Shown: positions 1 through 35,638 of the stretch, in pieces
How the letters are laid out: each line of letters starts with the position of its first letter
Position numbering within the stretch: position 1 is the first letter of the stretch
Source of the DNA: an uncultured Acidimicrobiales bacterium
Lineage (GTDB): Bacteria > Actinomycetota > Acidimicrobiia > Acidimicrobiales > SZUA-35
Reading direction: 5' to 3'
DNA: 35,638 nucleotides
Assembly: GCA_937922045.1 (NCBI GenBank)
Contig: CAKZXA010000067.1
Span: 1-35,638, forward strand
The notes under the pieces: generated by a model
What the model was told of the DNA's origin: nothing
Database searches by the model: none
The model's input: the letters and a program-made list of their open reading frames with translations, nothing else
Translations under genes and position numbers: made by a program

Positions 1-22
1 ATCTTTACGGAGTCAAACCTAA

Positions 23-208
23 ATGCTTCACTATGAATTTCTTTCTGCTTGGATGAAGGCCCAGACCAAGAGCGAGCGTGGTGCTTCGCTCGTTGAGTAC
101 GCCCTGTTGGTTGCGTTGATCGCGGTTGTTTGTATCGGTGCGGTTACCTTCCTTGGTGGTTCGGCCAGCGACAAGCTGAGCGACGTCGGTAACTCGATCT
201 CCAACTAA
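23..208 (+). CDS. Flp/Fap-type pilin (Tad pilus prepilin)
   Basis: A 61-residue class III prepilin of the Flp family, the expected major subunit of a Tad (tight adherence) pilus. A short polar leader (residues 1-20) ends in Gly20. The Flp box GASLVEYALL follows, so cleavage by a TadV/PilD-type peptidase after Gly20 would leave a mature chain with Glu at +5 and Tyr at +6, both hallmarks of Flp pilins. Residues 21-45 form the single hydrophobic assembly helix. An ACGGAG Shine-Dalgarno (7-12) lies 10 nt before the ATG. The rest of a tad cluster, if present, lies to the left of the window. The gene is followed by a strong hairpin terminator, so it is probably the last gene of its transcript or is expressed alone. 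Confidence 0.92.
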   Translation: MLHYEFLSAWMKAQTKSERGASLVEYALLVALIAVVCIGAVTFLGGSASDKLSDVGNSISN

Positions 209-274
209 TCCACCCCCGCTAATCCACCCAGAATCTTGATCCACCGCTGATTCCCACAATCAGCATCTCCACCA

Positions 275-314
275 GAAGAGAGAGGAAGCCCCTGAAGGCG
301 CTTCCTCTCTCTTC
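275..314. terminator. Hairpin terminator, 15-bp perfect stem
   Basis: A perfect inverted repeat, GAAGAGAGAGGAAGC (275-289) and its complement (300-314), encloses a 10-nt loop and is followed on the plus strand by GCGTTTT. It sits between the 3' ends of the plus-strand pilin gene and the minus-strand propeller gene. It can terminate the pilin intrinsically and may act for both. No T tract is seen on the minus strand. Confidence 0.85.
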
Positions 315-332
315 GCGTTTTCGGCCGTGGCG

Positions 333-3300
333 TTACCCGCAGTCTTCACTGTTGGGGTAGGCCTGCTCGACGAGCACAAGCGTGTCGGTCAGCGCGAGCG
401 AGCTGATGGGAGCATCCCCGTCGAGCGTGAGTCGTTGAGTGACACCATCGGCGCCCTGCCAGATGAGGGTGTTGTCGAGAGCAGCGATCATGAGCCCGTC
501 GTCGACATGGCTGAGAGGTGAAGCTCCGCCGCCGAGCCCGCCGGCTGCTTGCAGTACCGCTGGCACCTCGGCTGTTGCCCGCGCCGGGATCGTCACGAAG
601 CCGGGTCTGACCGGCCCTTCAACCAGAAAGACGAGTCCTTCGTCGACCATGCCGAGGTAACCGTTGCCGCCAGCGTTGTTCACGTTGAGCTGGGTCGACC
701 AGATTTCGTCGTCGGGATCATCGGCGTCGACAAGGAACAGCTCGCGGGTCACGTCGGCGTCAGCATCGGCGTCGTTGCGCTTGTCGTACAGAACCTTGTC
801 GCCAGCTAGGGCACCCGAGCGCACATGTTCACGCCACCACGACTCACCCGTTGTGTTGTTCCAAACCTCAAGGCGACTGTTTGGACCGTTGCTCGACCCG
901 AGAAGGAGGAGGGAATAGTTCTTATTCGATTGCAACCCGTTGCCGGGCGATGCAGGGTTGCCTAGCTGGTGCCAGTCTTCGTCGAGGGCGAAGCGGCGCA
1001 GGCGTTCGGTTTCTCCCGTTGCCGGGTCGAAACGGACAACCTCTCCATCGTTGCGGTCGACCACCACCTGAGGGCCTGATGGGTTGGGCGACGCCAGCAG
1101 GTTTTGCCATGTGTCGGTCGATACGACTCGATAACCGGGAACGAGGTCGTCGGTTGAAAGCCCCCAATTCTTCGTGCTGGCCGAAAAGTCATGACGGATG
1201 GCGCCGTCGCGCTCGATGATGGTCGCCACCCGTTGGCCATCAGTCCAATCTTGGTGGAAGCCTTCAGCCACCAGGAGGGCCTCCGACGGTTCGGCATCGT
1301 CGGACAACCCAAAGAGCTGAAGCGTTCGCGCCTCGAACGTTCGCTGCCAGCGGGGCTCGCCGGTAGCAGAATCGATGAAGGTAACGCTGGGCGGGTATTC
1401 GCCGTGTCGAGGATCGACGACGAGCACAGCGTCCGAGCCGAACGTTTGAACACCGCCGGGCTGGGAGGGAATGACCTGGCTCCAGACGATCGTTTCGTCG
1501 CTAAGGGAAATCGCTGACAGGGTGGCTGTTGTGCTCGGGCATTCACCACCACGGTCGCCAAGGTTCAACGCGAGCGGCTCGTCGTTGCCGTCGGTGTCGA
1601 GATCACTGTCGAGATCACTGTCGAAATCGTTGAGGAGGCTCGACGTGACCTCCACCGGTAGGGCCGACTCATCGCATGGTTCAGGTCCTGCCTTTTCCGC
1701 CACGAGGGTGCCGTCGACCACGGTGAGGGAGCTAACCGGGCCGACCTCTGTCCGTTGGGTGGGCTGGCCATTGCGTTGCCAGATGATTTCCTGGCCTGAA
1801 ACCGCGACCACTACGTCATCATCCACATGGCTGAGGGGGCTCGGTCCGCCGCCGAGTCGCCCGGCAGCCTTGATCACCTCGGGAAGATCCGTAGCACCGT
1901 CGGCATCGAGCACCAAGAAGTCGCCGCGGCTGGGATCGTCGCCGTCGGCCTCGACGAGGAAGACGAGCCCATCACCGTTGCGCCCTAGGAAGCCGTTTCC
2001 TCCCGCTGGGTTGACCGAGAGATCAACCGCCCATACCACCTCGGTCGGATCGTCGCTTTCCACGAGATGGAGCCTGCGGGTGACGACCTCATGGCGCCCG
2101 GTATCGGTGCGCTTGTCGTGGAGAATCTTGTCGCCCGCCGATGCCGCCGACCGCACATGTTCCTGCTGCCAAGCGATCGTTGCCGTGTCGAGGTAGTAGA
2201 CGACGAGCTTACTGTTTGGCCCCTGCTCGGAGCCGAGCAGCACGAGGAAGTGATCATCGCCAAGCTGTACGGGGGCCCCCGGCGAGTTGGCATTGCCGTA
2301 GGTGTTGTAACGGTTCGTCACACCGTAACGCTCCGCCGGTTTGACCGTGCCAGAATCGAGGTTGATGACATAGGGCGAGTGATCACCGTTGCGCCGATCG
2401 ACCACGACCTGTTTGCCTGCGACCGGTTCGCCTATCCGGATGTCGATAGCTGGGTCGTAGCGCATCGGCTCGTGGGGCTGCCTCGCTGGTCCTGTTGGGG
2501 AGCGCAAGATAACACCCGGTTCAAGCTCGTCGAGCGAGCCTTGGCTTCGATCGAGGAGATCATCAGAGAATGTCTCGATGATCTCACCCGTGCTGTCGAT
2601 CAGTAGGCCGTCGAGGTCATCGTGAAACGGTCCGGTTCTCGTCGCCAGAGCCACGGCGCTGTCAGCCGTGCCGTGCACCCAGAGTCCATCGGCTGCGATG
2701 TAGCGTTGCCAGAGCACGTACCCGGTTTGGGCCTCGATGGCGGCAACGCTTGGAGGAAGGTTGCCGACCTCCGGGTCGATCACGACGACGGCTTTGCCGA
2801 GGGTGGTCAGTCGCCCTGCTGGCTGGCGCTGGATCTGATGCTCCCAGATCGTCTCGCCCGACGTCAGGTCGATACCGAGGAGCGAGGTGTAGGTGTCTTC
2901 ACAGCTGAGATCCGAGGACCATCCGAGGTCGAGTGAGCCGTCTTCGTTGCCCGGCCGGAACACGTCGGTTTCGAGATAGTCGGGAGTGAGTACGAGCTCG
3001 GCTGGTTGATTGTCGAGAGCGTTGGCGAGGGCAAGGGTAGGGGGAGGTGGACGAAACCCGACCTCATAGATCAGCGATGCGCCCCCTACGACGAGGGCAC
3101 CGATGGCGAGCGCTCGCACCGGGCCTGATGAGGCCGGTGCCGGTGAAGTGCCGCGGGCGAAGGTGAGCTCGGTTGCTGCGTCCCACACCAACCGAAGCGA
3201 CACGATCCCGTAGCCGACCAGGGCCAGCCAGGGCAGAATCGCGACGACGGGAAGGTTCAGGCCGGTGGTGGCCAGAGCCCACCAGGTCAGGTTCGTTGCA

Positions 3301-3770
3301 ACCATGAGGGAAACCGTGATGAGAGCGGTTCGTCGGGCGTGCTTGGCCAGCATCTCGTTGCCATCCTGGATGGCCATTCGCTTAATCGCCGTCAACAGGT
3401 ACCAGACCAGAGCCCAGCCGACGATGGCGCCGGTGATGCTGAAGACGAGATCGAGGCCAGTGGGTGAATCCGACGCCCAGCCCGAGAGCGACCAGCCTCC
3501 GCTGGGAACCCCCTGCTCGTTGTTGACCAATCCATCACGTAGCTGCTGGACCACAGAGCCGAGAGCGAAGACGGCGGCTGCGTTGGCGGCCAGCTGAACC
3601 CGGCGAAAGGTTGATTCAGACCGGTAGAGATCGCCGGCCGCAACGGCCACGACGAAGTAGCCGGCGGCATCGATCAGAAGATCAAACGGTCCAATGCGGA
3701 TATCGACGAGCACCACAAGACATCCCCCAAAGAGGCGCCTCAGTGTTGCTGCTCCCTCCCTCTGGCCCAT
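333..3770 (-). CDS. Membrane-anchored double PQQ-like beta-propeller protein
   Basis: A protein of about 1145 residues. The first 245 residues contain roughly five or six hydrophobic segments (about 22-50, 60-78, 108-131, 150-172, 175-198, 221-240). The remainder is predicted extracytoplasmic and made of PQQ-like propeller blades recognisable by repeated 'W...(D/N)..TG' units such as DLTSGETIWEH and DSATGEPRWQR. The soluble part is an internal tandem duplication of about 445 residues per copy: EHVRSAASAGDKILHDKR in copy 1 matches EHVRSGALAGDKVLYDKR in copy 2, and both copies carry SPLSHVDD. An Asp-rich spacer (about residues 714-730) joins the copies. No catalytic residues were recognised; sensing, scaffolding or ligand binding at the cell surface are all possible. 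A TTG six nt upstream (3776) is in frame, but the ATG at 3770 has AAGG at 6 nt spacing. It follows the Gfo/Idh gene after a short gap and may share its transcript. Confidence 0.8.
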   Translation of the reverse strand: MGQREGAATLRRLFGGCLVVLVDIRIGPFDLLIDAAGYFVVAVAAGDLYRSESTFRRVQLAANAAAVFALGSVVQQLRDGLVNNEQGVPSGGWSLSGWASDSPTGLDLVFSITGAIVGWALVWYLLTAIKRMAIQDGNEMLAKHARRTALITVSLMVATNLTWWALATTGLNLPVVAILPWLALVGYGIVSLRLVWDAATELTFARGTSPAPASSGPVRALAIGALVVGGASLIYEVGFRPPPPTLALANALDNQPAELVLTPDYLETDVFRPGNEDGSLDLGWSSDLSCEDTYTSLLGIDLTSGETIWEHQIQRQPAGRLTTLGKAVVVIDPEVGNLPPSVAAIEAQTGYVLWQRYIAADGLWVHGTADSAVALATRTGPFHDDLDGLLIDSTGEIIETFSDDLLDRSQGSLDELEPGVILRSPTGPARQPHEPMRYDPAIDIRIGEPVAGKQVVVDRRNGDHSPYVINLDSGTVKPAERYGVTNRYNTYGNANSPGAPVQLGDDHFLVLLGSEQGPNSKLVVYYLDTATIAWQQEHVRSAASAGDKILHDKRTDTGRHEVVTRRLHLVESDDPTEVVWAVDLSVNPAGGNGFLGRNGDGLVFLVEADGDDPSRGDFLVLDADGATDLPEVIKAAGRLGGGPSPLSHVDDDVVVAVSGQEIIWQRNGQPTQRTEVGPVSSLTVVDGTLVAEKAGPEPCDESALPVEVTSSLLNDFDSDLDSDLDTDGNDEPLALNLGDRGGECPSTTATLSAISLSDETIVWSQVIPSQPGGVQTFGSDAVLVVDPRHGEYPPSVTFIDSATGEPRWQRTFEARTLQLFGLSDDAEPSEALLVAEGFHQDWTDGQRVATIIERDGAIRHDFSASTKNWGLSTDDLVPGYRVVSTDTWQNLLASPNPSGPQVVVDRNDGEVVRFDPATGETERLRRFALDEDWHQLGNPASPGNGLQSNKNYSLLLLGSSNGPNSRLEVWNNTTGESWWREHVRSGALAGDKVLYDKRNDADADADVTRELFLVDADDPDDEIWSTQLNVNNAGGNGYLGMVDEGLVFLVEGPVRPGFVTIPARATAEVPAVLQAAGGLGGGASPLSHVDDGLMIAALDNTLIWQGADGVTQRLTLDGDAPISSLALTDTLVLVEQAYPNSEDCG
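1596..1631. repeat. 12-bp tandem repeat coding an Asp-Ser-Asp-Leu linker
   Basis: Two exact copies plus one diverged copy of GTCGAGATCACT (1596-1607, 1608-1619, then 1620 onward). They encode the DSDL repeats in the acidic linker between the two propeller copies of the large membrane protein. The repeat keeps the reading frame, so slippage would change linker length in steps of four residues. Confidence 0.8.
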
Positions 3771-3784
3771 ACCCAACCTTAGTT

Positions 3785-4789
3785 CTAGGTTGCGTACAAC
3801 ACAGGTCGCTCCAAGCTTCGCACGACGGCTTCCTCACCATCGGCGAGCGAGGCCAGGATCGCCTCGACGACGACCTGGGCCACGAGGCCGTCCCAGGCCG
3901 ACGGGCCGGAGAAGACCCCCGAACGGATCGAGTTGACCCAGGCCTGGTCTTGGTGCCGGTAGGCATCGGCGAACCGCCCAAACCAATCGGCCCCGACCGC
4001 CACCCGGCGATCGCCGGCCTGGCGCAGAGTAGCTCTCAACGGATCACCGGTGAGAACGTCACCGTCTGCTGCCGTTGCCTCAACCGTGACGTCGTAGGCG
4101 TAGGCGGCGTCGTCGAACTCGAGAACGGCGTGAGCACCGGACACCAGGCGACAGAGGACGACGAGGTGGCGAAGAACCCCCTTGTCGTAGGCCGCGTTGG
4201 CTGTCACTGAGAAGATCTCGGATGCGCTCAGAAAGCGAACAGAATGAATGTCGTGCACTACCGACTGTCCGACAATGACCTCGACTGGTCGAGCCGCGGC
4301 GGAGGCGGTGTTGCGATGGGCGCACCGCAGAAAGTGCACAGCGCCGAGTTCGGTGAGCGCCTTCGCTAGCTGCACGTGGGCCTCGTCGTACTCGCGCATG
4401 AAGCCGAGCTGGATCGATCGGCGGCCGCTAGCCGCTTCCGCATCGACCACCCGTTGAGCGTCAGCGATCGAGGTGGCCAGCGGCTTTTCGCACAACATGG
4501 GTTTTCCTGCGGCCAGGGCGGCCAGCGCCAGCTCGGCGTGGGTCTCGTCGGGGCTGGCGATCACGACGGCATCAACATTGGCTGCGCTGGCAACGCTGTC
4601 TACATCGCGGCTGAAGGTGGCGCCCAGCTGTGCGGCCAACGCCTCTGCGTCGTCGCTGAACGGGTCGGCGATCACCGTGACCTCCGTTCCCGGTAGGGCG
4701 TGAAGGGTGTGGGCGTGGAATGTTCCCATGCCGCCAGCGCCGATGATGCCGATACGGACCCGGTCCGAAGCTGTAGCCATGGACCCCAT
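3785..4789 (-). CDS. Gfo/Idh/MocA family NAD(P)-dependent oxidoreductase
   Basis: A 334-residue protein of normal family length. It opens with the Rossmann dinucleotide motif GIIGAGGMG (residues 14-22), has the family EKP motif (101-103, whose lysine is the usual catalytic residue), and carries HDIHSVRFL (179-187) where inositol dehydrogenases hold their catalytic Asp/His pair. This suggests a soluble sugar- or cyclitol-oxidising enzyme; an inositol 2-dehydrogenase-like role is possible, but the substrate cannot be read from sequence. Two in-frame ATGs (4789 and 4780) are candidate starts, and neither has a good Shine-Dalgarno. It lies 14 nt downstream of the TetR gene on the same strand, and the large propeller gene follows within about 15 nt, so the three may be co-transcribed. 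Confidence 0.88.
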   Translation of the reverse strand: MGSMATASDRVRIGIIGAGGMGTFHAHTLHALPGTEVTVIADPFSDDAEALAAQLGATFSRDVDSVASAANVDAVVIASPDETHAELALAALAAGKPMLCEKPLATSIADAQRVVDAEAASGRRSIQLGFMREYDEAHVQLAKALTELGAVHFLRCAHRNTASAAARPVEVIVGQSVVHDIHSVRFLSASEIFSVTANAAYDKGVLRHLVVLCRLVSGAHAVLEFDDAAYAYDVTVEATAADGDVLTGDPLRATLRQAGDRRVAVGADWFGRFADAYRHQDQAWVNSIRSGVFSGPSAWDGLVAQVVVEAILASLADGEEAVVRSLERPVLYAT

Positions 4790-4803
4790 TCTGCCAGATA
4801 GCC

Positions 4804-5418
4804 CTACTCGGCGAGAAGGCGCTGAAGCGAAAGCTGCATGGAGCGAGCGACCTGGTCGTTGTCGAGGCCTTGGTCGTTGAGCTGGTCCCAGGTCTCGAAC
4901 GAGGTTACGGCGGCCATCATGGCTAGTCGCTCTAGCCGGGCTGGGGCTCGCAGCCGGAAGAGCTCCTCACTGAAATGCTGGCCGATCTGGTCGGTGAGGG
5001 TTGCCCGCATCCGATCGACGGCTTGGCGTAGCTCTCCGACCTCAGCCGCCTGGTGGCGGGCGATTCGGTTCATGGATTCAGCGGTCTCGTAGAAGGCGCA
5101 GCGCGCGGCGACGAGACCCTTGATCCTGTTGTTGAGGGAGCCAACGCCAATGCTGGGAACTGCGAGCAGGTGATCATAACGTTCGTAGTAGCGCTGGATG
5201 GCGTGACGGCGCAGATCGTCGAGCGTGGAGAAGTAACGGAAGATCGAGGCCACCGACACCCCAGCCTGTTCAGCTACCTGTTCGACCGATGGCTTTTTCG
5301 CTGGGTCTCTTCCGGCTTTCATGAGTAGATCGATCATGGCGTCGCTCACCGCCAGACGTCCCTGTTCACGGCGGGCTCGTCGCCCGTCTCGAACCTCGGG
5401 TTGGTCTTGTGTCGCCAT
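4804..5418 (-). CDS. TetR/AcrR family transcriptional regulator
   Basis: A 204-residue regulator. The N-terminal helix-turn-helix is recognisable from SVEQVAEQAGVSVASIFRYF, the classic TetR 'VAEQAGVS...FRYF' signature, followed by LDDLRRHAI; the C-terminal helical part would bind an unknown ligand. The open frame extends further upstream, but the start is placed at the ATG at 5418: the HTH is then at the normal distance, and a TATCTT -10 hexamer (5425-5430 on the opposite strand) ends 6 nt before it, indicating a leaderless mRNA. It is divergent from the metallo-hydrolase gene, and the TTGACA palindrome between them is the likely operator. Regulation of itself, the Gfo/Idh gene and the hydrolase is inferred from position. 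Confidence 0.88.
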   Translation of the reverse strand: MATQDQPEVRDGRRARREQGRLAVSDAMIDLLMKAGRDPAKKPSVEQVAEQAGVSVASIFRYFSTLDDLRRHAIQRYYERYDHLLAVPSIGVGSLNNRIKGLVAARCAFYETAESMNRIARHQAAEVGELRQAVDRMRATLTDQIGQHFSEELFRLRAPARLERLAMMAAVTSFETWDQLNDQGLDNDQVARSMQLSLQRLLAE

Positions 5419-5430
5419 AGGTTCAAGATA

Positions 5431-5456
5431 TTGACAGTATGACTCGCAGATGTCAA
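5431..5456. promoter_or_regulatory. Candidate TetR operator, TTGACA-N14-TGTCAA
   Basis: A 26-bp element with 6-bp perfect arms lies in the divergent region between the TetR gene (start 5418) and the metallo-hydrolase gene (start 5450). It covers the TATGAC hexamer (5438-5443) that sits 6 nt before the hydrolase ATG, so a bound repressor would block that start. The TetR gene's own -10 (TATCTT, 5425-5430) abuts the left arm. Assigning it to this TetR is inference. Confidence 0.5.
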
Positions 5457-6328
5457 CATGCTTTTCTATGCTGACCGTGACCCTGCTTGGAACTGGAAGC
5501 CCGATGCCGTCGGCGGATCGAGCCGGGCCCGCAACCCTCGTGTCCGCTCCGTCCCCCGATCCGGAGAAGCCAGAGCTGGCCGAGCACTTCCTCATCGACG
5601 CTGGGCGGGGTGTGCTCATGCGCCTCGCCGCTGCGGGTCTTGGCGCACCCAACCTGACCGCCGTGTTGTTGACCCACCTTCACTCCGATCACATCACCGA
5701 CCTGAACGACGTGATCACGACCCGTTGGATCATGACCTTCGAACCGAGCCCGCTCACCATTGTCGGCCCTGTTGGTACACGATCCGTGGTCGATGCCCTG
5801 CTCGCCTCGCTCGAACCCGACATCGGTTACCGCGTCGCCCACCACGAGGATCTCGACGGCCCGCCCCCGGTCAACGTGATCGAGGTCAGCGATGGCGCCA
5901 TCGATCTTGGCACAGCAACCATCATCGGTTGCGCCCCAACCGATCACAAGCCGGTGGAACCCAGCGTTGGGTTCCGCTTCGCCCATGGTGGCGCATCGGT
6001 GGTGACGGCTGGAGACACCGTGCCTTGCGAAGGCTTGGATCGTTTGTGCGAGGGGGTCGATGCCCTCGTACACACCGTGATCCGCAAAGACATCATCGAG
6101 AACGTTCCCCTTCAGCGGATGCAAGACACCCTCGACTATCACTCATCGCCAACCGAAGCAGGGGAGACCGCTCAACGGGGCGGTGTTGGCACCCTGGTGC
6201 TAACCCACTACGTACCCCCCTTGTTGCCCGGCCACGAAGACGACTGGCGCCAACTCGCAGCCAAAGGCTTTACCGGCATCGTCGAGATGGGCGACGACCT
6301 CCACCAGATCACGATTGGATCGAACTAG
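5450..6328 (+). CDS. MBL-fold metallo-hydrolase, RNase Z/arylsulfatase-like
   Basis: A 292-residue metallo-beta-lactamase-fold protein. It starts with TVTLLGTGSPMPS, the strand-loop typical of the RNase Z-like branch, and has the zinc motif THLHSDH (His76, His78, Asp80, His81). Further ligands are likely in the TDHKPVEP region, in AGDTVPCEGLD (the later metal Asp) and in LTHYVPP (final His). The gene is monocistronic. It could be a phosphodiesterase, arylsulfatase or other hydrolase; a true tRNA-processing role cannot be asserted because the exosite arm was not recognised. The ATG at 5450 is preceded by TATGAC at 6 nt; an in-frame ATG at 5468 is an alternative start. Control by the divergent TetR is likely from the shared palindromic promoter region. 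Confidence 0.88.
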   Translation: MSTCFSMLTVTLLGTGSPMPSADRAGPATLVSAPSPDPEKPELAEHFLIDAGRGVLMRLAAAGLGAPNLTAVLLTHLHSDHITDLNDVITTRWIMTFEPSPLTIVGPVGTRSVVDALLASLEPDIGYRVAHHEDLDGPPPVNVIEVSDGAIDLGTATIIGCAPTDHKPVEPSVGFRFAHGGASVVTAGDTVPCEGLDRLCEGVDALVHTVIRKDIIENVPLQRMQDTLDYHSSPTEAGETAQRGGVGTLVLTHYVPPLLPGHEDDWRQLAAKGFTGIVEMGDDLHQITIGSN

Positions 6329-6349
6329 CGAACAACCGAAGCATGGCAG

Positions 6350-6820
6350 CTACTGAGTGTCGCCGACACCCAGGATGCGCTCGGGGGTGACGAAGATGGC
6401 GGCCCGTCGGTCCTCCCGCATGGCTCGGTCGTACTCGTCATAGTCGTCGTGCTCGCCGCCAGCCGCCTGATAGATCTCACGCATCAATACCCGCAGCGCT
6501 TCGGCGTCGAAGGTGGTGTCTCCAAACGTCACATCATCGGGCCCAATAATGTGTGCCTTGCCGGTCACGCCTCGCCAGGCCCAGCCACGACGAACAGCGA
6601 CCGTGACCTCAGAGCCACGACGGATGTGGCCGAGGCGGGCGGCGCCACCGCGCGAGACGAGGGCAACCATGTCCTCACCGGTTACCGGGTGCGCCGCCAC
6701 GCCGCAGTTGATCACACTGGAAAGCACGCGCCCGTCGCGCTGGGTGGTGCTCACCGTTGCCAGGCCGGTTTCGTCAGCGAGGAAGCGGCGAACTGCATCG
6801 AGGGAAAGATCTGTAGTCAT
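6350..6820 (-). CDS. PPOX-class (pyridoxamine oxidase-like split-barrel) F420/FMN protein
   Basis: A 156-residue split-barrel protein. The N-terminal pattern (VRRFLADETGLATVSTTQRDG, then SSVINCG) and the following GGAARLGHIRRGSEVTVAVRR correspond to the flavin/F420-binding PPOX fold common in Actinobacteria, where members are F420-dependent reductases or cofactor-binding stress proteins. The C-terminal region (MREIYQAAGGEHDDYDEY, then RRAAIFVTPERILG) matches the usual end of the family. It is likely a small cytoplasmic dimer; its substrate is unknown. The start at 6820 has GGGAG immediately before it, too close to act as a normal ribosome site; CAGACT 6 nt upstream could be a weak leaderless -10. 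It converges on the metallo-hydrolase gene with 21 nt between them. Confidence 0.82.
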   Translation of the reverse strand: MTTDLSLDAVRRFLADETGLATVSTTQRDGRVLSSVINCGVAAHPVTGEDMVALVSRGGAARLGHIRRGSEVTVAVRRGWAWRGVTGKAHIIGPDDVTFGDTTFDAEALRVLMREIYQAAGGEHDDYDEYDRAMREDRRAAIFVTPERILGVGDTQ

Positions 6821-6860
6821 CTCCCAAGTCTGCCCGCAACAGGACGAAGCGTCGAGTGGT

Positions 6861-6920
6861 CGTTGGTTGGTTTCGTTGGTTGGTTTCGTGGGTTGGTTTC
6901 GTGGGTTGGTTTTGTGGTTA
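6861..6920 (+). repeat. 13-bp G/T-rich tandem repeat between divergent genes
   Basis: Four consecutive units at a 13-bp period (starting 6869, 6882, 6895 and 6908) have the consensus GGTTTCGTGGGTT, preceded by a partial GGTTGGTT. The plus strand is G/T-only over most of the stretch and contains paired GGTTGG blocks. It fills the divergent intergenic region between the PPOX gene (start 6820) and the gene at 6974. Confidence 0.85.
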
Positions 6921-6973
6921 GTAGGCTGGTCTGGTTGCGCCCTGATGGCGTTAGCTGCGTCGGAAGACCGTTC

Positions 6974-7765
6974 ATGTCACGCTTTGTTGTTGCTACCCAA
7001 GAGCTAGATCATCTGGGCCGCGGGTACGATTCGCTTGCTGCCGAGCTTGAGACCTCAGCTCGACGCGTTCGTCGTGACGCAGCGAAGGTGACATTCAACG
7101 AGGCCGATCCCGCCTTCAGCATTGAGTCGTTCCGTTCGCGCTCATGGCAAGTTTCACATGACCTCAGTCGGCTGGCCGCTGAGCTAGCTGCCGATGCAGA
7201 TGTGATGCGCCGTTCGGCAAGGGGGGCTGAGGAGGCCGATGGTGTCTTGTTCGAGTCGCCCGGTCGCCTTACCGCCTCCGCATTCGATGCGTCGCCGGTC
7301 TCGAACGGTGGGTCATCGGTCGGGGCTGACCAGCTCGGGGAGGCGCTGGAAGGTATCGGTCGCCTGGCCCGCGGCGTCGAGGTCTTCGCTGGTCTCACCG
7401 CCATCCCAGCCGTCGGTTCGGCCTTGGGCCTTCTCGCTCATGTCGCGTCCGATGCAGCGCCCGAGGCACCACTCGATACGATGCCCGCCGACCGGCTGGT
7501 GGCTGTGGCCGGGGTGGCGTGGGAGCGAGGATGGCAGACCGCGGCGGAAGCTATGCGCGCCCTGACAGGAGACCTGGCCCAGATCGGATCGGAGACGATC
7601 CCCACCTCGGTGACCACAGCCACCGGCACGCGCTTGGCCGTTCCCGTGAACGCCGATTCGTCGCTTGGCCTCTTCGGGGCCCTGCTCGCTCTACCACCGC
7701 TTGTCGCCGCAGGCCTTTTCGTCCGCACCGACGATGTAGACGACCTGAACGTGGAACCTGATTGA
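6974..7765 (+). CDS. Hypothetical protein, helical N-terminus, hydrophobic C-terminus
   Basis: A 263-residue protein not recognised as a named family. Residues 1-85 look like two long amphipathic helices rich in Ala, Arg and Glu, with a central RSRSWQVSHDL segment. This loosely recalls the helix-turn-helix layout of WXG100/ESX-type proteins but lacks the W-x-G motif. Residues 115-135 (GLTAIPAVGSALGLLAHVA) and the end (SLGLFGALLALPPLVAAGLFV) are hydrophobic, suggesting membrane association. The frame is open much further upstream, but that part runs antisense to the PPOX gene and through the tandem repeat. The ATG at 6974 has GGAAG at 7 nt spacing and is taken as the start. Function unknown; a secretion- or envelope-linked role is only a guess. 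Confidence 0.7.
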   Translation: MSRFVVATQELDHLGRGYDSLAAELETSARRVRRDAAKVTFNEADPAFSIESFRSRSWQVSHDLSRLAAELAADADVMRRSARGAEEADGVLFESPGRLTASAFDASPVSNGGSSVGADQLGEALEGIGRLARGVEVFAGLTAIPAVGSALGLLAHVASDAAPEAPLDTMPADRLVAVAGVAWERGWQTAAEAMRALTGDLAQIGSETIPTSVTTATGTRLAVPVNADSSLGLFGALLALPPLVAAGLFVRTDDVDDLNVEPD

Positions 7766-7784
7766 CCGGTTGATCGAGCCAGCG

Positions 7785-8535
7785 TTACGGGATCAGCACG
7801 AGCTTGCCGACGAAATCTTTAGTCAGGAATCGCTGCTGGGCGGCCACGATCTCGGCCAGGGGATAGGTGCCAGCGACAAGAGGCTTGATCTCGTCGGCCT
7901 CGATGTAGCGAATCAGATTCTCGAAGACCACAGGTTCCTGGTTTGTGCATCCCATCAAGGTCAAGTCCTTCAGATAGAGGGTGCGTACATCGAGCTCGGC
8001 AACCAAGCCGGCGTTGCGTTCGATGACCTGATCGGCGCCCAGAGCGGCGACCGCCTCCGTCTTGGCTGCTCCGGCCACGGCTAGCACCTCGGCCCCTCGT
8101 CGCTTCGCCAGTTGCACGGCCGCTGAACCAACCCCGCCAGAGGTGCCCGTTATAACGACCGTCTCGGCGCCTAACCCGATGCGATGGAGCATGTTAACCC
8201 ACCGTCGACCTCCGAACCGAAGGTGATCGTATGGAATCGTTGACCCCCGTCAGAGAGATCCTGCATCGAACGAACGAGAACCCGCTCGCCGATCCGGGTC
8301 TTCTCAACCCCGTCGCCCACAGCCACGATATGTCCACAACAATCGGCGCCCTGGATACGGGGAAGGTGAAGGGCTTCGCCCGCCCATCCAGCATCGGACT
8401 CGTCGACGTCGTCGTAGCCCTGGTCGCCTCCTTCATCGGTGGCGGTGGTGACGGTCTTGGAGTACCAGCCGATGCGGGTGTTCACATCGGTGTTGTGAGC
8501 GGCACGGCGTTCATCGTCTCGGGGATGCGTGTCAT
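7785..8535 (-). pseudogene. Zinc-type alcohol dehydrogenase / quinone oxidoreductase pseudogene with deletions
   Basis: Remains of a medium-chain dehydrogenase. The original start is still present at 8535 (MTRIPETMNAV), with a leaderless -10 TACAGT (8542-8547) 6 nt upstream. Near 8498 the frame jumps directly to HNTDVNTRIGWYSK, so about 35-40 codons of the family's N-terminal domain are missing. The second piece runs through IQGADCCGHIVAVGDGV to FGSEVDGG. Near 8190-8196 the frame jumps again to MLHRIGLGAETVV, losing the FAEY...STAEN part. The nucleotide-binding TGTSGGVGSAAVQLAKRRGA follows. Around 8000-8012 VIERNAGL passes straight into VAELDVRTLYLKD, an in-frame loss of a further stretch before the intact C-terminus. 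Intact relatives are, from memory, about 340-360 residues. The product is almost certainly inactive. The missing segments are judged from family knowledge, not an alignment. Confidence 0.85.
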
Positions 8536-8664
8536 CGCCACACTGTAGCGTGGCAGCTTTTGGGGGCTAGAAAGGGCCTTGGAATCAGTAGTTTCCTGCA
8601 GTTTTCACCGGGGTTTAGGTGGGGTCGATAGAATTGACTCAGGCAAAAAGAAAGAGGCCGCGGT

Positions 8665-9585
8665 ATGACAAACACCAACCCCAGCCCGTCGGGCGATCCG
8701 CTCGGCAAGTACACCATCGGCAACACTATGGGCAAGGCTTCATCCAGCGGTTTTATGCGGATGGGCCTGTTCCTAGGCACCAATATGGCTGTGATGGCCC
8801 TGGCCACCGTAGTTGCAGCGGTCCTCGGCATCGACCCGGCCGGTATCACCGGCATTGCACTGTTCTCTCTCGTCATTGGTATGGGCGGCGCCTTCGTCTC
8901 CCTCCTCATGTCGAAGCGGATGGCGAAGCGCTCAACGAAGGCCCAGGTGATCGAAACACCGAGCAACGATGTTGAGCGGTGGCTCGTCTCTACGGTTGAA
9001 CGTCTTGCCGGTCAGGCCGGTATCGGCATGCCTGAGGTGGCGATTTTCCCCTCGGCGACACCGAACGCTTTCGCCACCGGCGCCAAGCGGGATGATGCCC
9101 TGGTCGCCGTGAGTGTCGGCCTGCTCAACTCGATGGACCAGCGCGAGGTCGAAGCTGTTCTGGCTCATGAGATCGCCCATATCGCCAATGGCGACATGAT
9201 CACGCTCACCCTGATTCAGGGTGTGTTGAACTCGATCGTGATCCTCGTGTCCCGTCTTGTTGCCGCAGTCTTCCGCGACAATCGCATGATCTATTTCGCC
9301 ACGATTATGGCCCTTCAGTTCGGGCTCGGCTTCCTGGCCTCCATGATCGTCATGTGGTTTAGTCGCCGTCGTGAGTTTCGAGCCGATGCTGGTGCAGCGG
9401 CTTTGGTTGGCCCTCAAGCTATGGCTTCGGCGCTGGCCCGTCTCGATTCATCGGGACCCGGCCAGGATCTCCCAGAAGAGATCGCGGCCTTTGGTATCAA
9501 GTCATCGGCGGGCCAAGGAGCGATGCGTAAGCTGCTGTCGAGTCACCCAGCGATCCCCGACCGGATCGCGGCGCTTCAGTCCTAG
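8665..9585 (+). CDS. htpX: Zinc metalloprotease HtpX-like (M48B)
   Basis: A 306-residue membrane protease homologous to HtpX, which degrades misfolded membrane proteins. Two N-terminal transmembrane segments (about 33-53 and 60-82) are followed by a cytosolic domain with the zinc motif HEIAH (His168, Glu169, His172) and the third ligand in REFRAD (Glu237). Two further hydrophobic segments (about 183-203 and 209-231) lie between these motifs, as in the family. The C-terminal SSHPAIPDRIAAL is the usual end of HtpX. Length is close to the E. coli protein. The ATG has an AAAGAGG Shine-Dalgarno (8651-8657) at 7 nt spacing. The preceding minus-strand gene is the dehydrogenase pseudogene, so this promoter region was once divergent. 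Likely constitutive or envelope-stress expressed; no operator was recognised. Confidence 0.93.
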   Translation: MTNTNPSPSGDPLGKYTIGNTMGKASSSGFMRMGLFLGTNMAVMALATVVAAVLGIDPAGITGIALFSLVIGMGGAFVSLLMSKRMAKRSTKAQVIETPSNDVERWLVSTVERLAGQAGIGMPEVAIFPSATPNAFATGAKRDDALVAVSVGLLNSMDQREVEAVLAHEIAHIANGDMITLTLIQGVLNSIVILVSRLVAAVFRDNRMIYFATIMALQFGLGFLASMIVMWFSRRREFRADAGAAALVGPQAMASALARLDSSGPGQDLPEEIAAFGIKSSAGQGAMRKLLSSHPAIPDRIAALQS

Positions 9586-9603
9586 TCCGCTAGTCTGACG
9601 GCC

Positions 9604-10278
9604 GTGGGCTCCGGGTCGGCGCAAAACCAGCAAATCGAGACCTCCGGTCTGGCCAGACCGGAGGTTGCTTCAGTCATCGGTCCCACGGTTCGACTGCGAC
9701 CCCCCGCACGTGACGACGTCGATTGGTTAGCTGCCATGCTGACCGATAGCGAAGCGGTGGGTGAACACAACTGGGCTGGTGTTGAACGCCGCCCGAGCCA
9801 GGTGCGGGCTGATCTCAAGCGATCGCTCAAGGCCGATGGCATGATCACCTCCGAAGATGGAACATTGATCGTTGAGCTACTGGAAGGCAACGCGCCGATT
9901 GGCTATGTGTCGTGGCGCACCGAGCAGTGGGGGCCACAAGAGGAGAGTCGCTGTCTGGCGTTTGGTGTCGCCCTCTTGCCCGAACATCGAGGCAAGGGCC
10001 ATGGCACCATCGCCCAGAGCCAGCTGATCGACTTTCTGTTCAGCGCAACCCAAGTACACCGCATCCAATCCGACACCGCCATCGACAATCCAGCCGAGCA
10101 GACAGCGCTCCGCAAGATCGGGCTCGTGGAGGAAGGGCGAGTGCGCGGTGCTGAGTATCGCAGTGGCGTGTACCACGACCATCTTCTGTTCAGTATTTTG
10201 CGCCCCGAGTGGGCGGCCCGACGGGGCGCCGCTCCCATCGAGGTCGAGGTCGAGGTCGAGGTTGACGTCGAGGGCTAG
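9604..10278 (+). CDS. GNAT family N-acetyltransferase (RimJ/RimL type)
   Basis: A 224-residue acetyltransferase. The GNAT fold begins at VRLRPPARDDVDWLAAML (about residue 29). The acetyl-CoA loop is LLPEHRGKGHGTIAQSQLI, with the R-G-K-G-H-G signature, and the C-terminal motif IDNPAEQTALRKIGLVEEG is typical of the RimJ/RimL branch that acetylates protein N-termini, amino acids or small amines. The GTG start has no Shine-Dalgarno but sits 7 nt after TAGTCT (9591-9596), indicating a leaderless transcript beginning in the gap after htpX. Two oddities: residues 13-21 are encoded by a perfect 26-bp palindrome, and the protein ends in an EVEVEVEVDVEG tail from a GAGGTC hexamer repeat. Its stop codon overlaps that of the convergent E1 gene. 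Substrate unknown. Confidence 0.87.
   Translation: MGSGSAQNQQIETSGLARPEVASVIGPTVRLRPPARDDVDWLAAMLTDSEAVGEHNWAGVERRPSQVRADLKRSLKADGMITSEDGTLIVELLEGNAPIGYVSWRTEQWGPQEESRCLAFGVALLPEHRGKGHGTIAQSQLIDFLFSATQVHRIQSDTAIDNPAEQTALRKIGLVEEGRVRGAEYRSGVYHDHLLFSILRPEWAARRGAAPIEVEVEVEVDVEG
9640..9665. repeat. Perfect 26-bp palindrome inside the GNAT coding region
   Basis: The 13-base half-site ACCTCCGGTCTGG is followed immediately by its exact reverse complement, with no spacer. It lies 55 nt downstream of the htpX stop and just inside the GNAT frame. It could form a very stable hairpin (htpX terminator or attenuator) or bind a dimeric protein. Confidence 0.85.
10240..10272. repeat. GAGGTC hexanucleotide microsatellite at the GNAT 3' end
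   Basis: Perfect and slightly diverged GAGGTC units encode the alternating Glu-Val tail of the GNAT. As a hexamer, gain or loss of units keeps the frame and only alters tail length. Confidence 0.8.
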
Positions 10279-12644
10279 GGCGTGTTCGTCGTTGTCTCGA
10301 CGGCGACCGTATCGAGAGCAACGAGGGCCGCGGTGACCAGCTGCTCGGGCAGGAGCCCAAAGAGGGCGTAGAGGTCGGTGATCGTGCCGGACTGGCCGAA
10401 GTCGTCAACACCAACGGCGGTGACGGGTTGACCGAAGACCGAGCCTAGCCATGCCATCGAATGGCTGGCCGCGTCATGCACCGTGACCAGCGGGACTCGG
10501 CGTTCGTGGGGCTCTAGTAGTTGCTGGAGATGGTGGTTCCCGATGATGCCATCGGCCCGATTGATCGCTCCCCGCTGACGGGTCAGCCACCCCTGGTAGA
10601 GCCGGCCCTGATTCGTGATGTCGAGGACGGTGGCGTTCACCCCTTCGTCGGCCAAGCCGTGAGCTGCGTGTACGACCTCGGGGAGAACCGCCCCTGACGC
10701 GGCGAAAACCACGTCGGCGGTTGCGCCCGGGGGCGGTTCGAGCAGCCGGTAACCACCGGCCAGTACGTGGCGGCGGATCTGCTCATCGCCCAGCCGAGAC
10801 CTGGCGGCGTGGAACGGGGCTTGATCGATCGGGCGGGTTGAGAGACGCAGGTAGAGCGAGGAGCCCGTCGGCTCACCGAGTTGGGCGAGGCCATCGCACA
10901 GAAGCCAATCGGTCGGCGTGGCATAGGCCGGTTCGGCGCAGGTCAACCCGGGGAGTTCGAGGCCGAGGGAGGCGGTGACCGTGCTCTGATGGGCGCCGCC
11001 TTCGGGGGCGAGAGTTACGCCGGATGGAGTTCCCACCAGCACGAAGCGAGCACCGTTGTAGAGGGCGTAGATGAGAGCGTCGAGTCCTCGACATATGAAG
11101 GGGTCATAGACGGTGCCGACGGGAAGAAGGTGCTCGCCGTGGAGGTCGTGGCCGAGGCCGAGCGCATGCAACATCAGGAAGAGATTCATTTCCGAGAGGC
11201 CGAGCTCAACGTGGCGGCCGCTGGGCCCCTGGTGCCATCGCAGCAGCCGATCGCTGCCCAAGTAGTCGGTTTGATCTACAGGGGAAAACACGCCGACCTT
11301 GTTGATCCAACCGCCCAGGTTGGTCGATACCGACACGTCGGGGGAGGTGGTCACCAGCCTGTCCCGTACCGCTTCGTCGTTAGCCAGGTTGGCCAGACTA
11401 CGACCGAAGGTCTCTTGTGTCGATACCGACTTGCTGTCGATGACCCTGGTTTCCAATGGGACGGGAACGGTAGCCGGAGACCCGGGGGGTTGGTTGTTGA
11501 TGTCGCTGCCAACGGCTTCGCACAGCTGGCCGGGGGTCGAATCGCTGGCGAAGCGATCCCATTCCCGTTCGAGGGTCAACCCGACCGAAGACCGCAGCTC
11601 ATCGATCTGTGTTGGCGAAAGTAGGGAGGCATGGTTGAGGGGGTCGCCGGCCATTGGAAGCCCCCACCCCTTGACGGTGTAGGCAAACACAACACTGGGT
11701 CGATCGGTGACCGCATCGCACGCCTGGTAGGCCCGCTGAAGTTCACCGAGGTCGTGGCCGCCAAGGTTGTGGACCAGAGCGGCTAGGTCGTCGTTTGGGA
11801 CCTGAGCCAGCCAGTCGCCGAGTTCGGCCGAGGCGTTGGCCAGAAAGCGAGATCGAAGCTCGGCACCATCGAAGGCGAACAGCGATTGGTATTCCTCGTT
11901 CGGCATGGCATCGATGTGAGCGCGTAGTTGCTCACCGCCAGGTGATGCGAACGCCTCCTGAAGACGCCGCCCATACTTTGCCTCTTCGACATGCCAGCCG
12001 GAGTCGGCAAAGAACTTCATCAGTTGGATCGCCTTCATCTCCGGGACGACGCGGTCGAGGCTCTGACGGTTGACGTCGACGATCAACATCACATTGCCGA
12101 GGTCTTTCAGGGCCGGGTCAGCGATCGCCTCCCAAATGTTGCCTTCGTCCAGTTCAGCGTCGCCGACGAGAGCGATAAACCGGCCCGGCCGGTCGCCGGG
12201 AAAGTGGGCGTTTATGTAGCGACGAGCCGCGGCGGCGAAGAGCGGTGCCACCGCGCCCAGGCCCACCGACCCGGTTGAGAAGTCGGCGACATCGGGGTCT
12301 TTCGTACGACTCGGGTAGGCCTGGAGGCCGCCGAGGGACCGAAGCTGGGTGAGATAGGACCGATCGAGCTCGCCGGTCAGATACTTGATTGCGTGGTAGA
12401 CGGGCGAGGCGTGGGGTTTGACCGCGACCTTGTCATCGCCGGTGATGTGGCCGAACCATAGGGCGGTCATGATCGACACCATCGAAGCCGACGAGGCCTG
12501 ATGGCCGCCGACCTTCACCTGGCCGCCCCCTATCTCACCGCTTGTTGGGCCACTGTCTCGTTCGGTGTTGGCCCAGTCGACCATGCGCACCGCCAGCCAC
12601 AGCACGCGTTCTTGAACCTCGGTCAGAGCGGTGAGGTTGTCCAT
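10275..12644 (-). CDS. Homodimeric pyruvate dehydrogenase E1-like / transketolase-like ThDP enzyme
   Basis: A 789-residue thiamine-diphosphate enzyme with the single-chain layout of AceE-type 2-oxoacid dehydrogenase E1, though shorter than AceE (about 890). The N-terminal block GGHQASSASMVSIMTALWFG and VKPHASPVYHAIKYLTGEL match the AceE/transketolase active-site His regions. The diphosphate motif runs from GDAELDEGNIWEAI (161 onward) to VDVNRQSLD (Asn192). The pyrimidine-binding domain begins near TQETFGRSLANLA and contains LGLSEMNLFLMLHALGLG with the likely catalytic Glu. No E2 or E3 gene is nearby, so the partner complex and substrate are uncertain. The ATG sits 7 nt after TAGCGT (12652-12657, minus), a leaderless promoter overlapping the end of the paaX-like gene. 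The 3' end shares a CTAG stop with the convergent GNAT. Confidence 0.85.
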   Translation of the reverse strand: MDNLTALTEVQERVLWLAVRMVDWANTERDSGPTSGEIGGGQVKVGGHQASSASMVSIMTALWFGHITGDDKVAVKPHASPVYHAIKYLTGELDRSYLTQLRSLGGLQAYPSRTKDPDVADFSTGSVGLGAVAPLFAAAARRYINAHFPGDRPGRFIALVGDAELDEGNIWEAIADPALKDLGNVMLIVDVNRQSLDRVVPEMKAIQLMKFFADSGWHVEEAKYGRRLQEAFASPGGEQLRAHIDAMPNEEYQSLFAFDGAELRSRFLANASAELGDWLAQVPNDDLAALVHNLGGHDLGELQRAYQACDAVTDRPSVVFAYTVKGWGLPMAGDPLNHASLLSPTQIDELRSSVGLTLEREWDRFASDSTPGQLCEAVGSDINNQPPGSPATVPVPLETRVIDSKSVSTQETFGRSLANLANDEAVRDRLVTTSPDVSVSTNLGGWINKVGVFSPVDQTDYLGSDRLLRWHQGPSGRHVELGLSEMNLFLMLHALGLGHDLHGEHLLPVGTVYDPFICRGLDALIYALYNGARFVLVGTPSGVTLAPEGGAHQSTVTASLGLELPGLTCAEPAYATPTDWLLCDGLAQLGEPTGSSLYLRLSTRPIDQAPFHAARSRLGDEQIRRHVLAGGYRLLEPPPGATADVVFAASGAVLPEVVHAAHGLADEGVNATVLDITNQGRLYQGWLTRQRGAINRADGIIGNHHLQQLLEPHERRVPLVTVHDAASHSMAWLGSVFGQPVTAVGVDDFGQSGTITDLYALFGLLPEQLVTAALVALDTVAVETTTNTP

Positions 12645-12654
12645 AGGACCAACG

Positions 12655-13440
12655 CTAGCTGTCGGATTCCAACTCTTGCCACCATGCTTGCGCTGGAGAT
12701 GACCAGGCCTTCCGTCGAGCTGCGAAAACTGCTGCCGCCTGCGTTCCTGGCCATCCCGAGGGGAGGAGCTCGAGTGGGAGTTCGGGGTCTTGAAGCGGGA
12801 AGATGCGCCACTGGTCGACGAGTTCGATCAGCTCGGCGGCCGTTTCAGACGCGGCCATTGCTCGCTCTGAGCCGAAACGATCGGTGAAGGCTGTGTAGCG
12901 GGCGGCCACGTCATCCAGTTCCCAAAGATCCGAGACGGAGGTAGGGCCGAGTGGCAATGCTCCGGCTTGTCCGATGAAGGTCTGCCCGGCGATATCGAGT
13001 TCTCGGAGCTCTTCGACGGCCTGTTTCTCTCGGCTCGGGTCGGGACTGATCCAAACACCGGGTGCCATCGGCGCCAAACCGCACCAAGCCATCCGAGTCC
13101 GTAGGCGATGTCGAGCTTCGCGAGCGGGCTCGGTGGAGGTTATGACCAGGAGCCAATCGCCGTCCCACTCTGTCTGTGGCTGTCCGAATTCATAGATGCG
13201 GCCAGCTCCTTCGGCCAGCAGGCGTACACCGCTGTCGGTTAGATGGCAGCGCGCCTGGCGGCCTACCCGTTCGGTGCTGATCCAGCCGGCTCGGCCCGTT
13301 CGCAGGATGGCCTGACGGCCCGATCGTTCGGAAACGTCGACCAAGCCTAGGGCCTTCAGAATCGTCGAGGTCCAAGCCTGTTGCCCGTTCGGCAGGACGA
13401 ATTCGCCGAGCACGGTGAGCAGGTAGGACGATGCACTCAT
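12655..13440 (-). CDS. PaaX family transcriptional regulator
   Basis: A 261-residue regulator. It begins with the family hallmark SASSYLLTVLGEFVLPNGQQAW, then a winged helix (SERSGRQAILRTGRAGWI, STERVGRQARCHLTDSG) and the PaaX central domain (GDWLLVITSTEPAREARHRLR), followed by the C-terminal domain ending in a W-rich tail. PaaX-type proteins repress aromatic-acid catabolism and respond to aryl-CoA thioesters. That fits the upstream genes for an aryl-CoA ligase and a hydrolase: a ligase product could be the inducer. The ATG is 18 nt after the hydrolase stop, within an 11-bp direct repeat, so co-transcription with ligase and hydrolase is likely. The effector is inferred from the family and neighbours. 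Confidence 0.9.
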   Translation of the reverse strand: MSASSYLLTVLGEFVLPNGQQAWTSTILKALGLVDVSERSGRQAILRTGRAGWISTERVGRQARCHLTDSGVRLLAEGAGRIYEFGQPQTEWDGDWLLVITSTEPAREARHRLRTRMAWCGLAPMAPGVWISPDPSREKQAVEELRELDIAGQTFIGQAGALPLGPTSVSDLWELDDVAARYTAFTDRFGSERAMAASETAAELIELVDQWRIFPLQDPELPLELLPSGWPGTQAAAVFAARRKAWSSPAQAWWQELESDS

Positions 13441-13462
13441 TGATAACTCATCGATAACTCAT
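13433..13462. repeat. 11-bp direct repeats spanning the hydrolase stop and paaX-like start
   Basis: TGATAACTCAT (13441-13451) and CGATAACTCAT (13452-13462) are adjacent, with a partial third copy (ACTCAT, 13435-13440) over the start codon. On the coding strand each copy contains ATGAGTTATC, so the ATG of the regulator is one of three ATGAG repeats. The hydrolase stop lies within the first copy read on that strand. Confidence 0.75.
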
Positions 13463-14223
13463 GCGAAGCGGCCGGTGAAGCGCACGATTTCGGCGAGCAC
13501 GAGGGATGTGGCCTCGCGGTGCGGCCAGTGATCGCATCCAGGAATATCGATGATGTCGACGCAACCCGAAACAGCGCTGGCCAATCGATCGAGTTGGGCT
13601 CGCGTGCCGTACTTGTCGTCACCGCCCTGGATGGCTAAGACATCGCAGGCAACCGAGGCGAGCTCGGTGTCGATCGCCCAGTCAGTGAAACGTTCGGAAA
13701 CCCAGACCTCCGACCAGGATTCGAAGGTAGCGTCGATGTCATCGTGATGGCGAGCGAGTAACGTTTTGAGCGGCGTATCGATGTCTTTAGCGTAGGCGTG
13801 TCGCAGGGCGAGGATCGAGTCGATGGACACGGGCTCAACCATGACGTGGGCCGCTAGCGACACGATGCCGAGTGGCATCGGCTGGTCTCCGCTGATGTGG
13901 TGAGGGTAGAGCAGGGCGATGGAGGCGCCGTCACTGTGCCCGACGAGGAGTGGGGCGTGGATCTGTTCGGCGCTCAACAGTTCGCTGAGGGCTTTCGCCT
14001 CGTCGTGCATGAAGCTTGCCGGCCATGGTCCGGGCTTGGCGGCCGAGCGGCCATACCCGGCCCGGTCGTAGGCCAGAACTGGCCAGCCAGTGATATCGGT
14101 CAGCTGTTGACAAAACCCGCCCCATGCCGACACTGAACCGAGGCCTTCGTGGAGCAAGACGATGGCGCGGCCTTCGTCCATCGGAGGGCCGAACCACTGT
14201 CGGTTGATGGCGCCCAGGTTCAT
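13459..14223 (-). CDS. Alpha/beta hydrolase
   Basis: A 254-residue alpha/beta hydrolase of usual length. The nucleophile elbow is GHSDGAS (Ser97). The oxyanion region is LLHEGLGSVSAWGGF, with AYDRAGYGRS after it. The acid is likely in QGGDDKYG, and the catalytic His is in PGCDHWPHREA near the end. Family members cleave esters, thioesters or C-C bonds. Its ATG overlaps the stop codon of the upstream CoA ligase (ATGA), so the two are translationally coupled and probably act in the same aromatic-acid pathway, perhaps as a thioesterase or ring-product hydrolase. The precise reaction is not readable. It is followed after 18 nt by the PaaX-type regulator. Confidence 0.87.
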   Translation of the reverse strand: MNLGAINRQWFGPPMDEGRAIVLLHEGLGSVSAWGGFCQQLTDITGWPVLAYDRAGYGRSAAKPGPWPASFMHDEAKALSELLSAEQIHAPLLVGHSDGASIALLYPHHISGDQPMPLGIVSLAAHVMVEPVSIDSILALRHAYAKDIDTPLKTLLARHHDDIDATFESWSEVWVSERFTDWAIDTELASVACDVLAIQGGDDKYGTRAQLDRLASAVSGCVDIIDIPGCDHWPHREATSLVLAEIVRFTGRFA

Positions 14224-15842
14224 GAACCGTGCTGTTCTCGCAAGCGGAATCGTTGAATCTTGCCCGTTCCAGTTTTGGGCAAGGCGTCGACAAACTCGAT
14301 GTGTCGAGGGTATTTGTAGGGTGCGATTTTCTCTTTCACATGGTTCTGCAGAGCGGCAGCGTCGCCCGTTGTATCAGCGGCGACCACGACGAACGCCTTG
14401 ATGAGTTGGCCACGCTCCTCATCGGGAATGCCGATCACGGCGCATTCGCCTACATCGGGATGGCTGAGCAAGGCGTTCTCAACCTCTGGCCCCGCCACGT
14501 TGTAGCCGGAGGTGACGATCAGGTCGTCGGCGCGACTCTTGTACCAGAACCAGCCGTCCTCATCGACCTCATAGAGATCGCCGGTGCGGTTCCAGCCGTC
14601 TCGGACATAGGTCTGTTGGCGTTCGTCGTCGAGGTAGAGACAGCCGGTGGGGCCTCGAACCTCGAGATGGCCGATGTGGCCAGGTTCAACCCCGGTGCCG
14701 TCGTCGTTGACGACGCGGTTTTCGTACCCGGGGACGTCGACGCCGGTGGCGCCTGGCCGGATGTTGGTTGGATGGTTCGAGAGGAAAACGTGCAGCATCT
14801 CGGTTGAGCCGATGCCATCGAGGAGGTCGATGCCGGTTGCATCCTTGAACTGTTGCCATGTGGCCGACGGCAGGGTTTCTCCAGCCGAGGCACCGTAGCG
14901 AACCGAGCTGATGTCCCGACCGTCGAGGTGGCCGAGAAGGGCGCGATAGGCGGTGGGGGCGGTGAAGGTCACGGTGGCCCGATGGGTTTCGATCGCGTCG
15001 ATCAGGGCCGTTGGCGACGGTCGCTCGATCAGCACGGTGGCCGCTCCCGCCCTCAGAGGGAAAGCCATGAAGGCACCGAACCCGTAGGCGAAGGCCAGCG
15101 GCGGGGTGCCGGTGACGACATCATTCGTGCTGAGACCATAGGTGTGGGTGCCGACCGTTTCACAGATGGCCGCTATATCTCGATGGAGGTGGCAGGCCGC
15201 CTTTGGAACCCCGGTGGTACCGGAGGTGAACAGCAACATCGCCACCTCGTCGGCTCGGGTTGGCGTCGCCGCTTCGCTCGGCGTGGCCACCTCGATGGCA
15301 CGATCAAACACCCCGCCATCACCCCAGGTGACGACATCGACTGAGCGGCCGCTACTCGGATCTGTCGTCATTGCCTTGGCCTCGTCGGCAAGGCGGTGAT
15401 CGGTTAGCAGCAGCGTTGATGCAGAACGATCGGCGAGCGTCTCGAGCTCGGCTGCTCGAAGAAGCGGCATGGTCGGTACCGCTACTGCGCCGATGTGGAA
15501 GGCGGCGAGGATGGCGGCTGCCATCGATGGCGAGTTGAAGCCTCGGATCAAGATCCGGTTGCCGGCGACGATGTCGTGATCGTTGGTCAGTACGGTGGCC
15601 CACCGTCGTACGTGGTCATCGAGCTGGGCGTAGCTCCAGGTGACGTCGCCACAGTGAAACGCCGGAAGGTTGGCGGTGGCGGGATCCTTGGCGTGGATCA
15701 GCAAATAGTCGGCCGCGTTGAGTTGCTCGGGGTAGTGCTCGATGTCGGTTAAGACCGGCCATTGCTCTGGAGGCGGTAACCGGTCGGCGCAGAAGGTGTC
15801 GACATGAGAGGCATCGACGTTGGTCGGGGAGCGTTCGGTCAC
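14220..15842 (-). CDS. 2-aminobenzoate/benzoate-CoA ligase-like AMP-binding enzyme
   Basis: A 540-residue member of the adenylate-forming superfamily that would activate an aromatic carboxylate to its CoA thioester with ATP. The P-loop motif LLFTSGTTGVPKA is at 203-215. Later motifs are GIGSTEMLHVF (A5), the GWNRTGD motif (A7), and PKTGTGKIQRF with the adenylation lysine near 528 (A10). The opening HVDTFCADRLPPPEQWP and VPTMPLLRAAELETLADR are characteristic of the 2-aminobenzoate/benzoate-CoA ligase branch. The GTG start follows a near-ideal promoter: TTGACA, 17 nt, TAGAAC, then 6 nt. This implies a leaderless transcript controlled from the palindrome upstream. It heads a unit with a coupled hydrolase and a PaaX regulator. 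Exact acid (anthranilate, benzoate or other) uncertain. Confidence 0.88.
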   Translation of the reverse strand: MTERSPTNVDASHVDTFCADRLPPPEQWPVLTDIEHYPEQLNAADYLLIHAKDPATANLPAFHCGDVTWSYAQLDDHVRRWATVLTNDHDIVAGNRILIRGFNSPSMAAAILAAFHIGAVAVPTMPLLRAAELETLADRSASTLLLTDHRLADEAKAMTTDPSSGRSVDVVTWGDGGVFDRAIEVATPSEAATPTRADEVAMLLFTSGTTGVPKAACHLHRDIAAICETVGTHTYGLSTNDVVTGTPPLAFAYGFGAFMAFPLRAGAATVLIERPSPTALIDAIETHRATVTFTAPTAYRALLGHLDGRDISSVRYGASAGETLPSATWQQFKDATGIDLLDGIGSTEMLHVFLSNHPTNIRPGATGVDVPGYENRVVNDDGTGVEPGHIGHLEVRGPTGCLYLDDERQQTYVRDGWNRTGDLYEVDEDGWFWYKSRADDLIVTSGYNVAGPEVENALLSHPDVGECAVIGIPDEERGQLIKAFVVVAADTTGDAAALQNHVKEKIAPYKYPRHIEFVDALPKTGTGKIQRFRLREQHGS

Positions 15843-15848
15843 TCCTAC

Positions 15849-15877
15849 GTTCTACTTTTGACTGACAGCGGTGTCAA
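15849..15877 (-). promoter_or_regulatory. Promoter and operator of the CoA-ligase operon
   Basis: On the minus strand, a TTGACA -35 (15872-15877) is separated by 17 nt from a TAGAAC -10 (15849-15854), which ends 6 nt before the ligase GTG. The palindrome TGACA-GCGG-TGTCA (15863-15876) overlaps the -35, so a regulator binding it would block transcription. The local PaaX protein or an unlinked TetR-type protein could be that regulator; this is inference. Confidence 0.65.
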
Positions 15878-15942
15878 GGAGCGTAGAATGTCGCCGGCTG
15901 CCCAGCTATCGGGTCGACGGTGCTGCGCTTGGCCGATGTCGC

Positions 15943-17517
15943 CTACCCGCTCGTGGTTGTCGTTGTCTCGGGGTTCGATGATGTTGTCGGGGTAGTCGTC
16001 GTGGTGGTGATCGGTCGCCGTTCAATGTAGAAGACCTCGACAGTCACCTCGTCAACAACGGTCAGGGCTTGTTCTTCCAGCTGACGGAGGCTGATGGCCG
16101 AAGGTGGTGTTTCGCCCGCAACCTCAACCGTGAGAGCCGCGCCGTCGAAGGTGAACTCTCGGACGACGAGACGCCGACGGCGAGCCCAATCGGCAGTGAT
16201 CGTGGCGAGGCTTTCGCTGTTGAGTTCGAGCGGTGTGACCACCTCATCGCCCGGCTGGATGGTTTCGAGCTCCACCCAGTTGAGCCGGGGAGCGAGCGCC
16301 GGATCAATCTCAGCCAGCGCTTCGGTCAAGTCGACAATAGAAGGTGGATCGCCGGCAAAGGCCCCGTTCACCCGGACCGTGTTGTCGTCGATCGAGACCC
16401 GATCGAGCTGGTAGTCGATCTCGGCATTTGCTAGCCAATCCTCTACGGCCGCTGTCACCCTCTCCAGCCTCAACTGGTCGGCTGCTACCGGTGCGGTCGT
16501 GGTGGTCGTTGCCTGTTGGGTCCGAATCCACTCCACGATGATCGGCGAATCAGGAAAGTCGCGAGCGAGTTCTTCTTGGAGGATCGACTGGTCGGGCGGG
16601 AGCTCGCCGCCGCGGAGGGCGACGCTGATCGCTTCGTCCTCGAAAACCACCGTGCGGCTAAGCGACGAGTCACCCAACCAGGCATCGACGACCGCTTCCA
16701 CTTGAATCTGCTGCTGGTTCTGCTCGATCGATTGGCGAAAGCTCTCGTACAGCTGGGTGCTAAGGAGCATGACGGTGGCCGCCACCGCTAGGACGGCGAT
16801 CGACATCCGCAGGCGATTGTTCAACAGGCGACGGGTTGACACCAGGCCGGTAGTTACGAACACGAAGATGGAAGCCAAGATGATGGCGGCCAGGTTGGTG
16901 CCATAGAGGAGCAAGGCGCCCGTAGCCAGCGTCAGCTTGGATGCTTCTAAGGCAACGCCGGCCGCTGCCAGCGGAGGAACCAGAGCGACCGCTATCGCTA
17001 CGCCTGGTAGCGAAGACGAGGCGTCAGCCCGAACCGTGGCGTAGGCGCCGGCGGTTCCGGCGGCCAGGGCTACGATCAGGTCTTTGATATCGGGCTGGGT
17101 TCGGGCCATGATTTCGCTGGTGAGCTCGGTGTCAGGAAGGAACCGAGACAAGATGTAGGCCAGGAGGACACACCAAACGGTGGCCAAGATCACCTTGACA
17201 AATGACCACAAGGCTTTCGAAAAGAGGGCCATCGAAAGACAGGCACCGGTAGCGAGCACCGGCTGCATCAGGGGAGCCAGAAGCATGGCCCCGATGACGA
17301 CAGCGGCCGAGTTGAGCCAGAGACCCATAACCGCCACAATCACCGAGAGTGTGAGCATTACGGTAAATCGGAAGGCCCACTGGTCGAGCCGGACGACTGC
17401 CAGATCGGTTAGTACTCGGCGTCGGTCCTCAGGTTGCAGACTGCGGTGCCACCACGGCTTGCGGGGGAGTGGGCCTAGCCCATCGTTTGAGGTCTTCGGC
17501 TGCTCGGTTGCAGTCAC
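15943..17517 (-). CDS. DUF389 integral membrane protein with extended C-terminal domain and Thr-rich tail
   Basis: A 524-residue protein. Residues about 25-235 hold the DUF389 hydrophobic domain (uncharacterised, TIGR00341-like): repeated long membrane segments with LWLNSAAVVIGAMLLAPLMQP and GVAIAVALVPPLAAAGVAL. A further segment (RMSIAVLAVAATVMLLS) leads into a soluble region of about 270 residues that looks like two related alpha/beta units (each with 'VEAVVDAWL' or 'VTAAVEDWL'), separated by a Thr-rich linker, and then a Thr/Ser-rich tail. The start GTG lies 7 nt after TAGACT (17525-17530, minus), giving a leaderless mRNA. It is divergent from the short ORF at 17588. DUF389 function is unknown; the extension is probably extracytoplasmic. 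A transport or envelope role is a guess. Confidence 0.85.
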   Translation of the reverse strand: MTATEQPKTSNDGLGPLPRKPWWHRSLQPEDRRRVLTDLAVVRLDQWAFRFTVMLTLSVIVAVMGLWLNSAAVVIGAMLLAPLMQPVLATGACLSMALFSKALWSFVKVILATVWCVLLAYILSRFLPDTELTSEIMARTQPDIKDLIVALAAGTAGAYATVRADASSSLPGVAIAVALVPPLAAAGVALEASKLTLATGALLLYGTNLAAIILASIFVFVTTGLVSTRRLLNNRLRMSIAVLAVAATVMLLSTQLYESFRQSIEQNQQQIQVEAVVDAWLGDSSLSRTVVFEDEAISVALRGGELPPDQSILQEELARDFPDSPIIVEWIRTQQATTTTTAPVAADQLRLERVTAAVEDWLANAEIDYQLDRVSIDDNTVRVNGAFAGDPPSIVDLTEALAEIDPALAPRLNWVELETIQPGDEVVTPLELNSESLATITADWARRRRLVVREFTFDGAALTVEVAGETPPSAISLRQLEEQALTVVDEVTVEVFYIERRPITTTTTTPTTSSNPETTTTTSG

Positions 17518-17524
17518 TCGTCCG

Positions 17525-17581
17525 AGTCTACAGTGGCCCGAGTGGAGTGAATCTGTCGACGGTGCCCCCTGTCGCTACACT
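17525..17581. promoter_or_regulatory. Divergent leaderless promoters
   Basis: A minus-strand -10, TAGACT (17525-17530), ends 7 nt before the DUF389 GTG at 17517. A plus-strand -10, TACACT (17576-17581), ends 6 nt before the GTG at 17588. No consensus -35 is obvious for either. Both transcripts would begin at or very near the start codon. Confidence 0.6.
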
Positions 17582-17587
17582 GGTTGG

Positions 17588-17662
17588 GTGAAGTCACTGG
17601 TTGGCTTTGGTGGCGCAGGCATCGGTGTTCATCGGACCAACGGCGCGGCTAGCAACGGGTGA
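17588..17662 (+). CDS. Putative 24-residue leaderless leader ORF
   Basis: GTG at 17588 opens a 24-codon frame (beginning MKSLVGFGGAGIG, ending NGAASNG) closed by TGA at 17660-17662. It sits exactly 6 nt after the TACACT hexamer, the spacing seen at leaderless genes in this window, so a ribosome starting at the 5' end of the mRNA would translate it first. The ATG of the next gene follows four nt after the stop, which suggests termination-reinitiation coupling. No similarity to known attenuator peptides was recognised and there is no run of rare or identical codons. It may be a regulatory leader or simply a device to load ribosomes for the downstream gene. Confidence 0.5.
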   Translation: MKSLVGFGGAGIGVHRTNGAASNG

Positions 17663-17666
17663 TCGT

Positions 17667-18278
17667 ATGCAATTGGAAGAAAGACGAATCGACTATCGAC
17701 TTGGCAACAGCCAGCGCAACTCGCTCTTCGCGCTCGTATGCATTGCCTTGATTGCCTTCATCACGTTTGCTCTTCTTGTCGACCGGAGCCCGCGACCCGA
17801 CATCAGCGAGACGCTGGCCACCGAACAATCCGATGACGCGGATGATGGATCGGTTCGATCAAGCTCATCGCAGGACGACGGTCGCCCAACCGCAGTCACC
17901 AGCGAGATCGAAGACGTGCTCACCTCCGTCGGTTCAGCGGACGCCGATGCCCGCAGAGCCAGCACGACGAACGGCCAGACGGCGACCACGGTTCGCCGCA
18001 CATCCCCCGACCCAACCAAAGCGCCGACCACGGTTCCAACCAGTCCTTCATCGACCAACACAACCAGCGGCGGCGACGGTGATTCGACCACAACCGAAAC
18101 CACCGACGGTGTCGACGATGATGACGAGACAACAACAAGCGTCACCATCGATCCGGGCGACGACGGTGATGATGGCGACGATGGCGCCAACGGAGAAGCG
18201 ACAACGACCACGGCTTGTGACGGGCCCGGCAATAGCTGCAAGGGCAAGAAGAAAGGCCGGGGCAAGGACGAGGGCTAG
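17667..18278 (+). CDS. Membrane-anchored Thr/Asp-rich hypothetical protein
   Basis: A 203-residue protein of unknown function. A cytoplasmic N-terminus (about 20 residues, charged) is followed by one transmembrane helix (SLFALVCIALIAFITFALLV, about 19-38). About 140 residues of low-complexity, mostly Thr, Ser, Asp, Pro and Gly sequence follow, including a DDGDDGDD stretch. The end is basic, CKGKKKGRGKDEG, with two Cys flanking GPGNS. It is predicted to project outside the cell. The ATG at 17667 lacks a clear Shine-Dalgarno (only CGGGTGAT lies before it) and probably depends on the short ORF just upstream. Its Thr-rich composition resembles the tail of the divergently encoded DUF389 protein, which hints at a shared envelope location. 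Both are probably surface exposed. Confidence 0.7.
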   Translation: MQLEERRIDYRLGNSQRNSLFALVCIALIAFITFALLVDRSPRPDISETLATEQSDDADDGSVRSSSSQDDGRPTAVTSEIEDVLTSVGSADADARRASTTNGQTATTVRRTSPDPTKAPTTVPTSPSSTNTTSGGDGDSTTTETTDGVDDDDETTTSVTIDPGDDGDDGDDGANGEATTTTACDGPGNSCKGKKKGRGKDEG

Positions 18279-18328
18279 CGAGAAGAACTGGTAGGCCGTC
18301 TTCGACGCCGACGAGTACAGTTGCGTCA

Positions 18329-19642
18329 GTGTCCAGCACCGACGGTTCATCGCTCGACGATGCCGGCAACCCTTTTGACGATGTCGATGGTGCCCTGGTC
18401 GATCAGCAACCTTCGGTTCGGGATGTTCCGCGCGGCATCTGGGTGCTCATCGGGGCTCTCTTCAGTAGTTCGTTCGCCAGCCGGGCTCAACTTGTAGCGC
18501 TCGGTCTGCTCGTTTACCGCCGAACCGGCAATGAACTCGACCTTGGTCTGCTCGGTCTTGCAGAGTTTGCGCCGCTGTTTGTGTTGTCACCACTCAGTGG
18601 GACTGTGGCTGATCGCTACGATCGCCGCACCGTCTACGGCATCGGCCTCGCGGTCGAGGCGGCCGCAAGCGCTGGGCTGGCCTGGCTTGCTCTTGACGAT
18701 GATGCTGGGGGCATCGCCTCGATCATGATGCTGGTGCTCGTCTTCGGCGCGGCAAGAGCATTCATCGCCCCTGCTGGCCGTGCCCTTCCGATCGACTTGG
18801 CGCCGTCCGGTCTTGTTGAACGGGTCGTTGCACTGCGTTCGGTTGCCTTCCAATCGGCGGGGATTGTTGGCCCGATCGTGGCCGGCTTCATCTTCAGCTG
18901 GAAACCAGCTGCCACCTTCATGCTGGCTTCCGTGGCCTACGCGCTTGCCATCGTGCTCGTGCGCCTGGTTCCTGGGTCGGAGGTGCGTCGTCTTGATACG
19001 GTTCCCGGCGCTCGACAGGCCCTTCGCGACGCCATCGACGGGCTGCGCTTCATGCGTCGTTCCCCTGTGGTGTTCGGCGCTATTACCCTCGATCTGTTCG
19101 CCGTGCTTTTCGGCGGCGCCGTCGCCTTGCTGCCAGCGATCGGCGAGCAGCGACTCGGGGTAGACGAGCGAGCGGTTGGGGCGTTGTATTCCACCATTGG
19201 CGTTGGAGCGCTGATAACCGCATCGATTCTCGCTGTGCGCCCGATCCAACGCCATGTTGGGCGAGTGCTCTTTGCCGTGGTCGCCGTGTTCGGCGCGGCG
19301 ACTATGGTCCTTGGCCTCACGTCGTCCTATGTCGTGGCCGTCGGTGCAGTGCTGGTGTTGAGCGCTGCCGACGCGGTGAGTGTGTTTATCCGAGCCACGA
19401 TCGTCCCGCTGGCCACACCGGAGAATATGCGAGGTCGGGTGCTGGCGGTTGAAAACATCTTTATCGGAGGGTCCAATGAACTCGGGGCGATGGAGTCTGG
19501 ACTGACCGCGGCCTGGTGGGGTCTCGTCCCCGCCGTCGTGGTTGGTGGGGTTGGAACCCTGGCCGTTGTCGCTGTTGGAATCGTTGCCTTCCCTGCGCTT
19601 CGCACGATCGATCGCTTCGAGGAACTCCGCGCCTCTCCTTAG
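18329..19642 (+). CDS. MFS transporter, EntS/MFS_3-like exporter
   Basis: A 437-residue major facilitator with about twelve hydrophobic segments. A charged N-terminal extension (about 30 residues) precedes IWVLIGALFSSSFASRAQLVALGLLVY. Motif A is GTVADRYDRR in the loop between helices 2 and 3. The late block PENMRGRVLAVENIFIGGSNELGAMESGLTA is characteristic of the EntS-type (MFS_3) exporters used for siderophores, drugs or other metabolites. The GTG start has no Shine-Dalgarno and follows TACAGT (18316-18321) by 7 nt, so the gene is likely leaderless and independently transcribed although it comes 50 nt after the Thr-rich gene. Substrate unknown; no biosynthetic cluster lies beside it. Confidence 0.9.
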   Translation: MSSTDGSSLDDAGNPFDDVDGALVDQQPSVRDVPRGIWVLIGALFSSSFASRAQLVALGLLVYRRTGNELDLGLLGLAEFAPLFVLSPLSGTVADRYDRRTVYGIGLAVEAAASAGLAWLALDDDAGGIASIMMLVLVFGAARAFIAPAGRALPIDLAPSGLVERVVALRSVAFQSAGIVGPIVAGFIFSWKPAATFMLASVAYALAIVLVRLVPGSEVRRLDTVPGARQALRDAIDGLRFMRRSPVVFGAITLDLFAVLFGGAVALLPAIGEQRLGVDERAVGALYSTIGVGALITASILAVRPIQRHVGRVLFAVVAVFGAATMVLGLTSSYVVAVGAVLVLSAADAVSVFIRATIVPLATPENMRGRVLAVENIFIGGSNELGAMESGLTAAWWGLVPAVVVGGVGTLAVVAVGIVAFPALRTIDRFEELRASP

Positions 19643-19677
19643 CGTTTCTCGTCAGCCTTTGTTACTAGGCTGATCCG

Positions 19678-20427
19678 GTGACAACCAAGCCTTCAAGCCA
19701 TCTCCTGATCATCACCGGCGCCTCGAGCGGTATCGGCGCCTCGATGGCCCAAGCAGCGGCCAACGACGGCGCCATCGTGGCCACGATGAGCCGGCGTCCC
19801 GGGCCAGGAGAACATCTTGCCACCGACCTAGCCGACCCAGCGGCGTGGCCAGCCGCCGGTCGCTGGATCGCTGACCAGATCGCTGACGCGGTCGACCGAG
19901 GGGCTGAGAGGGTCAGCTTCGTCCACAACGCCGGTGTCCTCGACCCCATCGGGTTTGCCGGTGAGATCGACCCGGAGTCGTACCAACGTAACGTGTTGTT
20001 GAATGCCGCATCGGGCCAGGTTCTGGGGTCTGCTTTTCTTGCCGCCATGAGCGAGGTACAGATTCCCGGTGCACTCGTGATGGTGAGTTCGGGTGCGGGC
20101 AAGAACCCGTTCCTGGGTTGGTCGAGCTATTGCGCGGCGAAAGCAGCGGTCGACATGTGGGTGCGGGTCGCAGGTCTCGAGCAAGCCGAACGAGACTCCG
20201 GTGTCGTGGTGCTATCGGTTGGACCTGGGGTGGTCGATACCGCCATGCAGGAGAAGATCCGAAGCTCCGAGACCGATGCTTTTCCCGACGTTGAGCGGTT
20301 TCGTCAGATGCATGGTGCTGCCCGGTTGGCGTCTCCCGACGATGTCGGCGCCAAGTACTGGGCCTTGTGCCAACGAGACGACCTGGAGCAAGGTGCCGTG
20401 GTCGACATCTCTTCCTTCGACGCCTAA
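19678..20427 (+). CDS. Short-chain dehydrogenase/reductase (sepiapterin reductase-like)
   Basis: A 249-residue classical SDR. The cofactor motif is TGASSGIG (13-20), the NAG motif is in FVHNAGVLDP (81-90), and the catalytic Ser is in MVSSGAG (137/138) with Tyr151 and Lys155 in YCAAK. The NADP-type Arg in SRRPGPGEH suggests NADPH. The overall pattern (VSFVHNAGVLDPIG, then LSVGPGVVDTAMQ) is like the sepiapterin reductase / YueD branch, but substrate cannot be assigned. The GTG start is 6 nt after TAGGCT (19666-19671), without a Shine-Dalgarno, so it is probably leaderless. It lies 35 nt after the MFS gene on the same strand and converges on an esterase gene across a structured 230-bp gap. Confidence 0.9.
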   Translation: MTTKPSSHLLIITGASSGIGASMAQAAANDGAIVATMSRRPGPGEHLATDLADPAAWPAAGRWIADQIADAVDRGAERVSFVHNAGVLDPIGFAGEIDPESYQRNVLLNAASGQVLGSAFLAAMSEVQIPGALVMVSSGAGKNPFLGWSSYCAAKAAVDMWVRVAGLEQAERDSGVVVLSVGPGVVDTAMQEKIRSSETDAFPDVERFRQMHGAARLASPDDVGAKYWALCQRDDLEQGAVVDISSFDA

Positions 20428-20450
20428 ACCGCATCTCCCGAAAAGGGGAA

Positions 20451-20520
20451 GATCCGGCGGATACGTCAGTGGCGAAACCGTCCCTCCAGTTGGAATCATC
20501 GCCGACACATCCGCCGGATC
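20451..20520. repeat. Long-range inverted repeat in a convergent intergenic region
   Basis: GATCCGGCGGAT (20451-20462) and its perfect complement (20509-20520) enclose 46 nt that contain a nested GGCGA/TCGCC pair (20471-20475 with 20499-20503). A further small hairpin TGGCAC-ACAG-GTGCCA follows, and a T-rich run occurs near 20592-20600. The gap 20428-20656 contains no gene I can see. It may be a bidirectional terminator or a structured RNA. Confidence 0.6.
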
Positions 20521-20656
20521 AAGCATGGCACACAGGTGCCACTTGGCTCTTAGTAAGACGCCCGAACCTGCACCTTGATACACCTTTGCGGTCTTTTTCT
20601 TTTGCCGGGCTCTCGGACCGCTCGTCGATGGGTGCGCAACGGGCAGCGCTGACGCC

Positions 20657-21580
20657 CTAGGCGCAGGCTGTTCGTATGGCGTTTGCTACCTGTGTTACGG
20701 CCTCAGCGCCCCTCGGCACGATCGGGCCAAGCTGGAAGAAGATGTGGACCATGCCTTCATAGTTCGTGAGGGTCACCTCAACGCCTGCGGCTTCGAGCGC
20801 AGCGGCGTAGGCCGGTCCTTGATCTCGGAGCGGGTCATACTCAGCGGTGATGATCAGAGCCTGGGCAACACCCTCGAACGATTCGGCCAACAGGGGCGAG
20901 GCCCGCCAATCCTCGGCATCGATTTCAGACGCCAAGTAGTGGCCGCGGAACCAGTCCATCGTGGCGGCGGTCAGCACATAGCCTTCACCGTTTTCAGCCA
21001 GTGAAGGGAAGTTCCCCATCATGTCGACCGAGGGGTAGACGAGGAGCTGTGCTCCCAGCTCGAGCCCGGCATCTCGTGCCATCAAGGCCATCACCGCGGC
21101 CAGGTTGGCGCCCGCCGAGTCGCCGCTTACAACGATGGTGGCCGCATCGTCGCCGGTGAGCAGGCCACGATTGGCGTCGACCCAGCGGAGTGCGGTCCAG
21201 GAGTCATCGACGGCGGCGGGAAACACCGCTTCGGGGGCAAGTCGATAGTCGACCGATACGACAACGGCTCCAGATTGGGCTGCCAACTGGCGGCAGACCT
21301 CATCATGGCTGTCGAGGTCGCCGATAACCCAACCGCCCCCGTGGTAATAGACGTTGATACCGTTGCCGCCGTGTAGTTCTGGCTTGTAGATACGGACCGG
21401 CACACCATCGGCCGAGGAATCGCTGACATCGTTTAGCTCGGGCCCGGCTCCGGCTGCAGCGACCAACTTGTGATAGTTGATTCGACGTTCGGCCACGGTT
21501 TGCTCGGCCAGGGGTGGAGCCTCGGCTGCGGCGGCGTTAACAAGATCGACGAGGGGTTGAATCGTGGGATCGAGAGCCAT
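20657..21580 (-). CDS. Alpha/beta hydrolase, hormone-sensitive lipase (HSL) family esterase
   Basis: A 307-residue esterase. It carries the HSL-family oxyanion motif HGGG (80-83) in YYHGGGWVIGDLDSHD, the nucleophile elbow GDSAGAN (Ser155), the acid in ITAEYDPLRDQGPAYA, and the catalytic His in YEGMVHIFFQLG. DYRLAPEAVFPAAVDD is the usual bridging signature. It would hydrolyse short acyl esters in the cytoplasm. The ATG sits 8 nt after TACGGT (21589-21594, minus), a likely leaderless start. A stem of 11 bp lies just upstream (21605-21649) and could act on this promoter. It converges on the SDR gene. Confidence 0.92.
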   Translation of the reverse strand: MALDPTIQPLVDLVNAAAAEAPPLAEQTVAERRINYHKLVAAAGAGPELNDVSDSSADGVPVRIYKPELHGGNGINVYYHGGGWVIGDLDSHDEVCRQLAAQSGAVVVSVDYRLAPEAVFPAAVDDSWTALRWVDANRGLLTGDDAATIVVSGDSAGANLAAVMALMARDAGLELGAQLLVYPSVDMMGNFPSLAENGEGYVLTAATMDWFRGHYLASEIDAEDWRASPLLAESFEGVAQALIITAEYDPLRDQGPAYAAALEAAGVEVTLTNYEGMVHIFFQLGPIVPRGAEAVTQVANAIRTACA

Positions 21581-21604
21581 GAGCCGACACCGTAGTAGTT
21601 GAAC

Positions 21605-21649
21605 GCTCCAGATAGCGACTCAAACCCTTGCGAGACCACTATCTGGAGC
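21605..21649. repeat. Inverted repeat upstream of the esterase gene
   Basis: GCTCCAGATAG (21605-21615) and its perfect complement (21639-21649) flank a 23-nt loop. It is located 11-55 bp upstream of the esterase's probable -10 and downstream of the double-GNAT gene, so it may be that gene's terminator, an operator, or both. No T tract follows on the minus strand. Confidence 0.55.
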
Positions 21650-21750
21650 ATCCATCAAATCGCCTTAACGTCGTCTCTATGACGAAGAAAGAGACTATCG
21701 CGCTACACATCGTGCGTCGAGAGGTTCATAGGCCGCGACAACGATGGGTT

Positions 21751-22851
21751 CTAGTCGAGATCATCGAAGGCTTCTGGGTAGACGACGTCGCCTCGGAGTT
21801 CGCCTTTCTGGGAGTCGTCAAGCTGGTGGTAGCCGCTGAGCAGGACGACCTGGCCGGCTTCCGGTGGTGCCCAATCGGGCACGTGGACCGTCAACCCATG
21901 TTCGGAGGCGGCCTCAAACCCGAAGCGGCCGTAGTAGCGGGGAGCGCCTTCAAGAATCACGAGCGGTTCGCCGCCAGCTTCAGCCCGATCGAGAGCACAA
22001 CGGACCAGGGAACCACCAACACCCTTTCCCTGGTACTCGGGTGCGACCGCCAGCGGTGACAACATGACGATCGGTCGCCGGCCTTGCTCGGCGGCGATGG
22101 TGCACCCGCTGATCATGATGTGGCCGATGATGTCGCCTTCGAGCTCGGCTACCAGCGCCAGTTCTGGTCGGTAGTGCTCGGAAGCACGGATGGCCTCGAC
22201 CAGGCCTGCTTCGGCCTCCGACCCGAACGCAGCGGCAACGACCTGTCGGATGGCGACATGATCGGAAGGCTGCTCGAGGCGAAACGAAATGCCGGGAAGG
22301 TTCATGAATCGCCACATCCAGACCCTCTGATCGTTTTCGATCAGTTGGCGGGCGAAGCCGAATCCTGCGGAAGCGGCGACTCTTCCGCTGGCCACATTGG
22401 TCGCGTCGTGGGAGATACGAACGGTGTCGACACCGGGCCGGTCGAGGGCGGCAGCGGTGAGTACCTCAACGATCTCGCGGGCGTAGCCACGACGGATGAA
22501 GGGAGCGCCGATCCAATAGCCGATATCGAGGGTGTTCGCTGGGCCCCGAGGATGGAGTCCACATCCCCCCACGATTTCTCCGGTATCGGAGCGTTCAACC
22601 GCGTAGACCGCATCGGAACCGGCGGCCAGGTTGGCCTGGGTTTCTTCGACGAAAACGGCGATCTCTTCGTCGCTCTTCGGCGTATCGGAAGCCCACGTCA
22701 TCCAGGGCTGGAGATGATCTAGCGATGCAGCGACCAGTTGACGGTAGGAGTCGGCATCGTGCCCGGTCCAGGCTCGCAGCGTGAGGCGAGGGCCGACGAG
22801 CCGCTCAGCAAACGGACCAGCTGCTACGTCATCGTTGGAAGGCGAGTTCAT
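21751..22851 (-). CDS. Fused tandem GNAT acetyltransferase
   Basis: A 366-residue protein made of two acetyltransferase domains. The N-terminal domain (about 1-178) is RimJ/RimL-like: GPRLTLRAWTGHDADSYRQL, the GGCGLHPRGPANTLDIGYWIG strand and WIGAPFIRRGYAREIVEV acetyl-CoA region. The C-terminal domain (about 184-366) is YhbS-like: FRLEQPSDHVAIRQVV, LAVAPEYQGKGVGGSLVRCAL with the Q/R-x-x-G-x-G/A loop, and ILEGAPRYYGRFGFEAASEHGL. The two halves belong to different GNAT subfamilies, so this is a fusion rather than a duplication. The ATG at 22851 follows TAGCTT (22858-22863, minus) by 6 nt, giving a leaderless start. Substrates unknown; both active regions appear intact. Confidence 0.88.
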   Translation of the reverse strand: MNSPSNDDVAAGPFAERLVGPRLTLRAWTGHDADSYRQLVAASLDHLQPWMTWASDTPKSDEEIAVFVEETQANLAAGSDAVYAVERSDTGEIVGGCGLHPRGPANTLDIGYWIGAPFIRRGYAREIVEVLTAAALDRPGVDTVRISHDATNVASGRVAASAGFGFARQLIENDQRVWMWRFMNLPGISFRLEQPSDHVAIRQVVAAAFGSEAEAGLVEAIRASEHYRPELALVAELEGDIIGHIMISGCTIAAEQGRRPIVMLSPLAVAPEYQGKGVGGSLVRCALDRAEAGGEPLVILEGAPRYYGRFGFEAASEHGLTVHVPDWAPPEAGQVVLLSGYHQLDDSQKGELRGDVVYPEAFDDLD

Positions 22852-22966
22852 AGAACGAAGCTAGGCCGAGGCACGTGCCTCGCGTCGCTCAAGCTCTATC
22901 TCGCAGACTTCGCCGGGATTTCGCTGTGGTCTCGTTGCCGGTCTGTTGTGGTGTCGTTGCCTAGAT

Positions 22967-23920
22967 TCAGGCGCCGGTAGCCCACTGCATATCTCGAAAG
23001 CTGGCGAACCGTCGCTCGGCGGCTCGCCGTACGCGCTCGTCTCGATCCCTGGTGAGGCGTACGAGGTGTCGCCGGTCTGTCAACCGCCCGGTGGCGGCAA
23101 CTCGAACGAGTGGGTCGGCATGGTTGGTGAGGCGCACGAGGAGGGCCTGATCATCGAGCCGTCCAAAGGCAGCGACACGGACGCGTTCGTTACCTTCTAT
23201 AGCGAGGCGAGCCAGAGCCTCCTGGTCGGTTAGACGATCAAACGCTGCTGCTCGGATTTCCGAGTTGGAGCTCATCGCAAGCTCGGCTAGTTGGCCTTGA
23301 TCGGTTAGCCGGGCAAAGGCTTGCTCTTGCACGACTGGATCATGATCGGTGGCCAGTTCAGCCAAGAGACGCTGGTCGTGAATCTTGCCGATGGCTGCGA
23401 GCCGAACGTTGAGGTTTGAGTCGTATGCTTGTGTCGCCCAACGGCCTTCATCCTCAAGCCGTTCAGATTCGGTCTGCAGCTCCTCGTGGGGATCATGCAG
23501 AATCTCCGAGTGCTTGGTTGTGACACGGAAGCCGTTGCGTTGCTCGAACTCGCTCACGCCATCATTCATCTCGCCGTTGGCGAGACGATCTCGAAGTGGT
23601 GGGCCGGTTACGATCATGCGGTCGACGGTTGTCGACAGATGATCGATTGCGTCAGCCAAGTTTTCCGACTCTTCAGAGGCTGAAGCATCGAATACGCCGG
23701 ATGCGGCGGCAGGAATCATCATCGACAATGCCGCCATCGTGACCGATGTATTGCTCAACCGATCATAGATGCGGCGCAGATCTTCCTTGATTGAGGGAAG
23801 TGCCACGATTCGAGGATCACTGAGTAGTGCCTCGATATCTCGGTTTACTTCATCAACTCTGGTGGCCGTCGATGCAGCGTGATTTGCTAGTTTCTGGATT
23901 TGGTGGTTCGTGGATGCCAC
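22967..23920 (-). CDS. HEAT/LRV-like repeat protein, function unknown
   Basis: A 317-residue protein. The C-terminal half (about 165-305) is built of repeated units of about 23-24 residues with the consensus RLTDQxxLxxLAxxxxxxVRxAAxx, for example RLTDQEALARLAIEGNERVRVAAFG and RLDDQALLVRLTNHADPLVRVAATG. These form alpha-helical solenoids like HEAT or LRV (leucine-rich variant) repeats and usually mediate protein binding. The N-terminal half is helical and polar, with one hydrophobic stretch (VTMAALSMMIPAAASGVF, about 59-76). The GTG start at 23920 has no Shine-Dalgarno; a TAGTAG hexamer lies 6 nt upstream. It sits next to the AT-richest stretch of the window, so it may be a recent acquisition. 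No named family recognised. Confidence 0.75.
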   Translation of the reverse strand: MASTNHQIQKLANHAASTATRVDEVNRDIEALLSDPRIVALPSIKEDLRRIYDRLSNTSVTMAALSMMIPAAASGVFDASASEESENLADAIDHLSTTVDRMIVTGPPLRDRLANGEMNDGVSEFEQRNGFRVTTKHSEILHDPHEELQTESERLEDEGRWATQAYDSNLNVRLAAIGKIHDQRLLAELATDHDPVVQEQAFARLTDQGQLAELAMSSNSEIRAAAFDRLTDQEALARLAIEGNERVRVAAFGRLDDQALLVRLTNHADPLVRVAATGRLTDRRHLVRLTRDRDERVRRAAERRFASFRDMQWATGA

Positions 23921-24165
23921 GGTCGCCTACTACTTGGTGGTAGTACTCGGAGCAGTCCCAATTGCTACAAGTCGCCCGACTTGACTCTAAGGGTCTTCGT
24001 TGATTGTACTCGGAACGACGACTATCACACTCAGAAGTTCAGCATCGAAGTAGGCGATGTGTCGAATATCACCTCGTTTGTCTTCGTCTAAATGCATCGA
24101 TATTCGGTCGAAATGTCTCTCGTCAGTCGTATTTTGTTGTAAATGAGGACGCCTGGCGCTGAGGG
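23921..24165. other. AT-richer intergenic gap with short inverted repeat
   Basis: A 245-bp gap with visibly lower GC than its neighbours. A TACTAC-TTGGTG-GTAGTA inverted repeat (about 23928-23945) lies just upstream of the repeat-protein start. A plus-strand frame to the TAA at 24091 encodes a plausible-looking segment (FVDCTRNDDYHTQKFSIEVG), but it lacks a credible start. No gene is called here; remnants of a lost gene are possible. Confidence 0.4.
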
Positions 24166-25277
24166 TCAGCCGCGGATGTGGCGGTTCACGATAGCTTCCA
24201 CTTCGCCCGAGGCTTGAAGGTCGGCAATGACCATATTGATTGGTTCTCGCCAGGGCGAGTCTTGGATCAGACCGAAGGTTTCGAACTCTTGGTCGAGCAC
24301 GTCGCCGGCTGGAATGACGCCGTACTGGGAGCCGATCGCCGACATGGCGAAGGGTTTGCCACCACGATGTCGACCTCCTCGTTGGCCACAGCGGCAAATG
24401 CTTCGAGTTGGCTTTGGTAACCAATGGTGTTGACACCGAGGTCGAGGAGGTAGGCCTCAAACGAGGTGGCTTCGACCACGGCCACAGAACGACCGTCGTT
24501 GTCATCGACCCCACGGAGCGGGGTGATGGCTCTCGATTCCGAGAGCACCGTGGTCATCTGGGAGACGAAGGCGCCGACCAGCACCAGACTGAGCGCCATG
24601 ACGATGAGGCCGATGCCGCGGCCGAGCGGTGATTTGGGTGTGCGGTCTCCGTAACCAACCGTTGTGGCCGTCACCATCGTCCACCACACGCGATCCCACA
24701 AGCCCGTCCGGTAGCTGCTGTGGAAGTGATCCTCTGGACCATCCTCGTCCTCGTTGCGCTCCACGATCCAAATGAGATGGCCGATAGCGACGACACCGAT
24801 CATGGCATAGAGGAGGAGCGGTAAGACCCGGGCATCGAGCAGGGCCTGAAGAATCGAGGTGCCCCCGACGAGACGGTCGGCGTAGCCGAGCTGAGGCCCC
24901 GAGCTGATGACGGCTGAGGTGAAGTCGAAGTTCGCCTCGCGCTCTGCTGTTGGCGCCAGCGGTGCGACGGCAACGTCGGCTTCACCGGCATCGAGGGCTT
25001 CGAGGAGCAGAGGAAACGAATCAACCCAGATGATGTTGTAGTTCACGCCCAGCTCGCTTGCTACCTCGGCCCAGATCTCGGCGTAGAAGCCATCGGCATC
25101 GCCGTCGTCGTCGATGATGAACGGTTCCAGCTCGGTCATGACGACCCGAAGCGTCGTGCCGGTGGCTGTGTCGGTGTCGGACTGGGCCGCTCCCCGAGGT
25201 GCGCCGAGGAAGAAGGCGGCGACCATAACGACGAAGATGGTCAGGAAGATGATCGAGAACCTGGGCGAAAGTTTCAC
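24166..25277 (-). CDS. GluR0-type ligand-gated K+ channel, frame interrupted at a slippery heptamer
   Basis: A periplasmic-binding domain split by a pore, as in prokaryotic ionotropic glutamate receptors. A signal peptide (about 1-31) precedes lobe S1 (40-145), which has the ligand Arg in APTAEREANFDFTS. Then come M1 (150-172), a P-loop with K+ filter TVGYGD (206-211), M2 (221-245) and lobe S2. The GTG at 25277 has AAGGG at 6 nt spacing and directly precedes the signal peptide; an in-frame ATG further upstream (25394) is less likely. The zero frame leaves the family sequence at A AAC CCT (24351-24357) and stops at 24267. The -1 frame continues perfectly as PFAMSAIGSQYGVIPAGD to IVNRHIRG and stops at 24166, completing S2 (about 370 residues). 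Either a one-base loss, a sequencing error or programmed -1 frameshifting. The ligand is unknown. Confidence 0.85.
24351..24357 (-). other. Candidate -1 ribosomal frameshift site A AAC CCT
   Basis: Read on the minus strand in the zero frame of the channel gene (codon GCA begins at 24359), the bases are A AAC CCT. This has the X XXY YYZ form in the correct register for tandem -1 slippage, and the -1 frame immediately resumes the conserved receptor sequence. A GAGGAGG stretch lies 16 nt upstream, and a small TCGCC-N5-GGCGA hairpin begins right after the site. Confidence 0.45.
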
Positions 25278-25464
25278 GGTGAACCCTTGATAGGCATCTG
25301 CATGCTGAAGTAGCCGGAGCTTAGTTGATGAAGGTCGCGCGCTTCGATAGGGGCTTGCGGCCGAGCGCTGGAACCGTGGGCGTTCAAGCCCCATGTTGTG
25401 GAGTGCGGCTATGAAGACAGGATCGGCCTAAGGCGCTCCTGCTGTTCCCAGAAGGCCATGACAT

Positions 25465-25487
25465 ATCTCATAAACAATGTGTGAGAT
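25465..25487. promoter_or_regulatory. Inverted repeat upstream of the ABC-exporter/two-component operon
   Basis: ATCTCA (25465-25470) and TGAGAT (25482-25487) face each other over 11 nt, in the 252-bp divergent space between the channel gene and the ABC operon. It is a candidate binding site for the operon's own NarL/LuxR-type response regulator, which would be autoregulation. The rest of the gap (25278-25529) holds nothing else I recognise. Confidence 0.4.
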
Positions 25488-25529
25488 GTTCGTCTAGCGA
25501 GCGGGCTCGACCCGAGTCACGATGGAGAT

Positions 25530-26462
25530 ATGGGAACCTACATACGCCTGCGCGGCGTGACCAAAGAGTTCGACGCTGGGGGAGAGATCAAGCGGGCGGT
25601 CGACCACATCGACCTCGACGTTGGCGCCGGTGAGATCGTTGCCCTGCTGGGTCCGAACGGGGCAGGCAAGACGACCACGATCGACATGATCCTCGGCTTC
25701 ATCCCAGCGACCTCGGGCGAGGTGACGGTCTTTGGTGGCAAGCCTAAGGAAGCGATCGAACAGGGCAGGGTGTCGGCCGTGTTGCAAACCGGCGGCCTGA
25801 TCCGTGATTTCACCGTGGGCGAAACGGTCGAGCTGATTGCTTCCGCCTACCCTCGCCACCCGCCGATTGAAGAGGTGCTCCTCCGTGCAGGCCTTACCGG
25901 TCTCAGCCAACAGCGGGTCGAGTTGTGTTCAGGCGGGGAACAACAACGTTTGCGCTTTGCCCTGGCCTTGCTGGCCGATCCCGATTTGCTGCTGCTCGAC
26001 GAACCAACCGCTGGTATGGACGTGCAGGCCCGGCGTGACTTCTGGGTAGCGATGCGCGAGGAAGCGGAGCGCGGCCGCACCGTGGTGTTCGCAACGCACT
26101 ATCTGCAGGAAGCCGAAGACTTCGCCCAGCGCATCGTGCTTCTAAATGAGGGCCGGGTCGTGGCTGACGGCCCGATCGACGAGATACGGCGCCACGCGGC
26201 GGCGCGCACGATCAAGGCTCGGATCGACGGCGGCCGAGTGGACGCGACGGTGGCAGCTCTTGAAGGTATCGACGCCGTGTCATCGTGTATCGCCAACGGT
26301 GAACGGTTGGTGATCGAGGCGATTGATTCGGATCAGGTCGCTCTCCTGTTGTTGACCCAGATGGGAGCCCGCGATCTCGAGATCGAACCGGCCTCGCTTG
26401 AGAGTGCCTTTGTGCGGATCACGAAAGACACGAGCCATCTTGACCAAGGAGCACGGCAATGA
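25530..26462 (+). CDS. ABC exporter ATP-binding protein
   Basis: A 310-residue ATPase of the drug/antibiotic exporter class. Walker A is GPNGAGKTT (41-49), the signature is CSGGEQ (133-138, with Cys in place of the first Leu/Val residue), Walker B is LLLLDEPTAGMD (153-164) and the H-loop is His190 in FATHYLQEAEDFA. Residues 210-310 form the extra C-terminal domain common in bacitracin/multidrug ABC-2 exporters. It energises the permease encoded next; the two overlap by ATGA and are translationally coupled. A kinase and response regulator follow with equally tight junctions, giving a four-gene unit like B. subtilis yvfRSTU. The start is ATG at 25530; GGAG lies only 2 nt away, so initiation may be unusual. 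Substrate unknown. Confidence 0.92.
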   Translation: MGTYIRLRGVTKEFDAGGEIKRAVDHIDLDVGAGEIVALLGPNGAGKTTTIDMILGFIPATSGEVTVFGGKPKEAIEQGRVSAVLQTGGLIRDFTVGETVELIASAYPRHPPIEEVLLRAGLTGLSQQRVELCSGGEQQRLRFALALLADPDLLLLDEPTAGMDVQARRDFWVAMREEAERGRTVVFATHYLQEAEDFAQRIVLLNEGRVVADGPIDEIRRHAAARTIKARIDGGRVDATVAALEGIDAVSSCIANGERLVIEAIDSDQVALLLLTQMGARDLEIEPASLESAFVRITKDTSHLDQGARQ

Positions 26463-27220
26463 ACGTCACCTTTTATCGGCTGGAGATGCGCCGGCTCCTT
26501 CGTAACTACGTCAATCTCTTCTTCGTGGTCGGCTTACCTGTCTTCTTTTACCTGATCTTTGGTGCCTCGCCGTCCTACGCCGACGAGCCTGTCCGCGACG
26601 GCAATGTTGCGATGTGGATCATGATCGCGATGGCCGCCTACGGCGCGGTTAGCGCTACCAACGGCATCGGGGGCTCAACCGCTCTTGAGCGAATGCAGGG
26701 ATGGACCCGTCAACTCGGTCTGACACCGCTTCCCGACCGGGAGTACGTGAAGGTGAAGACGGCCACCGCCGCCACTATGGGTGGGTTCACGATTCTGCTC
26801 GTGTTCCTGGCTGGCGCTGTTACGGGAGCGAAAGCGCCGCTCAGCGTGTGGTTCGCGTCCGGACTTATCCTTCTGGCCGGCTCGGTCACGTTCGCCCTCT
26901 ACGGATTGAACTTCGGGCTCGCCATACGGTCCGAATCGTCGCTTGGAGCGTCGGCCGGGTCACTTGTGCTGTTGTCGTTCCTTGGCAACATTTTCATTCC
27001 CCTTGAAGGCTGGAAGTTGACGCTGGCCAAGTTCACGCCCCTGTACGGCTACGTGTCGATGGCCCGGCGACCCCTAACCGGTGGCGGTAACCTGGAACCG
27101 TCGAGCGGTGAACTGCTGTACGAGCCGCTCTGGCAGCCGATGACTAACCTCGTCGTATGGACAACCGTGTTCTTCCTTCTCGCAGTGAGCTTGGTTCATC
27201 GAGGACGAGATCGCCAATGA
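26459..27220 (+). CDS. ABC-2 type exporter permease
   Basis: A 253-residue membrane protein with about six transmembrane helices. The N-terminal helix is in YVNLFFVVGLPVFFYLIFGA, and later helices include GGFTILLVFLAGAVTGA, GLILLAGSVTFALYGLNFGLA, ASAGSLVLLSFLGNIFIPLEGW and VVWTTVFFLLAVSLVH. This is the ABC-2 permease pattern of exporters linked to antibiotic self-protection or cell-envelope homeostasis. Its ATG overlaps the ATPase stop (ATGA), and its own stop overlaps the start of the kinase gene (ATGA), so all are translated in step. Partner of the ATPase just upstream. Substrate cannot be deduced. Confidence 0.88.
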   Translation: MNVTFYRLEMRRLLRNYVNLFFVVGLPVFFYLIFGASPSYADEPVRDGNVAMWIMIAMAAYGAVSATNGIGGSTALERMQGWTRQLGLTPLPDREYVKVKTATAATMGGFTILLVFLAGAVTGAKAPLSVWFASGLILLAGSVTFALYGLNFGLAIRSESSLGASAGSLVLLSFLGNIFIPLEGWKLTLAKFTPLYGYVSMARRPLTGGGNLEPSSGELLYEPLWQPMTNLVVWTTVFFLLAVSLVHRGRDRQ

Positions 27221-28362
27221 CGATGAGACGGTGGTGGCGGGATGAACGCGACTGGGTGATCGCTACGGTCTGGCTGGTTTTCCTCGCCTTCCCGATCGCA
27301 AGCGTGTGGGCAGACGACTTCTCGTTCGCCCGGAAACTTGGGGCCACAGCTGCGCTCATCGTGTTTGCCGGTGTCTATATACAGGGCTTTCGGGTGTTGG
27401 CGTGCCGCGGGCAAACGGAGAAACCATCCACGTTCCTGTATTTCGTGGCGCTGGTCGGCCTGGCGATGCTCGTGTTCGCTGTCGCCGGGTGGGAGGCAAC
27501 GGGAGCGGCAGCCTTCGTCGTGGCGTTCGCTGCGTTTCACCTGAGCTGGCGAGCCGCGATCACTACTGTCGGCGTCACGGTCGCCGTCATCGTGGTTGGG
27601 TCTATCACCCAGGGGGTGTTGGGTGAACTCTGGTTCCTTCCCCTCATCGTTGCGAGTGTTGGCATCGCCACCCTCTTCATGCGGACCGCCGAAGAGCAGC
27701 AATCTGATCGGGCCGAGCTGCAAACCCAGCTGGCGGTCAGCGAAGAGCGAACACGAGTGGCCCGCGATGTGCACGACGTGCTCGGCCACAGCTTGACGGT
27801 CGTGGTGCTCAAGGCCGAGCTTTGTCGGCGGTTGCTTGAGCCGATTAACCCGACGGACGACGAAGGACGCAGAGCAATCGAGCGGTGTCGAGCAGAGCTC
27901 GAACAGCTCCATTCGACCAGCCGTCAAGCGTTGACGGAGATCCGCACAACGGTCGGTGGGCTGAGAACGACCACGGTGGTCGATGAGTTGGCCGCGGCGC
28001 GCAGTGTGCTGGCCGACGCTGGGGTGCGACTCATGGTGACCGGCGATCATGCTCAGGTGCCGGACCGGTATCAGCCGGTGCTGGCCTGGGTGGTGCGTGA
28101 GTCGGCCACAAATATTGTCCGCCATGCCAAGGCGAGCACGTGTCGAGTCCAGTTCATGCCCTCATCGGCTGACGGCGATGAGTTAGATGTTGTGCTCCGC
28201 ATACAAGATGATGGTGCCGGATTCGGAGATAGCCGCGAAGGAAACGGCCTTACAGGTCTACGCGAACGGGTTCATGCAACAGGGGCGGCGCTGAAGATTC
28301 ATCCTGGCGCTCGTTCCGGAACCTCGGGATCAGATGGAACCAAGATAGAGGTCGTGGTGTGA
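27217..28362 (+). CDS. Sensor histidine kinase, DesK/NarX-like (HisKA_3)
   Basis: A 381-residue membrane kinase. About five or six transmembrane helices (residues about 15-140) form the sensor. A linker follows, and then the HisKA_3 dimerisation helix with the phospho-acceptor in ERTRVARDVHDVLGHSL (His186). The ATPase domain has an N box in RESATNIVRHAKAS and a G box in DDGAGFGDSREGNGLTGLRERV. With no extracytoplasmic domain visible, the signal is probably membrane-borne, as in DesK, or sensed through the exporter. The reading frame is open 20 codons upstream, but the ATG at 27217 overlaps the permease stop (ATGA) and is the better start. Its partner is the response regulator next door. Together they probably regulate the exporter genes in response to its substrate. 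Confidence 0.92.
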   Translation: MTMRRWWRDERDWVIATVWLVFLAFPIASVWADDFSFARKLGATAALIVFAGVYIQGFRVLACRGQTEKPSTFLYFVALVGLAMLVFAVAGWEATGAAAFVVAFAAFHLSWRAAITTVGVTVAVIVVGSITQGVLGELWFLPLIVASVGIATLFMRTAEEQQSDRAELQTQLAVSEERTRVARDVHDVLGHSLTVVVLKAELCRRLLEPINPTDDEGRRAIERCRAELEQLHSTSRQALTEIRTTVGGLRTTTVVDELAAARSVLADAGVRLMVTGDHAQVPDRYQPVLAWVVRESATNIVRHAKASTCRVQFMPSSADGDELDVVLRIQDDGAGFGDSREGNGLTGLRERVHATGAALKIHPGARSGTSGSDGTKIEVVV

Positions 28363-28976
28363 TGACCGAACCGATTCGACTCCTCCTAGCCGACGACCAG
28401 GCGCTCGTACGCGGTGCGCTCGCCGCCCTGCTGGGCTTAGAACTCGATCTCGAAGTGGTGGCCGAGGTCGAGCGGGGTGATGAGGTCGTGGCCGCCGCCC
28501 TTCGACACCGGCCCGACGTTGCCCTGCTCGACATCGAGATGCCGGGCCTCGATGGGATCGCCGTGGCTGAACGGCTGGCCGAGGAGGCGCCAGCGACGCG
28601 CTCGCTGATCGTCACCACTTTTGGTCGGCCGGGTTACCTGCGTCGCGCTCTCGATGCAGGTGCTGCTGGTTTTGTGGTCAAGGACACGCCGGCGGCGGAA
28701 CTTGCTGATGCTGTGCGTCGTGTCCACGCTGGGATGCGGGTGGTGGATCCCGCTCTGGCCACCGAGTCGTTGATCGAAGGCACAAACCCCTTGTCTAGCC
28801 GCGAAAAGGAGGTGCTGTTCCAGGCTCTGTCCGGGGCGCCGGTGGTCGACATCGCCCGAACCTTGTCGTTGTCGGCCGGCACGGTTCGCAACTACCTCTC
28901 CACTGCGACGGCCAAGGCGCAGGCGCAGTCGAGCATGCAGGCCGCCGTGATCGCTCGGGACCGCGGTTGGCTGTAG
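28362..28976 (+). CDS. NarL/LuxR-family response regulator, DesR-like
   Basis: A 204-residue regulator. The receiver domain has the acidic pair Asp11/Asp12 and phospho-acceptor Asp57 in ALLDIEMPG, with a Lys in FVVKDTPAAEL. The C-terminal LuxR-type helix-turn-helix runs from LSSREKEVLFQAL through VVDIARTLSLSAGTVRNYLSTATAKAQA to GWL, the DesR-like signature. The start is ATG at 28362, overlapping the kinase stop (TGATG); a GTG at 28359 is also possible. It should bind DNA as a phospho-dimer, most likely upstream of the ABC genes, where an inverted repeat is present. Partner of the DesK-like kinase. Confidence 0.93.
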   Translation: MTEPIRLLLADDQALVRGALAALLGLELDLEVVAEVERGDEVVAAALRHRPDVALLDIEMPGLDGIAVAERLAEEAPATRSLIVTTFGRPGYLRRALDAGAAGFVVKDTPAAELADAVRRVHAGMRVVDPALATESLIEGTNPLSSREKEVLFQALSGAPVVDIARTLSLSAGTVRNYLSTATAKAQAQSSMQAAVIARDRGWL

Positions 28977-29034
28977 GCGACGGTGGCACGGGCCCAAGAT
29001 TCTGCCGCCCAGCGTTTCGGGTAGCGTTGCTAGC

Positions 29035-29334
29035 GTGGTCATCATCGTTCGGGCTGAACTGAAGAGCACGGGTCTTTGGAGTTCCGACGATGAACCGATC
29101 GTGGTCTCCGCGCTCGGCTTGTCCGATCGCTTGGCGCTAGCGCTTGACGACTGGACAGCCTTCTACGACGAGATGAGCGGCGATCTTGCCGATCCCGACA
29201 TGCTCGCCGAGTTCGTGGGCCAGGGTTTCAAGATCGCTCATGGGATCCGACGTGAGCTGAAGGGTTCCGAGGTGTGGTTCGCTCGCCCGGACACCGGTGA
29301 GCTCGCCGCGATCGAGCTTCGTCGCTCTCGGTGA
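29035..29334 (+). CDS. Small conserved-looking hypothetical protein
   Basis: A 99-residue protein of unknown function, with no recognised domain, signal peptide or membrane segment. It begins with a strand-like stretch (MVIIVRAELKSTGLW), followed by helical regions (LSDRLALALDDWTAFYDEM and DMLAEFVGQGFKIAHGIRREL), and ends with a VWFARPDTGELAAIELRR strand. Its GTG start is 7 nt after TAGCGT (29022-29027), with no Shine-Dalgarno, so it is probably a leaderless single gene. It converges on groEL, and the hairpin at 29400-29434 separates the two. The leaderless promoter and the GC-rich third positions support a real gene, but the function is unknown. Confidence 0.75.
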   Translation: MVIIVRAELKSTGLWSSDDEPIVVSALGLSDRLALALDDWTAFYDEMSGDLADPDMLAEFVGQGFKIAHGIRRELKGSEVWFARPDTGELAAIELRRSR

Positions 29335-29399
29335 GAGCGTTGTTTGCTTTCCCGAAATCCTGCGTAAGACATTTGTCGGCGTCGCCGAAACGATGGTGG

Positions 29400-29434
29400 C
29401 GTGCCAGCCGGACGCAAAAGGCCCGGCTGGCACG
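29400..29434. terminator. Hairpin terminator between convergent groEL and small ORF
   Basis: A 12-bp perfect stem (CGTGCCAGCCGG at 29400-29411 with its complement at 29423-29434) and an 11-nt loop lie 25 nt beyond the groEL stop. No U tract follows on either strand, a common form in actinobacteria. It could act in both directions. Confidence 0.7.
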
Positions 29435-29458
29435 AAGGCCTCTGTCGGCCTAACCGAT

Positions 29459-31108
<1,650 letters not shown>

Positions 31109-31396
31109 TCAGTTCACGATTGCGAGGATGTCGCGTGCGGGCAGGATGAGGAGGTCGTCACCGTCGATGGTGATTTCAGTGCCTCCGTATTTTGAGTAGA
31201 CGACGACGTCGCCGACCTTGATGTCCATAGGGGTGAGGGCACCGGTTTCGGTCCGGCGCCCGCCGCCGACGGCGATCACGTCACCGCGTTGCGGCTTCTC
31301 TTTCGCTGTGTCTGGAATGAGGAGGCCGCTGGCTGTTTGGGCCTCGGCATCGTGGGCTTTGAGGACAATTCTGTCCTCGAGGGGCTGTAGCTTCAT
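31109..31396 (-). CDS. groES: Co-chaperonin GroES (Hsp10)
   Basis: A 95-residue GroES. It starts [20 protein letters not shown], has the mobile-loop region [18 protein letters not shown] with the Ile-Pro GroEL contact, and the [15 protein letters not shown] motif. Forms the heptameric lid for GroEL. The start at 31396 (not an upstream in-frame ATG at 31432) is fixed by homology and by a GGAGG Shine-Dalgarno about 9 nt upstream. It is the first gene of the groES-groEL operon, transcribed from a promoter overlapped by the CIRCE element 20 nt upstream; HrcA repression and heat induction are expected. Confidence 0.98.
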
Positions 31397-31416
31397 GGTG
31401 TGACGCCTCCAGGGCG

Positions 31417-31443
31417 TTAGCACTCTCGGCATGAGAGTGCTAA
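31417..31443. promoter_or_regulatory. CIRCE operator (HrcA binding site)
   Basis: TTAGCACTC (31417-31425), nine spacer bases, then GAGTGCTAA (31435-31443): a perfect match to the CIRCE consensus. It sits 20 nt upstream of the groES start codon. HrcA binds here and represses groESL until heat shock. hrcA itself is not in the window. Confidence 0.98.
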
Positions 31444-31525
31444 CTGGAACCCTACGGCCCTCGCGTCAGGTAACCATCCTCGTAAGACGAAATCGGTCGG
31501 TTTTAGGGCTCAAGAGCCAGGGCGG

Positions 31526-31972
31526 CTAGGGCTCCAGCACGACCCAGCCCCGACGCTGTAGCTCAGCTGCGAGGTCTTCGCTCGAGATATCTTCAAGGAT
31601 CGCCTCGGATGACGAGGGCTTCGGCGATGAGCGCTTCGCTGGCGACACTCGTTTTGGCGATGGTGAACGTTTGGCCGCTGACGAGTTGCTCGTCGGCCGT
31701 GGCACGATCTTCGATGAGGGTGGCGTGGCCCGCCTGGCGGCTGGAGGGGTGGAACCTGCTGGAGGACCGTCGCCGTACAGTTCAGACTGCAACTGCTCGA
31801 TGAAGGCATCGGCTTCATCCCGGGTGAACTTGCCACCGGCCTGACGCTGGGTGAATCCCATCGGCCCTCGGGCGTCGCGAAAGTCGCTATGCCCGGAAGC
31901 CTCGAGCAACTCAAGAAGCTCGTTGAGTTGCTTTCCCGTCGCCGGCGGACCAGAAGATTGACCAAACGCCAT
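31526..31972 (-). CDS. Conserved hypothetical protein with Ser/Pro/Lys-rich linker
   Basis: A 148-residue protein. A conserved-looking N-terminus (MAFGQSSGPPATGKQLNELL, about 1-70, with DFRDARGPMGFTQRQAGGKF and TRDEADAFIEQL) is joined by a basic, Ser/Pro/Lys/Arg-rich low-complexity stretch (about 75-120) to a short acidic C-terminal helix ending in LAAELQRRGWVVLEP. This layout, with a basic tail and small terminal helix, suggests nucleic-acid or protein binding, but no family was identified. The ATG at 31972 is chosen over upstream options (31990 and 32119) because the conserved part starts there. GATACT lies 6 nt upstream. It is divergent from the epimerase gene. Confidence 0.75.
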   Translation of the reverse strand: MAFGQSSGPPATGKQLNELLELLEASGHSDFRDARGPMGFTQRQAGGKFTRDEADAFIEQLQSELYGDGPPAGSTPPAARRATPPSSKIVPRPTSNSSAAKRSPSPKRVSPAKRSSPKPSSSEAILEDISSEDLAAELQRRGWVVLEP

Positions 31973-31983
31973 GCTTGGAGTAT

Positions 31984-31995
31984 CCCACATGTGGG
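31984..31995. promoter_or_regulatory. 12-bp palindrome in the divergent promoter region
   Basis: CCCACATGTGGG is a perfect palindrome between the divergent hypothetical gene (start 31972) and the epimerase gene (start 32033). It lies 12 nt upstream of the former and 26 nt upstream of the latter's -10. A candidate operator; the regulator is unknown. Confidence 0.45.
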
Positions 31996-32032
31996 CTCGA
32001 GCTTGCGCAGGCCGACACTGTAGCGTGGCCAG

Positions 32033-32974
32033 ATGACGACACTCATCACCGGTGGCACCGGATTCATTGGGGCCGAGATCGCTCGCATGTTGATCGGGGA
32101 CGGACAGGGTCCCGTGCATGTGGCCCAGCGTTCACCGGAGCTCGGCCGACTTCACGATCTGGCTGAGGAGATCAGGCTCCACCATCTCGACCTGTCGGAT
32201 CCGGCCGAGATCGATGCCCTCGTCGATGCGATCAAGCCCACTCGGATTTTCCACTTCGGCGCCATCCTGACCGGGCCCGGCGAGCAAGACCCTCAGACGC
32301 TGCTACAAGCGAACGCCATCGGCTTCCTCCATCTCATCGAGGCAGCCCGGAAAGCGGGGACCGAGCAGTTCATCTTCGCCTCCAGCATCGGCACCTACGG
32401 CCGCGATCTCGTCGCCGGTGAGCCGATCGATGATCTCACGTTGCAACGGCCGACCTCGGTCTACGGGGTCACGAAGGTGCTCGGCGAGAACCTTGGGGCC
32501 TACTACCGGGAGAAGTACGGGCTCGATTTTCGGAGCCTGCGGTATCCGGCAATCGTCGGGCCTGGTGTCACCACCTGGAGCCTCGCCCAGTACACGAGCT
32601 GGATGATCGAACGGCCGGCGCAAGGCGAACCGTTCTCGGTGTGGGTTGAGCCGGAATCGGTCATCGCCTTGATGTGGTATCAGGATGCGGCCCGCGCCGC
32701 CGTTGAGCTGGCGGCTGCACCGATGGACTCGATCCGTGGTATCAACTACCTGGTCGATGGGCCGAGACCCACACCGAGCGCAGGCGAGTTGGCCGACGCT
32801 GTTCGCCAACGAATCCCCGGGGCCCAGATCAGTTTCGACCCGGGCGTCGACCGGCTAGACCTCGGCGAGATCCGTCTGGATGATCGAGCAGCAAGACAGG
32901 AGTGGGGCTGGGAGCCTCGGTTCGATGTGAGCGCCATGATCGACGGCATCATCGCGGCCCAGCCGAGTCGTTGA
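32033..32974 (+). CDS. NAD-dependent epimerase/dehydratase (extended SDR)
   Basis: A 313-residue extended SDR. It opens with GGTGFIG (7-13), has the catalytic Ser region FASSIGTYG (117/118) and the Tyr144/Lys148 pair in SVYGVTK, then the substrate-domain signature LRYPAIVGPGVTT. The overall pattern resembles the L-threonine 3-dehydrogenase-like / UDP-glucose 4-epimerase-related enzymes, whose substrate cannot be fixed here. The ATG follows TAGCGT (32021-32026) by 6 nt, so the mRNA is likely leaderless. It is divergent from the small hypothetical gene and converges on the LLM oxidoreductase gene through a short repetitive spacer. Confidence 0.9.
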   Translation: MTTLITGGTGFIGAEIARMLIGDGQGPVHVAQRSPELGRLHDLAEEIRLHHLDLSDPAEIDALVDAIKPTRIFHFGAILTGPGEQDPQTLLQANAIGFLHLIEAARKAGTEQFIFASSIGTYGRDLVAGEPIDDLTLQRPTSVYGVTKVLGENLGAYYREKYGLDFRSLRYPAIVGPGVTTWSLAQYTSWMIERPAQGEPFSVWVEPESVIALMWYQDAARAAVELAAAPMDSIRGINYLVDGPRPTPSAGELADAVRQRIPGAQISFDPGVDRLDLGEIRLDDRAARQEWGWEPRFDVSAMIDGIIAAQPSR

Positions 32975-32978
32975 TCTT

Positions 32979-33033
32979 GATCCCTAATCTTGGTCGCTAG
33001 TTTGCATCCCTAATTTTGCATCCCTAATTTTGC
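32979..33033. repeat. Tandem CATCCCTAATTTTG-type repeats at the LLM gene 3' end
   Basis: Two exact copies of CATCCCTAATTTTG (33005-33018, 33019-33032) and a diverged copy (ATCCCTAATCTTGG near 32980) lie between the convergent epimerase and LLM genes. On the minus strand each copy carries AAATTAG, so the LLM stop codon TAG is itself repeated downstream in frame-shifted copies. Confidence 0.75.
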
Positions 33034-33914
33034 AGCGTGAGGGCGTGCTCGGCGAGGAAGTCGAGTTCGGTGTCCCAGCCGTCGGTTAGCGTCAGCGGCC
33101 GCACGACGAACTTTGACATGCCAGCGTCGATGTGTCGCTGGAGGAGATCGCGCAGCTCGACCGGTCCGACGGGAACGATGTCGGCCCGTTTCGTCCCTGG
33201 CTCGGTTCGCCGAAGCAGAGCGCTGGCTACGGCATCGTCCACCTCATCTCGGGCATAGGGAATACTGATCCCAAAATGGTCGTCGTCGATGGTTCGACCA
33301 GCCTCGCGAGCGATCTCGGTAATCGTGGTGCGGTTGGCTTCGGCCTGGGCTGGCGTGGCTCGTGAGCCGAGCCAACCATCGCTGTGAGTGCCGGCCGAGC
33401 GCAGCCCCTTTGGCCCGTTGCCGCCGAGCCAGATTTCTAGGGGATCCTGCAGCGGGCTCGGGCCGACGGTGACACCTTCATAGCTGAACCCGTCGATCTC
33501 AGAGGTGACCGGATCCCCCGCCCACCACGTGCGGCACAGCTCGATGACCCGTTCGATATGGGCGATACGGTCGACCCCGGCCGAGCCAAGAGCCGCACGT
33601 TCCATCTTCGATCCGATGCCGGGCATAAAGGCGATGAGTAATCGTCCGCCGCAAAGACGGTCGAGGTGGGCCAGCTCTTTGGCCAGATGAAGCGGATTCC
33701 GACCGGGAACAACAACGTTGGTCCCGAGCTTCAGCCTCTTCGTGTGAGCTGAGGCCAACGCCAGGGCCAGCATCGGCTCGATCGCCGGGGTTAACGGAGT
33801 ATCCGACAACCAGAGGGTGTCGAAACTGCGCTTCTCAAGACCCTCGACCAGTTCGATCACATCGTCTCGGTCGGCGGGAACGTTTGAGGTGGCGACGGCT
33901 ATGCGGATTTTCAT
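33024..33914 (-). CDS. LLM-class F420-dependent oxidoreductase
   Basis: A 296-residue luciferase-like monooxygenase-fold protein of the F420-dependent class. It begins MKIRIAVATSNVPADRDDV, followed by the SFDTLWLSDTPLTPAIEPM region, LKLGTNVVVPGRNPLHLAKELAHLDRLCGGRL (the family barrel signature), and PSPLQDPLEIWLGGNGPKGLRSAG (a phosphate-binding region). It probably reduces or oxidises an unknown small substrate using coenzyme F420. The start is ATG at 33914 with GGAG at 5 nt spacing; an upstream in-frame ATG (33950) lies in the gap after the preceding gene. Downstream of two coupled unknown genes on the same strand, 32 nt apart, but with its own ribosome site. Its 3' end runs into tandem repeats. 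Confidence 0.9.
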   Translation of the reverse strand: MKIRIAVATSNVPADRDDVIELVEGLEKRSFDTLWLSDTPLTPAIEPMLALALASAHTKRLKLGTNVVVPGRNPLHLAKELAHLDRLCGGRLLIAFMPGIGSKMERAALGSAGVDRIAHIERVIELCRTWWAGDPVTSEIDGFSYEGVTVGPSPLQDPLEIWLGGNGPKGLRSAGTHSDGWLGSRATPAQAEANRTTITEIAREAGRTIDDDHFGISIPYARDEVDDAVASALLRRTEPGTKRADIVPVGPVELRDLLQRHIDAGMSKFVVRPLTLTDGWDTELDFLAEHALTLQN

Positions 33915-33946
33915 TTCAGCTCCGAACGGTTTCGTTGAAGCAAGTG

Positions 33947-34600
33947 TCAATCAGATGCCAACGCCGATGCAAGGTACGAGGAGATATCGGGGGTGGGCAG
34001 TGGTGACAGTGACCGAGTTTCATGCCACTGGTCGGCTTGGCGATTCCAGGAAGCGGCCCGCAGCGTACCATCGGCGGCCATTTCGTTAGCCCACTGTATG
34101 CAGTCGTCGATCGTGGCGAAGCGGTACTCGACGAACCCGAAGCCGGGGGCCGCGGAGTCGGTGGTGGCGATGGCGACGAGGACGACACCGTGCGGGCCAA
34201 CCCGGAGCGTGACGCTGGCCTGGGTGGCCGGTGACCGCAGGAGAACAAGCCGGGAGCTGCGGGCCCGGGCGGTAGCGATGGCGGCGTAGACCCCGGTGGG
34301 TGGGCTCGGGTTTTCGCCGGTAGCGGTGACCGGCGGGTGGCCGCTGTGGTGGAGGTCGATGTAGCGCTCGGCCACGGCAGCCACCACGGCGAGCTGGTCG
34401 TCGGTCAGTGAAGAAATGCGGGGAAACTCATCGAACGGGGTCTCGGGTAGATCGGGTTCGTCGCAGCCGAGAATGTTGACGTCGTTGAACGCGCCACACA
34501 TCTCGGGCCCGCTTCCCCCGGCGCTGGTCGGTGCCAGCGCTCGTTCGAGCTCGGCCCAGTTCAGTTCAAGCGTTGACTCGTCGAGGTAGTCGAGGATCAT
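33947..34600 (-). CDS. Hypothetical protein, coupled to the upstream unknown gene
   Basis: A 217-residue protein of unknown function. It starts MILDYLDESTLELNWAELE and carries three Cys-containing or Pro-rich segments (MCGAFNDVNILGCDEPDLPE). It then has a helix with VAAVAERYIDLHHSGHPPV, a predicted alpha/beta segment (ASVTLRVGPHGVVLVAIATTD) and a WANEMAADGTLRAASWNRQ region. No signal peptide or membrane helix is apparent. The ATG at 34600 overlaps the stop codon of the upstream gene (ATGA), so the two are translated together and probably work together. An upstream in-frame ATG at 34705 would overlap the other gene and is not preferred. No family recognised. Confidence 0.7.
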   Translation of the reverse strand: MILDYLDESTLELNWAELERALAPTSAGGSGPEMCGAFNDVNILGCDEPDLPETPFDEFPRISSLTDDQLAVVAAVAERYIDLHHSGHPPVTATGENPSPPTGVYAAIATARARSSRLVLLRSPATQASVTLRVGPHGVVLVAIATTDSAAPGFGFVEYRFATIDDCIQWANEMAADGTLRAASWNRQADQWHETRSLSPLPTPDISSYLASALASD

Positions 34601-35638
34601 GGCGCAGTGGCCCTTTCTGGGGATGTTGAGGGGGACGTCGAAGCGAGGAAGTCGGTGAGGTAGTTCGAGAGTGGATCGAAACCGGTGGTGCGAAGCCGAA
34701 CCCATGTCCCGCCGTCGTCGTCGACAGGGATCAGTTCTGAAAGCCAGAGCGCATCGGGCGTTTCGTAGAGAGCGAGTTCCCGTTCGGTTGTCGTTCCGTC
34801 GGCGTGTTGTTCCTGAACATAGAGTTGCGTGGTCTGTGCCGCGCCTGCTTGGAGCTGGTCGAGAAAGGCCAGAGTCGCTGGCTCGTCCTCGGGATCCTTG
34901 AGGAGCTCCTCGTGCACGTCGGGTCGGGCGCCCGCCTGTTTAGCCAACCATTGGCCCGCCGCGATTCGATCACAAAAGGTCATGTCGTGGTAGCCCATGA
35001 TGCCGATGGTTTCCATGAGGAACCAGTCGGGGAAGAATTGGTAAAGCACGGTTCGGAACGCTGGCGTGTTCTGAATCGAAGCGTCGACAATGGCCACGAG
35101 GTCGACGTTGGAGCGGGCCTGGATGACCACCTCGACCGGGTCGGCGGTGGCGGCGATCTTGTCGCCATCGAAGAGTATGAGCTCTTCGGCCGCCAGGTTG
35201 CGCCGGGCCTCAGCTACCGCCACGGCTTGCTGCTCGGCGTCGAGCGACGACAACCACGGCATGGTTTCCGCGTCGATCTCGCCAGACCAGGCCGCTACCT
35301 CTTCATCGCTGTAGCGGCCAGCTTCGATGACCTGGCCTCGTTGAAGGCAAGCTTGCAGCTCGGCGAAGGCATCGCCCGCCCCTGGCTTTGTGAGCTGCTC
35401 GGCCAGGTCGACAATGTCGAGGTTGAGGCTGAGATCGATTGTGGGTTGTGGGTTGTTGTTTGTCATTGGTCGGAGCCTGAGTTTGTTGATTGTTGTGACG
35501 TTTGGTGCTGTGAGGTTAGGGGGTGTTTGTTGGTTGCCGGGGGTGGTGGTGTGGAAGGTGTTGTTGCCGGTGATGGTGGTGGGGTTTGGGTGGTTGGTGA
35601 GCATCTGGTCGAAGGCGTTTTGGAAGTTGGTGGGGTTG
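34597..35638 (-). CDS. Hypothetical protein, reading frame open to the window edge
   Basis: An unknown protein. From the ATG at 35466 it has 289 residues: a polar N-terminus (MTNNNPQPTIDLSLNLDIV), a helical domain (LDAEQQAVAVAEARRNLAAEEL, then VDLVAIVDASIQNTPAFRTV), an aromatic segment (FFPDWFLMETIGIMGYHDMTF) and an alpha/beta C-terminus with TQLYVQEQHADG. The same frame is open without a stop to the window edge through a strongly C/A-rich region with C-rich third positions, encoding Asn/Thr/Pro-rich sequence (NPTTITGNNTFHTTTPGN). So the true start may lie beyond the window and the gene may be longer. Alternatively a different frame ends at TGA overlapping the 35466 ATG. Coupled by ATGA to the gene downstream. 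No family recognised. Confidence 0.6.
   Translation of the reverse strand, partial: NPTNFQNAFDQMLTNHPNPTTITGNNTFHTTTPGNQQTPPNLTAPNVTTINKLRLRPMTNNNPQPTIDLSLNLDIVDLAEQLTKPGAGDAFAELQACLQRGQVIEAGRYSDEEVAAWSGEIDAETMPWLSSLDAEQQAVAVAEARRNLAAEELILFDGDKIAATADPVEVVIQARSNVDLVAIVDASIQNTPAFRTVLYQFFPDWFLMETIGIMGYHDMTFCDRIAAGQWLAKQAGARPDVHEELLKDPEDEPATLAFLDQLQAGAAQTTQLYVQEQHADGTTTERELALYETPDALWLSELIPVDDDGGTWVRLRTTGFDPLSNYLTDFLASTSPSTSPERATAP

Follow-up and report, generated by a model that had tools for sequence, protein, structure and literature searches.

In the window, a stretch of 35,638 nucleotides from an uncultured Acidimicrobiales bacterium, a minus-strand gene predicted to encode a GluR0-like, ligand-gated K+-channel receptor changes reading frame inside the S2 lobe of its ligand domain. 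The most likely cause is an ordinary one, recent breakage of the gene or an isolated error in the sequence, and not deliberate frameshifting. Between the first two we favor a real private mutation, which would place the change in the organism's own DNA and leave an inactive product. One base would have been lost recently from the codon that follows the ligand-pocket residue in S2, putting translation into the wrong frame and ending it 28 codons later. The product would keep S1, the pore and the first half of S2 without the second half, and this loss would make the gene a young, private pseudogene.

Gene layout and position of the frame break

From a GTG start at 25277 the zero frame is continuous to codon 308 (AAC, 24356-24354), in the order signal peptide, S1, M1, TTVGYGD pore, M2 and first half of S2, ending ...VDIVVAN. 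After this codon it reads PSPCRRSAPS..., 28 codons that are unrelated to the receptor except for the first (Pro), and a stop that ends at 24267 gives a product of 336 aa. The receptor sequence is carried in the -1 frame as PFAMSAIGSQYGVIP... to a stop at 24168-24166, and reading through the two frames gives a protein of 370 aa. A codon-periodic (three-periodic) Markov scan, which is independent of homology and was trained on long ORFs of the same assembly, located the switch at 24350. The coding score of the zero frame is negative beyond 24354, each frame is coding-like on its own side of the switch, and the -1 frame is 54-80% identical to ten orthologues across 57-61 residues, more than chance. 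The frame switch is real in the assembly sequence.

These results agree with the preliminary description, in which the zero frame left the receptor after VDIVVA and the -1 frame resumed it to 24166. Its account of an X XXY YYZ heptamer in exact zero-frame register, with GAGGAGG 16 nt upstream, was also correct (Table 1). The hairpin that it placed directly after the heptamer exists as a 5-bp stem but does not stand up as a stimulator, its stability being no greater than that of shuffled sequence at any of four lengths (z -0.71, -0.52, -0.16 and -0.79).

Table 1 Features of the channel gene around the frame break (window coordinates)
Feature	Position	Strand	Evidence
Zero-frame part, GTG to AAC codon 308	24354..25277	-	Translation; Pfam; 2pyy match
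Zero-frame continuation past the break, 28 codons then stop, not coding-like	24267..24353	-	Translation; coding score
-1-frame continuation PFAMSAIG... to stop, second half of S2, conserved in orthologues	24166..24354	-	Translation; orthologues
A AAC CCT, slippery-type heptamer in register; missing-base site	24351..24357	-	Translation; orthologues
GAGGAGG, Shine-Dalgarno (SD)-like, 16 nt 5' of the heptamer, inside Glu-Glu-Val codons	24374..24380	-	Sequence
5-bp hairpin directly after the heptamer	24336..24350	-	Folding against shuffles

Identity as a GluR0-like receptor

The read-through protein matches the Pfam families SBP_bac_3 (residues 48-368) and, nested inside it, Ion_trans_2 (residues 190-246). 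Among PDB entries it matches 2pyy best (E 4.9e-21), a bacterial homologue of ionotropic glutamate receptors, in two aligned pieces that flank the pore (residues 45-132 and 253-365). A TVGYG K+ selectivity filter lies at residue 206, and the S1-M1-P-M2-S2 architecture is present, with a two-helix pore domain inserted into a periplasmic-binding-like ligand domain. Together these matches support the original assignment of the gene as a putative GluR0-like K+-channel receptor. The single intact frame of such channels is missing here, the frame breaking after codon 308.

The likeness to GluR0 of Synechocystis and to 2pyy extends to the order of S1, M1, P loop, M2 and S2, the TVGYG filter and the conserved Arg of S1 (Arg113). 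Two differences stand out: the S2 pocket column holds Asp in 2pyy, as in most relatives, whereas it is Asn308 here, and unlike GluR0 and 2pyy this copy is frame-broken just past the residue-308 codon. We take Arg113 and the residue-308 column to be ligand-pocket positions, from their roles in glutamate-receptor structures. The break directly follows the codon aligned to the 2pyy Asp (VVFD in 2pyy, VVAN here), and the zero-frame product therefore loses about half of S2. An AlphaFold model of one orthologue (L042), built from a two-row alignment, had a mean pLDDT of 40.5 and was too poor to use.

In a study of Synechocystis GluR0, a construct without both soluble domains was non-functional, and so was one in which two dimer residues had been substituted at once, the C-terminal domain contributing one of the pair (PMC13099474). 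By analogy the 336-aa product, which lacks half of S2 alone, would probably not be a working channel.

The frame is open in all orthologues found

Relatives were searched in overlapping sets of 12 genomes for the genus, 39 for the family, 397 for the order and 395 for the class, the last two being samples of larger groups. Orthologues were found in ten genomes at E <= 1e-95 (G001, G008, G010, G024, G305, G413, G179, G064, G173 and G142) and in one more distant genome at 5e-83 (G602). All comparisons are with other species, the nearest two at ~71-73% protein identity. The frame is open through the break site in 11/11. In eight of them the site reads AAC or AAT, then CCN, then TTY; two others have AGC CCG TTT and TCG CCG TTC, and the distant one has GAC CGA TAC. 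The contig search gave one relative (L042), identical across the 100-nt probe tested to L014, the orthologue of the same-genus genome G008.

Conservation of the heptamer in register had been proposed as a check on programmed frameshifting, and A AAC CCT is absent in all 11 orthologues, as is GAGGAGG at the aligned position. Continuous frames in relatives had been named as the outcome that would speak for an error or a private mutation, and they are found throughout, in species at ~71-73% identity or less. The one-base deletion or error, which the preliminary description offered as the simpler alternative, is thus the better reading. Finding a slippery-type motif where a frame breaks does not in itself point to programming; comparison with relatives decides. 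The break resembles private frameshift pseudogenes, such as the pseudogene clusters and singletons of Antonov et al. (2013; PMC3711429), in that its frame transition is absent from orthologues and it has no conserved recoding motif; it differs in happening to leave an in-register slippery-type heptamer.

Four further genomes (G108, G246, G302 and G410), whose matches in the order search end near residue 312, were considered as possible carriers of a shared frameshift and rejected, their frames being unbroken and their C-termini diverged.

Age of the lesion and decay in the family

Codons past the break are conserved about as strongly as those before it. For the nearest two orthologues, dN over codons 310-370 and codons 41-308 is 0.133 and 0.198 (L013) and 0.180 and 0.191 (L014), and comparisons between intact orthologues give a similar before-and-after pattern. 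Equal constraint on the two sides means that the lesion is young, or is present in the assembly only, or that the downstream frame is still decoded, and the dN comparison alone does not separate these three.

Elsewhere in family f1 the gene also appears to have decayed. Two genomes hold short pieces that are probably orthologous remnants: in G009 (L028 1501-1762) residues up to 55 are joined out of frame to 341-368, and in G023 (L026 1478-1836) residues ~5 to 92 are joined out of frame to 336-368. With the window genome, 3/7 genomes of the family that have the gene carry a broken copy; the intact copies are in G001, G008, G010 and G024.

Sequence error as the source of the break

That the organism's gene is intact, and that the base is missing only in the draft or in a minor merged strain, is possible and on balance unlikely. 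The draft is in 128 contigs, the normal constraint past the break is what an intact gene would have, and in the orthologue L014 the site contains four consecutive C, a context prone to loss of a base. Such a run is nevertheless short for a sequencing error, and the rest of the assembly gives little sign of similar events. Its coding potential was scanned in 12 stretches from 12 other contigs (178,661 nt) and in the window, 214,299 nt in total. The first cut-offs (> 12 nats on both sides) returned no candidates and also missed the known event. Loosened ones (> 6 on both sides, contrast > 10), which recovered 273/524 simulated deletions (about 52%) made in the model's own training genes, returned 11 candidates, four in the window, including the channel-gene break, and seven outside.

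None of the seven outside candidates was established as a frameshift. Two, near 12613 in L069 and near 4816 in L068, were rejected as separate genes with different Pfam families. The other five, characterized by position only, are located 3-16 nt ahead of a stop, an arrangement typical of neighboring genes; counting a window candidate at 3808 with them, the distance is 3-21 nt before the stop of the first gene. The candidate near 34643 in the window is most likely a pair of adjacent genes rather than a frameshift, since two paralogues on contig C37 are arranged in the same way. For the last, at 10296, Pfam recognizes transketolase domains to one side of the putative switch and nothing to the other. 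Indels do not seem to be widespread in the assembly, and a real mutation is favored over a noisy assembly.

Slippage at the heptamer

A point against the mutation reading is the heptamer itself. Among random one-base deletions in the ten orthologue genes, an in-register X XXY YYZ heptamer fell at the deletion in 33/9729 and within 6 nt in 73/9729; for genes sampled from the assembly (20,000 deletions) the figures were 0.54% and 1.1%. Chance would therefore supply such a motif at ~0.3-1.1% of random deletions, an unusual coincidence that favors slippage, with the caveat that a reader of the sequence would have accepted other motifs too. In-register heptamers occur at 0.57 per kb (92 in 162,675 nt of 131 ORFs), with A_AAC_CCN found 8 times. 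The single A_AAC_CCT among these ORFs is probably the break-site heptamer itself, since ORF 24267-25394 contains an in-register A AAC CCT. In our judgement two things outweigh the coincidence: no orthologue found has the heptamer, and programmed shifts are rare.

Slippage could matter in two ways. The gene might be broken and the heptamer allow a low level of slippage, yielding a little full-length channel as an accidental rescue with no selected program. We consider this very unlikely. In an E. coli survey of 64 heptamers, 39/64 shifted at more than twice background without stimulators, a count for the whole set (PMC4066793), and against this the motif here belongs to a poor class. In the same survey, CCN codons are weaker shifters than UUN and AAN, and heptamers are by and large better with X and Z both purines or both pyrimidines (PMC4066793). 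The break-site heptamer mixes purine and pyrimidine (A and C), the by-and-large poorer class in E. coli.

Alternatively, programmed -1 frameshifting at this heptamer, recent in origin and specific to this species, would set the ratio of a half-S2 to a complete channel. It might have arisen by loss of a base beside a chance slippery site and been retained from then on, and we regard it as very improbable. The heptamer stands in register exactly at the switch, GAGGAGG and an adjoining hairpin are in place, and both frames are coding-like on their own sides. With the IS3 pseudoknot, 61/64 of the E. coli heptamers shifted at more than twice background, so A_AA.C_CC.U would be among them, and the all-pyrimidine CCU is one of two in the better half of the CCN codons (PMC4066793). 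Against this, CCN is the poorer class, A_AA.C_CC.A failed even with that pseudoknot, the strongest stimulator, and A_AA.C_CC.U is missing from the motifs named as efficient in the part of the survey drawn on (PMC4066793). The lack of heptamer, aligned GAGGAGG or broken frame in every orthologue, the unremarkable hairpin and a truncated product without half of S2 argue further against programming. In dnaX, the spacing from SD sequence to heptamer is shorter than the 16 nt found here.

Like dnaX and the IS3/IS911 transposases, the gene has an in-register X XXY YYZ heptamer and an upstream SD-like sequence. It differs from them in that the heptamer is not conserved in the 11 orthologues and is of a weak motif class, in its ordinary hairpin, and in not being a mobile element. 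A programmed shift, if true, would be the first example of recoding known to us in a bacterial gene for a ligand-gated ion channel. The GeneTack survey predicted 206,991 frame transitions and placed 4302 of them in the 146 clusters that carry recoding motifs; among groups already known for programmed frameshifting, transposases were the largest (PMC3711429).

Two other mechanisms were set aside. For transcriptional slippage the break site offers neither a long A stretch nor a long T stretch, and re-initiation at the -1-frame ATG (24345), which would yield a 59-aa fragment from an SD-like sequence 28 nt upstream, was rejected by inspection.

The S2 pocket residue and the pore filter across relatives

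At the S2 pocket column (window 24354-24356 and loci L013-L016, L043-L048 and L077), the orthologue clade has Asn in 8/11, Ser in 2/11 and Asp in one, the distant L077. Among 26 more distant relatives compared by eye, Asp is present in 23 (with an alignment gap next to it in four), two have Asn (L017 and L018) and one is not covered. Asn or Ser in this clade, where distant relatives mostly have Asp, suggests that its members may bind a different ligand. Five GluR0-like relatives of the same family (L039, L020, L023, L024 and L025) have TGGEA aligned at the column of the TVGYG filter, and possibly form pores that are not K+-selective, or are not channels. For channel evolution it may be of interest that a subfamily of GluR0 type carries Asn or Ser instead of the pocket Asp and has broken copies in several genomes of a single family.

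Other genes in the window

The transketolase-like gene at 9877-12827 is overlapped by a 175-aa frame without a Pfam match, and a frame switch near 10296 is possible there. Two adjacent minus-strand genes at 33947-35637 have no Pfam match; their paralogues lie side by side on contig C37, with open frames that overlap by 34 nt, and the first ~40 residues of the first gene have further matches on contig C43 and close to the end of contig C50. Downstream of the channel gene, the gene at 22967-23920 contains HEAT-like repeats (PF02985, E 8e-7).
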